Below are positions 1 through 64,000 of a DNA stretch of 64,000 nucleotides, in pieces. The stretch is from assembly GCA_023666425.1 (NCBI GenBank), contig JAMPCA010000008.1, positions 1-64,000 on the forward strand, written 5' to 3'. Source of the stretch: Muribaculaceae bacterium (GTDB lineage Bacteria > Bacillota > Clostridia > Lachnospirales > Lachnospiraceae). Position numbers and translations under genes: made by a program. Numbering within the stretch: position 1 is the stretch's first letter; each line of letters opens with the position of its first letter. The notes under the pieces are model-generated. The model was given only the letters and a program-made list of their open reading frames with translations. It ran no database searches and was not told the origin of the DNA.

Positions 1-195
1 GTGGGTGGTATGATGAGGGGACCGTTGATCGAGACAAGTGCAAGAACTATTTTAAATCAGGGAATCAGCCAAAACCAAAGAGAAACAGCGATCAGGCTGT
101 TAAAACGTGGAAACTCGACAATCGAGGAGATTGCAGAAGATACGGGATTGCATGTGGCGGAAGTGGAGGAACTTGCAGGGGTTCAGAAAGAATAA
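1..195 (+). CDS. 3' end of a nuclease-like protein (partial at window edge)
   Basis: The frame is open from the first base to a TAA at 193-195, so the gene probably begins upstream. The visible 64 residues end in a helical tail with the pattern 'IRLLKRGNSTIEEIAEDTGL', a helix-turn-helix-like segment. The same kind of tail ends the 328-aa PD-(D/E)XK family protein at 24585-25571 (RKGYTLEQIADVAEKSIEEI). I infer that this is the C-terminus of a related Rpn/PD-(D/E)XK 'transposase-like nuclease' protein, but the catalytic part is outside the window. A rho-independent terminator follows at 229-272, which supports a real gene end. Confidence 0.5.
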   Translation: MGGMMRGPLIETSARTILNQGISQNQRETAIRLLKRGNSTIEEIAEDTGLHVAEVEELAGVQKE

Positions 196-228
196 GGAAG
201 AATAAGAATTTTATATTGTGGAAGTAAA

Positions 229-272
229 GCAGGGAAATAACGGATGGTTCAGACTTATTTCCCTGTTTTTTC
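229..272 (+). terminator. Rho-independent terminator
   Basis: An inverted repeat, CAGGGAAATAA at 230-240 and TTATTTCCCTG at 255-265, is followed directly by a run of T. It closes the partial gene at the window start and isolates it from the gene at 424. Confidence 0.8.
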
Positions 273-423
273 ATACACCGGGCGGTGTTGAACGTAACAT
301 AAAAATCAGCTTGCGGTTTATGTTTTCAGATAAACAAATCATGTGATGTAAAAGTGGCTGTGGTATGATATAATATAAAAAAGAAACTTTGTATGTGAAA
401 AAGCGTCAGGGGGAGGGACGGAC

Positions 424-2121
424 ATGACAAAACCGTTGCCGGTTGGCATTGAGTTCTATAAGACGATGATTGAAAAAGGGTACTACTATGTGGATAAGAC
501 CTTGATGATACGGGATATTTTGGATTCCGGAGCCGCAGTTCATCTTTTTACCCGCCCCCGCCGCTTTGGGAAGACGCTGGCATTGACTATGCTTAAGACC
601 TTTTTCGAGGACGAGAGGGATGCAGACGGGAATAAAATAGACAATAGCTTTTACTTCAACGGTAGAAAAATTATGGACTGTGGGGAGGAGTATACAAAGA
701 AACAAGGGCAGTATCCGGTTGTTATGCTTACACTGAAATCTGCGAAACAGCCGACGTGGGAGATGGCGTATTTAAGTCTTGCGGAGGATATTGCAGACGC
801 ATTTACCCGGCACAATTATGTGCTGCAGGGGGATAGACTTTCAGAAGCAGACAAGGAAAAATATATAAGACTCAGAGACCGCAAAGCCGGACAAATTGAC
901 TATGCCAGGGCGTTAAATTTTCTGTCCAGATGTCTGTATGCCTACCACCAGAGGAATGTCGTGATATTGATCGACGAGTATGATGTTCCCTTGGAAAACG
1001 CATACTTCTGCGGATTCTACGACGAGATGCTTGCATTCATTCTCTCGTTCCTTGCGTCTGCGCTAAAGACAAACGACTGTCTGGAGCTTGCTGTAGTGAC
1101 TGGATGTCTGCGTATTAGCAGGGAGAGCATTTTCACAGGGCTCAATAACTTAAAAATCAATTCCATTCTCCAGAACGATTGTGCGGAATATTTTGGCTTT
1201 ACACCGGAGGAGACGATGAAGCTGCTGTGGGATTATGGCATGGAGGAAAAGGAGGAGGAGGTACGAAGGTGGTATGACGGTTACCGCTTTGGAGGCCGGG
1301 ATGTTTACAATCCGTGGAGTGTGGCAAGTTATGCAAGCGATCTGAGAAGCGATCCGAAAGCGCTTCCCCGTCCCTATTGGTCAGACACTTCAAGCAACAG
1401 CATTATCAGAGAGCTTGTGGAGCTGGCGGATGGGGCGACGAAGAGAGAAATTGAGAGTCTGCTTGCGGGGGAGACCATTGAAAAACCTGTGCATGAGGAT
1501 ATCACATATGAAGAGATTCACGAATCCAAGGAAAATCTCTGGAATTTTCTCTTTTTTACCGGATACCTGAAAAAAATATCCGAGCAAAGAGAGGAGAGGA
1601 CGATTTACTTAAAGCTGGCGATTCCGAATGACGAGATTGCTTACATCTATGACAATACAATTCTTGCGTGGTTTCATAAGAGAATTGAGGCCACGGATCG
1701 GATTCCGTTGTTCCAGGCGCTCATAGACTGTAACTGTGCAAAGCTGGAGGAGACGTTAAAGCGACTTCTTGTGGAGAGTATTAGCTTTTACGACGAGGCG
1801 GAAATGTTTTATCACGGCTTTATGGCGGGGATGCTCTCGAACCTTGGAGACTATTGGGTAAAGTCGAACAGAGAGTATGGAGACGGACGGGCGGATATCA
1901 TCATGGAACCCATGGACGAGGATCTGCCCGTTATAATCTTTGAATTCAAAAATACAAGGATACTCACGGAGATGGAGCCTCTTGCAGAAGCAGCGTTGAA
2001 ACAGATTGACGAAAGACATTACGACAGTGAACACAGAGAAATCGGCTACAAGCATTACATCAAATACGGCATTTGCTTTTGCAGGAAAAGCTGCCGGGTG
2101 CGGGGCTATAGAGAAAACTAA
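424..2121 (+). CDS. AAA-ATPase-like protein with C-terminal PD-(D/E)XK nuclease domain
   Basis: The 565-aa protein matches the common Firmicutes/Bacteroidetes architecture AAA-ATPase_like (DUF1703 type) plus PDDEXK_9. The N-terminus has the family's degenerate Walker A, RPRRFGKTL (residues 44-52), followed by a hydrophobic Walker B strand ending in DE (VVILIDEYD, 180-188). The C-terminal third carries a nuclease core: the Asp of GRADII (D491) and E507-F-K509 of the ExK motif. These proteins are widespread and often multicopy. Their role is not established, though mobile-element or defence functions have been suggested. A good RBS (GGGGGAGGG) precedes the ATG. A -10-like TATAAT lies at 369-374 without a clear -35. 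Base composition is somewhat more AT-rich than recJ next to it, in keeping with an accessory gene. recJ starts 15 nt downstream, so the two may be co-transcribed. Confidence 0.85.
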   Translation: MTKPLPVGIEFYKTMIEKGYYYVDKTLMIRDILDSGAAVHLFTRPRRFGKTLALTMLKTFFEDERDADGNKIDNSFYFNGRKIMDCGEEYTKKQGQYPVVMLTLKSAKQPTWEMAYLSLAEDIADAFTRHNYVLQGDRLSEADKEKYIRLRDRKAGQIDYARALNFLSRCLYAYHQRNVVILIDEYDVPLENAYFCGFYDEMLAFILSFLASALKTNDCLELAVVTGCLRISRESIFTGLNNLKINSILQNDCAEYFGFTPEETMKLLWDYGMEEKEEEVRRWYDGYRFGGRDVYNPWSVASYASDLRSDPKALPRPYWSDTSSNSIIRELVELADGATKREIESLLAGETIEKPVHEDITYEEIHESKENLWNFLFFTGYLKKISEQREERTIYLKLAIPNDEIAYIYDNTILAWFHKRIEATDRIPLFQALIDCNCAKLEETLKRLLVESISFYDEAEMFYHGFMAGMLSNLGDYWVKSNREYGDGRADIIMEPMDEDLPVIIFEFKNTRILTEMEPLAEAALKQIDERHYDSEHREIGYKHYIKYGICFCRKSCRVRGYREN

Positions 2122-2136
2122 GGAAACTGATACATT

Positions 2137-3897
2137 ATGACACAGTGGATGGTGGCAACAAAAAGAGCAGATTTTAACGCCATTGGAGAGCGTTTCGGCA
2201 TTGATCCGGTGACAGCCCGGCTGCTCCGGAACCGGGGGCTGCGCAGCGAGGAGGAAATACGCAGTTTTCTGACGGGAGGTGCACAAAATCTGCAGGATGC
2301 GCATCTGCTTAAAGATGGAGACAGGCTTGCGGATATATTGTGTAAAAAGTTAAGAGATGGGGCGGCGATCCGCATTATTGGGGACTATGACATCGACGGC
2401 GTGATGTCAGGCTACATACTTTATTGCGGGCTCACCCGGTGCGGGGGAAAGGTGGACGTATCCATTCCGCACCGCATTGCGGACGGTTATGGACTGAATA
2501 TGCATTTGATCGAGGCGGCTCTGCAGGCTGGCGTGGATACGATTCTGACCTGTGACAATGGCATCGCCGCCCTCGACGAGATTGCCTATGCCAAAAGCCG
2601 TGGCATGACCGTGCTGGTGACAGACCATCACGAGCTCCCCTTTGTAGAGGAAAATGGGGAAAAGCACTATTTAAAAAGCAGAGCGGATGCGGTGGTGAAC
2701 CCACACCAGCCGGACTGTGCCTATCCCTATAAGGAGCTCTGCGGGGCGGCGGTGGCATGGAAGATACTTGTGCTCCTGTACGAAAAAATGGGAATTCCCG
2801 CAAGCGGGGCGGAGGAGCTGCTGGAATATGTAGCCTTTGCCACAGTAGGGGATATCATGCCGCTGACCGGGGAGAACCGGATATTGGTGAAAGAGGGCTT
2901 AAAGCGGATTCACCGCACGGCGAACATTGGAATGCGGGCGCTGATTGCAGAGTGCGGCCTTGTGCCGGCGCAGATCGACGCCTATCATTTTGGTTTTGTA
3001 CTGGGACCCTGCATCAATGCGGCGGGACGCCTTGAAACAGCACAGAAGGCGCTTTTGCTCTTCCAGACGAAGGATGCGGGGGAGGCAAAACGGCTTGCAG
3101 AAGAGCTTGTGGAGCTGAATGTCCGGCGGAAGGAACTGACGAACCAGGGAGTCGGGCAGGCAAGGGAGCTGGTGGAGTCGGGAGCCTGCGGCGATGGCCC
3201 GGTGCTGGTGGTATTTCTTCCCGGGGTGCATGAGAGCATTGCGGGAATCATCGCGGGGCGTCTTAAGGAATATTATTACCGTCCGGTTTTTGTGCTGACG
3301 AGAGCGGAGACAGGCGTAAAGGGCAGCGGACGCTCGATAGAGGAATACTCCATGTATGAGGAGCTGTGCCGCTGCAGGGAGCTTTTCACCCGCTTCGGGG
3401 GGCACCCCATGGCGGCGGGAATATCGATGCCGGAAGCGAACGTGGAGGAGTTCCGCAGAAGGATCAACGCCCAGTGTACCCTCACGCCGCAGCAGCTCGA
3501 GGAGAAAATACATATCGACGTTCCCATGCCGGTGGATTACGCGAATCTGGAGCTGGTGCGGGAGTTTGCGCTTCTTGCGCCTTTTGGCAGGGAAAATCCG
3601 CGCCCGCTTTTTGCGGACAAAAATCTGTCGGTCAGCCGTCTGTGGGTCTGCGGAAAAAATCAAAACGTCCTGCGCCTGACCCTTGTGTCCGGGCATGGGA
3701 CTTGTGTGTCATGCATTTATTTTGGGGATATTCCCGCGTTTTTTGCGTATCTGCGGGAGCATTTTGGGGAGAAGGAGCTTGTGGCCGCGCTGGGCGGAAG
3801 GGAGAACGCTATTCGCCTTTCGATTGTCTACAGTCCCCGGATCAACGAGTATCAGGGAAATGAGACTCTGCAGCTGGAGATAAAATACTACCGTTGA
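2137..3897 (+). CDS. recJ: Single-stranded-DNA-specific exonuclease RecJ
   Basis: This 586-aa protein is a RecJ-type 5'-3' ssDNA exonuclease of the DHH phosphoesterase family, acting in recombinational and mismatch repair. The metal-binding motifs are visible in order: DYDIDG (from residue 83), CDNGIA, the DHH motif in VTDHHELP (163-165), and the DHHA1-type motif FGGHPMAAGIS. The C-terminal OB-like region follows. Length fits clostridial RecJ proteins. The ATG at 2137 lies behind a modest AAGGA; no better start is seen. The gene follows the AAA/nuclease gene by 15 nt and is followed by a promoter at 3935-3963. Confidence 0.93.
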   Translation: MTQWMVATKRADFNAIGERFGIDPVTARLLRNRGLRSEEEIRSFLTGGAQNLQDAHLLKDGDRLADILCKKLRDGAAIRIIGDYDIDGVMSGYILYCGLTRCGGKVDVSIPHRIADGYGLNMHLIEAALQAGVDTILTCDNGIAALDEIAYAKSRGMTVLVTDHHELPFVEENGEKHYLKSRADAVVNPHQPDCAYPYKELCGAAVAWKILVLLYEKMGIPASGAEELLEYVAFATVGDIMPLTGENRILVKEGLKRIHRTANIGMRALIAECGLVPAQIDAYHFGFVLGPCINAAGRLETAQKALLLFQTKDAGEAKRLAEELVELNVRRKELTNQGVGQARELVESGACGDGPVLVVFLPGVHESIAGIIAGRLKEYYYRPVFVLTRAETGVKGSGRSIEEYSMYEELCRCRELFTRFGGHPMAAGISMPEANVEEFRRRINAQCTLTPQQLEEKIHIDVPMPVDYANLELVREFALLAPFGRENPRPLFADKNLSVSRLWVCGKNQNVLRLTLVSGHGTCVSCIYFGDIPAFFAYLREHFGEKELVAALGGRENAIRLSIVYSPRINEYQGNETLQLEIKYYR

Positions 3898-3934
3898 AAT
3901 ACTGTCGTTTGTGAGAAAATACTACGGTTAGCGG

Positions 3935-3963
3935 TTGTAGTTTTAGCGTGAATTGTGTATACT
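3935..3963 (+). promoter_or_regulatory. Sigma-A promoter for the chemoreceptor-like gene at 4018
   Basis: TTGTAG (3935-3940) and TATACT (3958-3963) are separated by 17 bp and lie about 55 bp upstream of the start codon. Confidence 0.6.
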
Positions 3964-4017
3964 TATGTTACTGTTTCTGGCGGCGGATATCCGCCGTGTT
4001 TCAGAGGAGGGATGTAC

Positions 4018-4968
4018 ATGTTTGGAAAAAATAAGGTCAGTCAGGAAGAGATGGAAGCCTTAAAAGAAAAGAAAGCAATGGACGACCGGATATTTGACCG
4101 TCTGGAGGAGCAGCAGGATGAATTTACCGCTGATGTGGAGGAAATCGACGCTTCCTATCGTCAGGTGGATGCGAATGTAAATCAGGTCATGCAGAATATG
4201 AAGGAGGCCGCCGCCCTTGCAGAGCAGAATACGAGGGTGGAGGCGGAGCTGATACACTCTATGGGAGTCTATAGAGAGCAGGTGGAGGCGGCGGAGGGCT
4301 GGCAGGCGTCTCTGTGCGCCGAGATCAAAAAGCTCTCTGCCTCCGCGGCGAAGCTCGTGGAGGAGAATAAGCATTTTACCTCCCCTTCCAAATACCTGAG
4401 CGAATTTTCCGCGGTTCTTAAGAATCAGAACCGCTCCTATGACGAGCTGGTCAATGAGATGGCGGACTGTGGAAAGCAGATGGGAGTTTTGGCGCTCAAT
4501 GCGGCCATCGAGGCGGGGCGCATGGGAGAGCCGGGCAAGCAGTTTGTGGCGGCGGCGGAGGATATCCGCTCCTATGCGGGCAATTACGACAGGGCGGTGC
4601 TGAATCTGCGGGAGAGGCTGGCACAGTCAGACCAGAAGGTTGCAGAGCTGGAGGAGCAGGTGCGCCGTCTGGTGAAGCTTTTGAAGGAGAACAACGTATC
4701 CACCGCGAAGCTGATGAAATCCTGCAATGCGCTCTCCAAGCGGGCGGAGCGGGAAAAACCCGAGGGACTTTCCGACGGGGCGGCGGCGCTCAAAAATCAG
4801 GTGACGATTCTTAAAAATGCAGATGAGGAGATCATCAAGTCGGAGGAGCGCAACCGGATGCAGATGGAGGATCTGGGAGAGGAATTCGTGGCCCAGCAGA
4901 AGAACCAGAAGGAATTGTACGGGCTCATGGATCCACTGTTCCGCCATGCCGTAGAGCGGAAGGCGTGA
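4018..4968 (+). CDS. Short soluble methyl-accepting chemotaxis-like protein
   Basis: A 316-aa, almost wholly alpha-helical protein with no membrane segment. Heptad-rich coiled coil runs through the whole length, and the centre (about residues 155-190) is the chemoreceptor hairpin tip, recognisable as [20 protein letters not shown]. The tip is looser than in the canonical receptors at 19663 and 23009: the segment after it reads FVAAAEDIRSYA rather than FAVVAxEV. This suggests a cytoplasmic receptor that may bind CheA/CheW weakly or play a scaffolding role. Start choice: GAGGAGG at 4004-4010 is 7 nt from this ATG, while an ATG at 4012 is only 1 nt from it. A small lipoprotein ORF begins 21 nt downstream. 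Confidence 0.8.
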   Translation: MFGKNKVSQEEMEALKEKKAMDDRIFDRLEEQQDEFTADVEEIDASYRQVDANVNQVMQNMKEAAALAEQNTRVEAELIHSMGVYREQVEAAEGWQASLCAEIKKLSASAAKLVEENKHFTSPSKYLSEFSAVLKNQNRSYDELVNEMADCGKQMGVLALNAAIEAGRMGEPGKQFVAAAEDIRSYAGNYDRAVLNLRERLAQSDQKVAELEEQVRRLVKLLKENNVSTAKLMKSCNALSKRAEREKPEGLSDGAAALKNQVTILKNADEEIIKSEERNRMQMEDLGEEFVAQQKNQKELYGLMDPLFRHAVERKA

Positions 4969-4989
4969 GTGTTCAACAGGCGGTGCGAA

Positions 4990-5142
4990 ATGAAAAGGAT
5001 CATTGCAATAGCACTTTGTCTTGCATTTTCAATGTCGTTGACAAGTTGCGGGAAGGAATCTGTATCGGAGAGTAGCGAAGCGTCAAAGTCTAATAGCGTA
5101 ATCAAGTGGTTTGACTGTCTTGGCGGGGATCAAATAGTATAA
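4990..5142 (+). CDS. Very small lipoprotein, possibly a truncated remnant
   Basis: A 50-codon ORF starts with a classical lipoprotein signal: MKR, a hydrophobic stretch IIAIALCLAFSMS, then the lipobox LTSC with Cys at residue 20. After the Cys comes a Ser/Glu-rich linker (GKESVSESSEASKS) of the type that tethers a folded domain, but only about 15 further residues follow before TAA. The linker without a domain suggests either a genuine mini-lipoprotein or a lipoprotein gene cut short by deletion or a stop mutation. The stop codon abuts a terminator hairpin. No function can be given. Confidence 0.55.
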   Translation: MKRIIAIALCLAFSMSLTSCGKESVSESSEASKSNSVIKWFDCLGGDQIV

Positions 5143-5188
5143 AAATACGGCACAGCACCGTATCGGTACTGCACCGTCCCGTATTTTC
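5141..5188. terminator. Bidirectional rho-independent terminator
   Basis: AAAATACGG (5142-5150) and CCGTATTTT (5179-5187) form a stem flanked by A/T runs on both sides. It serves the lipoprotein gene on the plus strand and the PAP2 gene on the minus strand. Confidence 0.65.
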
Positions 5189-5198
5189 ATTATGGCTC

Positions 5199-5894
5199 CT
5201 AGCGGAGGAGCAGCCCGCCCCTGGATTTCTGCGGGGCAGAGGACTTTTCCCAGCGGCGCTTGTAGACAACGCGGTACATGAGAAAGGCCAGTGCGAAAGC
5301 CGTGCACACATCAAATACAGAGTGCTGTTTGATGAACATCGTCGCAAGAATGATGCTCGCCATCAGAAGGAAGGAAATCAGCTGCACCGTCTTGTTGTTC
5401 CGCAGCTGTCTGTTCTGCATCACGGCGAGGTGAATGCCGATGGAATTGTACACATGGATACTCGGAAACAGATTCGTCGGTGTATCGCTGGTGTACAAAA
5501 GCTCGCAGAGGGAAGTAAACACATTGTGGTGTGCAAAATATTGCGGCCGCAGATAATGTCCGTTCGGGTACAGTGTGGACACGATCAGGAAAATGGTCAT
5601 GCCTGTGAAAAGAAACGCACACAGCTTGTAGTAGTCAGCCTTGTCGTGCAATGCCATGTACACAATTCCCCAGCCCACATAAAAAAACCACAGCAGATAG
5701 GGAATCACAAAATACTCGCAAAAGGGTATGTGGTCGTCCAGCGCGACATGCACCACATGAAAGTGGGTGGTCACAGATGTCTCCACATAATGAAACCATG
5801 CCAGATATACAAAAAAATACAACAGAATCAAGAGATGCTTGTTGTTCTCGTAGATTCGGGCGAACCAAACCCGGAACCGGTCATACCTTGTCAT
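5199..5894 (-). CDS. PAP2-family membrane phosphatase/phosphotransferase
   Basis: The 231-aa polytopic protein has about six hydrophobic helices. Near residues 140-195 are the two characteristic PAP2 blocks: PSIHVYNS (the PSGH-type motif) and KQHSVFDV (the block with the catalytic His and partner Asp). The overall look resembles the PAP2_3/Aur1-like branch (inositol phosphotransferase-related) more than simple PgpB phosphatases. Expected role: dephosphorylation of, or head-group transfer to, a lipid phosphate at the outer membrane face. The substrate is not predictable here. The gene is convergent with the chemoreceptor/lipoprotein pair and divergent from the PHP phosphatase. Confidence 0.8.
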   Translation of the reverse strand: MTRYDRFRVWFARIYENNKHLLILLYFFVYLAWFHYVETSVTTHFHVVHVALDDHIPFCEYFVIPYLLWFFYVGWGIVYMALHDKADYYKLCAFLFTGMTIFLIVSTLYPNGHYLRPQYFAHHNVFTSLCELLYTSDTPTNLFPSIHVYNSIGIHLAVMQNRQLRNNKTVQLISFLLMASIILATMFIKQHSVFDVCTAFALAFLMYRVVYKRRWEKSSAPQKSRGGLLLR

Positions 5895-6116
5895 CGTCAG
5901 TCTCCTCTCCCAATAAATTGTATGTACTAACTATATGCCTCTTTTTATCGAAAATGATTATAGCACCGCTTTTTTTTCACGGCAATACCCTCCATGGAAT
6001 GTTCATCATTTTTATGAAAATCTTAAGATTTTAGTAAGGTAGTTCCTGACTTTTTGTTAAAAATGATAGGGAACAGGGGGGACAGAGCCGGAAAGGATGC
6101 CTGTTTTTCGATCATG

Positions 6117-6146
6117 TTGACAAAAATGACACATCCTATGTATGAT
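6117..6146 (+). promoter_or_regulatory. Sigma-A promoter for the PHP phosphatase
   Basis: TTGACA (6117-6122) and TATGAT (6141-6146), 18-bp spacer, about 33 bp upstream of the start codon. The rest of the 284-bp divergent gap (5895-6178) is AT-rich with no other recognisable element. Confidence 0.75.
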
Positions 6147-6178
6147 AAAAATAGATTGTGCGGGAAGGAGAAAAGAGC

Positions 6179-6985
6179 ATGCAGGAGAAATTTACGAAAA
6201 AACCGTTAATGAAGACAAATTTTCATACACATGTAAAACGATGCAGACATGCAGGGGGCGACGCGGAAGACTATGTCAGATGTGCCATCGAAAACGGACT
6301 TTCCCAGCTCGGATTTTCCGACCATGCGCCTTTTGCGGATGTCGATTTCGGAATGCGGATGCCGTACAGTGAGCTCTGGGAATATTTAGGCGAAGTAGAC
6401 GCTGTGAGAGATAAGTACGGCAGTAAGATTACGGTATGGAAGGGTCTGGAGATTGAATATTTGCCCGAATACAGGAGATATTATGAGGAGCTTCTGACGG
6501 AATACGGCGTGGAATACCTGCTGCTGGGAGAGCATTTTTATAAAGATGCGGCGGGGAATAACGCCAACATCTATGAAGCGCATTCCACCGAACAGTGCCT
6601 TAGCTATGCGCGTTCTGTGGCTGAGGGGATGAAAACCGGGTTTTTTAAGGCAGTTGCGCACCCGGATCTTTACATGCTGAATATGGATGTATGGGACGAT
6701 AATTGCGCGAGGGCGGCTGACCTGATCATTGATACGGCGGTTGCAACAGATACCGTTCTGGAATATAACGCGAACGGCCTGAGAAGACCTCAGACTAAGT
6801 ATTCAGACGGCCTCCGGCACCCGTACCCGCATGACACATTCTGGAAAATGGCGGCGGGGACGTCCGTCAGGGCAATCGTGAATTCTGACTGTCACAGTCC
6901 GAAGGATCTCTGGGATGAAGCCATGGAGCGCGCCCACAGGAATCTTCGGGAGCTGGGGATCAAACCGATTGAAGAATTACTGTAA
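6179..6985 (+). CDS. Histidinol-phosphatase-like PHP domain protein
   Basis: A 268-aa protein of the PHP (polymerase and histidinol phosphatase) superfamily, HisK-like. Metal-binding residues appear in the expected order: NFHTHVKRC near the N-terminus (HxH), SDHAPFADVDFGMRM, a Glu in KGLEIEYLPE, LLLGEHFY, AVAHPDLY and the C-terminal NSDCHSP. The family hydrolyses phosphate monoesters; in histidine biosynthesis it makes histidinol from histidinol phosphate. No other his gene is nearby, so the true substrate is open. Start: GGAAGGAG at 6163-6170 lies 8 nt from the ATG at 6179. An earlier GTG at 6158 lies upstream of that RBS. Confidence 0.85.
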   Translation: MQEKFTKKPLMKTNFHTHVKRCRHAGGDAEDYVRCAIENGLSQLGFSDHAPFADVDFGMRMPYSELWEYLGEVDAVRDKYGSKITVWKGLEIEYLPEYRRYYEELLTEYGVEYLLLGEHFYKDAAGNNANIYEAHSTEQCLSYARSVAEGMKTGFFKAVAHPDLYMLNMDVWDDNCARAADLIIDTAVATDTVLEYNANGLRRPQTKYSDGLRHPYPHDTFWKMAAGTSVRAIVNSDCHSPKDLWDEAMERAHRNLRELGIKPIEELL

Positions 6986-7013
6986 GGGACATGAGTAATT
7001 TTCAAAGGAATTC

Positions 7014-7043
7014 TTGACAATCCGCCTCCCGATTGTATATGAT
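7014..7043 (+). promoter_or_regulatory. Promoter of the LacI-family regulator
   Basis: TTGACA (7014-7019) and TATGAT (7038-7043), spacer 18 bp. An operator-like palindrome begins about 10 bp downstream of the -10. Confidence 0.75.
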
Positions 7044-7052
7044 AAAAACAAC

Positions 7053-7064
7053 AGTTGCGCAGTT
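7053..7064. promoter_or_regulatory. Candidate LacI-family operator (autoregulatory)
   Basis: AGTTGCGCAGTT is centred on GCGC like most LacI/GalR operators. It shares the core TTGCGCA with the palindrome at 8222-8233 in front of the sugar operon. Its position just after the predicted start of transcription suits repression. Confidence 0.55.
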
Positions 7065-7138
7065 GCAGACGGTTCATTTGCGCACCGGATGTATGTTCTT
7101 GCGGTTTATGGGATAGCATAGTTACGGGGTACACAGTG

Positions 7139-8137
7139 ATGGGAGAGGAAAGGATTACAATATCGGACGTGGCGGAGGCTCTCGGCGTGTCAAAGACGAC
7201 GGTGAGCCGGGCGATTTCCGGGAAAGGAAGAATCGGGGACAGCACGAAGCAGAGGGTGCTGGCATATATTGAGGAATTCGGCTATAAGCCCAATGTCATC
7301 GCAAAGGGGCTTGCCCAGTCGAAGACCTTTAATCTCTGCGTGGTGATGCAGGAGGATTACATGCTCGTGGATCTGCCCTATTTCCAGGAGACGATTGCGG
7401 GAATCCAGGAGATCGCCGGGCTGCATGAGTACGACATTTTGCTGTGTCTGTGCAAGGAGACGGACATCTCGGGGCTGGACAGGGTCATCAGCAACCACAA
7501 GGTGGACGGCGTCATTTTGCTGCGCACCTTTATGAAGGATCTGCAGATTGAATTTCTAAACAGGACAACGCTTCCCTTTGTGACCGTGGGGAGCACGCTC
7601 TATAAAAAGGTCAGGCAGGTGGACAACGATCACCAGAGTGCCTGCCGGGAGCTGACCTCCATCCTGCTCATGCGCGGGATGCACAAAATTGCGCTCTTCG
7701 GGGGCGCGGAGTCCTATGTGGTCACCCAGAGCCGCCTGCTCGGCTACCATGAGGCCTTTGCCAATATGCTGATCGACGAGGAGCCGGAGCTGTTTTTTCT
7801 GAACCTTGAGAGCTATGCCGCCATTGAAAAAGCGGTTGCGTCCACACTCGAAAAGAAGGCAGACTGTATTCTCTGCATGGACGACAATATCTGCAGTCAG
7901 GTATTGCGCATCCTGCGGATGCAGCTGCGGCGGGTGCCGGAGGATATACGGCTCGCCTCCTTCTACAACAGCTCCGTGCTGGAGAACAGTATTCCGTCTA
8001 TCACCTCTCTGTCCTTTAACGCGAGGGAGCTGGGGAGAGAGGCCTGCAAAAACCTGCTGGCGCAGATCGACGGCGCGGAGGTGCCGGAACGGACGCTTTT
8101 GTCCTACGAGGTAGTGCTCAAGGAGTCTACCAAATAA
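7139..8137 (+). CDS. LacI/GalR-family transcriptional regulator of the galactan operon
   Basis: A 332-aa repressor with the standard layout: an N-terminal helix-turn-helix of LacI type (ITISDVAEALGVSKTTVSRA, residues about 6-25, with the family's KTTVSR recognition helix) and hinge helix, then a periplasmic-binding-protein-like sugar domain. It should bind a galactose-related sugar and control the divergon-like block that follows; the ligand is inferred from the neighbours. The longer reading from 7055 adds a Cys-rich stretch unlike the family, so I start at the ATG before GEERITI, although its RBS is weak (CGGGGT). Similar GCGC palindromes lie in its own leader and in that of the next operon. 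Confidence 0.9.
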   Translation: MGEERITISDVAEALGVSKTTVSRAISGKGRIGDSTKQRVLAYIEEFGYKPNVIAKGLAQSKTFNLCVVMQEDYMLVDLPYFQETIAGIQEIAGLHEYDILLCLCKETDISGLDRVISNHKVDGVILLRTFMKDLQIEFLNRTTLPFVTVGSTLYKKVRQVDNDHQSACRELTSILLMRGMHKIALFGGAESYVVTQSRLLGYHEAFANMLIDEEPELFFLNLESYAAIEKAVASTLEKKADCILCMDDNICSQVLRILRMQLRRVPEDIRLASFYNSSVLENSIPSITSLSFNARELGREACKNLLAQIDGAEVPERTLLSYEVVLKESTK

Positions 8138-8176
8138 TGTAAAAAATTTATACGAAAAAACTATAAATTTTGTACA

Positions 8177-8205
8177 TTGACACAGAGGGAATCTACTGTT
8201 ATACT
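8177..8205 (+). promoter_or_regulatory. Promoter of the galactan/galactose operon
   Basis: TTGACA (8177-8182), 17-bp spacer, TATACT (8200-8205). It lies in the 177-bp gap after the LacI-type gene and drives the genes from 8315 to 17458 if read as one operon. Confidence 0.8.
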
Positions 8206-8221
8206 ACAGCATAGAACAACC

Positions 8222-8233
8222 GATTGCGCATTG
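8222..8233. promoter_or_regulatory. Candidate LacI-family operator (sugar operon)
   Basis: GATTGCGCATTG shares TTGCGCA with the site at 7053-7064 and falls just downstream of the expected transcription start. TTGCGCAT differs from a perfect TTGCGCAA palindrome at one base. Confidence 0.55.
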
Positions 8234-8234
8234 T

Positions 8235-8284
8235 GATGTTCCTAAGGAGCATCGCCCTCGCACCCTGATATCCGCTGGGATATC
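8235..8284 (+). other. Two hairpins in the leader of the sugar operon
   Basis: GATGTTCC/GGAGCATC (8235-8242 and 8246-8253, one wobble pair, 3-nt loop) is followed by GATATCC/GGATATC (8267-8273 and 8278-8284, perfect, 4-nt loop). Both lie between the promoter and the RBS at 8302-8306. There is no U-run, so they look like mRNA-stabilising or processing structures rather than terminators. Confidence 0.5.
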
Positions 8285-8314
8285 GTTCAAATATTATGTA
8301 TGGAGGTTACTGTG

Positions 8315-10146
8315 ATGGACAAATTTGTTGTGAACATCATTCACCGCCCGGAGATGGTGCCGGAGTATTCCGCTACCGTGACCGGACAGGGCAAGGAGGA
8401 GGATATCGGAGATAAGGCGCTCCTTACAGAGTCCTTAGACATCTTCAAGACCCAGCAGAGGCTGGCGCATGAGAACGGGCTCAAGGTCACAATCCAGATG
8501 ACCTATGCGGCGCTGTTCAATGACGAGGCCGTGGAGCTGGCAAAGCACGACCACGAGGAGTACGGGGACGAGATCGCCCTCTCCCTTTTAGGGCTTCCCT
8601 GCGAGGAGTTCCGCGAGAAGTACAAGACCAAGGATTTCTGCATCTGGATGTTCTCCATGGAGGACAAGAAGGCCATTGTCAACGACGTATTTGAGAAGTT
8701 CCACGAGCGCTTTGGCTTTTACCCGGAATCCACCGGCTCTTACTATATGGATGCAGAGCTGACCAACTACATCAAAGAAAAATATCCCACTGTCAAGTGC
8801 GCGGTAGCGACCTGCTGGGAGGAGGGACCGAAGGCATACCACACCTGCAACAACTCATGGTACACCCTTTTCGACGGAGGCCCGTGGGCGCCGTGGATTC
8901 CCTCGAAGCAGAACACCCACGCACCGGCGGCGAACAAGGACGAGGACAGCGGCATCGTTGCGATTCCCCATCTGTCCCGCGACCTGATTGCCTGCTATGA
9001 CGGCAACGGCTCCAATTTCGGCACGCATCCCCAGAACGTGCTCCGGGGCATGATCTACGACACCAAGACATGGGAGTACCCCTATCTGTACAACCTGATC
9101 GACCAGTACAGGGATCTGGAAAAATACAACGACGGCTATTCCTACAATATGATGTTTGTAGGACCCGGCTGGATGAACAAGATGGGACGCTGGGAGCAGC
9201 CCTACGAGCTGCTGCTGAAGTCCTACACGGACGGCTGTAAGTATTACGGCGAACTTAAAAAAGAAGGAAAGCTCATCGACATGACGATGTCTGAGTTCGC
9301 GGACTATTACAGAGAGAAGAAGGGTGTGAACGACGGCAATTACAATGTGCCGGAGTGCGCGCCGTGGAGAGATATCCTCTATGGCTCGGACAAGCAGGTA
9401 TTCTGGTACTGCGACCCCTATATGAGAGCCTGCGTCAACATGGATCAGGGCGGCGCGATCGTAGATCTGCGTCCCTATGTGGCGAAGCTTCCGTGGCCGG
9501 TGGGAATCGGCACTAAGCATGTGCAGGACGCTTCCTACCCCTTCCTGATCCAGGAGAAGTACCGGGCAGGTTACTTCACCCACTACGCGGGCGCGGGCAC
9601 CGTGCGCTCCGCAAAACTCAGCTACAACGGCGAGGAGGTAGACCTCTGCCTCTGCCCGACCCACAGCCATTTTTCCGAGGAGGTCATCGACGGAAAGAAG
9701 AACCGTATCCTGACCCTTGATCCGGTGGAAATCCGCTTCAACGGCGTGACGGTAAAGCTCCAGACGAAGGAGTACTTTGAGGAGGGCGCGTCCAATATTA
9801 AGATTGAGCGGAATATTTTAGAGATCAGCGACCCGGGCGCAGAGATTACGCTGGATGAGTACATTACCGCCTGCTACGGCACCACCGAGTACCCGGAGGA
9901 CATGACCGGAATCACGCTTGCCTGTGAGGGCGCGAATGCGCAGACCATCGACTATGCTTACAAGTGCCGTGATGCAAAGGTGATGGGAGCATCCGCCGTA
10001 AGCGCGGTGATCCCGGCAATCCAGACGAAGGTATCCATGACCGCTTCTGCAGAGGCCGAGGGTTATATCGAGGAGGGATATGCATTCTCCCCGATGTTCA
10101 AGCTCGGATATAAGAAGAAAATCTCAGACAAGGAGGTATTTGCAAC

Positions 10147-10174
<28 letters not shown>
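8315..10174 (+). CDS. Unrecognised 619-aa enzyme-like protein of the galactan operon
   Basis: First gene of the sugar operon, with a strong RBS (GGAGG at 8302-8306, 8 nt from the ATG). No signal peptide or membrane segment is visible, so it is cytoplasmic. The N-terminal 400 residues look like an alpha/beta barrel glycosidase or deacetylase: the N-terminal strand VVNIIHRPE, then HDHEEYGDEIALS, ESTGSYYMD with acidic residues at strand ends, VAIPHLSRD, and many Trp (WAPWIP, GPGWMNKMGRWEQ). The C-terminal third is beta-rich, as in accessory sandwich domains of glycosidases. I cannot place it in a known family with certainty. Its position with beta-galactosidase, galactanase, galK and galT argues for a role in breaking down a galactose-containing oligosaccharide. 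Its 3' end overlaps the zinc-ribbon gene by 28 nt. Confidence 0.8.
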
Positions 10175-13556
<3,382 letters not shown>

Positions 13557-13566
13557 GGAGGACAGT

Positions 13567-14679
13567 ATGAGCAAATTTATCAAGGGAATGGACTTGTCCA
13601 CCCTTCTTGAACTGGAGCGCTGCGGCGCAAAATATTACGACAACGGGCAGGAGCGGGACATTTTAGACATTATGAAAAGCTATGATGTGGACACGATCCG
13701 TCTGCGCCTGTGGAACGATCCGAAGTCGGAGAGTGGGGAGCCCTACGGCGCGGGCAACAACGATCTGGCGGAGACCATCGCCATCGGAAAAAGAGTCAGC
13801 GATGCGGGCTTCGGGGTGCTTTTGAATTTTCACTACAGCGATTTCTGGGCGGATCCGGGCAAGCAGATTAAGCCGAAGGCATGGGCGGATTACGGTATGG
13901 AGGAGCTGGAGAAAGCAGTCTTTGACTTTACAAAGGAAAGTCTCACGGCAGTTCTGGATGCGGGCGTGAACGTCACGATGGTGCAGGTGGGCAACGAGCT
14001 GTCCAAGGGGCTTTTGTGGCCGGAGGGAAGTTTACCCAACTACGACAATATCGCAAGACTTGTGAGTTCCGGGATCAAAGCCTGCCGTGAGGTGAAGGCG
14101 GAGATTCCGCTGATGATCCATCTGGACAACGGGGGCAACAACGCGCTGTACCGGGAATGGTTTGACCACTATGTGGAGCGGGGGGAGGACTTTGAGTACA
14201 TCGGCCTGTCCTACTATCCCTTCTGGCATGGAAGCCTGCAGATGCTCGAGGACAATATGAACGACATCGCGGTGCGCTACGGCAAGGAGCTGATTGTCGC
14301 GGAGGTGTCGATGGGCTTTACCATGGACAGCTACCAGTCCTACGAGAAGCTTCCGGACGGAGAGCGCAAGGGCTATGCGACGAAGCCGGAGCTGGTGGAG
14401 AAGATTGAGTATCCCATGACTGCGCAGGGGCAGGCGGATTTTGTGAAGGATATTCTGGGGCGTATGTCCCGCGTGGCGGAGAATAAGTGCGTGGGCTTTT
14501 TCTGGTGGGAGCCTGCGTGGATTCCGGTTCCGGGTTCCGGCTGGGCGACGCCCGCCTCTCTGAAATATATGAACGATCCCGGTCCCTGCGGAAACGAGTG
14601 GGCGAATCAGGCGCTGTTCGACTATGACGGAAACGCGCTTCCGGCGCTGGCGGTCATCCGGGATTTTCACAAGGACTGA
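13567..14679 (+). CDS. Endo-beta-1,4-galactanase, GH53
   Basis: The 370-aa protein is a GH53 arabinogalactan endo-1,4-beta-galactosidase (GanA/GalA type). It opens with the family's KGMDLSTLLELE and has DTIRLRLWNDP and LLNFHYSDFWADPGKQ. The acid/base Glu is in QVGNELSKGLLWPEG (E144) and the nucleophile is in ELIVAEVSMGF (E246). Known GH53 enzymes are normally secreted, but no signal peptide is present here. This copy should act inside the cell on imported galacto-oligosaccharides, which fits the cytoplasmic lacZ beside it. An AGGAGG lies just upstream. Confidence 0.93.
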   Translation: MSKFIKGMDLSTLLELERCGAKYYDNGQERDILDIMKSYDVDTIRLRLWNDPKSESGEPYGAGNNDLAETIAIGKRVSDAGFGVLLNFHYSDFWADPGKQIKPKAWADYGMEELEKAVFDFTKESLTAVLDAGVNVTMVQVGNELSKGLLWPEGSLPNYDNIARLVSSGIKACREVKAEIPLMIHLDNGGNNALYREWFDHYVERGEDFEYIGLSYYPFWHGSLQMLEDNMNDIAVRYGKELIVAEVSMGFTMDSYQSYEKLPDGERKGYATKPELVEKIEYPMTAQGQADFVKDILGRMSRVAENKCVGFFWWEPAWIPVPGSGWATPASLKYMNDPGPCGNEWANQALFDYDGNALPALAVIRDFHKD

Positions 14680-14737
14680 CATGTAAGAATGTTGAAAAAT
14701 AACATAAATATTTTATCAGGAGGGAAGGAGAAGCAAG

Positions 14738-15907
14738 ATGATTGAGAATGATGTTTTGGCGAAGTTCAAGGAGATTTTCGGGCCGGAGGGAGAGATTGGG
14801 GTGTATTTCGCGCCGGGGCGCGTCAACCTGATCGGTGAGCACACGGACTACAACGGGGGACATGTGTTCCCCTGCGCGCTGACCATCGGAACCTACGGGG
14901 TGGTGAGAAAGCGCGACGACAAAACCCTGCGCTTTTATTCGATGAATTTTGAGGAGCTGGGCGTAATCGAGTCCTCGTTGGAGAATCTTAAGCCCGAGAA
15001 GGAAGCGGACTGGACGAACTATCTGAAAGGCATTATCTGGGCGTTTGGCGAAAAGGGAATGAAGGTGGAGACGGGGATGGATCTTCTGCTGTTCGGCAAT
15101 ATTCCCAACGGTTCCGGCCTTTCCTCATCTGCCTCTGTGGAAGTGCTGACCGGTTACATACTAAAGGAGTTGTTCGGCTTTGATGTGACGAATCAGGATC
15201 TGGCGCTGATCGGACAGTTTTCCGAGAACAAATTTAACGGGGTAAACTGCGGAATCATGGATCAGTTTGCGATTGCCATGGGAAAGGCGGGGCACGCAAT
15301 CTTTCTGGACACCGCGACGCTCGAGTACGGGTACGCGCCCGTGAAGCTCGAGAACGCAAAGCTTGTGATCTCCTGCAGCAACAAAAAGCGCGGCCTCGGA
15401 GATTCCAAGTACAATGAGCGCAGGGCTGAGTGCGAGAAGGCGCTTTCGGAGATTCAGGAGGTCTGCGGCATTGAGACGCTGGGAGATCTGACGGAGGAGC
15501 AGTTTGAGCAGGCGAAGAATTCCATTAAGGACGAGGTGCGCATGAGGCGCGCAAAGCACGCGGTTTACGAGAACCAGCGGACGGTGCGTGCGGTGGAGGC
15601 ACTCAAAAATAACGACGTGGCGCTCTTCGGCGAGCTGATGAACGCTTCCCATGTATCCCTGCGTGATGACTACGAGGTGACGGGTGTGGAGCTGGATACG
15701 CTGGTCGAGGAGGCGTGGAAGATCGACGGTGTGATTGGCTCCCGTATGACCGGAGCCGGGTTTGGCGGCTGTACCGTCAGCCTCGTGGAGGACAGGGCAG
15801 TGGATACCTTTATCAAAGAGGTCGGCGCGGCTTATGAGAAGAAGATTGGCTATGCGGCGGACTTCTATGTAGTGGAGATCGGGGACGGCCCGCGTAAACT
15901 GAGCTAG
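14738..15907 (+). CDS. galK: Galactokinase
   Basis: A 389-aa GHMP kinase that phosphorylates galactose to galactose-1-phosphate, the first step of the Leloir pathway. The galactokinase signature GRVNLIGEHTDYNGG lies near residues 30-44, the ATP-binding GHMP motif is IPNGSGLSSSAS, and the C-terminal GxGFGGCTVSL block is intact. It has a strong RBS (AGGAGGGAAGGAG). It follows the galactanase by 58 nt and precedes galT by 15 nt, so galactose released by the upstream glycosidases is channelled straight into the pathway. Confidence 0.97.
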   Translation: MIENDVLAKFKEIFGPEGEIGVYFAPGRVNLIGEHTDYNGGHVFPCALTIGTYGVVRKRDDKTLRFYSMNFEELGVIESSLENLKPEKEADWTNYLKGIIWAFGEKGMKVETGMDLLLFGNIPNGSGLSSSASVEVLTGYILKELFGFDVTNQDLALIGQFSENKFNGVNCGIMDQFAIAMGKAGHAIFLDTATLEYGYAPVKLENAKLVISCSNKKRGLGDSKYNERRAECEKALSEIQEVCGIETLGDLTEEQFEQAKNSIKDEVRMRRAKHAVYENQRTVRAVEALKNNDVALFGELMNASHVSLRDDYEVTGVELDTLVEEAWKIDGVIGSRMTGAGFGGCTVSLVEDRAVDTFIKEVGAAYEKKIGYAADFYVVEIGDGPRKLS

Positions 15908-15922
15908 AGAAAGGAAAAGGCT

Positions 15923-17458
15923 ATGATTCAGGAAAATATCTTAGATCTCGTAGATTATGGACTGGCGACGGGGCTTGTGCCGCAGGCCGATAAAGTATAC
16001 ACGATCAACCGCCTGCTGGAGCTGTTTGAGGTGGACGACATAGAGGACAGCGTATTTGAGGCGCAGGAGAAAAAGCCGCAGATGACGCAGGAGAGCGCCG
16101 AGGAGGCGCTGGAGCCTGTTTTAGAGGAGATGATGGCATACGCCTATGAGCAGGGCATTCTAAAGGAGAACAGCATCGTATACAAGGATCTCTTTGACAC
16201 AAAGATTATGGGCTGTCTTGTGGCGCGCCCCAGCGGGATCCGCGAAACATTTGCACGGCTGTATGCGCAGTCGCCGCAGGAGGCGACAGACTATTTCTAC
16301 AAGTTAAGCTGTGACAGCAATTATATCCGCAGACAGCGCATCAAAAAAGACCAGAAGTGGACGGCGGACACGGAGTATGGCACACTGGATATTACGATCA
16401 ATCTCTCCAAGCCGGAGAAAGATCCCAAGGCCATTGCCGCTGCAAAGAATGCGAAGCAGAGCGCCTATCCGAAATGCCAGCTCTGCGCGACCAACGAGGG
16501 CTATGCGGGCAGGGTCAACCACCCGGCGAGGCAGAACCACCGCATCATTCCGGTGACAATCAACAACAGCGACTGGTTTTTCCAGTATTCGCCCTATGTG
16601 TACTACAATGAGCACTGTATCGTGTTCAATTCCCTGCACACGCCGATGAAGATCGAGCGGGCGACCTTCGGGAAGCTTTTGGACTTTGTGAGTCAGTTTC
16701 CCCACTATTTCGTGGGTTCGAATGCCGATCTGCCAATCGTGGGCGGCTCTATTTTAAGCCATGACCATTTCCAGGGCGGGCACTATACCTTTGCGATGGC
16801 GAATGCTCCGGTTGAGAAGGAAATCGGGTTTGCGGGATTCTCTGATGTAAAGGCGGGAATCGTCAAATGGCCGATGTCTGTGATAAGGATCAGCGGGCCG
16901 GACAGAGAGCGTCTGATTGCGCTGGCGGACAAGATTCTTCTGGCGTGGCGTAGCTACAGCGACGAGAGCGCTTTCGTCTTTGCGGAGACGGAGGGCGAGC
17001 CCCACAATACCATCACGCCGATTGCGAGAAGGCGCGGCGCAGACTACGAGCTGGATCTTGTGCTGCGCAACAATATCACCACAGAGGAGCATCCTCTCGG
17101 CGTCTACCACCCGCACGCGAAGCTGCACCATATCAAGAAGGAAAATATCGGTCTGATTGAGGTGATGGGTCTTGCCGTGCTTCCGGCGCGGCTCAAGGAC
17201 GAGATGGCGGAGCTTGCGGACGCCATCGTGAGTGGAAAGGATCTAAGGAGCACGGAGACTTTAGCCAGCCACGCCGAATGGGCGGAAGGATTTTTGCCGG
17301 GCTATGACAATGTGACGGCAGACAATGTGATGGACATTTTGAGGAAGGAAATTGGCATTGTATTTAAGGAGGTTCTCGAGGATGCGGGCGTGTACAAATG
17401 CACTGATGAGGGCCGGGCGGCGTTCCAGAGATTTGTGGACAGCGTAAATACAGATTAA
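15923..17458 (+). CDS. galT: UTP/UDP-glucose-hexose-1-phosphate uridylyltransferase, class II
   Basis: A 511-aa protein of the Gram-positive (class II) GalT family, longer than the E. coli enzyme. It exchanges UDP between UDP-glucose and galactose-1-phosphate. Family blocks seen are PSGIRETFARLYAQSP, CQLCATNEGYAGR, SHDHFQGGHYTF (the His region near the active site) and GVYHPHAKLHHIKKENIGLIEVMG. It is the last gene of the galactose block, and a strong terminator follows within 12 nt. No galE or transporter gene is in this block. Confidence 0.95.
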   Translation: MIQENILDLVDYGLATGLVPQADKVYTINRLLELFEVDDIEDSVFEAQEKKPQMTQESAEEALEPVLEEMMAYAYEQGILKENSIVYKDLFDTKIMGCLVARPSGIRETFARLYAQSPQEATDYFYKLSCDSNYIRRQRIKKDQKWTADTEYGTLDITINLSKPEKDPKAIAAAKNAKQSAYPKCQLCATNEGYAGRVNHPARQNHRIIPVTINNSDWFFQYSPYVYYNEHCIVFNSLHTPMKIERATFGKLLDFVSQFPHYFVGSNADLPIVGGSILSHDHFQGGHYTFAMANAPVEKEIGFAGFSDVKAGIVKWPMSVIRISGPDRERLIALADKILLAWRSYSDESAFVFAETEGEPHNTITPIARRRGADYELDLVLRNNITTEEHPLGVYHPHAKLHHIKKENIGLIEVMGLAVLPARLKDEMAELADAIVSGKDLRSTETLASHAEWAEGFLPGYDNVTADNVMDILRKEIGIVFKEVLEDAGVYKCTDEGRAAFQRFVDSVNTD

Positions 17459-17468
17459 AAACTGGCGG

Positions 17469-17509
17469 AAAAGCCCCAGTCTTTCTATTAGGAGAGACTG
17501 GGGCTTTTT
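17469..17509 (+). terminator. Rho-independent terminator of the galactose operon
   Basis: AAAAGCCCCAGTCT pairs with AGACTGGGGCTTTT, followed by T. It is closely similar to the terminator at 21216-21253. Confidence 0.9.
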
Positions 17510-17706
17510 GCGTTCAAAAATCCGGCGGCTTATAAAGAATTGCCAAAAAATGTTAATAATTTGCTTGTAAAACCACTATTTTATTCCTAAAAGAAAATAA
17601 AACGCAGAAGTGCAGTAAAAAATGCATTTTGTGAGCATCAGATAGGACTAGGCCTGATACGAAAATTGACACAATTTCACAACATTTGCCAATGTTGTAT
17701 AGACAG
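17510..17706. other. Intergenic stretch without visible gene
   Basis: Part of the 320-bp gap between galT and the alpha/beta hydrolase. It is AT-rich. I see no ORF, RNA gene or clear repeat in it; it lies between the galT terminator and the promoter at 17707. Confidence 0.6.
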
Positions 17707-17735
17707 TTGACAAAATATAGCATAAATTGTATAAT
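17707..17735 (+). promoter_or_regulatory. Consensus sigma-A promoter for hydrolase-KAS III-chemoreceptor genes
   Basis: TTGACA (17707-17712), 17-bp spacer, TATAAT (17730-17735), a perfect consensus. The surrounding bases closely resemble those at 21263-21292 in front of the duplicated chemoreceptor. Confidence 0.85.
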
Positions 17736-17778
17736 TCTTTTTAAATATAATACATAAATTCGGGAGAAGGAGAGTGTT

Positions 17779-18555
17779 ATGGAGAGAAAGAATCTGCTGG
17801 CTTATGAGAGGCTTGGAAATCAGGAGAGTGATACCACGCTGGTTTTCCTGCATGGATCTACGATGACAAGGGGAGGGATGCTTCCCGTTGCAGAACCGTT
17901 TACAGATTACAATTGTATCGTGTTCGACCTGACCGCGCACGGGGAGTCCGGGGAGGAGGAGCCGGAGGAGGTCGGCGTTTTTGCAGAGGACGTGGAATAT
18001 TCCGTGCAGCATCTGCAGGAGAAAAAGGAGATTTCCGGAAAGCTGTTTGTGCTGGGCTATTCGATGGGCGGAGCGATCGCCTGCGAGCTTGCCATTCGAA
18101 ACAGGCTGGCGCTTTCCGGCATTGTGTTTTTAAGCAGCGGGGCTGACCTGAAACATTACACGCCGATGCTGGAACAGCTTAAGGAGATGCCGGTCGGACA
18201 GTTTCGGACAAAAGATATCCTGCCTGCGCTTTTTGGCTCTGACATAGAGGGGGAGGAGATAGACCGGATCATGGATCTGTTCCTGGCGACGAAGGCGGAG
18301 GAGGCGACCGGCTATGGAGACCTGATGGCGTCGAACCGATATGATGCGCTGGCGCGCTGTGCCGGAATTACGGTTCCTGTGCTGCTGGTGCACGGCAGCG
18401 AGGATAAGGTCATACTTCCGGAGGCGGCCGTTGAGACCTGGAAAGCGATTCCGGGGAGCCAGCTTTTGATGATACCGTACCGGGGGCACGGAGCCATCTA
18501 CGAGGATCCGGCACTGGTCAGGGACAAAATAATGGCTTTTTTGAAACATAACTGA
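17779..18555 (+). CDS. Alpha/beta hydrolase
   Basis: A 258-aa alpha/beta-hydrolase-fold protein. The oxyanion strand LVFLHGSTM, the nucleophile elbow GYSMGG, the acid in VHGSEDKV and the His in YRGHGAIYE form a complete Ser-Asp-His triad. No signal peptide. The substrate is unknown; the fold includes esterases, thioesterases and lactonases. It is the first gene behind a consensus promoter and is followed by a KAS III-like gene (100 nt) and a chemoreceptor, which hints at metabolism of an acyl compound, possibly a signal. It has a good RBS (GGAGAAGGAG). Confidence 0.88.
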   Translation: MERKNLLAYERLGNQESDTTLVFLHGSTMTRGGMLPVAEPFTDYNCIVFDLTAHGESGEEEPEEVGVFAEDVEYSVQHLQEKKEISGKLFVLGYSMGGAIACELAIRNRLALSGIVFLSSGADLKHYTPMLEQLKEMPVGQFRTKDILPALFGSDIEGEEIDRIMDLFLATKAEEATGYGDLMASNRYDALARCAGITVPVLLVHGSEDKVILPEAAVETWKAIPGSQLLMIPYRGHGAIYEDPALVRDKIMAFLKHN

Positions 18556-18655
18556 TAGAACATATATTATTAACTGAAAGAACAAAATTATAAACTACCA
18601 AAACAAAAAAGTGCTTGCATATTATAAGCAGGTGAGATAGAATGAGGAAGAGAAA

Positions 18656-19648
18656 ATGGAAAGAAATATTATTATCAGGGGAACCGGGATCTATACGCCC
18701 TCGAATGAGGTCAGCAATGAGTATTTCGTCGAGCATTTCCGAAGTCTTGGGATACAGGTGGACGGCCTGATGAAGCATCTGAACCGCCATAAGAGATTTC
18801 TGGCGGACAGAGACGAGTCGTCGCTGTCCATGGCATATGAGGCGGCGAAGGACGTGATCGGGAAGCTGGATATCGATCCCATGACGATTGATTTGATTGT
18901 CTTCGCGTCGGATACGCCGGAATATAATATGCCGACCAATGCGCTGAAGCTGAATCAGATGCTGGGCACCAAAAATGCCCACAGAGTGTTTGACATGAAC
19001 TGCAACTGTATCGGAATGCTGGTGGCGATGGACGTGGTTGCGGGTTACATGCAGAGAAGACCGGCGATAAAGACCGCACTGATTGTGGGAAGTATGCATA
19101 TCAGCTCTGTCGTGAAGTATAAGGATTCGGTGGTATATCCGACCTTCGGGGATTCTGCGGCGGCGTTTATCTTTGAGAGCGTGGAGGAGGAGGAAAAGAG
19201 GGGCGTGATCTCCTCCGAGTACCTGACCGATTCGGATTACCATGAGACGATCGTTCTGCCGGAGTGCGGCCATTCCAAGGAGCTGTTGTACGAGGTGCCG
19301 AAGGAGAACCGGAGGATGAACTGGAATCCGTTTGATTTCAGCTTCCTGTCGGACAACTGGGTGACAATCATACGCAGGCTGCTTGCAGACAATAACGTAG
19401 AGCTGGATGAGGTTAAGCACTTTCTGTTTTCCCAGTTTTCGGACGCCGACAATCTCCTGACGCTCGAAAAGCTGGGGGTAGACAAGGAGCGTTACATATT
19501 CGTGGGCGACCACTATGGGTACACGGGCACATCCAGTCCCATCATGGCGCTGCATGACCTTTGGGATCATATGGCGCAGACGGGCTATCTGATTTTCTGC
19601 TCGGTAGCGGCAGGCTATTCGATGAATGCAATTTTGTACAAACTTTAA
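18656..19648 (+). CDS. FabH-like (KAS III-type) condensing-enzyme homologue with altered active site
   Basis: A 330-aa thiolase-fold protein related to beta-ketoacyl-ACP synthase III. The N-terminus [18 protein letters not shown] and the active-site Cys region [13 protein letters not shown] match FabH, with Cys in the nucleophile position. Aligned by eye with E. coli FabH, the catalytic His (VPHQAN) falls on FLFSQFS, giving Ser, and the catalytic Asn (GNTSAAS) falls on GYTGTSS, giving Tyr. Decarboxylative condensation is therefore doubtful. Acyl transfer, or a non-catalytic acyl-binding role, is more likely. Standard fatty-acid synthesis genes are not adjacent. It sits between an alpha/beta hydrolase and a chemoreceptor gene 14 nt downstream. 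Confidence 0.82.
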
Positions 19649-19662
19649 CGGGGGTAATTCAG

Positions 19663-21186
19663 ATGAACAATGAGGTAATTCAAGAGTATACCAAAAAAGT
19701 GACGATCACGGTGCTGGCCGTGATTATGATGAGCGCGACCGCGGCGGCGGTTGTGTTTCCCCTGCTAAAGCTGTTTCATCTGTATCCGACTGTATCATGG
19801 CTGTTAATTGCGTTTTTTGTAGTGGTGGTAGTGGTCGAAGATCTGATTGGGGGGGTGCTTATCAAAAAGGCGCTCGGTTATGATGAGCTGCCGGATGGCT
19901 ATGTGAAAAGTGTAAAGAACTATTTCCTTTTCATTTTAATATTGAATCTGAATCTGATTACATGGTTTTTTCCGTCCAAAGAGTCCTGGATGTTTGCCTT
20001 TTACTTTCTGATTCTGATGGCATTTTTTCTGGATTTAAAATATATCATCGTTACCTCCGTGCTGGAGACGCTGTCCCTGTTGGTTCTGTTTGTGCTCAAT
20101 CCGGCGACGAGGCCGGTGGATACAATGTTCTGGTCGGATGTGATACTTCGGACAATCTGTCTTTCGCTTTCTCTGCTCGGTGTGATTGCGCTGATCTTTT
20201 TTGTCAACACATTTTTATTACATGCCAAGTCGGAGCAGATCGAGGCGAACAATGCGCGCGTGCAGAATGTACTGGCGCGGGTGACGCACATTGCCGGAAA
20301 GCTCGGCGGGGCGAGCGGCCAGCTGGTGAACGCGTCCCAGTCTGAGAGCGCATCGACGGAGGAGCTCTCCGCAATCAGCGAGGAGCTGATCAAGAGCAGC
20401 ACCGCCATGCTGGAGCAGTCGGAGGTCAGCAAGGAGAATCTTGCGCAGCTGCAGGACAGCAGCCAGGGCATGGAGCTAAAGATGCAGGACGTGGAGAATA
20501 TCACGCGGGAGCTGGTGGGCATGAGCGAGTCGAACGAGAAAGCATTAAATACCTTAACCAGCATGAGCGCGGAGGTGGAGGCGTCCACGCGCCAGACACG
20601 GGAGGTCACTGACCAGCTTTTGGCGGAAACCGGAGAGATTGGAAAGACGCTAAATATTATCAACGAGATTGCAGAATCCACCAATCTGCTCGCGCTGAAT
20701 GCGTCCATTGAGGCGGCGCGCGCGGGCGAGGCGGGCAAGGGCTTTGCGGTCGTGGCGCAGGAGGTCGGCGCGCTTGCGGCGAACACCAAGGAATCCCTCG
20801 CGAATGTCAATAACGTGATTATCCGCGTGCAGAACGGTGCGCAGAACGTCTCTACATATATGAACCAGAATGCACAGCAGCTGCAGAAGCAGAATGAGGT
20901 GATTGCGGAGACGGTGCAGGGAATCCGCACGATGATCGGGCAGCTGCATTCCTCCGTGACGGCGGTGGAGCAGGCGGTCGAGATGCATACCGTGCAGGCG
21001 CAGGTGATTTCCGAGACAATTTCCATCAACGAGAAGATTGCCGCCGGAATCAAGTCGGAGAACGAGGAGTTTGGCAATATCGCGAGCATGGCGCAGAGCA
21101 ACGCGGCGGAGATTTCCACCATCACGAACCAGGCGGACAGCATTGACGAGATGGTGAACGAGATGGAGAAGCTTCTGGAGGCGTAA
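19663..21186 (+). CDS. Methyl-accepting chemotaxis protein with membrane-embedded sensor (copy 1)
   Basis: A 507-aa chemoreceptor. Residues about 10-190 form five to six hydrophobic helices with only short loops. There is no large extracellular ligand domain and no obvious HAMP domain. The rest is the cytoplasmic signalling coiled coil with the conserved tip [20 protein letters not shown]. Ligands are probably hydrophobic or sensed within the membrane (inference). The start is the ATG at 19663 behind GGGGGT; the longer open frame from 19561 overlaps the KAS III-like gene. A G7 run at 19849-19855 is in frame (IGGVL). This copy is intact; a near-identical, frameshifted copy lies at 21346-22870. 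Confidence 0.92.
19849..19855 (+). repeat. G7 homopolymer inside chemoreceptor copy 1
   Basis: Seven G keep the frame (ATT GGG GGG GTG). The same place in copy 2 (21532-21539) has eight G and is out of frame. Confidence 0.9.
20785..21185 (+). repeat. 401-bp block identical to 22469-22869
   Basis: From ACCAAGGAATCC to the stop codon, the 3' end of copy 1 reads the same as copy 2 at every base compared by eye, while the 5' halves differ at many positions. Fits recent duplication or gene conversion. Confidence 0.88.
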
Positions 21187-21215
21187 GCGTATCACAGCGG
21201 TTACATAATTTAGCG

Positions 21216-21253
21216 AAAAGTCCCAGTCTTTCTATGGAGAGACTGGGACTTTT
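21216..21253 (+). terminator. Rho-independent terminator after chemoreceptor copy 1
   Basis: AAAAGTCCCAGTCT pairs with AGACTGGGACTTTT. Stem and loop are almost the same as in the galT terminator at 17469-17509. Confidence 0.88.
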
Positions 21254-21262
21254 GTGACATAG

Positions 21263-21292
21263 TTGACAAATTATAGTATAAATAGTTATAAT
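21263..21292 (+). promoter_or_regulatory. Promoter of chemoreceptor copy 2
   Basis: TTGACA (21263-21268), 18-bp spacer, TATAAT (21287-21292). The spacer resembles that of 17707-17735, suggesting common descent. Confidence 0.8.
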
Positions 21293-21531
21293 TATTTGTA
21301 AAAAACAGAACAATATTTTTACATATGGCGATGGGGGTAATGCAAATGAACGAAGAGGTAATCAGAGAGTATACCAAAAAAGTGACGATCACGGTGCTGG
21401 CTGTCATTATGATGAGCGCGACCGCGGCGGCGGTTGCATTTCCGCTGCTAAAACTGTTTCACCTGTATCCGACGGTATCATGGCTGCTGATCGCGCTTTT
21501 TGTGGTGGTGATCGTGGTTGAAGATTTGATT

Positions 21532-21539
21532 GGGGGGGG
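21532..21539 (+). repeat. G8 homopolymer that breaks chemoreceptor copy 2
   Basis: Eight G; seven would restore the frame. A candidate slipped-strand on/off switch. Confidence 0.85.
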
Positions 21540-22468
21540 TACTTCTTCGAAAAGCTTTTGTCTATGATGAGCTGCCGGATCAATATATAAAAAGTATAAA
21601 GAATTATTTTATTTTTCTGGTTGTCTTAAATCTTAACCTGATCACATGGTTTTTCCCGTCGAAGGAATCCTGGATGTTTGCCTTTTACTTTCTGATACTG
21701 ATGGCATTTTTCCTGGATTTGAAGTACATTATCGCTGCATCCGTGCTGGAGATGGTGTCCCTGCTGATTCTGTTTGTATTCAATCCGGCGGCGCGGCCGG
21801 TGGATTCGATGTTCTGGTCGGATGCGATACTTCGGGCTATCTGCCTTTCGCTGTCGCTGCTCGGTGTGATCGCGCTGATCTATTTTGTCAACACCTTTTT
21901 GTTACATGCCAAGTCCGAGCAGATCGAGGCGAACAATGCGCGCGTGCAGAATGTGCTTGAGAGGGTGACGCATATTGCCGGAAAGCTCGGCGGGGCGAGC
22001 GGCCAGCTGGTGAATGCGTCCCAGTCCGAGAGCGCATCGACAGAGGAGCTCTCCGCAATCAGCGAGGAGCTGATCAAGAGCAGCGCCGCCATGCTGGAGC
22101 AGTCGGAGGTCAGCAAGGAGAATCTTGCGCAGCTGCAGGACAGCAGCCAGGGCATGGAACTAAAGATGCAGGACGTGGAGAATATCACGCGGGAGCTGGT
22201 GTGCATGAGCGAGTCGAACGAGAAGGCATTAAATACCTTAACCAGCATGAGCGCGGAGGTGGAGGCGTCCACACGCCAGACGCAGACGGTCATAGGACGG
22301 CTTTTGACGGAGACAGGGGAGATTGGAAAGACGTTAAATATTATCAACGAGATTGCGGAATCCACCAACCTTCTCGCGCTGAATGCTTCTATTGAGGCGG
22401 CGCGTGCAGGCGAGGCGGGCAAGGGCTTTGCGGTCGTGGCGCAGGAGGTCGGTGCGCTGGCATCGAAT

Positions 22469-22869
22469 ACCAAGGAATCCCTCGCGAATGTCAATAACGT
22501 GATTATCCGCGTGCAGAACGGTGCGCAGAACGTCTCTACATATATGAACCAGAATGCACAGCAGCTGCAGAAGCAGAATGAGGTGATTGCGGAGACGGTG
22601 CAGGGAATCCGCACGATGATCGGGCAGCTGCATTCCTCCGTGACGGCGGTGGAGCAGGCGGTCGAGATGCATACCGTGCAGGCGCAGGTGATTTCCGAGA
22701 CAATTTCCATCAACGAGAAGATTGCCGCCGGAATCAAGTCGGAGAACGAGGAGTTTGGCAATATCGCGAGCATGGCGCAGAGCAACGCGGCGGAGATTTC
22801 CACCATCACGAACCAGGCGGACAGCATTGACGAGATGGTGAACGAGATGGAGAAGCTTCTGGAGGCGTA
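22469..22869 (+). repeat. 401-bp block identical to 20785-21185
   Basis: Second copy of the identical 3' block of the tandem chemoreceptor genes. Confidence 0.88.
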
Positions 22870-22908
22870 GGCGGGTACTGGCATTAAAATTTCAGAATTT
22901 AGCGAAAA

Positions 22909-22952
22909 ATGACGAAAAACACAGAATATACTTGTGTTTTTTGTCGTTTTTT
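22909..22952 (+). terminator. Rho-independent terminator after chemoreceptor copy 2
   Basis: GACGAAAAACACA (22911-22923) pairs with TGTGTTTTTTGTC (22933-22945), followed by GTTTTTTG. Confidence 0.8.
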
Positions 22953-23008
22953 GCTAACATGGGTTTATTACACAGACTAAAATGCAGAAGTTTAGGAGGA
23001 ACAGTACC

Positions 23009-24481
23009 ATGGAGTTAGAGATTTTACAAAACGAAGAGCGGCGGATGAATATGATTTTCTTCATTTTTGATATAACGATACCCGTCGTCGCTTTGTTGTA
23101 TGTGTTGTTTTTTAACGGGGCTTCCCTGCGGGACATTGTCGTTCTTTTGATGCCTCTCTCGGGGGGGGTAATTAAGCTATTCGAGAAAACTCTTGGGAAG
23201 TATGCAAAATACTTGTACGCATGTGTGTTGCCGGTAGTTGGAGCGGTGACAATCGTGGTCGGTACTCCGGCGTGTTATGGCGCTATGGTAGAGGCATATT
23301 TCCTTGTTTTGTTTATGACTGTTCCTTATTATGATTATAGTCTTGTCAAGGTATGCACCATTGTCACAATCGGCGTGAATTTTGTGGGTCTGCTGATTTT
23401 CAGGGATGCGTACCTTTCCATGTATACGTTTCCAATCTGGATATTTGCGTGGATGGTGTATGTGCTGGCTGTGGTGGTTGCCTTCCTCATTATTAACCGG
23501 GCGAGGGCACTGTTCATGGATGTGGAGGAAAAGGAGAAGAAGGTGGAATCCGTGCTTAAGGATGTAGCGAGTACCTTTGAAGGCCTGCAGTCCGCTTCCG
23601 ATTCCATCTACAATTCCCTGCACAGCTTCGAGGAGAGTACCTCGGGAATCGCCGCCTCCACCGAAGAGATTTCCAACAGTGCGAACCAGCAGATTGCACA
23701 TGTGGAGGGGTCTCTTGAGATATTCAACGACTTAAGCAGCCGGATTTTAAGTTCCGAGGAGCGGGTGGCGCAGACGGTTGCAAATATGCAGCAGCTCAAG
23801 GCGAAGAACGACGAGGGTATTGTTGCCATCGGAGAGCTCTCCAAAAAATTCGATGAGAATATCAGATCCACGCAGGTGGCTTCCGAGGGCGTGGTTTCGC
23901 TGGCGCAGAAATCCAGCTCCATCGGTGAGATTATCGAGAGCATCAGCCAGATTGCCAAGCAGACGAACCTGCTGGCACTGAATGCTGCCATTGAGGCGGC
24001 GCGCGCGGGCGAGGCGGGAAAAGGCTTCGCGGTGGTTGCCGATGAGATCAACGGCCTGTCCGCAGAATCTGCGGCGGCGACCCAGAAGATCAACGCTATC
24101 CTGAAGGACGTGATCACGACTGTGCAGGATACCAACACCGTCATTGATAAAAACAATTCCATTGTGCAGGAATCCAATGTACAGCTGGATGATACGGTAA
24201 AGATTTTTGAGACGATGCTTCACTCCTCCGAGGAAGTGCTGGCGGTTGCCGATGTGCTTAAGCAGGAGCTGGCAGATATCGTCGCATTAAAGGAGCGCCT
24301 GCTGTCCGCGATGGAGCAGGTGGAGGATATCTCCCAGAAATCCGTACAGAACACCTCGGAGATCAGTACCTCCACGCAGGAGCAGTCCGTCGGCATGGAG
24401 AAGATTCTTAAGTCCATGGAGCGGGTGCAGGAGGGCATGAACCAGCTTTCCCGCGTACTGAGCGGGGAGGAGCAAGGCTAA
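23009..24481 (+). CDS. Methyl-accepting chemotaxis protein with membrane-embedded sensor (third, divergent)
   Basis: A 490-aa receptor of the same overall plan as the two upstream ones: about six hydrophobic helices in residues 15-165, no large extracellular domain, then the signalling coiled coil with tip [31 protein letters not shown]. Its sequence is otherwise clearly different, so it is an older paralogue. AGGAGGA at 22994-23000 lies 8 nt before the chosen ATG; the earlier ATG at 22982 precedes this RBS. A G8 run at 23161-23168 is in frame here (LSGGVI), in the same part of the membrane domain as the G runs of the other two genes. Confidence 0.9.
23161..23168 (+). repeat. G8 homopolymer inside the third chemoreceptor
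   Basis: Eight G in frame (TCG GGG GGG GTA). Gain or loss of a base would truncate the receptor in its membrane part. Confidence 0.85.
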
Positions 24482-24500
24482 GAACGCTAATAAAATCTGA

Positions 24501-24529
24501 TTGATTCCGGGATACAGCTGGGGTATAAT
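24501..24529 (+). promoter_or_regulatory. Promoter of the nuclease-like gene at 24585
   Basis: TTGATT (24501-24506), 17-bp spacer, TATAAT (24524-24529). Confidence 0.75.
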
Positions 24530-24584
24530 AAAGGCGGGGTTGTATACCTTTTGTAACCGGATATACAATAAGGAGGAATGTCTG

Positions 24585-25571
24585 ATGGATAAAGGCTCCG
24601 TGGGCACGGAAATGGGGAACATGGTACGGGCATCAGACAAAGATGCCCAGTATGATGAAAAAGCAAAGTGCCTGCTGGGACACAAATATATTTTGGCATA
24701 CATCCTTGTAAATACGATAGATGAATTCAAAGGAATGAATCCCAGGGATGTGGTGCAGTATATTGAAGGAGAGCCGTTTGTCGGCATGGTTCCGGTAGAG
24801 CCGGGCATGACGAACTCTGTGAAAGAAAGCCCTGCAGAAAAAGGAATGCGGATTGCTGGCTTTAATTCCGAAAATGTGGAAATAAACGAGGGTCTGGTAA
24901 GGTTTGACATTGTTTTTTATGTACGCATACCATCCGCAGATGGTACGAAAAATGGATTATCGCAGATGATCATCAATGTTGAGAGCCAAAAGGATGAACC
25001 GTCAGGCTATGATATTCTGAACAGGGCAGTTTTTTATGTGAGCCGTCTGGTATCTTCACAGAAGGAAAGGGACTTTGTCAATACCAACTATAATGATATT
25101 CGGCGTGTATTCAGTATCTGGCTGCTTATGAATATGAATGAAAACAGTATGGGGCATGTGCATTTGGCATATGATAAGCTCATGGGGGATTATCAGTGTA
25201 AAGGGCGGCTCGATCTGCTGAACATTGTCCTGATTGGTCTGTCAGACGAGCTGCCGGGGCAGGATGATAAGTATGAATTGCACCGCTTGCTGGGGGCGTT
25301 GCTGTCAAAACAGCTTTCGGTGGATGAAAAGTTAGCGATTATTGAGAAAGAGTACGATATTCCAGTAGAGGCTGATATAAGAAGGGAAGTGGCGACCATG
25401 TGCAACCTGAGTCAGGGGATTAGGGAAGATGCAGAAAATGAAACAAATGCAAAAATCATTATGAATATGCATAGGAAAGGCTATACATTGGAGCAGATAG
25501 CAGATGTGGCTGAAAAGAGCATTGAGGAAATAAAGGCTGTCATAGAAAAAAGAGAGGCCATTCTGGTATAA
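24585..25571 (+). CDS. Rpn/PD-(D/E)XK nuclease family 'transposase-like' protein
   Basis: A 328-aa protein of the large family annotated as PD-(D/E)XK nuclease family transposase (Rpn-related), common in multiple copies in Lachnospiraceae. The fold core shows RFDIVFYVRIP (catalytic Asp region) followed by MIINVESQKDEPSGYD (E-x-Q/K region), and the C-terminus is the helical tail NAKIIMNMHRKGYTLEQIAD. Members have been linked to recombination-promoting nuclease activity, but no terminal repeats flank this gene, so it is not itself a transposon. AGGAGG at 24571-24576 supports ATG 24585. An ATG at 24578 in another frame ends after four codons. More AT-rich than neighbours. Its own promoter and terminator make it a single-gene unit. 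Confidence 0.78.
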   Translation: MDKGSVGTEMGNMVRASDKDAQYDEKAKCLLGHKYILAYILVNTIDEFKGMNPRDVVQYIEGEPFVGMVPVEPGMTNSVKESPAEKGMRIAGFNSENVEINEGLVRFDIVFYVRIPSADGTKNGLSQMIINVESQKDEPSGYDILNRAVFYVSRLVSSQKERDFVNTNYNDIRRVFSIWLLMNMNENSMGHVHLAYDKLMGDYQCKGRLDLLNIVLIGLSDELPGQDDKYELHRLLGALLSKQLSVDEKLAIIEKEYDIPVEADIRREVATMCNLSQGIREDAENETNAKIIMNMHRKGYTLEQIADVAEKSIEEIKAVIEKREAILV

Positions 25572-25604
25572 TTTCAAACATTGAACAGTTAGGCCAGGGA
25601 CGGA

Positions 25605-25637
25605 AGCAGATCATGGAATGTGGTCTGCTCTTTTTTA
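25605..25637 (+). terminator. Rho-independent terminator
   Basis: AGCAGATCA (25605-25613) pairs with TGGTCTGCT (25621-25629), followed by CTTTTTT. Ends the nuclease-like gene. Confidence 0.8.
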
Positions 25638-25657
25638 TGAATCTGCGAATTCCGCAA

Positions 25658-25686
25658 TTGAAAAAAGCGAAAAGGCATGGTAGAAT
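25658..25686 (+). promoter_or_regulatory. Promoter of the pyrE-to-two-component gene train
   Basis: TTGAAA (25658-25663), 17-bp spacer, TAGAAT (25681-25686). It is the only clear promoter I see ahead of the closely packed genes 25726-37845. Confidence 0.65.
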
Positions 25687-25725
25687 AGGAGGGAATGCAT
25701 AGATCAAAAAGGAGTTTTGGTGGAT

Positions 25726-26403
25726 ATGGAACAATACAAGCAGGAATTTATTGAGTTTATGGTGGAGAGCGACGTGCTGAAGTTCGGTGATTTTACGCTG
25801 AAAAGCGGCAGGAAGTCTCCATTTTTTATGAATGCGGGAGCCTATGTGACCGGAAGCCAGCTCATGCGGCTGGGAGAGTATTACGCGCGGGCGATCCATA
25901 AGAGTTTTGGCGATGACTTTGACGTGCTGTTCGGACCGGCGTACAAGGGCATTCCCCTTGCCGTGGCCTGCGCGATCGCTTATGCAAAGCTGTACGGGAA
26001 GGAAATCCGCTATTGCAGTAACCGCAAAGAGGAGAAGGATCACGGGGACGCCGGGATTCTGCTGGGAAGCCGCTTAAAGGACGGGGACAGGGTGGTGTTC
26101 ATTGAAGACGTGACGACCTCCGGCAAGTCCATCAGCGAGACTTTTCCGGTCGTAAAGGCGCAGGCAAAGGTGGAGATCGTCGGCCTGATGGTGTCCTTAA
26201 ACCGCATGGAGGTGGGGCTTTCCGGGGAGCTGGGAGCGCTGGATGAGATTCAGCAGAGCTACGGATTTCCCGCCCGGGCAATCGTTACTATGGAGGAAGT
26301 GGTGGAACACTTATACAATCGCGAGTGCCAGGGCAGAGTGGTGATCGACGATACGATGAAAAACGCGATCGACGAGTATTACCGACAGTATGGCTGCAGG
26401 TAA
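25726..26403 (+). CDS. pyrE: Orotate phosphoribosyltransferase
   Basis: A 225-aa type I phosphoribosyltransferase that joins orotate to PRPP to give OMP in pyrimidine synthesis. The PRPP-binding motif is VVFIEDVTTSGKSI, and FGDFTLKSGRKSPFFMNAG is the orotate-loop signature. Start: GGAG at 25711-25714 could serve a TTG (25717), a GTG (25720) or this ATG; I follow the usual family N-terminus MEQYK. The 3' end overlaps the VanZ-like gene by 14 nt. The other pyr genes are not in the window. Confidence 0.95.
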   Translation: MEQYKQEFIEFMVESDVLKFGDFTLKSGRKSPFFMNAGAYVTGSQLMRLGEYYARAIHKSFGDDFDVLFGPAYKGIPLAVACAIAYAKLYGKEIRYCSNRKEEKDHGDAGILLGSRLKDGDRVVFIEDVTTSGKSISETFPVVKAQAKVEIVGLMVSLNRMEVGLSGELGALDEIQQSYGFPARAIVTMEEVVEHLYNRECQGRVVIDDTMKNAIDEYYRQYGCR

Positions 26404-26863
26404 GAACAGGAAGCGCTATAAGACCTTATGGCGGATTTTGTTTGTGGCGTATCTGATCCTCCTTTTTTACTTTCTGTTCTTCTCCGAGGGGCTGGGCAGA
26501 AGACCCATGGAGGGGGAATACCGGTATAACCTCACTCTGTTCCGGGAAATCAGACGCTGCTTTGAGCACTATGAGCAGATGGGAATCAAATCTGTGCTCT
26601 TAAATGTGCCGGGAAATGTGCTGGCGTTTCTGCCCTTTGGCTTTTGCTGGCCCCTGCTCTGGGAGCGCAGGGCGACCGGCTTCGTGACGACGCTGTGCGC
26701 GTTTTCCTTAAGCCTTCTGGTGGAAATCACCCAGCTTGTGTTTAAGCTGGGCAGCTTTGATGTGGACGATCTGTTGCTGAATACCCTCGGGGGCTTATTG
26801 GGATATCTTGTGTGTATACTGTTTCATAAAACAAAACGAAAAAGGACGAAGAAGGAATCGTGA
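26390..26863 (+). CDS. VanZ-like membrane protein
   Basis: A 157-aa protein with four or so membrane helices and the VanZ-family pattern: YRYNLTLFREI near the first loop, NVPGNVLAFLPFGF, then SLLVEITQLVF and FDVDDLLLNTLGGLLGY. VanZ relatives are membrane proteins of unclear activity, the namesake giving low-level teicoplanin resistance; most homologues, as here, are not in resistance operons. It overlaps pyrE by 14 nt and the next gene by 4 nt, so translation is probably coupled. Confidence 0.85.
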   Translation: MAAGKNRKRYKTLWRILFVAYLILLFYFLFFSEGLGRRPMEGEYRYNLTLFREIRRCFEHYEQMGIKSVLLNVPGNVLAFLPFGFCWPLLWERRATGFVTTLCAFSLSLLVEITQLVFKLGSFDVDDLLLNTLGGLLGYLVCILFHKTKRKRTKKES

Positions 26864-27192
26864 ACAGGAGACGAAGACGGCAGAGAGGTTACAAATTCAC
26901 AGAGAAAACGCACTCGAAGAAGGGGGTCGCGGCGACCGTGCTGGCCACAGCGCTTTTACTGTTGTTCGCAGTCTTTTTCTACCTTTCTTTTTCGGGGGAC
27001 GGGAATCTGAACACATATTTTGGCAGTGCAGGCGTGTTTGCCATGCTCATTTCCGTGGTGGCCATAGCGCTTGCGGCGGGAAGCCTTGGGGAGGAGGATT
27101 CCTTTAAGCTCTTTCCGAGGCTGGGGCTTTTTTTGTCCCTGCTGGACGCTTTCTGCTGGATTGGCACTTATGTCATTGGCTTTATGCAATAA
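26860..27192 (+). CDS. Small membrane protein (DUF6142-like)
   Basis: A 110-aa protein starting at a GTG that overlaps the VanZ-like stop codon. It has a very basic N-terminus (NRRRRRQRGYKF), then three hydrophobic helices separated by short loops. It resembles a Lachnospiraceae family I know as DUF6142, without known function; that assignment is from memory of the pattern and not certain. Position between VanZ-like and the aminopeptidase suggests co-transcription. Confidence 0.65.
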   Translation: MNRRRRRQRGYKFTEKTHSKKGVAATVLATALLLLFAVFFYLSFSGDGNLNTYFGSAGVFAMLISVVAIALAAGSLGEEDSFKLFPRLGLFLSLLDAFCWIGTYVIGFMQ

Positions 27193-27212
27193 AAATAAAG
27201 GAGATAAAAGTA

Positions 27213-29252
27213 TTGAGCAGTCAGAATTTATTTCACGGTACGAACGAGGAACATAAGGAGCGGCTCGCCCTTGTGACAGAGCGTATGAAGGAGCTTGCCG
27301 CGCAGGGCGCGGATACAGTTCCCGGACAGTACCGGCAGTATTTTGTGCAGACCGCAGAGCTGTTGCTTTTGCAGTCTTTGATTGCGCAGCGCGCGGCAGA
27401 CGGGCGGCTGCAGCTGACAAAAGAGGAAGGGCAGGACTACAATCTGCGCCTGTTTTCGGATATTCAGGGCGCGGGATATCAAAAAAGCTATGCCAATCCC
27501 TCCTATGCAGGCGCACAGCTCGGAGAGCCCGCACAGATTCTCTGTGCGCTGAATGCCGCCATCCACGGCATAAGCCGCTATGCCTATGACGGGGATTACC
27601 GCTATGTCTGCATATACGCAGAATTGTTTGTGGAAGTCTACAATTGCTTTGAGGAGGGGACGGACAGTAAGGAGCTTTCCGGTATCCTCTATTCCTTTAT
27701 GCACGATTATGCAGAGCTTTTCTGTGCGGAGCGGATCCGGCGCATGATTCTTCCGGAATATGACAGAATCCACTCGCTGGTTATGGGCGCGGATTTGTCG
27801 GATACCGCGTATCTGTACCGGTACGGCCTCTATATCGGTGAGGACGAGAGGAAAATCAGCGAATATCTGGCAGGCATGGGGGAGGAGGAGCTGCAGGCGA
27901 TGGCGGACACCTTCACCGAGGGTTTCCGCATCGGCTTTATCACCACGGGAAAGGACATAAGCATCAAGTCTGTCGTGCAGATCAATTATCCCATCGGTTT
28001 TGAGCGCATGGTGAGGGCGGCGGTAAAGAATTTTGCAAAGCTGGGGCTCACTCCGGTCATGGCGCCCTATTCCGCTTCTGCCGACCGGCAGTATGCATAC
28101 GACCACAAGGAGGACGAGGCGCTCTGGCTTGACAATGCGCTCATTCAGCGCAGGCTCGAGGTCAGGAGGCTCACATGGGAAAAATACAGGGAGCAGGCGC
28201 CGCAGTACGCAGGGCCTGCGGTTGTTGAGACTTTCGGCATCCCGCCCTTTTCCCCTGAGCAGAAGCCCGGGCGGCTGTCTTATTCTGAGAAGCAGCAGGA
28301 ACTTACCGTCTATGAGACGGGCGAGGAGCTTCGCCTTTGCAACGAGGCCATTCACGGGGAGGAGAGAAGCTTCACCATCATCGCCTACCCGCTGCCCTCC
28401 ATCGGGGAGCGTTTTGCGGAGATTTTTGCGGAGACCGTGAAGATCAATACCTTAGACTACAATCTCTATCAGACCATGCAGCAGAAGATCATCGACCTGT
28501 TGGACACCGCCGACAAGGTGCATATCGTGGGCGCCAACGGCAACCGCACGGATCTCTATGTCAAAATCCATGACCTTAAGGATCCGGAGAAGGAGACGGC
28601 GTTCGAGAACTGTGTGGCGGACGTCAATATTCCGGTGGGAGAGGTGTTCACGTCCCCGGTTTTAAAGGGGACGGAAGGAAAGCTTCATGTCTCGCAGGTG
28701 TATCTGAACGAGCTGAATTTCCTGAATCTGGAGCTGGATTTTGTGGAGGGGCAGATTAGCGCCTACAACTGTACGAATTTTGCCACGGAGCAGGAGAACA
28801 GGAAATATATCGAGGACAATGTGCTCTTCCACCATAAGACGCTTCCCATGGGCGAGTTTGCGATAGGCACGAACACGGCGGCCTACCGTATGGCGAGGGT
28901 GTATGACATTGCGGACAAGCTTCCCATTCTGATCGCGGAAAAGACGGGGCCGCACTTTGCCGTGGGAGATACCTGCTACACTTATGAGGAGGACAATATG
29001 ACCTACAACCCTGACGGCAAGGCGATTGTCGCCAGAGAGAACGAGCTGACAGCCCCGTGCAGGGAGGACAGGAGCAAGGCATATTTCAATTGTCATACGG
29101 ATATCACGATCCCCTACGACGAGCTGGGGGCGATCACGGTCATCCGCAGGGACGGCACGCAGGCAGACGTCATAAGGGACGGCCGTTTTGTCGTGGAGGG
29201 AACCGGGGCATTAAATGAGCCGTTGGATGCGCTTCTGGAGAAAGGAGAGTAA
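27213..29252 (+). CDS. M29-family (thermophilic-type) aminopeptidase
   Basis: A 679-aa protein whose C-terminal 400 residues match metalloaminopeptidases of family M29 (AmpS/PepS). Seen are VHIVGANGNRTDLYVK, a Glu-rich strand DVNIPVGEVFTSPVLKGTEG, LHHKTLPMGEFAIGTN-like region, and EKTGPHFAVGDTC with the metal-binding His. The N-terminal 250 residues are an extra helical domain, so it is longer than classical members (about 410 aa). It should release N-terminal amino acids from peptides in the cytoplasm. The start is TTG 27213 behind AAAGGAG; no ATG is available near the RBS. Confidence 0.85.
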   Translation: MSSQNLFHGTNEEHKERLALVTERMKELAAQGADTVPGQYRQYFVQTAELLLLQSLIAQRAADGRLQLTKEEGQDYNLRLFSDIQGAGYQKSYANPSYAGAQLGEPAQILCALNAAIHGISRYAYDGDYRYVCIYAELFVEVYNCFEEGTDSKELSGILYSFMHDYAELFCAERIRRMILPEYDRIHSLVMGADLSDTAYLYRYGLYIGEDERKISEYLAGMGEEELQAMADTFTEGFRIGFITTGKDISIKSVVQINYPIGFERMVRAAVKNFAKLGLTPVMAPYSASADRQYAYDHKEDEALWLDNALIQRRLEVRRLTWEKYREQAPQYAGPAVVETFGIPPFSPEQKPGRLSYSEKQQELTVYETGEELRLCNEAIHGEERSFTIIAYPLPSIGERFAEIFAETVKINTLDYNLYQTMQQKIIDLLDTADKVHIVGANGNRTDLYVKIHDLKDPEKETAFENCVADVNIPVGEVFTSPVLKGTEGKLHVSQVYLNELNFLNLELDFVEGQISAYNCTNFATEQENRKYIEDNVLFHHKTLPMGEFAIGTNTAAYRMARVYDIADKLPILIAEKTGPHFAVGDTCYTYEEDNMTYNPDGKAIVARENELTAPCREDRSKAYFNCHTDITIPYDELGAITVIRRDGTQADVIRDGRFVVEGTGALNEPLDALLEKGE

Positions 29253-29256
29253 ATAG

Positions 29257-29757
29257 ATGCCAAAAGTAGGAATCATTATGGGCAGCGATTCGGATCTCAA
29301 AGTGATGAGCGCCGCCGCAAAGACTTTAGAGGAGTTCGGTGTGGAATACGAGATGGTGATCATCTCCGCCCACCGCGATCCTGCCGCCCTCACCGGCTGG
29401 GCACAGAATGCGGAAGAGAGGGGGCTTAAGAGCATCATTGCGGGCGCGGGCATGGCAGCCGCCCTTCCGGGCATGTGCGCCGCCTTAAGCAATCTTCCGG
29501 TCATCGGCGTGCCCCTGTCCGGCAAAAATCTGCAGGGCATGGATGCGGTGTATTCAATTCTGCAGATGCCCCCGGGAGTTCCGGTGGCGACTGTGGCCAT
29601 CGACGGCGCGAAAAACGCCGCGATTCTGGCCGTGCGGATGCTGGCGGTCGGCGATGATGCGCTGCGGGAGAAGCTGCAGGCGTTCATGCGCGCCCAGAAG
29701 GAGCAGGTGGCGGCAAAGAATGAGAGGCTGCAGGAGGTCGGATACCAGCAGTATTAA
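29257..29757 (+). CDS. purE: N5-carboxyaminoimidazole ribonucleotide mutase
   Basis: A 166-aa PurE. MGSDSDLKVM, the SAHRDP motif and GAGMAAALPGM mark class I PurE (SAHR rather than SAHK), which rearranges N5-CAIR to CAIR. Class I normally works with PurK; purK is not next to it. First of four purine genes in the order E-M-N-D, 4 nt after the aminopeptidase gene. RBS AAAGGAG. Confidence 0.95.
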   Translation: MPKVGIIMGSDSDLKVMSAAAKTLEEFGVEYEMVIISAHRDPAALTGWAQNAEERGLKSIIAGAGMAAALPGMCAALSNLPVIGVPLSGKNLQGMDAVYSILQMPPGVPVATVAIDGAKNAAILAVRMLAVGDDALREKLQAFMRAQKEQVAAKNERLQEVGYQQY

Positions 29758-29767
29758 GGAGGGAAAT

Positions 29768-30793
29768 ATGGATTACAAGAATTCAGGTGTAGATATTGAG
29801 GCCGGATACCGGTCGGTAGAGTTGATGAAACAGTATGTGAAGGGGACGATGCGCCCGGAGGTGCTGGGAGGGCTCGGCGGATTTTCCGGCGCTTTCTCAC
29901 TAAAGGGGATACGGGATATGGAAAATCCGGTATTGCTGTCCGGAACCGACGGCGTGGGGACGAAGATTAAGCTGGCATTTCTGCTGGACAAGCATGACAC
30001 CATCGGCATCGACTGTGTGGCCATGTGTGTCAACGACGTGGCATGTGCCGGGGGCGAGCCATTATTCTTCTTAGATTATATTGCCTGCGGAAAGAATTAT
30101 CCCGAGAAGACGGCCTCTATTGTCAGCGGCGTTGCCGAGGGCTGTAAGCAGGCAGGCTGTGCGCTGATCGGCGGGGAGACCGCAGAGCATCCGGGGCTGA
30201 TGCCGGAGGATGAGTACGATCTGGCGGGCTTTGCCGTGGGCGTGGTGGATGAGAAGGACATCATCAGCGGGGACAGCCTTAAGGCAGGCGATGTGCTGAT
30301 TGGTCTGGCAAGTTCCGGCGTGCATTCCAACGGCTTTTCGCTCGTGCGCAACATTTTCCGCATGACGGAGCAGAGCCTGCGCACCTATGTGGATGAGCTG
30401 GGGACGACGCTGGGCGAGGCGCTTCTGACGCCAACCCGCATCTATGTGAAGGCGCTCTCCTCCATAAAGTCGGCCGGCGTGACGGTGAAGTCATGCAGCC
30501 ACATCACGGGGGGAGGCTTTTATGAGAATATTCCCCGTATGCTCCCGGAGGGGCGGCACGCGGTGATCGAGAAAAACAGCTACCGTATTCCCGCCATTTT
30601 CCCGCTGATGCAAAAGGAGGGAAATGTGGAGGAGCATGTGATGTACAACACCTACAATATGGGTCTTGGCATGGTGCTGGCCGTTGCCCCCGGGGACGTG
30701 GACAAGACGATGGAGGCAGTAAAAGCCGCGGGGGATACCCCCTATGTGGTGGGACATATTACAGAGGGTGAGAAAGGTATAACATTATGCTAA
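29768..30793 (+). CDS. purM: Phosphoribosylformylglycinamidine cyclo-ligase
   Basis: A 341-aa AIR synthetase of the PurM superfamily, closing the imidazole ring of AIR with ATP. Seen are YKNSGVDIEAGYRSV at the N-terminus, LSGTDGVGTKIKLAF, GGETAEHPGLM and SHITGGGFYENIPRM. GGAGGG sits just before ATG 29768; the frame is open back to 29543 but overlaps purE. It overlaps purN by 7 nt. Confidence 0.97.
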   Translation: MDYKNSGVDIEAGYRSVELMKQYVKGTMRPEVLGGLGGFSGAFSLKGIRDMENPVLLSGTDGVGTKIKLAFLLDKHDTIGIDCVAMCVNDVACAGGEPLFFLDYIACGKNYPEKTASIVSGVAEGCKQAGCALIGGETAEHPGLMPEDEYDLAGFAVGVVDEKDIISGDSLKAGDVLIGLASSGVHSNGFSLVRNIFRMTEQSLRTYVDELGTTLGEALLTPTRIYVKALSSIKSAGVTVKSCSHITGGGFYENIPRMLPEGRHAVIEKNSYRIPAIFPLMQKEGNVEEHVMYNTYNMGLGMVLAVAPGDVDKTMEAVKAAGDTPYVVGHITEGEKGITLC

Positions 30794-31416
30794 AAATTGC
30801 GGTGTGTGTCTCCGGCGGGGGCACAAATCTTCAGGCAATCATGGACGCGATCGACAATGGACGCATCGAAGATACCTCCATTGCGGTGGTGATCAGCAAT
30901 AATCCGGGGGCTTACGCGCTGGAGAGGGCGAACAGCCGCGGCATCCCGACGGCTGTTATCAGCCCGAAGGACTATGCGGACAGGGAAAGCTTCAATACAG
31001 CTTTTTTGGAGAAGCTCGATTCTTACGAAGTGGATCTGGTGGTGCTGGCGGGCTTTCTGGTGGTGCTGCCGGCGGAGATGATCGCGCGCTACCGCAACCG
31101 GATCATCAATGTCCATCCCTCCCTGATCCCCTCCTTCTGCGGCAGGGGCTGTTACGGCTTAAAGGTGCATGAGGCGGCGCTGGCGCGGGGCGTGAAGGTC
31201 ACGGGTGCGACGGTGCACTTTGTGGACGAGGGCACGGATACGGGGCCGATTATTTTGCAGCAGGCGGTGTGCGTGCAGGCGCAGGATACGCCGGAAATTT
31301 TACAGCGCAGGGTGATGGAGCAGGCGGAATGGGTGATTCTTCCGCAGGCGATTGACTGGATTGCAAAAGGAAAAGTGTCCGTAACAGACGGACATGTACA
31401 GATAGAAGGAGAATAG
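30787..31416 (+). CDS. purN: Phosphoribosylglycinamide formyltransferase
   Basis: A 209-aa formyltetrahydrofolate-dependent GAR transformylase. VSGGGTNLQAIMDAI, INVHPSLIPSFCGRG (catalytic region with the HPS motif) and GATVHFVDEGTDTGPII (catalytic Asp) are all present. Overlaps purM by 7 nt and is followed by purD after 2 nt. Confidence 0.96.
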   Translation: MLKIAVCVSGGGTNLQAIMDAIDNGRIEDTSIAVVISNNPGAYALERANSRGIPTAVISPKDYADRESFNTAFLEKLDSYEVDLVVLAGFLVVLPAEMIARYRNRIINVHPSLIPSFCGRGCYGLKVHEAALARGVKVTGATVHFVDEGTDTGPIILQQAVCVQAQDTPEILQRRVMEQAEWVILPQAIDWIAKGKVSVTDGHVQIEGE

Positions 31417-31418
31417 CT

Positions 31419-32693
31419 ATGAAGGTTTTAGTGGTTGGAAGCGGCGGAAGAGAGCACGCAATCGTGTCAGGCGTGGCAAAGAGTAAGCGGGTGGACAAGA
31501 TCTACTGTGCGCCGGGCAATGCGGGGATCGCTTCCCTTGCAGAGCTGGTGCCCATCGGTGCGATGGAGTTTGACAGACTGGCGGACTTTGCGAAGGAAAA
31601 GGAGATTGACTTTGCGATTATCGGTATGGACGATCCGCTGGTGGGCGGTATCGTGGACGTGTTTGAGGCGGAGGGCATCCGTGTGTTCGGGCCGAGGAAG
31701 AATGCGGCAATCCTGGAGGGGTCGAAGGCTTTTTCCAAGGATCTGATGAAAAAATACCATATTCCCACGGCCGCCTACGAGAGCTTTACCGATCCGCAGG
31801 AGGCGCTCCGCTATCTGGAGACGGCGAAGCTTCCGATTGTGCTCAAGGCGGACGGACTGGCGCTCGGCAAGGGCGTTTTGATCTGCAATACCTTAGAGGA
31901 GGCGAAGGCGGGCGTTGCCACCATCATGGAGGAAAGGAAGTTTGGGGATGCGGGCAGTACCATGGTGGTCGAGGAGTTTATGACGGGCCGGGAGGTGTCG
32001 GTGCTCTCCTTTGTCGATGGAAAAACCATTAAAATCATGTCCAGCGCGCAGGATCACAAGCGGGCGCAGGACGGCGATAAGGGCTTAAACACCGGAGGCA
32101 TGGGGACGTTTTCCCCGAGTCCCTTTTACACGGAGGAGGTGGACACTTTCTGCAGAAAGCACATCTACCAGCCGACGGTGGATGCGATGGCGGCGGAGGG
32201 AAGACCCTTTACCGGCGTGATTTTTTTCGGGCTCATGCTGACGGAAAACGGGCCGAAGGTGCTGGAGTACAATGCGCGCTTTGGCGACCCGGAGGCGCAG
32301 GTGGTGCTTCCGAGAATGAAGAATGATATCATGGAGGTCATGGAGGCCTGCGTGGACGGCAGGCTGGATACGGTGGATCTGCAGTTTGAGGACAATGCGG
32401 CGGTTTGCGTGGTGCTGGCGTCCGACGGCTATCCGGTATCCTACGAAAAAGGCTTTCCCATCGCGGGGCTTGAGCGTTTTGACGGCAGGGAGGATTATTT
32501 CTGTTTCCATGCCGGGACAGCGAAGGATGACGGGGGGCGGCTCGTGACAAACGGCGGCCGGGTGCTCGGCGTGACCGCCACCGGAAAGGATTTGAAGGAG
32601 GCGCGGGCGAAAGCGTATGAGGCCGCGGAGTGGGTGAAGTTTGACAATAAATATATGCGGAGCGACATTGGCCGGGCAATCGACGAGGTGTGA
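31419..32693 (+). CDS. purD: Phosphoribosylamine-glycine ligase
   Basis: A 424-aa ATP-grasp GAR synthetase. The N-terminus MKVLVVGSGGREHAI is the PurD hallmark; the ATP-grasp lids include LKADGLALGKGV and SVLSFVDGKT, and the metal site is in EYNARFGDPEAQ. It completes the purE-M-N-D set; purF, purL, purC, purB, purH are elsewhere. RBS AGAAGGAG. Confidence 0.97.
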   Translation: MKVLVVGSGGREHAIVSGVAKSKRVDKIYCAPGNAGIASLAELVPIGAMEFDRLADFAKEKEIDFAIIGMDDPLVGGIVDVFEAEGIRVFGPRKNAAILEGSKAFSKDLMKKYHIPTAAYESFTDPQEALRYLETAKLPIVLKADGLALGKGVLICNTLEEAKAGVATIMEERKFGDAGSTMVVEEFMTGREVSVLSFVDGKTIKIMSSAQDHKRAQDGDKGLNTGGMGTFSPSPFYTEEVDTFCRKHIYQPTVDAMAAEGRPFTGVIFFGLMLTENGPKVLEYNARFGDPEAQVVLPRMKNDIMEVMEACVDGRLDTVDLQFEDNAAVCVVLASDGYPVSYEKGFPIAGLERFDGREDYFCFHAGTAKDDGGRLVTNGGRVLGVTATGKDLKEARAKAYEAAEWVKFDNKYMRSDIGRAIDEV

Positions 32694-32698
32694 TTTGT

Positions 32699-33334
32699 AT
32701 GAGTAAGGGTATTATCTTTGATATGGACGGAACGCTCTGGGACAGCGCGCCGCAGGTGGCGGAGTCGTGGAATCTTGCGATGGGGCAGTGCGGCTATCAG
32801 AGGAAACCGCTGACGGCGGCGGACATACAGGGCGTCATGGGAAAGACCATGGACGATATTGCACGGCTGCTTTTTGCGGACGCGGATGAAGAAAAACGGC
32901 AGGAACTTTTGCGCACCTGCTGCCAGATGGAGAACGACTATTTGCGGGAGCACGGCGGCAGGCTTTACCCAAAGCTCCGGGAGACGCTTGCGGCGCTAAA
33001 GAGGGATTACAGACTGTTTATCGTGAGCAACTGTCAGGCGGGCTATATCGAGGCGTTTCTGGATTTTTACAGTCTGCATGATCTGGTGGACGACATACAG
33101 TGCTACGGGGATAACGGCAGGCCAAAAGCGGACAATATCCGCATAATCTGTGAGCGCAGCCGGCTGGAGGACGCGGTCTATGTGGGGGATATCCAGGGAG
33201 ATTACGATGCGAGCGCGGCCGCGGGCGTAAAGTTTATACACGCGGGCTATGGGTTTGGAACAGTAGATGCAGACGTGCCGGAGATACAGGCGCTTGAGGA
33301 GCTGGTGGAGCTTGTGCCGCATGTGCTTTGCTGA
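32699..33334 (+). CDS. HAD-family phosphatase (subfamily I, phosphoglycolate-phosphatase-like)
   Basis: A 211-aa haloacid-dehalogenase hydrolase. Motif I is IFDMDGT (nucleophile D8, acid D10), motif II is the Ser in FIVSNCQ, motif III the Lys in GRPKADN, and motif IV is YVGDIQGDYDAS. The helical cap lies between motifs I and II, as in Gph/PpaX. The substrate is unknown; nucleotide-related or damage-control phosphatase activity would suit its place after purD. GAGGTG at 32685-32690 supports ATG 32699 over the GTG overlapping the purD stop. Confidence 0.85.
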   Translation: MSKGIIFDMDGTLWDSAPQVAESWNLAMGQCGYQRKPLTAADIQGVMGKTMDDIARLLFADADEEKRQELLRTCCQMENDYLREHGGRLYPKLRETLAALKRDYRLFIVSNCQAGYIEAFLDFYSLHDLVDDIQCYGDNGRPKADNIRIICERSRLEDAVYVGDIQGDYDASAAAGVKFIHAGYGFGTVDADVPEIQALEELVELVPHVLC

Positions 33335-33346
33335 TGGAGGAAGGAC

Positions 33347-36058
33347 ATGGAAAAGGAGAACCGTATGGAGGGGAACGCGGGCCGGGAGCCTGCGCTTCAG
33401 CAGGATCTGTTGAAGGTGATTGCCGAGCAGAATAAGGAAAAGCTTTTAGAGTATGACGTGGCGTCGGACACGGCCGTGATCTATTATGTGAAAAACGGCC
33501 GCTTCGAGAAGGAGAATACGGTCGGAGATTATGTGAAGGGCAGGCATTTCGGGACGACCTTTATCCGGGAGGAGAGCCGTCCGGCCTATCTGCGCGCCTT
33601 TCGCGCCTGCCTAAAAAAGCCGTCCCACCGCATCGTGGACATCAAATGCGCTCTTCCGGGAAAAGCGGTGGAGTGGCACCGGCTTTACCTTGTCAGCATG
33701 GGAGAGGAAGAGACGCAGACCGTGCAAAAAGTCGCCGGACGTTTTGTCTCTATCCAGAAGGACAGGCAGGAGTCTGAGCGGATTTTAAGGCGGGCGGAGC
33801 TGGACGCCCTGACGGGACTGTACAATCACAGGGCTTTTGAGGAAAAAGGCAGGCAGGCCATCACCGCGGATTCTGCCTTTTTTATGCTGGACGTGGACGA
33901 CTTTAAGATGATCAACGACTCGCTGGGGCACGCGATGGGCGACAGTGTGCTTGCCCAGACAGGGAAAATCCTACAGTCCATGGTAAAGGGGCGCGGAATC
34001 GCCGGGCGTATGGGCGGGGACGAGTTTGCCGCCCTTGTGAGCGGCTTTTCCGACCGTCAGGAGGTCGCGGAATTCTGCAGGAAGCTGAGAAAAACCCTAA
34101 AGACCATCACCTTTGACATCGAATACTGTGCCTCCATCGGCGTCTGCACCGCGGACGGGAGGGAAATGGCGTTTGAGGACATGTACTATGAGGCGGATCA
34201 GGCGCTCTATGCCGCGAAAAACGGCGGGAAGAACCAGTTTGTGCTCTATGCGCAGATGGATGAGCTTCCGGGAAAGGAGCCGGGGGAACCTTCGGCTGAG
34301 GAGGTGGCGTTTGACCGGGCGGATCCGGCGGTAGTGCTTGCGCTCTTTGAAGAGTGTATGGCGCATCTGCGGCGGGAGGATTTTTACACGGGAGCCTCAA
34401 AGGTGCAGGAGCTTCTTTTGGATTTCTTCGATGCGGACTGTATCGTGTGCATCCGCTGGCAGGACGGCTGCTGTCTGGGAGTTGAGGAATGCCATAAGGA
34501 GCCGGCAGGCATGACGGCGAGGCTTTTGACGGACGCGGCGGAGAAGAATGGCGATTTTTATCTGCGAAAGCTCCTCACCGGGGGACGTCTGTATGTGGAC
34601 AATGTCAAGAACATAAAGGAGAGTTACCCGAAGCAGTACGAGCGTCTGACGGGGTGCCGGGTCTGGTCAGTGATGGGGCATGAGCTGCAGGCAGGGCTTT
34701 ACAGCGAGGGGCTGCTTTTTGCGGCCAATCCCCGCAAGAATGTGGAGAATGGCGGGATTTTACATATGCTCGCGGATTATCTGGCGGCGCGGTGCAGATA
34801 CCAGCGGCTGTTGGAGCAGCAGGAGTTCGACGCGACCCACGATCATCTGACGGGGCTTTGGAGCCGCAACAGTTATGTTCTTTTTTCCAACCGGGGCAGC
34901 GACGAGGACTATGACGCCATGGGCATCGTGACGACGGACGTGGTGGGGCTGGCCGGGTACAATAAGGAGTTTGGCTATCTAAACGGCAGCAAGCGTCTGG
35001 TGGAGGCCGCGCGGATGCTGGAGGACATCTTTGAGGGATACCGGATTTTCCGCTTTGACGAGGACGAGATGCTTGCCTTTTGCCCCAATGTAGAAAAATC
35101 GGATTTCATGCTGATGGTACGCTGTCTGCAGGAGAAGGCGGAGGAGCTGGCATTTCCTCTGGCTGTGGGTTACAGCTGGAGCAGCCATGTGGATATACAC
35201 GGACAGCTCGCGGAGTCCGAGGTGGTTATGAATAACGACAAGCTTCGCCTGATGCGCGGCGTGCAGACCGCAGAGCGCGTCGAGCAGTCGGTCATCGACG
35301 AGGTGGCGAGAATGACGCGGGCGGGACAGTATCTGGTGTATCTGCAGCCGAAGGTATCGGTCAGGGAGGGGCGCACCGTGGGGGCGGAGGCGCTGATCCG
35401 CCTGATGGATCCGGATATCGGGCTTGTGAGCCCGACGGTATTTATTCCGGTGCTGGAGCGCTACAATATTATTCACATGGTGGATCTGTTCGTGCTGGAA
35501 GAGGTATTCAAGTACCAGCGGAACGCCCTGGACGAGGGACGCCCGGCAGTGCCGATCTCGGTCAATTTTTCAAAGCTTACGATTTTACAGCCGGATTTGA
35601 TCGAGCGGGTGCGTGAACTGACGCTTAAGTACGATCTGCCGGAGGGACTGATCGTGATTGAGGTGACGGAGACAGTGGGGGACATGGATCATGTCGTGGT
35701 GGACAGTGTGGCGAACAGTCTGCGAACGATGGGCTTTGCGCTGTCGATGGACGATTTCGGTTCCCATTATTCCAATCTGGCAACGCTGATCCAGTATGAT
35801 TTTGATTCGGCAAAGATTGACCGCTCCATGGTCACGGAGGTGACTACGAACCACAAGAGCCGGGTGGTATTAAACTACATGACGGCGCTTATCAGCGAGC
35901 TGGGAATCAAATGCATCGTGGAGGGAATCGAGACAAAGGAGCAGGTGGAGGTTCTTAAGGAGACAAAGTGCGATATCATTCAGGGCTTTTATTTCGGAAA
36001 ACCTGTGCCCATGGACGATTTTTTCCACCGGTTTATGAAGGAGAGCCATAGGGGATGA
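33347..36058 (+). CDS. Cyclic-di-GMP enzyme with two GGDEF domains and an EAL domain
   Basis: A 903-aa soluble protein. Order: PAS-like N-terminus (1-145), first GGDEF domain with intact GGDEF near residue 223, a GAF-like region (310-490), a second GGDEF-type domain that has lost its signature (FRFDEDEML where GGDEF should be), and an EAL domain from about 650. In the EAL domain EAL (about 681), SVNFSK, IEVTET, KIDRSM, VEGIET and QGFYFGKPV are present. The loop-6 motif reads DDFGSHYSNL rather than DDFGTGYSSL, which could alter activity. No RxxD inhibitory site precedes the first GGDEF. It may both make and break c-di-GMP. Its last 4 nt overlap the response-regulator gene. Confidence 0.9.
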   Translation: MEKENRMEGNAGREPALQQDLLKVIAEQNKEKLLEYDVASDTAVIYYVKNGRFEKENTVGDYVKGRHFGTTFIREESRPAYLRAFRACLKKPSHRIVDIKCALPGKAVEWHRLYLVSMGEEETQTVQKVAGRFVSIQKDRQESERILRRAELDALTGLYNHRAFEEKGRQAITADSAFFMLDVDDFKMINDSLGHAMGDSVLAQTGKILQSMVKGRGIAGRMGGDEFAALVSGFSDRQEVAEFCRKLRKTLKTITFDIEYCASIGVCTADGREMAFEDMYYEADQALYAAKNGGKNQFVLYAQMDELPGKEPGEPSAEEVAFDRADPAVVLALFEECMAHLRREDFYTGASKVQELLLDFFDADCIVCIRWQDGCCLGVEECHKEPAGMTARLLTDAAEKNGDFYLRKLLTGGRLYVDNVKNIKESYPKQYERLTGCRVWSVMGHELQAGLYSEGLLFAANPRKNVENGGILHMLADYLAARCRYQRLLEQQEFDATHDHLTGLWSRNSYVLFSNRGSDEDYDAMGIVTTDVVGLAGYNKEFGYLNGSKRLVEAARMLEDIFEGYRIFRFDEDEMLAFCPNVEKSDFMLMVRCLQEKAEELAFPLAVGYSWSSHVDIHGQLAESEVVMNNDKLRLMRGVQTAERVEQSVIDEVARMTRAGQYLVYLQPKVSVREGRTVGAEALIRLMDPDIGLVSPTVFIPVLERYNIIHMVDLFVLEEVFKYQRNALDEGRPAVPISVNFSKLTILQPDLIERVRELTLKYDLPEGLIVIEVTETVGDMDHVVVDSVANSLRTMGFALSMDDFGSHYSNLATLIQYDFDSAKIDRSMVTEVTTNHKSRVVLNYMTALISELGIKCIVEGIETKEQVEVLKETKCDIIQGFYFGKPVPMDDFFHRFMKESHRG

Positions 36059-36747
36059 ATGCGAGAATACTGGTGGTGGACGACGAGCGGGAGATTGCGG
36101 ATCTGGTGGAGCTCTACCTTGTGAATGAGGGCTTTTCGGTCGTGAAATGCTATGACGGGGAGAGTGCCAGACGGGAGTTTGCAGGAGAGGAATTTGACCT
36201 TGCCATTTTAGATGTGATGCTGCCGGATGCGGACGGTTTTGCGCTGTGCAGGGAGATTCGCAAAACCCATATCTATCCGATCATCATGCTGACGGCAAAG
36301 GTGGAGACAACGGATAAAATCGGCGGTCTGGCCATAGGTGCGGACGACTATGTGACCAAACCCTTTAATCCGGTGGAGCTTCTGGCGAGGGTCAAAAGCC
36401 AGCTGAGACGCTACCGGCAGTATAATGGCGCCGGGGAGCCGGAGGAGATTAAGGAGTACCACATCCGGGGGCTTTCGATTTCGAAGGAGTGCCACCAGTG
36501 CAGCGTGAACGGGGAGCTTCTCTCCCTGACGCCCATTGAGTTTGGGGTGATCTGGTATCTCTGTGCACATCAGGGGAAGGTCGTCTCCTCGGAGGAGCTT
36601 TATGAGGCGGTCTGGGGCGAGCGTTATCTAAACAGCAACAATACGGTCATGGCTCACATTGCGCGGATTCGGGAGAAAATGCATGAGCAGGCGAGAAATC
36701 CAAAGATTATCCAGACGGTCTGGGGTGTGGGCTATACGATTGCGTAG
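36055..36747 (+). CDS. OmpR/VanR-type response regulator
   Basis: A 230-aa regulator with a receiver domain (VVDDERE acidic pair, phospho-acceptor Asp in LAILDVMLPDADG, Lys in YVTKPFNP) and a C-terminal winged-helix DNA-binding domain. The receiver and spacing resemble the VanR branch. It overlaps the c-di-GMP gene by 4 nt (ATGA) and precedes its kinase partner by 18 nt, so the three genes are very likely translated from one mRNA. Confidence 0.93.
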   Translation: MNARILVVDDEREIADLVELYLVNEGFSVVKCYDGESARREFAGEEFDLAILDVMLPDADGFALCREIRKTHIYPIIMLTAKVETTDKIGGLAIGADDYVTKPFNPVELLARVKSQLRRYRQYNGAGEPEEIKEYHIRGLSISKECHQCSVNGELLSLTPIEFGVIWYLCAHQGKVVSSEELYEAVWGERYLNSNNTVMAHIARIREKMHEQARNPKIIQTVWGVGYTIA

Positions 36748-36765
36748 GGCGGGAGGTGTGTGCGC

Positions 36766-37845
36766 GTGAAAAAGAATCAGGCAAATCTGGCACAGCGTCT
36801 GGTGCAGCAGTATCTTCTCACGCTTCTGGCTCTTGCGGGGGTGCTGATTGTATTTGCCTACGGTATGCGGCGGCTCTGCCTGTCCAAAATCTGGTACGGC
36901 AATGAGAGATGGTATCCATTGCTTTCCCGGATCAATGAAAACTTTATGGACATGCTTGTGATAGTCTGTCTGTCGCTCTGGCTGTTCGTGACCATTGTGT
37001 TTGCGGTGCGCATCTGGCTGTACCTGCGGGAGGTGATCATCGCCTCGGAGCGGATGGCGCTCTACACCGACAGACCCGTGCGCATGAGCGCGGGGCTCAA
37101 GGAGGTGCAGGACGAACTCAACAATGTGCGGCTCATGGTGCAGGAAAATGAGCGGCGGGCAAAAGAGGCGGAGCAGAGGAAGAACGACCTCATTGTCTAT
37201 CTGGCACATGATTTAAAAACGCCGCTGACCAGCGTGACCGGTTATCTGACCCTGCTTAGGGACGAACCGCAGCTTCCGCAGGAGCTTCGGGCGCGCTATA
37301 CCGGGATCGCTTATGAGAAGGCTCTGCGCCTGGAGCAGCTTATCAATGAATTTTTTGACATTACGAGATTGAATCTGACGACGATCGTGCTGGAAAAACA
37401 GCCGGTGAAACTCGACCGTATGCTGGAGCAGCTGGCCAGCGAATTTTTGCCGGTCATGGAAGAGAAAAATCTGCGCTGGCAGCTTTCGCTGCAGCCGGAG
37501 GTGGTGATCTCCTGCGACCCGGATAAGCTGCAGAGGGTGTTCGATAACCTGATACGCAACGCCTGCTTTTATTCTTACCCGGACAGCGGGATTTCGCTGT
37601 ACATGGCAGTGGTGGACGGCCGGGCGTTTATCCGGCTGGAAAACCCGGGACGGACGATTCCGCCGGAAAAGCTTTCCCGCATCTTCGAACAGTTCTACCG
37701 CCTGGACGATTCCAGAAGCACCTCCACCGGAGGAGCCGGGCTTGGGCTTGCCATCGCAAAGGAAATCGTCGTCCTCCATGGCGGGCACATCGAGGCGGAA
37801 AGTGAAAACGGGCGCGTGGTCTTCTGCGTGTGGCTGCCGCTGTAG
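36766..37845 (+). CDS. VanS-type sensor histidine kinase
   Basis: A 359-aa membrane kinase with two N-terminal helices (about 17-40 and 62-85) around a short loop, a linker, then the dimerisation domain with LAHDLKTPLTSVTGYL (phospho-accepting His), N-box DNLIRNACFYS, and the G-boxes ending STGGAGLGLAIAKEIV. GGAGG at 36752-36756 is 9 nt from GTG 36766 and only 3 nt from GTG 36760, so I take the former. The short sensor loop is like VanS. No cell-wall resistance genes are adjacent, so its signal is unknown. Confidence 0.92.
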   Translation: MKKNQANLAQRLVQQYLLTLLALAGVLIVFAYGMRRLCLSKIWYGNERWYPLLSRINENFMDMLVIVCLSLWLFVTIVFAVRIWLYLREVIIASERMALYTDRPVRMSAGLKEVQDELNNVRLMVQENERRAKEAEQRKNDLIVYLAHDLKTPLTSVTGYLTLLRDEPQLPQELRARYTGIAYEKALRLEQLINEFFDITRLNLTTIVLEKQPVKLDRMLEQLASEFLPVMEEKNLRWQLSLQPEVVISCDPDKLQRVFDNLIRNACFYSYPDSGISLYMAVVDGRAFIRLENPGRTIPPEKLSRIFEQFYRLDDSRSTSTGGAGLGLAIAKEIVVLHGGHIEAESENGRVVFCVWLPL

Positions 37846-37849
37846 AGCG

Positions 37850-38158
37850 TTAATTTGAAAATAGTTTTGTATATTCCGTCTGTGTATCTGCAATATGGTA
37901 CACATACAGAGTCTCATCAATGATACGGTATATGGCAACATGTTTTTTACAGATTAGCATTCGATAACCTTGCTCGTTCAGCCAGTCATCAGGTGTAAAA
38001 GAGCCGGAATTTGGAAATTGCTCCAGCCTTTCAATCGCATCTAAAATATGGTCGCTGACTTCCAGTGCCGTCTGTACATCAAACTGCAGAATATAATAAT
38101 CTTCTATTTTTTTCAGATCTTCCCATGCGGAAGGTAAAATTTCTACTTTATATTTCAC
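37850..38158 (-). CDS. ParE/RelE-superfamily toxin
   Basis: A 102-aa basic protein with the ParE pattern: KYKVEILPSAWEDLKKIEDYY, a helix pair, LERLEQFPNSG-type segment, then YRMLICKKHVAIYRIIDETLYVYHIADTQTEY. ParE toxins poison gyrase and RelE toxins cleave mRNA; the sequence here fits ParE best. The start is a GTG inside the last 11 nt of the antitoxin gene; the open frame further upstream is only the antitoxin read in another frame. The toxin stop codon lies 4 nt from the convergent kinase gene. Confidence 0.85.
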   Translation of the reverse strand: MKYKVEILPSAWEDLKKIEDYYILQFDVQTALEVSDHILDAIERLEQFPNSGSFTPDDWLNEQGYRMLICKKHVAIYRIIDETLYVYHIADTQTEYTKLFSN

Positions 38159-38414
38159 GGGCTCTTTCCCTGAGGCTCTTTCTCGCTTCTGATACACTGA
38201 CGGTTGGCTTTTGGTCAATTCTTTCCTGCTCTGCCTGAAGCACTTTTGACCGGAGCTGTAAAATCTGCTCACGTTTCTCAAATGCATCGAGGCTCATCAG
38301 CACGGTATCACCTTCTCCGTTTTTGGTGATATAAATGGGCTCTTTTGTTTCCCTTGCCAGTGCAGATATGGAGGCGTAATCATTTTTCAGTGTTGCGGAT
38401 GCCTTTATAATCAT
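38148..38414 (-). CDS. Phd/YefM-family antitoxin
   Basis: An 88-aa antitoxin with the Phd/YefM N-terminal DNA-binding fold (MIIKASATLKNDYASISALARETKEPIYITKNGEGD split by the typical turn, then TVLMSLDAFEKRE) and a charged C-terminal toxin-binding tail. AAAGGCGGG lies 6 nt before ATG 38414; an ATG seven codons earlier lies upstream of this RBS. A promoter is seen at 38462-38490. It should repress its own operon and neutralise the toxin downstream. Confidence 0.87.
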   Translation of the reverse strand: MIIKASATLKNDYASISALARETKEPIYITKNGEGDTVLMSLDAFEKREQILQLRSKVLQAEQERIDQKPTVSVSEARKSLRERAREI

Positions 38415-38461
38415 AATTTCCCGCCTTTCGGTCATTTTTAATAATCAATCAGTTCAAAATA

Positions 38462-38490
38462 ATTATACTGTTAGAATGAAATGAAGTAAA
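38462..38490 (-). promoter_or_regulatory. Promoter of the toxin-antitoxin pair
   Basis: Read on the minus strand: TTTACT (38490-38485), 17-bp spacer, TATAAT (38467-38462), about 48 bp before the antitoxin start. Confidence 0.65.
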
Positions 38491-38662
38491 GGTATATTTT
38501 TGAATATCCAAATTTAAGAAATCAGTAAGAATTCGTAAGAAAAAACGGAAGATTTATAAGATCCTGTCCTGCTATAATTTATGCAGGGTAAAGCATTCGC
38601 TTATCCAGTGTAAAGTTTTCGGGATTGCTCCCGGCAAAAACATAGGATTAGGAGTGGTAAGA

Positions 38663-39652
38663 ATGGGCAGGCAGAATGGGAACACAGAAATTGATCTGGT
38701 GACATGGAACGAGGAAGCACGGCAGAGCGAAAGCAGAAAACGCCGCTTAAGAGAGGCTCGCAGACGCAGGAGACGCCGCCGTCAGCTTGTGCTGACACTT
38801 CGGTTTCTCGCGGCGGCGCTGGTGCTGGTGTTACTTGTCAGCTTTGTCAGGGGACGGGGCATTTTTAAGGGGCGCGGGGGATTTTTCGCCGGACGGGGAA
38901 GTGAAAAAACGGTATCCTACGCAAAGGCGGACGAGGTGGAGCTGGCAGTTCCGACTCTCTACGAGGGAAATGCGATCAGGGAAAAATTGAGGGGACTGGC
39001 GGATTCCGACAAGGCCTATGAAGAAATCTATGAAAATTACGACGCTTACCCGGAGGCGCTGATGGCGGCGCTGTGCAGCAGCTCCGAGCTCCTTCCCTAT
39101 GTGCAGGGCTATCTGACCTCGGACGGGCAGGCGCATGGAGCTGTCACAGACAAGGAGCTGGCGGAAGCAGTTCCGCTTTTTCTCCAGTGGGACAGCCGCT
39201 GGGGGTATGCATCCTACGGGGACAGCAGCATCGCGCTCTCCGGCTGCGCGCCCACCTGCCTGTCCATGGTAATTGTCGGTCTGACGGGAAATGCCGGGGC
39301 AACGCCCGCCGCCGTGGCAGAATACGCATGGAGCGAGGGCTATTATCTGGAGGGAACCGGTACATCGTGGGCGATTATGACAGAGGGCTGCAAACATTTT
39401 GGCGTTGTGGGGACGGAGCTGGCGCTGGATGAGAGCGTGGTTCGCAGGCATTTGCAGAACGGGGAGCCCATTATCTGCAGTATGCGTCCCGGGGACTTTA
39501 CCACGGGGGGACATTTTATCGTCCTGACCGAAATCAGGGAGGACGGCATCGTGGTTCACGATCCCAACAGCGAAAAGCGCAGCGGGGTGCTCTGGAGCTA
39601 TGATACACTGGCGGGACAGATCAAGAATTTGTGGGGGTTTACGACGGTCTGA
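38663..39652 (+). CDS. Membrane-anchored C39-like cysteine peptidase
   Basis: A 329-aa protein with an extremely basic cytoplasmic N-terminus (residues 20-45, mostly Arg/Lys), one membrane helix (about 46-63) and an extracytoplasmic C-terminal domain of Peptidase_C39_2 type. The likely active-site residues are Cys in SGCAPTCLSMV, His in TGGHFIVL and Asp/Asn in VVHDPNSEK. QWDSRWGYASYGDSS is the family's entry motif. The fold cleaves peptides at Gly-Gly sites in bacteriocin exporters, but stand-alone members have no known substrate. AGGAG at 38650-38654 supports this ATG. It ends 14 nt inside the convergent hydrolase gene. Confidence 0.8.
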   Translation: MGRQNGNTEIDLVTWNEEARQSESRKRRLREARRRRRRRRQLVLTLRFLAAALVLVLLVSFVRGRGIFKGRGGFFAGRGSEKTVSYAKADEVELAVPTLYEGNAIREKLRGLADSDKAYEEIYENYDAYPEALMAALCSSSELLPYVQGYLTSDGQAHGAVTDKELAEAVPLFLQWDSRWGYASYGDSSIALSGCAPTCLSMVIVGLTGNAGATPAAVAEYAWSEGYYLEGTGTSWAIMTEGCKHFGVVGTELALDESVVRRHLQNGEPIICSMRPGDFTTGGHFIVLTEIREDGIVVHDPNSEKRSGVLWSYDTLAGQIKNLWGFTTV

Positions 39653-40451
39653 TGAGAAAATCTATAACCCGTGCATGAAAATCCTTTGCCTCTTCATATG
39701 CGGCATGGCCAAGCCCGTTATAAATGTACAGTTTGCTCCCGCCAATCCTGTCAGCGATCGCAGGAGCGGAGGCGGAGCCTACTATTTTGTCGCAATCCCC
39801 GCCAATCACAAATGCCGGGCATGTGATTTTATTTAGTTCATCGCAGGCATTGTGTTTCGCGCAGGAGGCCGCCTGAATGAGGAAACGCTGAAAACTTTTG
39901 GGCTTTCCTGCGATTCCAAGAAACGGATAGAACAGCCGGTATCTTTTTAAGTATCTCTCGGAATATGATTTTTCCGCCGTGTCTATCATCAGTTTCTTAT
40001 AATTCCCCTGCTCTGCCATTTTGACCCAGCCGTCAATCACCTCTTTCGTGGTCTGATCCGGTTTTGCGTTCGTCACCGCCAGTACAAGCTTATCGGCCAG
40101 ATCAGGATAATCAATCGCCAGATACTGTGCGATCATACCGCCCTGGGATATGCCTAAAATGTCTGCTTTTGTGATACCAAGGCGCATCATGGCTTCTGCC
40201 TGGTCTTTAGCCATTTCCCTTGTGGAATACCCCTCTTTCAAATGATTTTTCCGGCTGAAAACATATACCGTAAATTTTTTTGCATACACTCTGTACATGA
40301 TGGAAAAAACAAATGCCATTCCTTTCACAGTGGACAGCCCGTCTCCCAGTCCGGGCAGCATAATGAGCGTTTTATTTCCTTTTCCAAAAGAGATGTAATC
40401 CATTTCGGAATCTCCAACACGGACACTTCCGTTATGCGCATGGTAAAACAT
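39639..40451 (-). CDS. Alpha/beta hydrolase
   Basis: A 270-aa alpha/beta-hydrolase. LIMLPGLGDGL is the oxyanion strand, GISQGGMIAQ the nucleophile elbow (Ser), GGDCDKIVG carries the acid, and GLGHAAYEE the His. GGAGGT just before ATG 40451 supports the start; the open frame extends upstream without an RBS. Base composition is more AT-rich than most neighbours, hinting at acquisition. Substrate unknown. Convergent and overlapping (14 nt) with the C39 peptidase gene. Confidence 0.85.
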   Translation of the reverse strand: MFYHAHNGSVRVGDSEMDYISFGKGNKTLIMLPGLGDGLSTVKGMAFVFSIMYRVYAKKFTVYVFSRKNHLKEGYSTREMAKDQAEAMMRLGITKADILGISQGGMIAQYLAIDYPDLADKLVLAVTNAKPDQTTKEVIDGWVKMAEQGNYKKLMIDTAEKSYSERYLKRYRLFYPFLGIAGKPKSFQRFLIQAASCAKHNACDELNKITCPAFVIGGDCDKIVGSASAPAIADRIGGSKLYIYNGLGHAAYEEAKDFHARVIDFLIRPS

Positions 40452-40526
40452 GATGTACCTCCATAAGATTATAATGCAATAGCATATCACATAAGAGAGG
40501 AAATTGAAATACTTAAAGTGAACCTG

Positions 40527-42311
40527 TTATTCCGGTATACTGTCCCTCACGCACAGCGCGCCGTACCCTGTCTGCGGATTCGGGTAGTCCGTAAATCCCG
40601 GCAGGGGCTTTGCCCCGCGTCTTAAGTAGGCCTTTAGCTTTTCCCCATAGAGAAAAGGGTCGTTCCCCTGCACAATTCCCCATTGCATGAGAAGGGAGGC
40701 GCTTCCGGTGACGAAGGGAGTCGCCATGGAGGTGCCGCTTCTCGTCTCGTAGCCGCCGCCGGGAGAGCTGCTTGTAATGTCCACGCCGGGGGCGACCAGA
40801 TCCGGCTTCACCTGATTGGTGTTCCATGTAAAGCCACGTCCCGAGAAGGTGGCGAGAGTGTTCGAAAAGCTGTCGTAAGCCCCCACCGTGACCACACCGG
40901 GGGAGGTGGAGGGGATTGTCAGCGTGATATCCGGCGTCGGGGTCAGAAACTGGGTGGCAAGGCCGCGGATGGAAAAGGCAGGCATCCACAGATCATAGAT
41001 TCCCTCCGCAACTCTCTGCGCGGACAATTGAAAGCTCCAGATGCCAGGAGCGATATAGCCGCGTCCCCCGAGGAGCTCCACATAGATTTCCTGATACAGA
41101 CTGTAGGGGGAGGGCTCTCCGAAATAGATCAGGAGATCCGTGCTGTCTGCGCGGAAGCGGTAGCTTCCCGGGTTGTAAGGAATCTCGACGGCCGCCCGGC
41201 CGGAGGGAGGCAGGAGGGACAGGCGTATCTCGTCCCAGTAATCCTTCCATAGCTGGATACTCAGCGATTTTTCATATTCCCCTACCGAAAATTCCACACG
41301 GCGGGATTCGTTTTGCCGCAGGCGGCCTCCCGTATGGCCTGCGGCGCTGCCCTCGTTGCCGCTGCCTGCGATGATGGAGACATTTCCAAGACCGCTGACC
41401 GCATTCAGGTAAGTCTCAAGGAGGGAGGTGCCGCTGTGGCTTCCATAGGTATTTCCAAAGCTTAGGTTGACAGCGATGGGACGGTTGAGCGCAACACTTC
41501 TGCGCACGCAGTAGTCCACGGCCTGCATGAGCTGAGTGGTGCTGGGAAAACCCGTGGGCTCCGGTGTGCCGAGTTTTATGATGATAAGATCCGCCTCGTA
41601 TGCCACCCCCCGGTAGACGCCGTCACTTCCTCTGCCATTTCCTGCGGCGATGCCCGCCACATGGGTGCCGTGGCCGCTGCTGTCGCGGCTGGGACACAGG
41701 CGCTGTCTCTCGGCGGCCGGGGCTTCCAGGGCTTCATTGATTCGTTCCTCCGTGAACAGGCTTCCAAGGGCATAGCCCTCCGGCGGCGGAGCCGCGCCCG
41801 CGATGGTCTGGTCCCAGAGGTCGAGGATCCGGGTGCTGCCGTCTGGGTTTCGGAAATCGGGGTGGGTAAAATCGATGCCCGAATCAATAACCGCGACGAG
41901 CGTATCCCGCCCGGTCAGTGTGACAGATCCGGGATTTCCCGCAGAGGCATTCTGCAGGGGCGTGATGCAGGAGGCGCGTTTTCCGGCGAGGATTTCAAAA
42001 AACAGCCGTTTCGGTTTTTCCACATAGATAATGAGGGGCGAGGCCGCAAGGGCATTGATGGCATCCGGGGGGAGCTGCAAAATGGCATAGTTGAGCAGGA
42101 GAAAAGTAAAGCGGTACTGGGGAAAAGCGGCGGCAAGTTCACCGGCGTTTCCGGCGTAAAGCACCACCACCTCCCAGAGCCCGGTGCTCCCAGAGACGCC
42201 GGCGTCTAAGCTTTCAGACTGGGCAAGCTCCTCCGGGGTGGCGCTTAAGGCGGCACGCAGGAGAGGCTCCAGCTTTTGGTTGGGGGTGTATTGATTCGTT
42301 GTAGTATCCAT
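40527..42311 (-). CDS. Subtilisin-like serine protease of the Csp (spore-germination) type
   Basis: A 594-aa S8 peptidase without a signal peptide. The layout is that of clostridial CspA/B/C-like proteins: an N-terminal prodomain-like region (1-130), the catalytic domain with a large insertion (jelly-roll, residues about 320-450), and no C-terminal domain. All three catalytic residues are present: D143 in VAVIDSGID, H214 in SSGHGTHVAG and S528 in SGTSMATP. So unlike CspC it should be an active protease. Such proteins process the cortex hydrolase SleC in clostridia; no sleC is nearby. The ATG at 42311 lacks a clear RBS, and the frame stays open far upstream, but that part runs antisense through the hydrogenase gene. 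Confidence 0.88.
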   Translation of the reverse strand: MDTTTNQYTPNQKLEPLLRAALSATPEELAQSESLDAGVSGSTGLWEVVVLYAGNAGELAAAFPQYRFTFLLLNYAILQLPPDAINALAASPLIIYVEKPKRLFFEILAGKRASCITPLQNASAGNPGSVTLTGRDTLVAVIDSGIDFTHPDFRNPDGSTRILDLWDQTIAGAAPPPEGYALGSLFTEERINEALEAPAAERQRLCPSRDSSGHGTHVAGIAAGNGRGSDGVYRGVAYEADLIIIKLGTPEPTGFPSTTQLMQAVDYCVRRSVALNRPIAVNLSFGNTYGSHSGTSLLETYLNAVSGLGNVSIIAGSGNEGSAAGHTGGRLRQNESRRVEFSVGEYEKSLSIQLWKDYWDEIRLSLLPPSGRAAVEIPYNPGSYRFRADSTDLLIYFGEPSPYSLYQEIYVELLGGRGYIAPGIWSFQLSAQRVAEGIYDLWMPAFSIRGLATQFLTPTPDITLTIPSTSPGVVTVGAYDSFSNTLATFSGRGFTWNTNQVKPDLVAPGVDITSSSPGGGYETRSGTSMATPFVTGSASLLMQWGIVQGNDPFLYGEKLKAYLRRGAKPLPGFTDYPNPQTGYGALCVRDSIPE

Positions 42312-42425
42312 GGTATATTTGTATGATTTTTCTTGTTTTTTGATGAGTACATCTATAGATTTTTTAAAATGATTTTTGTACAATAGCATCACAAGTAAAC
42401 GAAAAATAAAAAAGGAGAGAAGGAT

Positions 42426-43892
42426 ATGTACGCTGACGAAAATGTGATTACGATCAAACACGCGGTGTTGTATGAGGTGGCGAAGCTGGCCTTTGAGGGG
42501 GAACTGGATGCCCAGAGAGACCAGATCGCATTTCATCTGATTCCGGGACCGACCCCGCAGTTTCGCTGCTGCATCTATAAGGAGAGGGAGATCATCCGCC
42601 AGAGAGTGCGGCTGGCGGAGGGCAAGGCGCCGGGGCCGGTGGACGACGGCAATGTGATTCAGGTTATCAGTTCCGCCTGCGAGGATTGCCCGATCTCCAG
42701 TTACACCGTGACGGAGAACTGTCAGAACTGTATCGGAAAGGCCTGCATCAACGCCTGCAAGTTCGGTGCGATTACGGCGGGACGCCACAGATCGCACATT
42801 GACCCGCAGAAGTGCAAGGAGTGCGGCAAGTGTGCGTCGGCATGTCCCTACAACGCTATCGCCCATTTGAAGCGCCCCTGCAAGTTTGCCTGCCCGGTGG
42901 ACGCGATTACATACAATGAGTTTGGGATTTCTGTCATTGACGACAGCAAGTGTATCCGCTGCGGCAAATGTATCCACAGCTGCCCGTTCGGCGCGATCGG
43001 CTCAAAGACCTTCATTGTAGACGTGATCAATGCGCTCAAGTCAAATAAAAAAGTTTACGCCATGGCGGCGCCGGCCACCGAGGGACAGTTTGGCCCCAAT
43101 ATTACGATGAAGAGCTGGAAAAAGGCGATGCAGGACGTCGGCTTTAACGGCTTTATTGAGGTCGGTCTGGGCGGCGATATGACCGCAGCCGCCGAGGCAG
43201 AGGAGTGGGCGGAGGCCTACCGCGCCGGGGAAAAGAAGGTGACGAGCTGCTGTCCGGGCTTTGTCAATATGGTGCGCAAGCAGTTCCCGGATATGGCGGA
43301 TAAGATTTCCACCACCGTATCCCCGATGTGTGCAGTATCCCGCCTGATCAAGGCGCAGGATCCGGATGCAGTCACCGTATTTATCGGCCCCTGCGTGGCG
43401 AAGAAGTCTGAGGTGGTAGACCAGAAGATCGAGGGCAATGCCGATTATGTGCTGACCTACTCGGAGATCCGCGCGATCATGCGTGCGAAGAATGTGGAGC
43501 TCAAGGCGGCGGACACCGCTTCTTACCAGGAGGCGTCTATTTACGGCAAGCGCTTCGGCAATTCCGGCGGTGTGACGGCTGCGGTTGTGGAGAGCATGAA
43601 GGAGAGGAACGAGGGCATCGAGCCGAAGGTCTGCAAGGCCAACGGAGCGGCGGAGTGCAAGAAGTTTTTGATGCTTATGAAGGCCGGAAAGCTGCCGGAT
43701 GATTTCATTGAGGGCATGGCCTGCGAGGGTGGCTGCGTCGGCGGACCAAGCTCTTACAACGACCAGCTTTCCACGAAGAAGTTCCGGGATGAGCTCATGG
43801 AGAAGGCCGATAAGAGAGGGATTCTGGAGAATCTGGAGCACTATCATATGGAGACATTTTCCATGCACCGTGAGCAGGAAAACGGTTTTTAA
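42426..43892 (+). CDS. Monomeric [FeFe] hydrogenase, group B-like
   Basis: A 488-aa iron hydrogenase that reduces protons with electrons from ferredoxin. The N-terminal half has a Cys-rich region with 4Fe-4S ferredoxin motifs (CKECGKCASACPYNA, CIRCGKCIHSCPFGA). The C-terminal half carries the H-cluster ligands: TSCCPGF (L1 region), FIGPCVAKK (L2) and MACEGGCVGGP (L3). The Cys pattern TSCCPGFVNMV, in place of the TSCSPGWI of group A, marks the group B type common in Lachnospiraceae. There is a strong RBS (AAGGAGAGAAGG). It is divergent from the protease gene across 114 bp. Confidence 0.92.
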   Translation: MYADENVITIKHAVLYEVAKLAFEGELDAQRDQIAFHLIPGPTPQFRCCIYKEREIIRQRVRLAEGKAPGPVDDGNVIQVISSACEDCPISSYTVTENCQNCIGKACINACKFGAITAGRHRSHIDPQKCKECGKCASACPYNAIAHLKRPCKFACPVDAITYNEFGISVIDDSKCIRCGKCIHSCPFGAIGSKTFIVDVINALKSNKKVYAMAAPATEGQFGPNITMKSWKKAMQDVGFNGFIEVGLGGDMTAAAEAEEWAEAYRAGEKKVTSCCPGFVNMVRKQFPDMADKISTTVSPMCAVSRLIKAQDPDAVTVFIGPCVAKKSEVVDQKIEGNADYVLTYSEIRAIMRAKNVELKAADTASYQEASIYGKRFGNSGGVTAAVVESMKERNEGIEPKVCKANGAAECKKFLMLMKAGKLPDDFIEGMACEGGCVGGPSSYNDQLSTKKFRDELMEKADKRGILENLEHYHMETFSMHREQENGF

Positions 43893-44049
43893 AAATATGG
43901 TTCAGCTTTCGCCTGGAAAATATGAAAATTTTGTGAAAAAGTTCCTATTTACAAACCAATATTCACCATGTAATATAGAAGTGGTGTGAGGCTTTTCCGT
44001 ATTTTTTCGGAGAGGTCAAAAATACAATAAGAATGAGAGGATGAAGCGT

Positions 44050-45054
44050 ATGAAAAAAAGTGTTTCAAAGAGAGTCATTTCACTGGTTCTGGCTCTCGCA
44101 ATGGTAGTTGGGGGGGCGTTTTATAATGTAACTCCCGCAAAGGCGGCGACTGTTACTCTGGCGACAGTGGATAACACTTATGTAGCGGCAGGTCAGGAGT
44201 ATAAGATTGATTTTACTTTAACATCGACCTCCAGTGTGGAAGTGGATTTTATTGTAACTAATCCATCTGCCACAGAGATTTGTGTATACAATAGTGCGGG
44301 AGTTCCACTGGACTGGTCAGACAATCCGTTCTATATCAGCGCTACGGACTATATGCAGGTGGATTCTATTTATGGTTACATAGATGTTTTAGACAGCCTT
44401 TCACCGGGAGATTATACTTACGGCGTGAAATTTGAGAGTGATACATACTTCATGGCTGAGGCATATGCGGCAACTGCAGATCCAAAGATCAGCCAGACGT
44501 CTGCGACTGTCACTGTAGGCTTTACCAAAAAGCTTTCTGTTACTGACGGAACAGTAGAGAAGTGGAGCTCCAGCAAGACGAGCATCGCAAAGGTTGACAA
44601 GAACGGTAAGGTTACTGCTAAGAAGAAGGGTACTGCAACCATCACCGCTACACTGACAGACGGCACCAAGCTGAAATGTAAGGTAAAGGTAGTAGAGAAT
44701 AAGTATACGGAGAGCAAGTATACGGTTAGCGATGTACCTTATGGCGACTGGAACATGCAGGTATACAAGGCTACCTTCGACAAGAACGGCAACCTGGTAC
44801 TGAATGTCAATATTGTAAATGGCATGTACAATAAGATTGTCCGCCTGGATAATCTGAAGATTACCGTAAAGGATGCCAATGGCAAGACGGTTGGCGTATA
44901 CAAGGCAAGCAAGAAGAGCATCTCAGTTGGCGCACGTTCTACAAAGACAACGACCTTTACAATTAAGAAGTCTGCATTGAAGAAGAAGAATGCGGATCTC
45001 AGAAATTGTACGATTTCTATTCCGACGAGTGTGACAGCAAGATACTATTACTAA
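44050..45054 (+). CDS. Secreted protein with Big_2-type immunoglobulin-like domain
   Basis: A 334-aa exported protein. The signal peptide is MKKSVSKRVISLVLALAMVV followed by a short region ending in AKA. An N-terminal beta-rich domain (about 30-150) is followed by a Big_2 repeat: SQTSATVTVGFTKKLSVTDG, VEKWSSSKTSIAKVDKNGKV and AKKKGTATITATLTDG. A Lys-rich C-terminal beta domain ends the chain. There is no sortase motif or TM anchor. Likely a surface or extracellular binding protein. GAGAGG lies 9 nt before ATG 44050, and an ATG at 44041 is too close to it. A G7 run falls inside the signal-peptide codons. GC content is lower than in the hydrogenase gene. Confidence 0.8.
   Translation: MKKSVSKRVISLVLALAMVVGGAFYNVTPAKAATVTLATVDNTYVAAGQEYKIDFTLTSTSSVEVDFIVTNPSATEICVYNSAGVPLDWSDNPFYISATDYMQVDSIYGYIDVLDSLSPGDYTYGVKFESDTYFMAEAYAATADPKISQTSATVTVGFTKKLSVTDGTVEKWSSSKTSIAKVDKNGKVTAKKKGTATITATLTDGTKLKCKVKVVENKYTESKYTVSDVPYGDWNMQVYKATFDKNGNLVLNVNIVNGMYNKIVRLDNLKITVKDANGKTVGVYKASKKSISVGARSTKTTTFTIKKSALKKKNADLRNCTISIPTSVTARYYY
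44110..44116 (+). repeat. G7 homopolymer in a signal-peptide coding region
   Basis: GTT GGG GGG GCG in the hydrophobic core of the signal peptide of the Big_2 protein. Loss or gain of one G would abolish the protein. Confidence 0.85.
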
Positions 45055-45077
45055 TATGTCATTATAAAGTGTATGAA

Positions 45078-45106
45078 GCAGGCGCCCATGGGTGCCTGCT
45101 TTTTTG
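45078..45106 (+). terminator. Rho-independent terminator of the Big_2 gene
   Basis: AGCAGGCGCCC, loop ATG, GGTGCCTGCT, then TTTTTT. Confidence 0.92.
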
Positions 45107-45128
45107 CGCTGCTTTGGGGTGTCGTAGT

Positions 45129-45299
45129 ATTACATTTATCGTTGAAGGAAATACTGTTCGCATAGTCAATTCCGCGGTCTATGCCATGCAGGTGCTTCAA
45201 AGAGAAATGGAGGGCGAAGCCGGGCGCATTGGCTTAAGTTCTGATGATGATGCTATGGTACTTGTAAAAGAATTGAGAAGTGAGGACGAAAACGCGTGA
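45129..45299 (+). pseudogene. 5'-truncated antitoxin remnant
   Basis: The frame codes for ITFIVEGNTVRIVNSAVYAM and then a helical acidic tail (GEAGRIGLSSDDDAMVLVKEL). This is the look of small antitoxins paired with PIN toxins in clostridia, but no start codon with an RBS precedes it: the coding sense appears about 25 bp behind the Big_2 terminator. It ends TGA overlapping the GTG of the PIN fragment (GTGA), the usual coupling of such pairs. I read it as the surviving part of an antitoxin gene whose front was deleted. Confidence 0.6.
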
Positions 45300-45403
45300 G
45301 GGTTTTGATAGATACAAATGTCCTGATTTCTGCTGCGTTAAATGCAAAGGGTGTTCCTTTCCGGGTCTATATGAAGGCGGTATCTTATCCAAATCATGGA
45401 TAG
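45296..45403 (+). pseudogene. Truncated PIN-domain (VapC-like) toxin
   Basis: The 35-codon reading frame begins VRVLIDTNVLISAALNAKG, the signature N-terminus of PIN-domain RNase toxins with the first catalytic Asp, and then stops at TAG after ...AVSYPNHG. Complete PIN toxins have about 130-150 residues, so three quarters of the gene, including the other acidic residues, is missing. The fragment ends 65 bp before tRNA-Gly. Together with the antitoxin remnant it is a dead toxin-antitoxin locus. Confidence 0.7.
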
Positions 45404-45468
45404 TATAAAAAGTAAAAAAACAGGTGACAAATCAGAATATATATGATATACTATCAGAGTTGAAGCCT

Positions 45469-45539
45469 GCAGATGTAGTTCATCGGTAGAATACCAGCTT
45501 CCCAAGCTGGGGAGGCGGGTTCGATTCCCGTCATCTGCT
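45469..45539 (+). tRNA. tRNA-Gly (anticodon CCC)
   Basis: The 71-nt cloverleaf folds by eye: acceptor stem GCAGATG/CATCTGC, D-arm with TCATCGGTAGA, anticodon stem CCAGC/GCTGG with loop TTCCCAA, giving anticodon CCC, and T-arm GGCGGGTTCGATTCCCGTC with GTTCGAT. The discriminator base is T, as usual for glycine tRNA. CCA is not encoded. Confidence 0.95.
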
Positions 45540-45569
45540 TTTATGATATGTATGTTTTCTAATTAAAGG

Positions 45570-45618
45570 CCGTTTCAAGTTTTGTGTAAATGCAGAAAGC
45601 TTGAAGCGGTTTCGTTTT
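45570..45618 (+). terminator. Likely terminator after tRNA-Gly
   Basis: CCGTTTCAAG (45570-45579) pairs with CTTGAAGCGG (45600-45609), followed by TTTCGTTTT. The loop is long (20 nt). Confidence 0.6.
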
Positions 45619-45686
45619 CATTGTTTGTGAAATGCTGTTCAGTGCATTATTTATTGGCTGTGCCTGCAGGAGGGTGGATATTTTTA

Positions 45687-45715
45687 TTGACAAATGTATA
45701 TACCTTCTATATACT
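45687..45715 (+). promoter_or_regulatory. Promoter of mazEF
   Basis: TTGACA (45687-45692), 17-bp spacer, TATACT (45710-45715). The first operator palindrome covers the spacer and -10. Confidence 0.85.
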
Positions 45716-45744
45716 AAAATTAAATGTATATCCGTTGTATATAC
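45696..45744. promoter_or_regulatory. Double operator of mazEF
   Basis: Two similar 19-bp palindromes, GTATATACCTTCTATATAC (45696-45714) and GTATATCCGTTGTATATAC (45726-45744), start 30 bp apart, about three helical turns. The first overlaps the -10, and the second lies just before the RBS at 45747-45753. This suits autorepression by the MazEF complex. Confidence 0.75.
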
Positions 45745-45757
45745 TTAAGGAGGTTCA

Positions 45758-46063
45758 ATGGAAAACTATACAATACAAAAGGAAAAGAGTTATACAGTAC
45801 AAACAAATATAAGAAGATGGGGAAACAGTCAGGGTATTAGATTATCAAAAGAAATATTAGCACAAATGGATTTGCAGGAGAATGATACTGTAGGAATAAA
45901 TGTTTGTGATGGAAGAATGACTATTGAGAAAGTTGATAAGCCTAAATATCACAATTTAACAGAAAGGCTGGAGGCATTCTACAAAAGACCGATTGACGAA
46001 ATTTATGTTGAAAGTACGCGGGAGGCTGATGTAGGTGATCCGAAAGGGAATGAGATTTGGTAA
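45758..46063 (+). CDS. mazE: MazE-type (AbrB-fold) antitoxin
   Basis: A 101-aa antitoxin. The swapped-hairpin DNA-binding domain is seen in VQTNIRRWGNSQGIRLSKEI and MDLQENDTVGINVCDGRMTIEKV, the MazE/AbrB pattern. The C-terminal 35 residues are acidic and Glu/Asp-rich, the toxin-wrapping tail. AAGGAGG lies 4 nt before the ATG. It overlaps mazF by 7 nt. The gene pair is markedly AT-rich against the surrounding sequence and lies beside a tRNA gene, in line with horizontal gain. Confidence 0.9.
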   Translation: MENYTIQKEKSYTVQTNIRRWGNSQGIRLSKEILAQMDLQENDTVGINVCDGRMTIEKVDKPKYHNLTERLEAFYKRPIDEIYVESTREADVGDPKGNEIW

Positions 46064-46383
46064 CATACAAACAAGGTGACATAATTGTTATGGATTTTAA
46101 CCCGCAAAAGGGGCATGAGCAGAGCGGAAGAAGACCAGCGCTTATCCTGAGTAATGATATTTTGAATCATCATAGTTCATTAGCATTTGTTTGTCCGATA
46201 ACGAACACCAATAAAAGGCATCCATTTCATATAGAACTGGATGAACGGACGCAGACAACGGGTGTGATATTATGCGATCAGGCCAAAATGCTGGATGTAG
46301 GTGCAAGAAATGCTCAATTCAAAGAAGAATGCCCGGAAGATTTATGGAACGAAGCAAAGGAACTGATAATCAGTTTCATGTAG
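46057..46383 (+). CDS. mazF: MazF-type endoribonuclease toxin
   Basis: A 108-aa toxin of the MazF/PemK family, a ribosome-independent mRNA interferase. Typical blocks are YKQGDIIVMDFNPQKGHEQSGRRPALILSND (with the conserved QxGxRPALI strand), FVCPITNTNKRHPFHI and GVILCDQAKMLDVGAR (VLxDQxxxxD). The start is a TTG overlapping the end of mazE, so translation should be coupled. The toxin looks intact. Confidence 0.92.
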   Translation: MVTYKQGDIIVMDFNPQKGHEQSGRRPALILSNDILNHHSSLAFVCPITNTNKRHPFHIELDERTQTTGVILCDQAKMLDVGARNAQFKEECPEDLWNEAKELIISFM

Positions 46384-46516
46384 ATTTGATGTCCGTGGCA
46401 AAGTGCGATTGCAAATTTGTGATAGGCAGAAAAGAAAATGTATGTTATAATAAGAACTTGGAGAAGCACTTTTTACCAGACTTTGGCAACCGGGATAATA
46501 GTGGAGGAGAAGCAGC

Positions 46517-47866
46517 ATGAGTCATATCGTGTGGGAGAACAGCTATGAGATTGGCGTAGAAAGCATTGACAGAGAACATAAGCAATTGTTTTCGACGATG
46601 AACAAGCTGATTAAGCTCAGTGAGCAGGAAGAAAAAAGTGAATGGGTTTGCCGTGAGGGAATCAAATATTTAAAAAATCATGCCATTGTTCATTTTGAGA
46701 ATGAAGAGAAATATATGCAGTCCGTTCAGTACAGTGGCTATGAGATACATAAGCGTCTGCATGATGATTTTCGTTATAATACGATTCCGGCTCTGGAGAG
46801 GGAACTGGAGGAGAAGAAGTATTCTGAGGAGGCCGTCCGGCATTTTGTAGCGGTCTGTATTGGCTGGGTGATCTCCCATACAAAGACCGAGGATCAGGCA
46901 ATCGGAGGGAAGGGCGGCAATTGCTGGGATGCGATTCCGCATGAGAAGGAAAAGGAAGCGCTGGAGCTTACGATCATACAGCTGATTGAGGAGCTGACGA
47001 AGCTTAAGGCGAGACTGATCAGTGAGCAGTATGCCGGAGAGAACTTTGGCAATGTATTCTGCTTCCGTTATTCTTACCGCGGAGAGAACAAGGAGCGGTG
47101 GGAGGTCACGCTTATTTTTGAGGAGAGGCTTCTTCTCAAGCTGGTCAGCAACATGCTTAATACCAGCTATCCGAAAGTTGACGAAATGGTGCTCAATCTT
47201 ACCCGTTATTTTTCACGCCAGTTTCTGGAGTCGATCAGGGAGCGTTTTCCGGCGATCAGCCTTTTGACACTGGAGAATGAGTCTCTTCTGACATATGACC
47301 AGATGGTGAAATCGTTTGAGCGCGAGCATCCGGCCTACAGCCTCCTGTTTAGCACCGGAGAGGGGTATTTCGGATTCAGCACGATATCGGCGGAGCCGCT
47401 GAGCAGCAAGGTTACGCCGGAGTTCACCCATGAGACGGCGATGAATGCACTTAAGGATTATCTGGCCAGGGAAAAAGAGGAGAATGAGAACCGGAAGTAC
47501 AAGATTCTCGTGGTGGACGATTCCGATTTCGTACTTGGCCGGATGCGTAAGATTCTGGCAAAAGAATACGACCTGATCGAGTCGCATTCCAGCATATCCG
47601 CCATCAAAAAGATTGTGGTGAACCGCCCGGATCTGGTGCTGCTGGATTACGAGATGCCGATTTGCGACGGAAAGCAGACACTGGAGATGATCCGCTCCGA
47701 TGAGGATATCGCGGATATCCCGGTGATGTTTCTGACCGGCAGGGACGACAGGGAAAGCGTAAAAAATGTCCGCACCTTAAAGCCGGAGGGATATCTTCTG
47801 AAAAAAATGTCCGATGATTTTATAAAAAAATATGTCGATGACTTTTTTGAGAAAAAGGCGATGTAG
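46517..47866 (+). CDS. Bacteriohemerythrin fused to a CheX-like middle domain and a receiver domain
   Basis: A 449-aa protein. Residues 1-130 are a hemerythrin domain with all di-iron ligands: H21, H55 and H59, E63, H78 and H82, H121 and D126. The middle (about 165-315) is alpha/beta, with VTLIFEERLLLKLVSNML and a later strand-rich part, reminiscent of CheX-type phosphatase domains; that match is only by eye. Residues 328-445 are a receiver domain (VVDDSDFV, phospho-Asp in VLLDYEMP, Lys in LLKK). It may sense O2 or iron and pass the signal to chemotaxis or c-di-GMP control. A GGAGGAG RBS precedes the ATG. A c-di-GMP gene follows 65 nt downstream. Confidence 0.88.
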   Translation: MSHIVWENSYEIGVESIDREHKQLFSTMNKLIKLSEQEEKSEWVCREGIKYLKNHAIVHFENEEKYMQSVQYSGYEIHKRLHDDFRYNTIPALERELEEKKYSEEAVRHFVAVCIGWVISHTKTEDQAIGGKGGNCWDAIPHEKEKEALELTIIQLIEELTKLKARLISEQYAGENFGNVFCFRYSYRGENKERWEVTLIFEERLLLKLVSNMLNTSYPKVDEMVLNLTRYFSRQFLESIRERFPAISLLTLENESLLTYDQMVKSFEREHPAYSLLFSTGEGYFGFSTISAEPLSSKVTPEFTHETAMNALKDYLAREKEENENRKYKILVVDDSDFVLGRMRKILAKEYDLIESHSSISAIKKIVVNRPDLVLLDYEMPICDGKQTLEMIRSDEDIADIPVMFLTGRDDRESVKNVRTLKPEGYLLKKMSDDFIKKYVDDFFEKKAM

Positions 47867-47931
47867 AGCTTATAATATACAGCGGTACGGTAAAAAGCCA
47901 AGGCTGGATTTAGGAAATAGAGGGTATGCCT

Positions 47932-49677
47932 ATGAGTAAAGAAGATGCTTTTACATATGAGGATTACCGGAGTGTAATTGACAGATTTGCCCCATGCATG
48001 AACGATTATCTGTATGTGGTGGATATCAAAAATGACAGATATTACATTACAAAGCGGGCGCTCGGACGGTTTGCACTGCCGGGAGAGGAGTTTGAGGGCG
48101 TGCTGGAGGGGCACCGGAAATTTGTCTACCCGGAGGATCTGCCGCTGCTGGAAGCCGATCTGGATCTGCTGTTGAGAGGGAAGAAGGATTCCCACGATAT
48201 CATTTACCGCTGGATCGGTGTGGAGAAGGAGCCGATCTGGATCAATTGTAAGGGACGGGTCATCCGGGACGATGAGGGAGCGGTTGCCTTTATGGTCGGC
48301 TGTATCAATGAAGTAGGCAAGCGCAATATTGCGGACAACATCAGCGGCCTCATGGGCGATCATGCCATCTGGGAGAACTGGGAAAAGTTCGTGGAGCATA
48401 TGCCCGGAGGTTTTCTGCTAAGATTTGGAATCGACGATTTCAAGGCTGTGAACGAGAAGCTTGGAGTGGCATATGGGGACCGTGTGCTGAGAGGCGTGGC
48501 CAGGTGCATCCTCGATGCGCTGCACCCGGGGCAGGAAGTGTACCGGACGATTTCCGATGAGTTTGTGGTGGTGGACTACGAGGGCGGTACGCTGGAGGAT
48601 GCGAGGGAGTTGTACCAGAAAGTGCGCGCGCTCAACGACGTCCTCATTGAACAGTCCGACTATGAGGCGGTGTACACCATCTCCGGTGGTGTGGTTACCG
48701 GGGCAGATGTGTGGTCGCTTTCCGCAGAGGATATCCGCAAAATTTCCCAGTTTGCGCTGAACCAGGCGAAGCTGATGGGAAAAAACCAGATATACAGTTT
48801 TCAGGAGAAAGACTACGACGCGTTTCTGCGCAGGCGGGCAATCCTTGTGGAGCTGCGCCGGGCGGTGTCCCATAATTATGCCGGCTTTGAGCTGTTTTTC
48901 CAGCCAATCATCCGGGTGGGGGATCCGCAGCTGTATGCCGCGGAGAGTCTGCTGCGTTTTACGACGACAGCGGGGGAGCGCCTGTCTCCGGTAGAATTCA
49001 TTCCGATTCTGGAGGAGAGCGGGCTGATTATTCCGGTGGGACGCTGGATTATTGACCAGGCCCTGTCCATGTGCGCCGAGAGCCGCCGGACATATCCGGA
49101 TTTTAAAATCAGCGTGAATCTGTCCTATGTGCAGGTGTTAAAGAGCAGCGTGTATGATGAGATCGTGGGCGCTCTGGAGCGGTATCATCTGTGCCCGGAC
49201 TGTATGATCGTGGAGATGACAGAGAGCGGTTATATCGAGAATACGCCGACGGTGCGCAAGGTATGGGATAAGCTCCGGGATTACGGCGTGCTGATTGCAA
49301 TCGACGATTTTGGAACGGGATACTCGAATCTGCAGTCCATCAGCAGCATTATGCCCAATATTGTGAAGCTGGACCGGGGATTTACGATGAAGGCTCTGCA
49401 GAATTACTATGAGCATCAGCTGATGACCCACATTATCCAGCTGGTGCACAGCATCGATCTGAAGATATGCGTCGAGGGTGTGGAGACGATGGACGAGCTG
49501 AGCGAAATCGAGAAACTTTCGGCGGACTGTATCCAGGGCTACTATTACGGCAAGCCCTGCAGCCGAGACGAATTTTTAGAGGATTTTGTGCGGGGCGGCA
49601 AGGTGAAGGAAATCATGGAAGCCCAGCAAAACGGCGGGGTGAAGGCACTCACGGAAGCCCTGCAACATAGCGTTTGA
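47932..49677 (+). CDS. PAS-GGDEF(degenerate)-EAL cyclic-di-GMP phosphodiesterase
   Basis: A 581-aa soluble protein. A PAS-like domain (1-130) precedes a GGDEF-fold domain whose motif has decayed to ISDEF (in EVYRTISDEFVVV), so it should not make c-di-GMP but may bind GTP as a regulator. The EAL domain (from about 310) has the catalytic set with ESL for EAL (residue 337 on), SVNLSY, VEMTES, IDDFGTGYSNL with a normal loop 6, KLDRGF, VEGVET and QGYYYGKP. It is therefore probably an active phosphodiesterase. AGAGGG fits ATG 47932 better than ATG 47926. The 3' end overlaps the convergent DtxR-type gene by 29 nt. Confidence 0.9.
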   Translation: MSKEDAFTYEDYRSVIDRFAPCMNDYLYVVDIKNDRYYITKRALGRFALPGEEFEGVLEGHRKFVYPEDLPLLEADLDLLLRGKKDSHDIIYRWIGVEKEPIWINCKGRVIRDDEGAVAFMVGCINEVGKRNIADNISGLMGDHAIWENWEKFVEHMPGGFLLRFGIDDFKAVNEKLGVAYGDRVLRGVARCILDALHPGQEVYRTISDEFVVVDYEGGTLEDARELYQKVRALNDVLIEQSDYEAVYTISGGVVTGADVWSLSAEDIRKISQFALNQAKLMGKNQIYSFQEKDYDAFLRRRAILVELRRAVSHNYAGFELFFQPIIRVGDPQLYAAESLLRFTTTAGERLSPVEFIPILEESGLIIPVGRWIIDQALSMCAESRRTYPDFKISVNLSYVQVLKSSVYDEIVGALERYHLCPDCMIVEMTESGYIENTPTVRKVWDKLRDYGVLIAIDDFGTGYSNLQSISSIMPNIVKLDRGFTMKALQNYYEHQLMTHIIQLVHSIDLKICVEGVETMDELSEIEKLSADCIQGYYYGKPCSRDEFLEDFVRGGKVKEIMEAQQNGGVKALTEALQHSV

Positions 49678-50017
49678 TAGCGGAAAAGCTCTCAGCGCTG
49701 ATGACATGTTCGATGCGGCAGGCGTCCTCGGCGGCGACGGCGGCATCGACTCCCAGACGAACCAGACAGTCCGACAGCAGCTCGTGGCGTTCGTAGATCA
49801 TTTCGGCGATCGCCCGCCCTTCGTCGGTCAGATAGATAAATCCGGCGTCCGTCACCGTGATGTGGTTTTTCTCCCGCAGATTTTTCATGGCGATGCTGAC
49901 GCTGGATTTTTTAAATCCCAGTTCGTTGGCGATATCCACGGAGCGAACCACCGGGAGCTTTTTGCTCAGGATAAGGATCGTCTCCAAATAATTCTCTGCT
50001 GATTCATTGCTTCGCAT
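49649..50017 (-). CDS. DtxR/MntR-type metal-dependent regulator (short form)
   Basis: A 122-aa repressor with the N-terminal winged helix (ENYLETILILSKKLPVVRSVDIANELGFKKSSVSIAMKNL) and the metal-binding dimerisation domain (EMIYERHELLSDCLVRLGV, AEDACRIEHVISAES), whose Glu, His and Cys residues are at the usual metal-ligand places. There is no SH3-like third domain. It should respond to Fe2+ or Mn2+. A GGGAGG RBS precedes the ATG. The gene is divergent from the FeoB-associated peptide, and palindromes lie between them. Confidence 0.9.
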   Translation of the reverse strand: MRSNESAENYLETILILSKKLPVVRSVDIANELGFKKSSVSIAMKNLREKNHITVTDAGFIYLTDEGRAIAEMIYERHELLSDCLVRLGVDAAVAAEDACRIEHVISAESFSAIKRYVAGLP

Positions 50018-50047
50018 TTTTCTACCTCCCTCGGAGTTGTTCTATTT

Positions 50048-50060
50048 AGTATAGCATACT
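50048..50060. promoter_or_regulatory. Operator-like palindrome near the DtxR-type gene
   Basis: AGTATAGCATACT, perfect 5-bp arms, about 30 bp upstream of the regulator's start codon. Confidence 0.45.
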
Positions 50061-50097
50061 GGGTAAAAATGTTCCAGAAAAATTTTTACGAATGTTC

Positions 50098-50129
50098 TTG
50101 ACATCTAATGCGGGTTAGCGTATACTAAC
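50098..50129 (+). promoter_or_regulatory. Promoter and overlapping operator of the Cys-rich peptide gene
   Basis: TTGACA (50098-50103), 17-bp spacer, TATACT (50121-50126). A palindrome GTTAG/CTAAC (50114-50118 and 50125-50129) covers the -10, a good place for a DtxR-type repressor. Confidence 0.7.
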
Positions 50130-50180
50130 TTATGAATCAGAAAGAACGAATGGAATGACATTTAGAAAGGAGTAGTTTCG

Positions 50181-50315
50181 ATGGGTACAGCGATTGTATT
50201 ACTTGTGCTTGCCGTGGTCGTGTCTCTCGTGGTAAAAAGCATGATACGCGACAAAAAAAACGGAAAGTCGATCTCCTGTGGCGGTGACTGCAGTCATTGC
50301 CATAAATGTTCTTAA
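50181..50315 (+). CDS. FeoB-associated Cys-rich membrane protein (orphan)
   Basis: A 44-aa peptide: one membrane helix (residues 3-19, AIVLLVLAVVVSLVV), a basic stretch (RDKKNGK) and a Cys/His cluster SCGGDCSHCHKCS. This is the layout of the FeoB-associated Cys-rich membrane protein family, whose genes normally follow feoB. Here there is no feoA or feoB within the window; the gene stands alone behind an iron-regulator-type promoter and before a strong terminator. The likely role is in ferrous-iron handling at the membrane. AGAAAGGAG precedes the ATG. Confidence 0.82.
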   Translation: MGTAIVLLVLAVVVSLVVKSMIRDKKNGKSISCGGDCSHCHKCS

Positions 50316-50343
50316 GTTCGAGTTCTCCTCATTTTCGTATGCC

Positions 50344-50373
50344 AAAAGGACCGGTGGATCACCGGTCTTTTTG
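50344..50373 (+). terminator. Rho-independent terminator
   Basis: GACCGGTG, loop GAT, CACCGGTC, then TTTTTG. Separates the Cys-rich peptide gene from the ABC exporter. Confidence 0.9.
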
Positions 50374-50376
50374 TTG

Positions 50377-50405
50377 TTGCAATCTCTTTGCCGAAATGCT
50401 ATACT
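50377..50405 (+). promoter_or_regulatory. Promoter of the ABC exporter pair
   Basis: TTGCAA (50377-50382), 17-bp spacer, TATACT (50400-50405). Transcription would start at about 50412, at the very start codon (50414). Confidence 0.6.
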
Positions 50406-50413
50406 ATGAGACT

Positions 50414-52192
50414 ATGAAGAAATTATTGATTTATTTAAAGGAATACAAAAAAGAATGTGTGCTGGCTCCGCTGTTTAAGCTGCTGGAGGCCTCTTTTGAG
50501 CTGATTGTTCCCCTTGTTATGGCGGCAATCATTGACCGTGGCATTGCCGCCGCGGACAGGCCGTATATATACCGGATGGGACTTGTGCTTGTGCTGCTGG
50601 CGCTCGTCGGACTCATCTGCTCGGTGACGGCACAGTATTTTGCGGCGAAGGCGGCGGTCGGCTTTGCCGCGAAGCTGCGCCACGCGCTCTTTTCCCATAT
50701 TGAGAGCCTCTCCTTTCAGGAGATGGATTCAGTGGGGACGTCCACGCTGATCACCCGCATGACCAGCGACATCAATCAGGTGCAGTCCGGCGTCAATATG
50801 GTTCTGCGCTTATTTTTGCGCTCGCCCTTTATTGTGCTGGGAGCCATGCTGATGGCGTTTACCGTGAATGTGAAAGCCGCGCTGGTGTTTACGGTGACGA
50901 TTCCGCTTCTGTCCATTGTCGTCTTTTCCGTTATGTTCTACAGCATTCCCATGTTTAAGAAGGTGCAGGGAAGTCTGGACACTGTGCTGGGGCACACGAG
51001 GGAAAATCTGGAGGGCGCCCGGGTGATCCGCGCCTTTAATAAAGAGGATGAGGAGACAGAGGAGTTTCATGCCGCCAACGACCGGCTGGCGCAGCTGCAG
51101 ATGGTGGTGGGACGCGTGTCCACGCTGATGAATCCGCTGACCTATATCATCATCAATGCGGCGACTCTGCTGGTGATCTGGATTGGCGGCAAAGAGGTAT
51201 ATGCCGGCGTGATCACTACCGGCGAGGTGGTAGCGCTTGTCAACTATATGTCCCAGATTCTGGTGGAGCTGGTGAAGCTGGCGAATCTTATTATTCTGAT
51301 CAACAAATCCATTGCAGGCGGCAACCGCATTCAGGAAGTTTTTGAGGTGCAGCCTTCCATCGTTGGAAAAGCGGCAGCGCACGGGGAAAAGACCCGGCGT
51401 GCGGGGGAGAACAGCGGGGAGGAGACAAAGGGCGCGGGGGAGGCGGCCGTTGTGTTTTCCCATGTGTGCATGACATACAGCGGTTCCCCGGAGGAGGCGC
51501 TTACAGATATTGATTTTGTGGTCGGGCGGGGACAGACCGTGGGAATTATCGGGGGAACCGGCTCTGGCAAATCTTCCGTGGTGAATCTTATCCCCCGTTT
51601 TTACGATGTTTCCTCCGGAGCCGTGCTGGTAAACGGCAGGGACGTGCGTGAGTACGAGCTTGCGGAGCTTCGGGAGAAGATCGGCGTCGTCATGCAAAAG
51701 GCGGTGCTTTTTGCCGGAACGATTGCGGAGAATCTGCGCTGGGGCAGGCCGGAGGCCACCGAGGAGGAGTTGTGGCACGCGCTGTCCGTGGCGCAGGCGG
51801 CGGACGTTGTGAAGGAAAAGGGACTGGACGCCATGGTGGAGCAGGGAGGCAGAAATCTTTCCGGCGGACAGAGACAGAGGCTGACAATCGCAAGAGCCAT
51901 CGTCCGGGATCCGGAGATCCTGATTTTGGATGACAGCGCCTCTGCGCTGGATTTTGCCACTGACGCGAGGCTTCGGAAAGCGCTTAAGGAGCTGGAAAAG
52001 GATAAGACTATATTTATCGTATCACAGCGGACAAGCTCGATCCAGTTTGCGGACAAGATTATTGTGTTGGACGACGGGCGTGCGGTGGGAATCGGCACCC
52101 ACGAGGAGCTGTTGGCAGGGTGCAGGGTCTACCGGGAGATTTATGAGTCCCAGTTCAAAAAAGAGGATTTGCAGAAGCAGGAGGTGCGCTGA
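50414..52192 (+). CDS. ABC exporter half-transporter with degenerate ATPase site (subunit 1)
   Basis: A 592-aa type IV ABC exporter half: six-helix membrane domain (about 15-310) and a nucleotide-binding domain with Walker A GGTGSGKSS, signature LSGGQRQR and Walker B LILDDSASALD. The residue after the Walker B Asp is Asp instead of the catalytic Glu, the mark of the degenerate half in heterodimeric exporters such as LmrCD or BmrCD. The partner gene follows without a gap. An insert of about 20 charged residues (HGEKTRRAGENSGEETKGAG) sits before the ATPase domain. No RBS is seen before ATG 50414, and the promoter -10 is only 9 nt away, so the mRNA may be leaderless. Cargo unknown (drug, lipid or peptide). 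Confidence 0.9.
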   Translation: MKKLLIYLKEYKKECVLAPLFKLLEASFELIVPLVMAAIIDRGIAAADRPYIYRMGLVLVLLALVGLICSVTAQYFAAKAAVGFAAKLRHALFSHIESLSFQEMDSVGTSTLITRMTSDINQVQSGVNMVLRLFLRSPFIVLGAMLMAFTVNVKAALVFTVTIPLLSIVVFSVMFYSIPMFKKVQGSLDTVLGHTRENLEGARVIRAFNKEDEETEEFHAANDRLAQLQMVVGRVSTLMNPLTYIIINAATLLVIWIGGKEVYAGVITTGEVVALVNYMSQILVELVKLANLIILINKSIAGGNRIQEVFEVQPSIVGKAAAHGEKTRRAGENSGEETKGAGEAAVVFSHVCMTYSGSPEEALTDIDFVVGRGQTVGIIGGTGSGKSSVVNLIPRFYDVSSGAVLVNGRDVREYELAELREKIGVVMQKAVLFAGTIAENLRWGRPEATEEELWHALSVAQAADVVKEKGLDAMVEQGGRNLSGGQRQRLTIARAIVRDPEILILDDSASALDFATDARLRKALKELEKDKTIFIVSQRTSSIQFADKIIVLDDGRAVGIGTHEELLAGCRVYREIYESQFKKEDLQKQEVR

Positions 52193-53959
52193 GTGGCAGA
52201 TAATAGAGAAAAAAGGCAAAAGGCGAAGGGACAGCTTGCCGCGCTGAACAAGGTATTTCATTATATAAAACGCTACCTTCCGCTGCTGGTATTTTCCATT
52301 CTTCTCGCCACGGTCACAGTGGCGCTGACCCTCTATTTCCCGATTCTGACCGGGCGCGCCATTGACCGGATTCTTGAAAAGGGGAAGGTGGATTTCGACG
52401 GAATTTTTGCAATCATCCGGCAGGGGCTTGTGGTGATCGCAGGCACAGCGGCGGCGCAGTGGCTGATGGATCTGTGCAACAACCGCATGACCTACAGTAT
52501 TGTGAGGGATATCCGCAGGGACGCCTTTGAAAAGCTGGAGCATCTGCCCTTAAGCTATCTGGACAGCCATTCCCACGGGGATCTGGTAAGCCGGATCATC
52601 GCGGATGTGGATACCTTCGCGGAGGGACTTCTCATGGGTTTCACCCAGCTTTTTACAGGGCTGGCGACCATTGTGGGGACTCTGCTTTTCATGCTGTCGA
52701 TCGACGGAAAAATTACGCTGGTGGTCGTGGTGCTGACGCCCCTGTCGTTGTTTGTGGCGAGCTTTATCGCAAAAAAGACCTACTCCATGTTCCAGCTCCA
52801 GTCGAGTACGAGGGGTGAGCAGACGGCTCTGGTGGAGGAGATGGTGGGAAATCAGAAGGTGGTGCAGGCCTTTGGGCATGAGGACGAGGCACTGGAGGAG
52901 TTTGACGGGATCAACGAAAGGCTCAGAGCCTGCTCTCTGCGGGCGATTTTTTTCTCCAGTCTGGTGAATCCCTGCACCCGCTTTATCAATTCGCTGGTGT
53001 ATGCTTCGGTCGGGATCGTGGGGGCGGCGTCCGTCATTTTGACCCACGGAGCTTTTTCCGTAGGAAACCTTTCCTGCTTTTTATCCTACGCGAACCAGTA
53101 CACGAAACCTTTCAATGAGATATCCGGCGTAGTCACGGAGCTGCAGAATGCTTTAGCCTGCGCGTCCCGCATTTTTGAGCTCATCGAGGAGCCGTCGGAG
53201 ACAGAGAAGGGCGAGCGGCAGCTGGCGGCGGACGGGCATGTGGATATTTCCCATGTATATTTTTCCTATGTGCCTGAAAAAAAGCTGATCGAGGACTTTA
53301 ATCTGCAGGTGGCGCCGGGGCAGAGGATTGCGGTTGTCGGTCCAACGGGCTGCGGCAAGACGACGCTCATCAATCTGCTGATGCGCTTTTACGATGTGGA
53401 TTCCGGGAAGATTCTGGTGAGCGGGCAGGACATTATGGACGTGACGAGAAGCAGCTTAAGGAGCTGTTATGGCATGGTACTTCAGGAGACGTGGCTGAAA
53501 AAGGGCACGATCCGGGACAATATCCGCATGGGAAAGCCCGGGGCTGCGGAGGAGGAGATTGTTGCGGCGGCGAAGGCGGCTCACGCCCACAGCTTTATCA
53601 AGCGCCTTCCGCAGGGCTATGATACGCAGATCGGTGAGGATGGCGGCAGTCTGTCGCAGGGGCAGAAGCAGCTTTTATGTATCGCAAGGGTGATGCTGTG
53701 TCTGCCTCCGATGCTGATTCTGGACGAGGCCACTTCCTCCATAGATACCCGCACGGAAATCCGGATTCAAAAGGCGTTTCTTGCGATGATGGAGGGCAGA
53801 ACAAGCTTTATCGTCGCCCACCGTCTCTCCACGATACGGGAGGCGGACGTGATTCTTGTGATGCGCGACGGCAAAATCATCGAGCAGGGAAACCACGAGA
53901 CGCTTCTTGCGCAGAACGGATTTTATGCGAAGCTCTACAACAGCCAGTTTGCCTCGTAG
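52193..53959 (+). CDS. ABC exporter half-transporter with canonical ATPase site (subunit 2)
   Basis: A 588-aa partner of the previous protein: six-helix membrane domain (about 20-320), Walker A GPTGCGKTT and Walker B LILDEATSSID with the catalytic Glu. The signature is LSQGQKQ instead of LSGGQ. This asymmetry (canonical Walker B in one half, canonical signature in the other) is what heterodimeric exporters show. The GTG start lies right behind the upstream stop codon (TGAGTG) with AGGAGG upstream, so synthesis is coupled in equal amounts. Confidence 0.93.
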   Translation: MADNREKRQKAKGQLAALNKVFHYIKRYLPLLVFSILLATVTVALTLYFPILTGRAIDRILEKGKVDFDGIFAIIRQGLVVIAGTAAAQWLMDLCNNRMTYSIVRDIRRDAFEKLEHLPLSYLDSHSHGDLVSRIIADVDTFAEGLLMGFTQLFTGLATIVGTLLFMLSIDGKITLVVVVLTPLSLFVASFIAKKTYSMFQLQSSTRGEQTALVEEMVGNQKVVQAFGHEDEALEEFDGINERLRACSLRAIFFSSLVNPCTRFINSLVYASVGIVGAASVILTHGAFSVGNLSCFLSYANQYTKPFNEISGVVTELQNALACASRIFELIEEPSETEKGERQLAADGHVDISHVYFSYVPEKKLIEDFNLQVAPGQRIAVVGPTGCGKTTLINLLMRFYDVDSGKILVSGQDIMDVTRSSLRSCYGMVLQETWLKKGTIRDNIRMGKPGAAEEEIVAAAKAAHAHSFIKRLPQGYDTQIGEDGGSLSQGQKQLLCIARVMLCLPPMLILDEATSSIDTRTEIRIQKAFLAMMEGRTSFIVAHRLSTIREADVILVMRDGKIIEQGNHETLLAQNGFYAKLYNSQFAS

Positions 53960-53971
53960 GGGATTTGAATA

Positions 53972-54000
53972 TTGACTTTCTTTTCTGCAAATGCTATATT
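53972..54000 (+). promoter_or_regulatory. Promoter of the GNAT-X-SecB cassette
   Basis: TTGACT (53972-53977), 17-bp spacer, TATATT (53995-54000), about 60 bp before the GNAT start. Confidence 0.65.
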
Positions 54001-54059
54001 TGATACACGAAACGATACAGAGGATTTTTTGGGGGCTGCAAAAGGACATAAGGCAGGGA

Positions 54060-54605
54060 ATGGGGACATTAGAGTTTACGAGGGTGACGAGAGATGTGGA
54101 GCAGTCCGATTTTGACTGTGGGGTTGCATCGATCAATCAATATGTTAAAGAGTCTTATTTTCCTACCATTGCACAGCATGCATATGCCTATGCGGTTATG
54201 GCAAGGGGAACGATTGTCGGTTATTATATGCTGATGTTCCGGGAGATAGAGCTGGAAATTTTTCCGGAGGAGATTGCAGAGATAGATCCGGGCATTAAGG
54301 ATGAAAGGCTTTCGGCTGTTCATATCCGGTATCTGGCGATTGATAAGCGGTACCAGGGCAATAAAATTGGAACCAGTGTCCTGCATGTGGTGATGAAGCA
54401 GATTGAGGATCTGGCAGGACAATGGCCGATCCGGGTCATCACGATCGATGCCAGGGAAGATTTACTGGACTGGTATGCGCGGGAGGGATTTCGGCGGATG
54501 TTAAAAAACAGTCCGGGGCAGGATGGAATTACGACGGCGATGTTCTTTGACTGTATGAAGTTTTCAGGGGAGCTTGCCGATTATATCAATGAAAACTGTA
54601 TGTGA
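54060..54605 (+). CDS. GNAT-family acetyltransferase (possible TacT-like toxin)
   Basis: A 181-aa N-acetyltransferase. The layout resembles the TacT/AtaT group: an N-terminal FDCGVASINQYVK segment, beta strands AYAVMARGTIVGYYML, the acetyl-CoA loop RYLAIDKRYQGNKIGTSVL (RxxGxxxG) and the C-terminal DWYAREGFRRM with a Tyr in the usual catalytic place. TacT-like toxins acetylate charged tRNA and pair with ribbon-helix-helix antitoxins, but no such antitoxin is seen here. Instead an unknown protein and a SecB-like chaperone follow, 20 nt and then 10 nt apart. It could also be an ordinary acetyltransferase. Lower GC than the ABC genes. Confidence 0.78.
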   Translation: MGTLEFTRVTRDVEQSDFDCGVASINQYVKESYFPTIAQHAYAYAVMARGTIVGYYMLMFREIELEIFPEEIAEIDPGIKDERLSAVHIRYLAIDKRYQGNKIGTSVLHVVMKQIEDLAGQWPIRVITIDAREDLLDWYAREGFRRMLKNSPGQDGITTAMFFDCMKFSGELADYINENCM

Positions 54606-54625
54606 ATTGAGCGGGGAGGGAGACT

Positions 54626-54997
54626 ATGCGTGAACAGAGAGTGGGAACCATTTATTTATCAGGAGAAGAGGCTCTTAGCTTCGCAAATTCGCTGTTTAGA
54701 CCGACGAAAGAGGCCGTAGAAGTACATGATGCGCGAATGAGCCGGATTGAGGACAGTGTAGTGATTCATCAGAATGAAAACGGCTTTTCCGCGGAGGTTT
54801 CTGACCTGGATCTGTCTTTCATGGATCAGGGAGCGGGGGAAGAGTCTTTGGAGTTTCAGGTGACAATGAAGATTCGATGCTCCGGGATCTTTTTTTCAAG
54901 TATGATGAATCCGATTGCACAGACGATTGTCTGCGTGAAAGAACAGACAGAGTATTGCGGCTTGCTTTCAGATGGCAGTATGAGCGTAGCGGCATAG
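54626..54997 (+). CDS. Unknown 123-aa protein between GNAT and SecB-like genes
   Basis: I do not recognise this protein. It starts MREQRVGTIYLSGEEALSFA, has no membrane segment, is acidic, and looks mainly beta-stranded after residue 40 (DSVVIHQNENGFSAEVSDLD, then FQVTMKIRCSGIFFSS). Several Cys are present without a zinc-site pattern. It lies 20 nt behind the GNAT gene and 10 nt ahead of the SecB-like gene, in an operon-like row. If the cassette is a toxin-antitoxin-chaperone module, this would be the antitoxin candidate, but there is no DNA-binding motif to support it. A good RBS (GGGGAGGGAG) precedes the ATG. Confidence 0.75.
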   Translation: MREQRVGTIYLSGEEALSFANSLFRPTKEAVEVHDARMSRIEDSVVIHQNENGFSAEVSDLDLSFMDQGAGEESLEFQVTMKIRCSGIFFSSMMNPIAQTIVCVKEQTEYCGLLSDGSMSVAA

Positions 54998-55007
54998 GAT
55001 GGGAATT

Positions 55008-55400
55008 ATGAAGAATAGTGCATTTCAGTTCAGTAGCCCGGCATTGACAGATTTGAGATTTGTAATCAATGAGGGCTTTATGGGAAAAGAGAATCAGGAG
55101 GCCTCCATTCGGATGAATATAGCCGTTTCGATTCACAGAGAGGAGAATGCAAGCGAGGCGGTTGTCTCGTTGAGGATTGAGATTGGCGAGCCTGGCGAGC
55201 TGGTTCCTTTCCATATATGTGCGACGGAAAGTGCGGGTTTTCGCTGGGAAGCGGATCTGCAGGAGGCAAATGTGGACAATTTGTTAAATCAGAATGCCCC
55301 GGCGCTTCTGTTGTCCTATCTGCGTCCGGTCATTACACAGATTACGGCCGCTTCACCTTATGAAGCATACAATATACCATTTGTAAATTTCAAAAAATAA
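55008..55400 (+). CDS. SecB-like chaperone
   Basis: A 130-aa protein of the SecB fold. Seen are the N-terminal NSAFQFSSPALTDLRFVINE, the long amphipathic beta strands and above all the C-terminal helix block VDNLLNQNAPALLLSYLRPV followed by ITAASPYEAYNIPFVNFKK, which mirrors the SecB pattern (P-A-LL-Y-R-P-I, then PP-N-FVNF). Firmicutes lack the general SecB export chaperone, and solitary SecB-like genes in other bacteria often belong to toxin-antitoxin-chaperone systems. That makes the two genes upstream interesting. ATG 55008 has AGGATGGGA in front; an ATG at 54999 is possible. Confidence 0.78.
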   Translation: MKNSAFQFSSPALTDLRFVINEGFMGKENQEASIRMNIAVSIHREENASEAVVSLRIEIGEPGELVPFHICATESAGFRWEADLQEANVDNLLNQNAPALLLSYLRPVITQITAASPYEAYNIPFVNFKK

Positions 55401-55422
55401 CAGGGAGGGGCGCCCCTCCCTG
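55401..55422. terminator. GC-rich hairpin, terminator for the minus-strand gene
   Basis: The perfect palindrome CAGGGAGGGGC/GCCCCTCCCTG is flanked by a run of A on its left, that is TTATTTTTT on the minus strand. It ends the L,D-transpeptidase gene and may also block read-through from the SecB-like gene. Confidence 0.8.
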
Positions 55423-55429
55423 CGTTGCA

Positions 55430-56905
55430 TCAGTCCTCTTTTTCCGGATCGACATAGGAATACGCATTGGAAATTTTTGCGTTCTCCGCAGTGAGCTTCA
55501 CAGGCTCTCTGTAATAGGCGATCACCGGCGTTCCCAGATCAATGGCGTCAATGATGGTCTTTGCGGCTTTCTCCGGCACATTGATACAGCCGTGGGAGCC
55601 GCTGGTCTTGTAGATCTCCCCGCCGAATTTGTTGCGCCAGTCCGCATCGTGAATGCCTACATTGTAGGCGAAGGGCATGAAATACTTCACGCTTGAGGCG
55701 TAGTCTTCGCCTATTAACGTAGCGTCTCTCTGGCAGTAGACAATCTTAAACACACCGTCCGGAGAGCCGTTGCCGCGGCTGACATTGCCGGATACAATGT
55801 CCGTGTCCACTACAAGCTCCCCCTCTTTGTAATACCATAGATGCTGGTTTGTGTAGTCGATTTCCACATAGGAGTCGCCGATATCGTCCAGTCCGCTCTG
55901 AATGGCACGCTGTTCGTATACGGGCTCACGGCTGACGGGCACGCCCCCGGCAAGGTCGGCGAGAATCTGCGCCTTTTCGCCGGTCTTGTTTATGACCCAG
56001 CCGTAGTCGCCGCCGCCGATTTTTACCGTGTCGCCCTCGCTGGTTTTGAATTTGCGCACGTCTCCGTAGGTGTTGTAGGTGCTGGCCATATACTGGACAA
56101 AACGCTCGACTTTTTCCTCGTTTACCGTCACCCCGCCGTCCTCCGAAATCTCCAGCATGGAGAGGATCTTTGTGGAGGTCAGCTTCTCGTCCACCCCGTC
56201 GATCTCGTAGTGGATCGTGGAGGCAGTGTAGGCGTCAAGCTGCGCGATGGCGTTCTTCAGGCTCTCGTCCTCCGTCGTGATTTCGGGAGCCTCATAGCAG
56301 TCGTCGGATAAAAGCAGGGACTCCTCCTGATTGTCGATCGCTTCTACAATGGCGGCGAGCACATTTTCTGCGATCGGGGTGTTGCCCTTTTGCTCTTCCA
56401 CCACCTGATAGCCGCTCTCGGTGATGTCCAGATAGGCGTTCTGGGGAGCTTCAAGCAAATCCTCCGAAAAAAGGGCAAGGCCGTCTACCAGGGTCTTTAG
56501 CTTTGCGCTGTCGTAGGTAAAGGAGCGGTCCATGTCATAGTGATGGGGGCGAAAGAGCTCTACCGGCCAGGCGAGAAAGGACTGGCTGTTTAAAATGGCC
56601 AGTTCCTCGCCCTTTTTATTGTATGTGTAGTCAAAATCCATGCCCGCGATGTGATATTTGTCGCCCCTGCGGTCGAGGATCGTGAGCAGGTAGTCGCTGC
56701 CGTTTGCGATATTTTTGACTTCGACGCTGGCGGCAGTCTGATTGCCGCAGGCGACGTCCCCCACAGTGGTGTTCGGAAAGTAATGGTTCCTGTAGTAGAC
56801 CGCGCCGCCGATATAGCCGCCCAGCACCGCAGAGAGGGTCAGAGCCAGGGCAATGACGAGTCCTCCCGGAGCCTTTCTTTTTTTGTGTGTAGATTTTGTA
56901 GCCAT
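55430..56905 (-). CDS. L,D-transpeptidase (YkuD) with peptidoglycan-binding domains
   Basis: A 491-aa cell-wall enzyme. A basic N-terminus (MATKSTHKKRK) and one membrane anchor (about 14-37) lead to two PG_binding_4-type domains (about 60-330) and a C-terminal YkuD domain (350-475). The catalytic signature is present: His in YNVGIHDADW and the nucleophile Cys in SGSHGCINVPE. It cross-links peptidoglycan stem peptides (3-3 links) outside the membrane. GGGAG lies 6 nt before ATG 56905, so I drop the 15 extra residues of the longer frame. Confidence 0.93.
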   Translation of the reverse strand: MATKSTHKKRKAPGGLVIALALTLSAVLGGYIGGAVYYRNHYFPNTTVGDVACGNQTAASVEVKNIANGSDYLLTILDRRGDKYHIAGMDFDYTYNKKGEELAILNSQSFLAWPVELFRPHHYDMDRSFTYDSAKLKTLVDGLALFSEDLLEAPQNAYLDITESGYQVVEEQKGNTPIAENVLAAIVEAIDNQEESLLLSDDCYEAPEITTEDESLKNAIAQLDAYTASTIHYEIDGVDEKLTSTKILSMLEISEDGGVTVNEEKVERFVQYMASTYNTYGDVRKFKTSEGDTVKIGGGDYGWVINKTGEKAQILADLAGGVPVSREPVYEQRAIQSGLDDIGDSYVEIDYTNQHLWYYKEGELVVDTDIVSGNVSRGNGSPDGVFKIVYCQRDATLIGEDYASSVKYFMPFAYNVGIHDADWRNKFGGEIYKTSGSHGCINVPEKAAKTIIDAIDLGTPVIAYYREPVKLTAENAKISNAYSYVDPEKED

Positions 56906-56952
56906 AGTCTGCTCCCTTGCATTTGCTTGTAATATCAATATATGTCCCAAAA

Positions 56953-58188
56953 TCAGCTTTTAGGCTTTAAATGCGGTACCGGCATATAGCGGGGAACGCC
57001 GTCTTCATACTCCACAGCGGTCTCTCCCTGTATCAGGGGCCGCAGATAGGAGAGCAGCTCCGGCGTAACGTCGTTTCCGGCCTCGTTGATCCACTCCCGC
57101 GGGATGGTCTTCGCCTCGTTGGCGATTCCGGTAATCGGCGCGTGGGAGCAGCTCGTTGTGTAAGGCGCATTGGAAAGCCTCTGTATGGTTGCCATGGAGG
57201 CGGTGACGCCCTGCCCGGCGAGAGTCACGGCATACTCCCCGAGGGAAAAGCTCTCTTTCAGGTCTACGGCGCTCGCCATGTGGGCGGCACAGCGCTGGAG
57301 CACGTTGATCTCCACTGAGCGCACCTTGACGCCGAGGTTCTCAGCCACCAGATATTCCAGCGTCTTTCCCGCTCCGGAGAGCTGCCGGTGTCCGAACTGG
57401 TCGGCGGCGGCGCTGGCGGCGATATAATTGCCTGCAATATCCCGCACCCCTTCGGAGACGGCGACGATTACATTGTTGTTTGCCGCAAAGCTTTCCCGGA
57501 TATCCGCCAAAAAGCGGCCGGAATCGAAGGGAATCTCCGGCAGATAGAGAAGGTGGGGCGCATTGTTGTAGCTGTTGCGCGCCAGTGCGCTGGCGGCGGT
57601 GAGCCAGCCTGCGTCCCTCCCCATGATCTCCACGATGGTGACGCTCTTCACCGGATAGATGAACGTGTCGTGGGCAATCTCGAGCATAGTGCCTGCAATG
57701 TATTTTGCGGCGGAGCCAAAGCCCGGCGTGTGATCCGTATGGCACAGATCGTTGTCGATGGTCTTGGGAACGCCGAGGATACGGATATCACTCCCGGTCT
57801 CTGCGGCGTACTGTGACAGTTTTAGGACTGTGTCCATGGAATCGTTGCCGCCGATATAGAAAAAGGCGCCGATATCCAGCCGCTCAAGCTGGTCGAAAAT
57901 CTGCCGGTAGGGCGCAGCGTCCACACGGTAATCCGGGAGACGGTGGCGGCAGGAGCCCAGATACATCGCCGGAGTGGAAATCAGGCGGTTCATGCAGCCG
58001 GCATGGAAAACTGTCCCGGTGAGATCCAGGTAATTTTCATTTAAAATGCCAAGAATACCGTTGACCGCGCCATAGCAGATATCGTAAAACCCGGAGGAGG
58101 AGACGCCTGCGATGACCCCTGCAAGGCTCGCGTTGATGGCAGCGGTGGGACCTCCTGACTGGGCAACCAGACAATTTTTGTGCTTCAT
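56953..58188 (-). CDS. PPi-type 6-phosphofructokinase
   Basis: A 411-aa phosphofructokinase. In the phosphoryl-donor site it reads GGNDSMDT and VPKTIDND: an Asp after GGN in place of Gly, and Lys in place of Gly in the P(G/K)TIDND motif, the residues that mark pyrophosphate-dependent enzymes over ATP-dependent ones. The substrate site shows IMGRDAGWLTA and SEGVRD. It should run fructose-6-phosphate to fructose-1,6-bisphosphate reversibly with PPi, which saves ATP in anaerobes. AAAGGACGG precedes ATG 58188; the 30-residue upstream extension lacks an RBS. Confidence 0.92.
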   Translation of the reverse strand: MKHKNCLVAQSGGPTAAINASLAGVIAGVSSSGFYDICYGAVNGILGILNENYLDLTGTVFHAGCMNRLISTPAMYLGSCRHRLPDYRVDAAPYRQIFDQLERLDIGAFFYIGGNDSMDTVLKLSQYAAETGSDIRILGVPKTIDNDLCHTDHTPGFGSAAKYIAGTMLEIAHDTFIYPVKSVTIVEIMGRDAGWLTAASALARNSYNNAPHLLYLPEIPFDSGRFLADIRESFAANNNVIVAVSEGVRDIAGNYIAASAAADQFGHRQLSGAGKTLEYLVAENLGVKVRSVEINVLQRCAAHMASAVDLKESFSLGEYAVTLAGQGVTASMATIQRLSNAPYTTSCSHAPITGIANEAKTIPREWINEAGNDVTPELLSYLRPLIQGETAVEYEDGVPRYMPVPHLKPKS

Positions 58189-58363
58189 GGGAATATTCCG
58201 TCCTTTCTCGCTTCGTATGTATACATTATTGTAGAGGTTTTGGCGGCCAAGTGCAAGAAAAACCGAAAAATCGGGCATGGAAATTTTTGTTGCTACTTTT
58301 TTTTAAGTCCTGCTTGCAGTATGAGGGATTTTCGTTTAGTATGGGATATATAAGGAGGTAGCT

Positions 58364-59386
58364 ATGCGTTATCCACAATTTCTTCATAAAAACGGCACGA
58401 TCGGTTTTGTCGCACCCTCCTATGGGTGTGCCGCAGAGCCGTACTATACTGCGTTTATGCACGCGATCGACAAATTCCATGCGGCGGGCTATCAGACACA
58501 GCTTGGCCCCAACTGTCTGGTAGAGCTTGGCGTTGGGATCAGCAATACCCCGGAGCTCTGCGGAAAAGAGCTGAACGAGAGCTATCTGGGGGAGGAGAAC
58601 GACGCCATCATTTCCTGCGGCGGCGGAGAGCTGATGTGCGAGGTGGTTCCCTACATTGATTTTGAGGCGATTGCGAAGGCGAAGCCCAAGTGGTATATGG
58701 GATTTTCTGACAACACGAATTTTACCTTTCTTTCGACGACGCTCTGCGATACGGCGGCAATTTACGGCCCCTGCGCATCGGCATTCGGCATGGAGCCGCT
58801 GCATCCGTCAGTGCAGGACGCATTTGACCTGCTTTGCGGCAGGAAGGACACATTTACGAATTACGACCTTTGGGAGAGGGAGAGCCTTAAGACGGAGGAG
58901 GAGCCCCTTGCGCCCTACAACGTGACAGAGCCGGTGGTGATCCGTTCTTTCCCGGGGAAGGACGTGCATATGCAGGGGCGGCTGATCGGCGGATGCATGG
59001 ACTGTCTGGTGAACCTTCTGGGCACGCGGTTCGACCGGGTAAAGGATTTTAATGAGCGCTATGGAAAGGACGGCATCATCTGGTTTTTAGAGGCCTGCGA
59101 TCTGAACGTTATGTCCATTCGGCGGGCCATCTGGGAGATGAAAAATGCAGGCTGGTTTTCCCATCTGAAGGGCTTTCTTTTCGGACGCCCGCTGTGCTTT
59201 GGGCAGGAGATGTTCGGCATTGACCAGTATGAGGCGGTGACAGCGCTTTTAAAGGAATATGGGGTGCCGGTCATCATGGATCTGGACATCGGCCATCTGT
59301 CGCCGATGATGCCGGTGGTCAGCGGAGCCATGGCGGATGTTGCGTTTGAGGACGGGACATTTACCATCCGTTACCGCTACGAATAA
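58364..59386 (+). CDS. LD-carboxypeptidase family (S66, LdcA/MccF-like)
   Basis: A 340-aa serine peptidase of family S66. The nucleophile elbow is MGFSDNTNF, with the Glu of the Ser-Glu-His triad in LEACDLN and the His in DLDIGHLSPMMP. S66 enzymes trim the D-Ala from tetrapeptide muropeptides (LdcA) or detoxify microcin C and similar acyl-adenylates (MccF). The pattern GFSDNT and length fit both; cell-wall genes around (YkuD, glucosaminidase) favour muropeptide recycling, though this is inference. No signal peptide. AAGGAGG precedes the ATG; the gene is divergent from the phosphofructokinase across 175 bp. Confidence 0.88.
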   Translation: MRYPQFLHKNGTIGFVAPSYGCAAEPYYTAFMHAIDKFHAAGYQTQLGPNCLVELGVGISNTPELCGKELNESYLGEENDAIISCGGGELMCEVVPYIDFEAIAKAKPKWYMGFSDNTNFTFLSTTLCDTAAIYGPCASAFGMEPLHPSVQDAFDLLCGRKDTFTNYDLWERESLKTEEEPLAPYNVTEPVVIRSFPGKDVHMQGRLIGGCMDCLVNLLGTRFDRVKDFNERYGKDGIIWFLEACDLNVMSIRRAIWEMKNAGWFSHLKGFLFGRPLCFGQEMFGIDQYEAVTALLKEYGVPVIMDLDIGHLSPMMPVVSGAMADVAFEDGTFTIRYRYE

Positions 59387-59403
59387 GAATGGGAGGAAAA
59401 ACC

Positions 59404-60327
59404 ATGAAAAAGAGACTGTTTTCGCTGTTTTTGGCTGCGCTGGTGTTCTGTGCGGCTCCGGCGGCGGCCTGTGGGACGGAGATAGAAAATACCGCAGATG
59501 TGGGAGACGGGGTCGTTATCACGCAGGAGGATAAGCCCTATCTTGCGCTGGGGGCGGATCTTTCGGCGGACGAGCAGCACACAGTGCTGGATCTGATGGG
59601 GATACGGGCGGAGGATTTTGACCTTTACGACGTAGCCTATGTAAACAATTCCGAGGAACACACCTATCTGGACGCCTATGTGCCGAAGGAGAAGATCGGT
59701 ACCCGCGCCCTTTCCTCTGTGTTTATCTGTCTGGAGGAGGAGGGAGCAGGCGTCAGCATCTCCACCTACAACATCAATTACTGTACCGTGGGTATGTACA
59801 AAAACGCCCTCGCCACGGCGGGGATTGTGGATGCGAGCATCATCGTGGCAGGCCCTTTCCCGATTTCCGGCACGGCGGCTCTCGTCGGAACCTTTAAGGC
59901 ATACGAAGAGCTTACGGGGGAATCGCTGGATGAGGCTGTCGTGGATGCGGCGATGGACGAGCTGGTGACGACCGGCGAGCTGGAGGAGAGCATCGGCGGA
60001 GAGGCCGAGGATGTGGAGGCGATGATCGCCGACCTGAAAGGGCGCATTGCCAGAGGCGAGCTGAAGGGTACAGAGGATATACGGGCGGCGATTGAGGACG
60101 CTGCGAAGAACTATCACATTGAGATCACGGAGGCGGACAAGGAGAAGCTTCTGGAGCTTTTGGAGAAGCTTAAGGATCTGGACTTAGACTGGGATAAGAT
60201 TGCAGACCAGGCGTCAAAGCTCGTGGATCAGCTGAACAATGCAGTGAAAAATAACGAGGGCTTTTTTGAGAACATTAAGAATTTTTTTAGGAAGCTTTTT
60301 GACACGGTCCGGTCGTGGTTCAGTTAA
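59404..60327 (+). CDS. Secreted DUF1002-family protein
   Basis: A 307-aa exported protein. The signal peptide MKKRLFSLFLAALVFCAAPA ends near AAACGTE; the AAAC could be a weak lipobox but is not a consensus one. The body matches DUF1002, known from Bacillus YpuA-like proteins: LGADLSADEQHTVLDLMGI, VSISTYNINYCTVGMYKNAL and the acidic helical region following. The C-terminal 100 residues are strongly charged helices. Function unknown; a place at the cell surface is certain only in so far as the signal peptide goes. GGGAGG precedes ATG 59404. The Na/Pi transporter gene begins 18 nt downstream. Confidence 0.85.
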   Translation: MKKRLFSLFLAALVFCAAPAAACGTEIENTADVGDGVVITQEDKPYLALGADLSADEQHTVLDLMGIRAEDFDLYDVAYVNNSEEHTYLDAYVPKEKIGTRALSSVFICLEEEGAGVSISTYNINYCTVGMYKNALATAGIVDASIIVAGPFPISGTAALVGTFKAYEELTGESLDEAVVDAAMDELVTTGELEESIGGEAEDVEAMIADLKGRIARGELKGTEDIRAAIEDAAKNYHIEITEADKEKLLELLEKLKDLDLDWDKIADQASKLVDQLNNAVKNNEGFFENIKNFFRKLFDTVRSWFS

Positions 60328-60345
60328 GGGGGACAGGTAGTACAT

Positions 60346-62142
60346 ATGAATGGTTTTACAATTATTCTCTCCCTGCTTTCCGGGGTTGCGCTCTTTCTCT
60401 TTGGAATGTCCCTGATGGGGGATGGACTCAAGCGGGTGGCGGGAGACAAGCTTGAGCTTGTGCTCTACAAACTCACCAGCACGCCGCTCAAGGGCGTGCT
60501 GCTCGGCACGGTCGTTACGGCGATCATCCAGTCCTCCTCCGCGACCACCGTTATGGTGGTCGGCTTTGTGAATTCCGGAATGATGAAGGTCGCGCAGGCA
60601 ATCGGAATCATCATGGGGGCGAACATCGGCACCAGCGTGACGGGCTGGATTCTCTGCCTCTCCTATATCGAGGGCAGCGAGGGTATTGCGCAGATGCTCT
60701 CCACGGCTACAATCTCTGCGATCGTGGCGATCATTGGAATTGTTTTTAAGATGTTTACCAAACGGACGGCCTACAAAAACGTAGGCGATATTATGCTGGG
60801 CTTCGCCATTCTGATGGTAGGGATGCAGACCATGAGCGGTGCGGTGGCTCCCCTCAAAGAGGAGGAGGCCTTTGTCAATATGCTGACGATGTTCTCCAAC
60901 CCGTTCCTGGGAATTCTTGTGGGGATTCTGTTTACGGCGGTGCTGCAGAGCGCTTCGGCCTCTGTCGGTATTCTGCAGGCGCTGTCTGTGACCGGGAATA
61001 TCACCTTTGCGGCGGCGCTTCCCATCACGATGGGAATTGGCGTGGGTGCGGCATGTCCCGTGCTTTTGTCCTCCATCGGAACCAACAAAAACGGTAAGCG
61101 CACAGCCCTTATCTATCTGCTGAACGACCTTTTTGGAATGCTGTTCTGGTCGGTCACCTTTTACACGGTGAACGCCTTTGTGCATTTTACATTTTTGGAT
61201 CATGTGATGCGCCCGGTGACGATCGCGCTGATGAATTCGGTGTTCCGTCTGGCGACGATCCTGCTTCTGATTCCCTTTATCCGGCAGATCGAAAAGCTGG
61301 TGTTTAAGCTGGTGAAGGATACCCCGGAGGATATGGAGGAGCAGGCGGATTTCGATCTTCTGGAGGAACGCTTCTTAGTGTATCCCGCCCTCGCGATCGC
61401 CCAGAGCCACACCGCCATGAACGGCATGGCGAAAAAGTCAAGAAAAAATATCCTGCGGGCGCTCTCGCTGCTGGAGGATTACTCAGAGGACAAGTACCGC
61501 AAGGTGCAGGAAAAGGAGAATTTAATCGACAAGTATGAGGACAAGCTCGGCACTTATCTGATGCAGCTCACCGGCCATGAGATGTCCATGACCCAGACAA
61601 AGCAGGTGTCCAAATTCTTGCACACCATCAGCGATTTTGAGCGTCTGGGCGACCATGCGGTGAATATTTCCGGCGTGGGGAAGGAGCTGGTGGAGAAAAA
61701 AGTATCCTTTTCCGATTCCGCCGAGTATGAGCTGGATGTACTGGAGAGCGCGGTGAAGGAGATCGTGGATCTGACGGTGGGAGCTTTCTGTGAGGACGAC
61801 CTTTCGCTTGCGGCGCGCGTAGAACCCCTGCGGGAGCTGATCGGCATACTCTGCAACGATCTAAAGAACCACCATGTCAAGCGTCTCCGGGAGGGAAAAT
61901 GTGAGATCAAGCAGGGCTTTGCCTTCAACGACCTGCTGACCAACCTGGAGCGTATTGCCGCCCACTGTTCCAACGTGGCGGTGGCGGTGATTGAATCCGA
62001 GATGACCGAGCTGGATACGCATGAATATCTGCGAAGCGTGCGGGAGATGAAGAACGAAAACTATCTTGACTGTTTTGAGGAATATGCCATGAAATACAAT
62101 CTTCGCGGCAGGGAGTCCAAGAAGGTCAAAAAGGGAAAATAA
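60346..62142 (+). CDS. Na+/phosphate cotransporter with PhoU-like domain
   Basis: A 598-aa membrane protein of the NptA/YjbB type. The two inverted Na_Pi_cotrans repeats are recognised by their QSSSATTVMVVGFVNSGMM and QSASASVGILQALS signatures within about ten membrane helices (1-320). The C-terminal 220 residues form a PhoU-like helical domain (HTISDFERLGDHAVNISG, LTNLERIAAHCSNVAV), which is thought to regulate uptake. It imports phosphate using sodium. The intergenic distance to the DUF1002 gene is 18 nt and to the glucosaminidase gene 20 nt, so the three may be one transcript. Confidence 0.94.
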   Translation: MNGFTIILSLLSGVALFLFGMSLMGDGLKRVAGDKLELVLYKLTSTPLKGVLLGTVVTAIIQSSSATTVMVVGFVNSGMMKVAQAIGIIMGANIGTSVTGWILCLSYIEGSEGIAQMLSTATISAIVAIIGIVFKMFTKRTAYKNVGDIMLGFAILMVGMQTMSGAVAPLKEEEAFVNMLTMFSNPFLGILVGILFTAVLQSASASVGILQALSVTGNITFAAALPITMGIGVGAACPVLLSSIGTNKNGKRTALIYLLNDLFGMLFWSVTFYTVNAFVHFTFLDHVMRPVTIALMNSVFRLATILLLIPFIRQIEKLVFKLVKDTPEDMEEQADFDLLEERFLVYPALAIAQSHTAMNGMAKKSRKNILRALSLLEDYSEDKYRKVQEKENLIDKYEDKLGTYLMQLTGHEMSMTQTKQVSKFLHTISDFERLGDHAVNISGVGKELVEKKVSFSDSAEYELDVLESAVKEIVDLTVGAFCEDDLSLAARVEPLRELIGILCNDLKNHHVKRLREGKCEIKQGFAFNDLLTNLERIAAHCSNVAVAVIESEMTELDTHEYLRSVREMKNENYLDCFEEYAMKYNLRGRESKKVKKGK

Positions 62143-62162
62143 AGAATTAAGGAATACGGAGT

Positions 62163-63905
62163 ATGAGAAAGAACCTGAGAGTGCGCGTCCCGGCGATGCT
62201 GCTTGCGGCGGCGCTTATTCTTACAAGTGGAATTTTCGGCTGGGAAGGGCTGGCGAAGGCGGCCGATACCGCCTATATTTCGCAGCTGCAGGCGCTGGGA
62301 TTCCCGGACAGCTATGCGGCAGGACTGGCGGCTTTGCATGAAAAGTATCCGGCGTGGCAGTTTGAGGCGGTCAATACCGGGCTGGAGTGGAGTACCGTGG
62401 TACAGATGGAGAGCCGGAACGGCTTTAATCTGGTGCCAAAGAGCGGGGACGACGCAAGGAAATCCACCACCGAGGGAGCCTATGACTGGTACACAAACAC
62501 ATGGACAGTGTACGACGGCTCCACATGGGTGGGGGCGGGAGGCGATTACATTGCCTACTGTATGGATCCGAGAAATTTTCTGGACGAGACCAGCATTTTC
62601 CAGTATGAGCGTTTGAGCTACAGCGATACGCAGACAAAGGAGGGTGTGGAGTCGATTTTAAAAGGCACATTTATGGAGACTCCGGTGAAGGATACGGACG
62701 GCACGGTGCTGGATTACGCCGAGGCCTTTGTTGCGATTGGCAAAGAAACCGGCGTGAGTCCCTACCATCTGGCGTCCAGAGTGCGCCAGGAGCAGGGACT
62801 TAAGGGTACAAGCTCCCTGATCTCCGGTGTTTACAGCGGGTATGAGGGCTACTACAACTACTTCAATGTGGGAGCCTCCGGCGTGACCTCCTCCCTCGTC
62901 ATTAAAAACGGTCTGGATTATGCGAAAAAGGCGGGCTGGGACAGCCGCTACAAAGCGCTTTTGGGAGGCGCGCAGATCCTTTCCAAAAACTATATATCCG
63001 TGGGGCAGGATACCCTGTATTTTCAAAAATTTAATGTGGTCAATACAGCCTCTCTTTATTCCCACCAGTATATGACCAACGTGACGGCGGCCATCACTGA
63101 GGGAAAAAAGCTGGGCGAGGGCTACAGTGACAAACAGCAGGCCTTTGTGTTCCGCATCCCGGTGTACAATAACATGCCGGAACAAGCGGTGGCGTTTACG
63201 GCTGCGGGGAATCCGAACAACTATTTAAAGACCCTTGTGGTCGCAGGATATTCGCTGACCCCGAGCTTTGACGGGGCGACGGAGAAATACTCGCTGGTGG
63301 TGGATGCGGGAGTGAAGTCAATCGACGTCTCCGCCTCTGCGGTGGCGGGCACTTCAAAGATTACGGGTACCGGAAGCATCCAGCTGAGTGCCGGAACCAA
63401 CACCATAGAGATCGTCTGTACGTCGGGCAGCGGAAACGCAAAGACCTACACGCTGACGGTGGTGCAGCAGGAGGCGGAGGCAGCGCTCACCTCCACGAAG
63501 TACAAGGTGGGCAGCAAATACATCACGGGGCTTTCCCCCGGGGTGAAGGCGGCTTCGTTTCTCAAGAATGTGAGCGCCGCAGACGGGACAGTAAAGCTCA
63601 CGGGAACAGACGGCGGGGAGGTCACCGGTAAGGTCGCCACCGGCAACACGCTGGAGGTGCTTGACGCCGGCGGAACGGTCACGGCTTCCTACAAAATCGT
63701 AGTGTACGGGGACGTCAACGGGGACGGCGAGATCAATGTGCTGGATATGATTAAGGTGAACCGGCACATTTTGGGACTCTCCAAGCTGTCCGGCTGTTAT
63801 TTAAAGGCCGCGGACGCCAACCGTGCAAACGACGGCGTCAATGTGCTGGATATGATATTTATCAACAGACATGCGCTGGGGCTTACCAAGATTAAGCAGG
63901 ATTAG
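62163..63905 (+). CDS. Secreted cell-wall glucosaminidase with dockerin module
   Basis: A 580-aa exported protein. A signal peptide (about 1-34, ending AKA) is followed by a catalytic region of GH73/LytD type (about 45-330) with SPYHLASRVRQEQGLKGTSS holding the likely catalytic Glu, and YNYFNVGASG, typical of endo-beta-N-acetylglucosaminidases. Then comes a cadherin-like beta-sandwich (345-440), a second beta domain (450-515) and a C-terminal dockerin: two calcium-binding repeats GDVNGDGEINVLDMIKVNRH and DANRANDGVNVLDMIFINRH. It cuts peptidoglycan glycan strands outside the cell. Dockerins bind cohesins; none is encoded here. The next gene starts 27 nt downstream. Confidence 0.9.
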   Translation: MRKNLRVRVPAMLLAAALILTSGIFGWEGLAKAADTAYISQLQALGFPDSYAAGLAALHEKYPAWQFEAVNTGLEWSTVVQMESRNGFNLVPKSGDDARKSTTEGAYDWYTNTWTVYDGSTWVGAGGDYIAYCMDPRNFLDETSIFQYERLSYSDTQTKEGVESILKGTFMETPVKDTDGTVLDYAEAFVAIGKETGVSPYHLASRVRQEQGLKGTSSLISGVYSGYEGYYNYFNVGASGVTSSLVIKNGLDYAKKAGWDSRYKALLGGAQILSKNYISVGQDTLYFQKFNVVNTASLYSHQYMTNVTAAITEGKKLGEGYSDKQQAFVFRIPVYNNMPEQAVAFTAAGNPNNYLKTLVVAGYSLTPSFDGATEKYSLVVDAGVKSIDVSASAVAGTSKITGTGSIQLSAGTNTIEIVCTSGSGNAKTYTLTVVQQEAEAALTSTKYKVGSKYITGLSPGVKAASFLKNVSAADGTVKLTGTDGGEVTGKVATGNTLEVLDAGGTVTASYKIVVYGDVNGDGEINVLDMIKVNRHILGLSKLSGCYLKAADANRANDGVNVLDMIFINRHALGLTKIKQD

Positions 63906-63932
63906 TGCCCACACAAACGGAAAGGAAGACAC

Positions 63933-64000
63933 ATGAATAGAATACAAAGGAATATACATAGAAGTGGCAGTGCCATGGCGCTCTTTTTTATGCTGGTACT
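63933..64000 (+). CDS. Start of a probable exported or membrane protein (cut by window end)
   Basis: ATG 63933 with GGAAAGGA 7-9 nt upstream opens a frame reading MNRIQRNIHRSGSAMALFFM and on to the window edge: a basic N-terminus and then a hydrophobic run, as in a signal peptide or membrane anchor. Nothing further can be said. It probably belongs to the same transcript as the glucosaminidase gene. Confidence 0.55.
   Translation, partial: MNRIQRNIHRSGSAMALFFMLV

What the first reader, a model, noticed from the sequence alone, without database searches (positions are those of the whole stretch)
53972..55400. GNAT - unknown - SecB-like cassette: candidate toxin-antitoxin-chaperone module of a new kind
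A SecB-like protein is out of place in a Firmicute; solitary SecB-like chaperones are known from toxin-antitoxin-chaperone (TAC) systems such as HigBA-SecB of mycobacteria. Here it follows, in a tight row behind one promoter, a TacT-like acetyltransferase and an unknown acidic 123-aa protein. Described GNAT toxins pair with ribbon-helix-helix antitoxins without a chaperone, so this combination would be new. The row is also more AT-rich than its neighbours, as mobile modules often are.
Basis: partly seen in the sequence, partly recalled or inferred. Interest (0 to 1): 0.7.

Follow-up and report, generated by a model that had tools for sequence, protein, structure and literature searches.

The report
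Acetyltransferase toxin–antitoxin–chaperone cassette
A gut bacterium carries a small movable three-gene cassette that looks like a growth-stopping acetylating toxin, a short-lived antidote and a dedicated chaperone that keeps the antidote alive, a toxin type I did not find described for such chaperone-guarded systems.

Summary
The three genes are real and sit on one precise 1.44-kb insertion (53962-55401); a sister species with 94%-identical flanks lacks it. Gene 1 is a GNAT acetyltransferase; the 18 PDB entries that best match its predicted fold are all bacterial toxins, and it keeps their catalytic tyrosine. Gene 3 is a SecB-family chaperone, related to that of phage-defence system PD-T4-9/CmdTAC. 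Gene 2 (X) matches no family; it is predicted half-folded, half-disordered, and ends in Ala-Ala, as does the host's tmRNA tag.

The order GNAT-X-chaperone occurs at 11 distinct loci, some beside recombinases, conjugation or defence genes. Related chaperones stand with other toxins: CmdT-like, RelE-like, HEPN and an unnamed family. The middle protein ends in Ala-Ala in 34 of 36 cassettes, the toxin in 0 of 35, the chaperone in 0 of 36, other ORFs in 4 of 378; in a more distant set, 11 of 18.

Best reading: a toxin-antitoxin-chaperone (TAC) system with a GNAT toxin, a new variant of a known kind. Toxicity, tRNA target, ClpXP degradation and phage trigger are inferred.

The parts
53962..55401 (+). 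whole cassette: about 1,440-bp insertion holding a promoter-like site and the three genes; no other ORF that looks like a recombinase; AGGG shared at both junctions
   Evidence: blastn against sister species L097: window 53961 meets L097 5215 and window 55402 meets L097 5212
53972..54000 (+). promoter-like site TTGACT-17-TATATT with TG before the second hexamer
   Evidence: 10 of 12; whole scan not above chance
54060..54605 (+). toxin candidate: GNAT acetyltransferase of the TacT/KacT/AtaT kind, 181 aa, catalytic Tyr139 in WYxxxGF
54626..54997 (+). antitoxin candidate X, 123 aa: folded N-terminal part (about residues 12-60) and disordered C-terminal tail
54989..54994 (+). codons of the terminal Ala-Ala of X, proposed ssrA-like ClpXP degron
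   Evidence: host tmRNA tag AEDNLAYAA
55008..55400 (+). SecB-like chaperone of the TAC kind, 130 aa
55401..55422 (.). GC-rich inverted repeat at the right junction, terminator-like on the - strand; a similar repeat stands in the empty site, so it is host sequence

Best explanation
The cassette is a mobile tripartite toxin-antitoxin-chaperone (TAC) module whose toxin is a GNAT acetyltransferase. Shown by sequence: the three genes are inserted as one unit, keep their order at 11 loci, and comprise a GNAT of the toxin kind, a middle protein without a recognised DNA-binding domain and with an Ala-Ala end, and a SecB-family chaperone. Inferred working: in a healthy cell the chaperone holds the disordered tail of X and hides the Ala-Ala end from ClpXP, so the folded N-terminal half of X can silence the GNAT. 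When the chaperone is drawn away, most likely by a phage structural protein as in CmdTAC and HigBAC, X is degraded. The GNAT is then freed, acetylates aminoacyl-tRNA and stops translation, aborting the infection. My confidence by step: TAC architecture 0.88; X is the antitoxin and ClpXP its protease 0.75; aminoacyl-tRNA as target 0.6; phage defence as main role 0.5.
Against: No bench evidence of toxicity, neutralisation, degradation or defence. X at locus L122 ends Ser-Ala, not Ala-Ala. In the wider phylum set only 11 of 18 middle proteins end Ala-Ala. The GNATs are acidic (pI 4.8-6.0 in the 9 intact ones computed), which does not favour a tRNA substrate. The X model is poor (pLDDT 51) and found no fold match, so where X binds the GNAT is unknown. 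Four genes around the window's cassette were scanned with PADLOC: two ABC-transporter genes hit only mad3/mad8 models, which I take as shared ATPase domains, and two hit nothing; so no defence island is seen there. Of the six GNAT loci whose neighbours I listed, three show no recognised defence gene among the few scanned (L026, L029, L035). The X search by one sequence missed the X of G272, so absence counts for X are weak. Chaperones of the GNAT loci do not form one supported clade, though one origin is not ruled out.
Confidence: 0.82

Rival explanations
1. It is a TAC module, but its role is addiction or stress response (stabilising itself or a mobile element), not phage defence; no phage trigger exists.
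For: It travels as a unit; one locus stands beside MobL relaxase and TraG-type genes (L035); the mycobacterial TAC is called stress-responsive (titles in the reference list of PMC11618068); no defence gene recognised next to the window's cassette.
Against: Close chaperone relatives serve CmdT-like toxins; GajA with a GajB fragment or JetA3 adjoin 3 of the 6 GNAT loci whose neighbours I listed; MqsRAC, an unrelated TAC, also protects E. coli from a phage (PMC9519451, passage read).
Confidence: 0.3
2. TAC architecture, but the GNAT acetylates something other than aminoacyl-tRNA (a protein, a metabolite, or X itself).
For: Acidic GNATs, pI 4.8-6.0 in 9 intact ones; in several rows the acetyl-CoA motif departs from QxxGxG (QGNKIGT, QRHKIGT; motif recalled).
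Against: Best fold and profile matches are GNAT toxins, most of them titled tRNA-acetylating or named TacT, AtaT, KacT, GmvT.
Confidence: 0.3
3. Ordinary house-keeping acetyltransferase next to an unrelated SecB used in protein export; the row is accidental.
For: GNAT and SecB are both common folds; no bench data.
Against: The order recurs at 11 loci; the insertion is exactly this trio; only 1 SecB in the genome; a match to it is missing from 58 of 59 other same-genus genomes searched, half of them under 90% complete or over 5% contaminated, so it is not a conserved export chaperone of the genus; the GNAT matches toxins first.
Confidence: 0.04
4. The chaperone is itself the antitoxin, or the toxin folds only with X, so that X is a toxin co-factor and not the antidote.
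For: CmdT needs CmdA to fold and accumulate, and CmdT with CmdA is toxic (PMC11618068, PMC9519451, passages read), so the middle protein may do both.
Against: In CmdTAC the middle protein neutralises once the chaperone is present or ClpP is absent; X carries the degron-like end.
Confidence: 0.1

Closest known systems
CmdTAC / PD-T4-9 (E. coli ECOR22)
   Same: order toxin-antitoxin-chaperone; SecB-like chaperone (PADLOC PD-T4-9_C matches); middle protein with disordered tail ending in Ala-Ala; middle protein very variable in sequence, as reported for CmdTAC (PMC9519451, passage read); in related loci the chaperone stands with CmdT-like toxins
   Different: toxin is a GNAT, not an ADP-ribosyltransferase; X has no detectable sequence kinship to the five CmdA-like middle proteins aligned (hhalign probability 2.8)
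HigBA-SecB TAC (HigBAC; mycobacterial Rv1955-Rv1957) and MqsRAC
   Same: chaperone-dependent antitoxin in a three-gene module (PMC11980606, PMC9519451, passages read)
   Different: toxins are mRNases; the antitoxins are homologous to ordinary HigA/MqsA antitoxins (HTH domain: recalled), X matches none of these
TacAT / KacAT / AtaRT (GNAT-DUF1778 type II toxin-antitoxin)
   Same: toxin fold, N-terminal FDCG motif and catalytic Tyr
   Different: there the antitoxin is a DUF1778 RHH protein, upstream of the toxin in the 2 plasmid cases seen of 4 looked at, with no chaperone described; here a protein without RHH match lies downstream, plus a chaperone
GNAT-DUF4065 toxin-antitoxin (PMC9177977)
   Same: GNAT toxin with a non-DUF1778 antitoxin
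   Different: X does not match DUF4065; no chaperone is mentioned in the passages read

Membership tests
Toxin-antitoxin-chaperone (TAC) systems | SecB-family chaperone encoded in the same operon-like row | tested here: met
   PF02556 above cut-off; gap to X 10 nt
Toxin-antitoxin-chaperone (TAC) systems | order toxin-antitoxin-chaperone kept across genomes | tested here: met
   11 distinct GNAT loci
Toxin-antitoxin-chaperone (TAC) systems | antitoxin C-terminal extension (chaperone-addiction tail) with ClpXP-type end | tested here: met
   predicted disordered tail; Ala-Ala end in 10 of 11 GNAT loci. Function of the tail not shown
Toxin-antitoxin-chaperone (TAC) systems | toxicity relieved only by antitoxin plus chaperone | not testable with these tools
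   bench experiment
GNAT toxin family (TacT/KacT/AtaT) | toxin-type GNAT fold | tested here: met
GNAT toxin family (TacT/KacT/AtaT) | catalytic tyrosine | tested here: met
   Tyr139 aligns with AtaT Y144 and KacT Y145 (mutants named); 9 of 9 aligned
GNAT toxin family (TacT/KacT/AtaT) | paired with DUF1778 RHH (or DUF4065) antitoxin | tested here: not met
   0 of 9 X proteins scanned, of 11 known, match either at E 0.05. So it is a GNAT toxin by fold but not a TacAT-type pair
GNAT toxin family (TacT/KacT/AtaT) | acetylates aminoacyl-tRNA | not testable with these tools
   needs LC/MS of tRNA
CmdTAC (PD-T4-9) | ADP-ribosyltransferase toxin | tested here: not met
   window toxin is a GNAT; no PD-T4-9_A match
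CmdTAC (PD-T4-9) | CmdC-type chaperone | tested here: met
   PD-T4-9_C E 1.5e-5 in the window, 2.1e-6 to 2.5e-11 in 4 GNAT-type relatives scanned
Canonical export SecB | conserved house-keeping gene of the lineage | tested here: not met
   match in 2 of 60 same-genus genomes, the window's own included; among the 30 at least 90% complete and at most 5% contaminated only 1, the window's own; NCBIfam export-SecB cut-offs not reached

The most novel reading that the evidence does not exclude
A SecB-like chaperone plus an Ala-Ala-tailed middle protein is a general phage-sensing front end in Firmicutes onto which unrelated toxins are swapped. Here it arms an aminoacyl-tRNA acetyltransferase, giving the first chaperone-addicted acetyltransferase toxin and a phage-triggered one. 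The same front end carries at least one toxin family of unknown fold.
Probability: 0.5. Interest if true: 0.78.

Novelty: new variant of a known kind. Interest (0 to 1): 0.63.

Why it matters
If right, it adds acetyltransferases to the effectors that TAC systems can arm. It brings GNAT toxins into Firmicutes, where they were said to be almost absent (PMC9177977, passage read), and it introduces a further kind of GNAT antitoxin beside DUF1778 and DUF4065. It also makes a general question testable: whether the chaperone and degron tail are an exchangeable sensor, since related chaperones stand with at least four other toxin types. The cassette is only 1.44 kb with its own promoter-like site and an empty-site control, so it is easy to move into laboratory strains.

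Tried and rejected

Literature: searches of the held open-access library listed no paper that I recognised as describing a GNAT with a SecB-like chaperone. I read passages of twelve papers, no whole paper; PMC4366850, which holds both terms, has the SecB-like term only in its reference list. Two key papers were not held (Sala 2013; Mets 2024), so a prior mention there is not excluded.

Rows dropped before the Ala-Ala count of 36: L031 (upstream ORF not recognised as a partner and not ending Ala-Ala; counting it gives 34 of 37), L050, L052, L054, L056, L110 and L022 (broken, fused or partial), and copies L104, L105, L108 and L016-L021. The upstream script prefers Ala-Ala enders in choosing where to look next; in the loci counted from it the middle protein taken is also the longest candidate listed. 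Some gene starts were chosen by alignment. The cassettes are related, so the p-value is only a guide. The count on the phylum set is 11 of 18, with near-copies among them (L125-L127 and L129; L136, L137 and L139), L129 with a stop inside its chaperone gene, L138 not readable and 4 weak matches not fetched.

Full report
What is there. The window carries, on the + strand, a GNAT gene (54060-54605), a 123-aa gene here called X (54626-54997) and a SecB-like gene (55008-55400), spaced by 20 and 10 nt. The genome is 2.74 Mb in 28 contigs. Its family includes Lachnoclostridium sp. An138: the G223 contig and NZ_NFLF01000020.1 have the same length (65,282 bases) and carry the same SecB-like protein, so the host is most likely a member of the Lachnospiraceae. 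SecB reaches its Pfam cut-off (30.5 against 26 bits) and so does the GNAT (PF13673, 27.9 against 23.6). X has no match above a Pfam or NCBIfam cut-off and none better than E 0.08 in four libraries.

It is one insertion. A same-genus genome, G446 (locus L097), shares 94% identity on both flanks (3,977 and 3,599 aligned bases) and lacks exactly the stretch 53962-55401: window 53961 meets L097 5215 and window 55402 meets L097 5212, so four bases (AGGG) are common to both junctions. In four more same-genus genomes (L098-L101) the ABC-transporter gene (named by eye) and the L,D-transpeptidase gene are again neighbours, and none of the three cassette proteins is found in the stretches taken. In L100 the two genes lie some 320 bases apart, with other sequence between. 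The insert holds a promoter-like site (53972-54000) and the three genes, and no gene that looks like a recombinase. Its GC content is 0.463 against 0.546 and 0.559. The inverted repeat at 55401-55422 has a similar counterpart in the empty site and so belongs to the host.

The trio travels. In 397 family genomes X was found in 4 (own included) and the chaperone in 10; all four X genes adjoin a chaperone gene. That single-sequence search missed the X of G272, which is there, so X is under-counted. A profile of seven chaperones against 84,980 species gave 31 loci, and against viral contigs 9. Reading the upstream genes gives 11 distinct GNAT-X-chaperone loci: the window, L026, L027, L028 (close to L027), L029, L030, L033, L035, L041, L103 (identical in L104 and L105) and L122. 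In L026 the GNAT is cut to 125 aa and lacks the catalytic end, while X and the chaperone are whole. It is rare: in the genus, 2 of 60 genomes have a chaperone match, the window's own and G434, where the neighbours are an ADP-ribosyltransferase-like gene (by eye) and a 69-aa protein ending FLAA. The X profile found only the window in 392 genomes of the order.

Gene 3 is a TAC chaperone. The window's protein and nine relatives, all ten scanned, are SecB by Pfam. PADLOC names the window's protein PD-T4-9_C at 1.5e-5, and four GNAT-type relatives at 2.1e-6 to 2.5e-11; PD-T4-9 was renamed CmdTAC by its finders (PMC9519451, passage read). In loci with related chaperones the toxin position is held by other proteins: PD-T4-9_A (CmdT) in 3 of 3 ART-like proteins scanned, a RelE-like protein in L032 and HEPN proteins in L046 and L051 (the RelE and L051 HEPN hits lie under the Pfam cut-offs). 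A further family of 12 aligned members has an invariant Arg, a YSTS-like stretch and HVDWW; the two members scanned have no Pfam or PADLOC match and the profile no significant solved-structure match. On a tree of 36 chaperones the toxin class is clustered (10 changes against a shuffled mean of 19.1, 0 of 200 as low), but only 9 of 33 inner branches are well supported; the GNAT group is not one clade on it, though one origin is not ruled out.

Gene 2 has the marks of a TAC antitoxin. The middle protein ends in Ala-Ala in 34 of 36 cassettes, the toxin in 0 of 35 and the chaperone in 0 of 36. Among other ORFs of the same loci it is 4 of 378 (Fisher 6e-43; the cassettes are related, so the p-value is only a guide). 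The exceptions are L046 and L048; L031, dropped because its upstream ORF was not recognised, would make 34 of 37. In a second, more distant set from the phylum it is 11 of 18, among them HTH-like antitoxins (by eye) ending GEAA, while the GNAT locus L122 ends KSA. In nine aligned X proteins, the others 15-36% identical to the window's, the only invariant columns are one Glu and the two terminal alanines. In five CmdA-like proteins two of five invariant columns are again the last two. The host's own tmRNA tag is AEDNLAYAA and ClpX is present. The model of X, poor overall (pLDDT 51), has two helices and two strands at about residues 12-60 and a tail without structure from about 68 on. This resembles the published description of CmdA, with two N-terminal helices, a long unstructured C-terminal domain and a C terminus ending LAA like other TAC antitoxins, degraded in a ClpP-dependent way unless CmdC is present (PMC11618068, passages read). 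The finders of CmdTAC also note that its antitoxin varies widely in sequence.

How it most likely works. By that analogy the chaperone keeps X alive, X keeps the GNAT silent, and loss of the chaperone to a competitor frees the GNAT. In CmdTAC the competitor is the T4 capsid protein; in HigBAC it is the lambda tail protein (PMC11980606, passage read). I listed the neighbours of six GNAT loci. Three have a defence gene beside the cassette: L103 (GajA and an N-terminal fragment of GajB, with serine recombinases and a phage integrase near), L027 and its kin L028 (JetA3). L035 has conjugation genes. In L026, L029 and L035 the few genes scanned gave no recognised defence system, and neither did four genes around the window's cassette, whose only hits were ABC ATPases to mad3/mad8 models. 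This favours, but does not show, a defence role. Every step after the anatomy is inference.

What is known and what is new. [quoted passage not shown] GNAT toxins with DUF1778 or DUF4065 antitoxins are known too; their survey says homologues are almost absent from Firmicutes and mentions TA-like loci with unidentified antitoxins outside its true TA clade (PMC9177977, passages read). I found no report of a GNAT with a SecB-like chaperone in searches of an open-access library that lacks two central papers. I therefore file it as a new variant of a known kind: a TAC by architecture, a GNAT toxin by fold, not a TacAT pair and not CmdTAC.

Noticed in passing
L034 3137-4935, L036, L042, L043, L045, L048, L049, L055, L106, L107, L109, L023, L025: A further chaperone cassette: a 141-195-aa protein with invariant Arg, YSTS-like stretch and HVDWW, a 185-292-aa partner ending Ala-Ala in 12 of 13, then a SecB-like gene. 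No Pfam or PADLOC match for the 2 members scanned and no significant PDB match for the profile. The Arg/STS pattern recalls ADP-ribosyltransferases (recalled, untested).
   Followed up: partly
L102 3753-5004 (same genus as the window): ADP-ribosyltransferase-like gene (by eye), a 69-aa gene ending FLAA, and a SecB-like gene: a CmdTAC-like cassette in a same-genus genome.
   Followed up: partly
L046 1089-2432, L051 3720-4911: HEPN-domain protein, middle protein, SecB-like chaperone: possible HEPN-type TAC.
   Followed up: no
L037 4132-4923 (Listeria farberi): Middle protein ending QGAA and SecB-like gene with no toxin read directly upstream; a 213-aa ORF lies some 450 bases before.
   Followed up: no
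L050 3940-4812: A partner protein and a SecB-like protein read as one open frame (290 aa), its junction at the YLSAA end of the partner; looks like a deletion fusion.
   Followed up: no
L033 3968-4474: The X gene here holds a tandem repeat of the segment with the DLDLSF motif.
   Followed up: no
L103 581-10281 (viral contig): GNAT cassette between two serine recombinases and a GajA gene with a short GajB N-terminal fragment and a phage integrase.
   Followed up: partly
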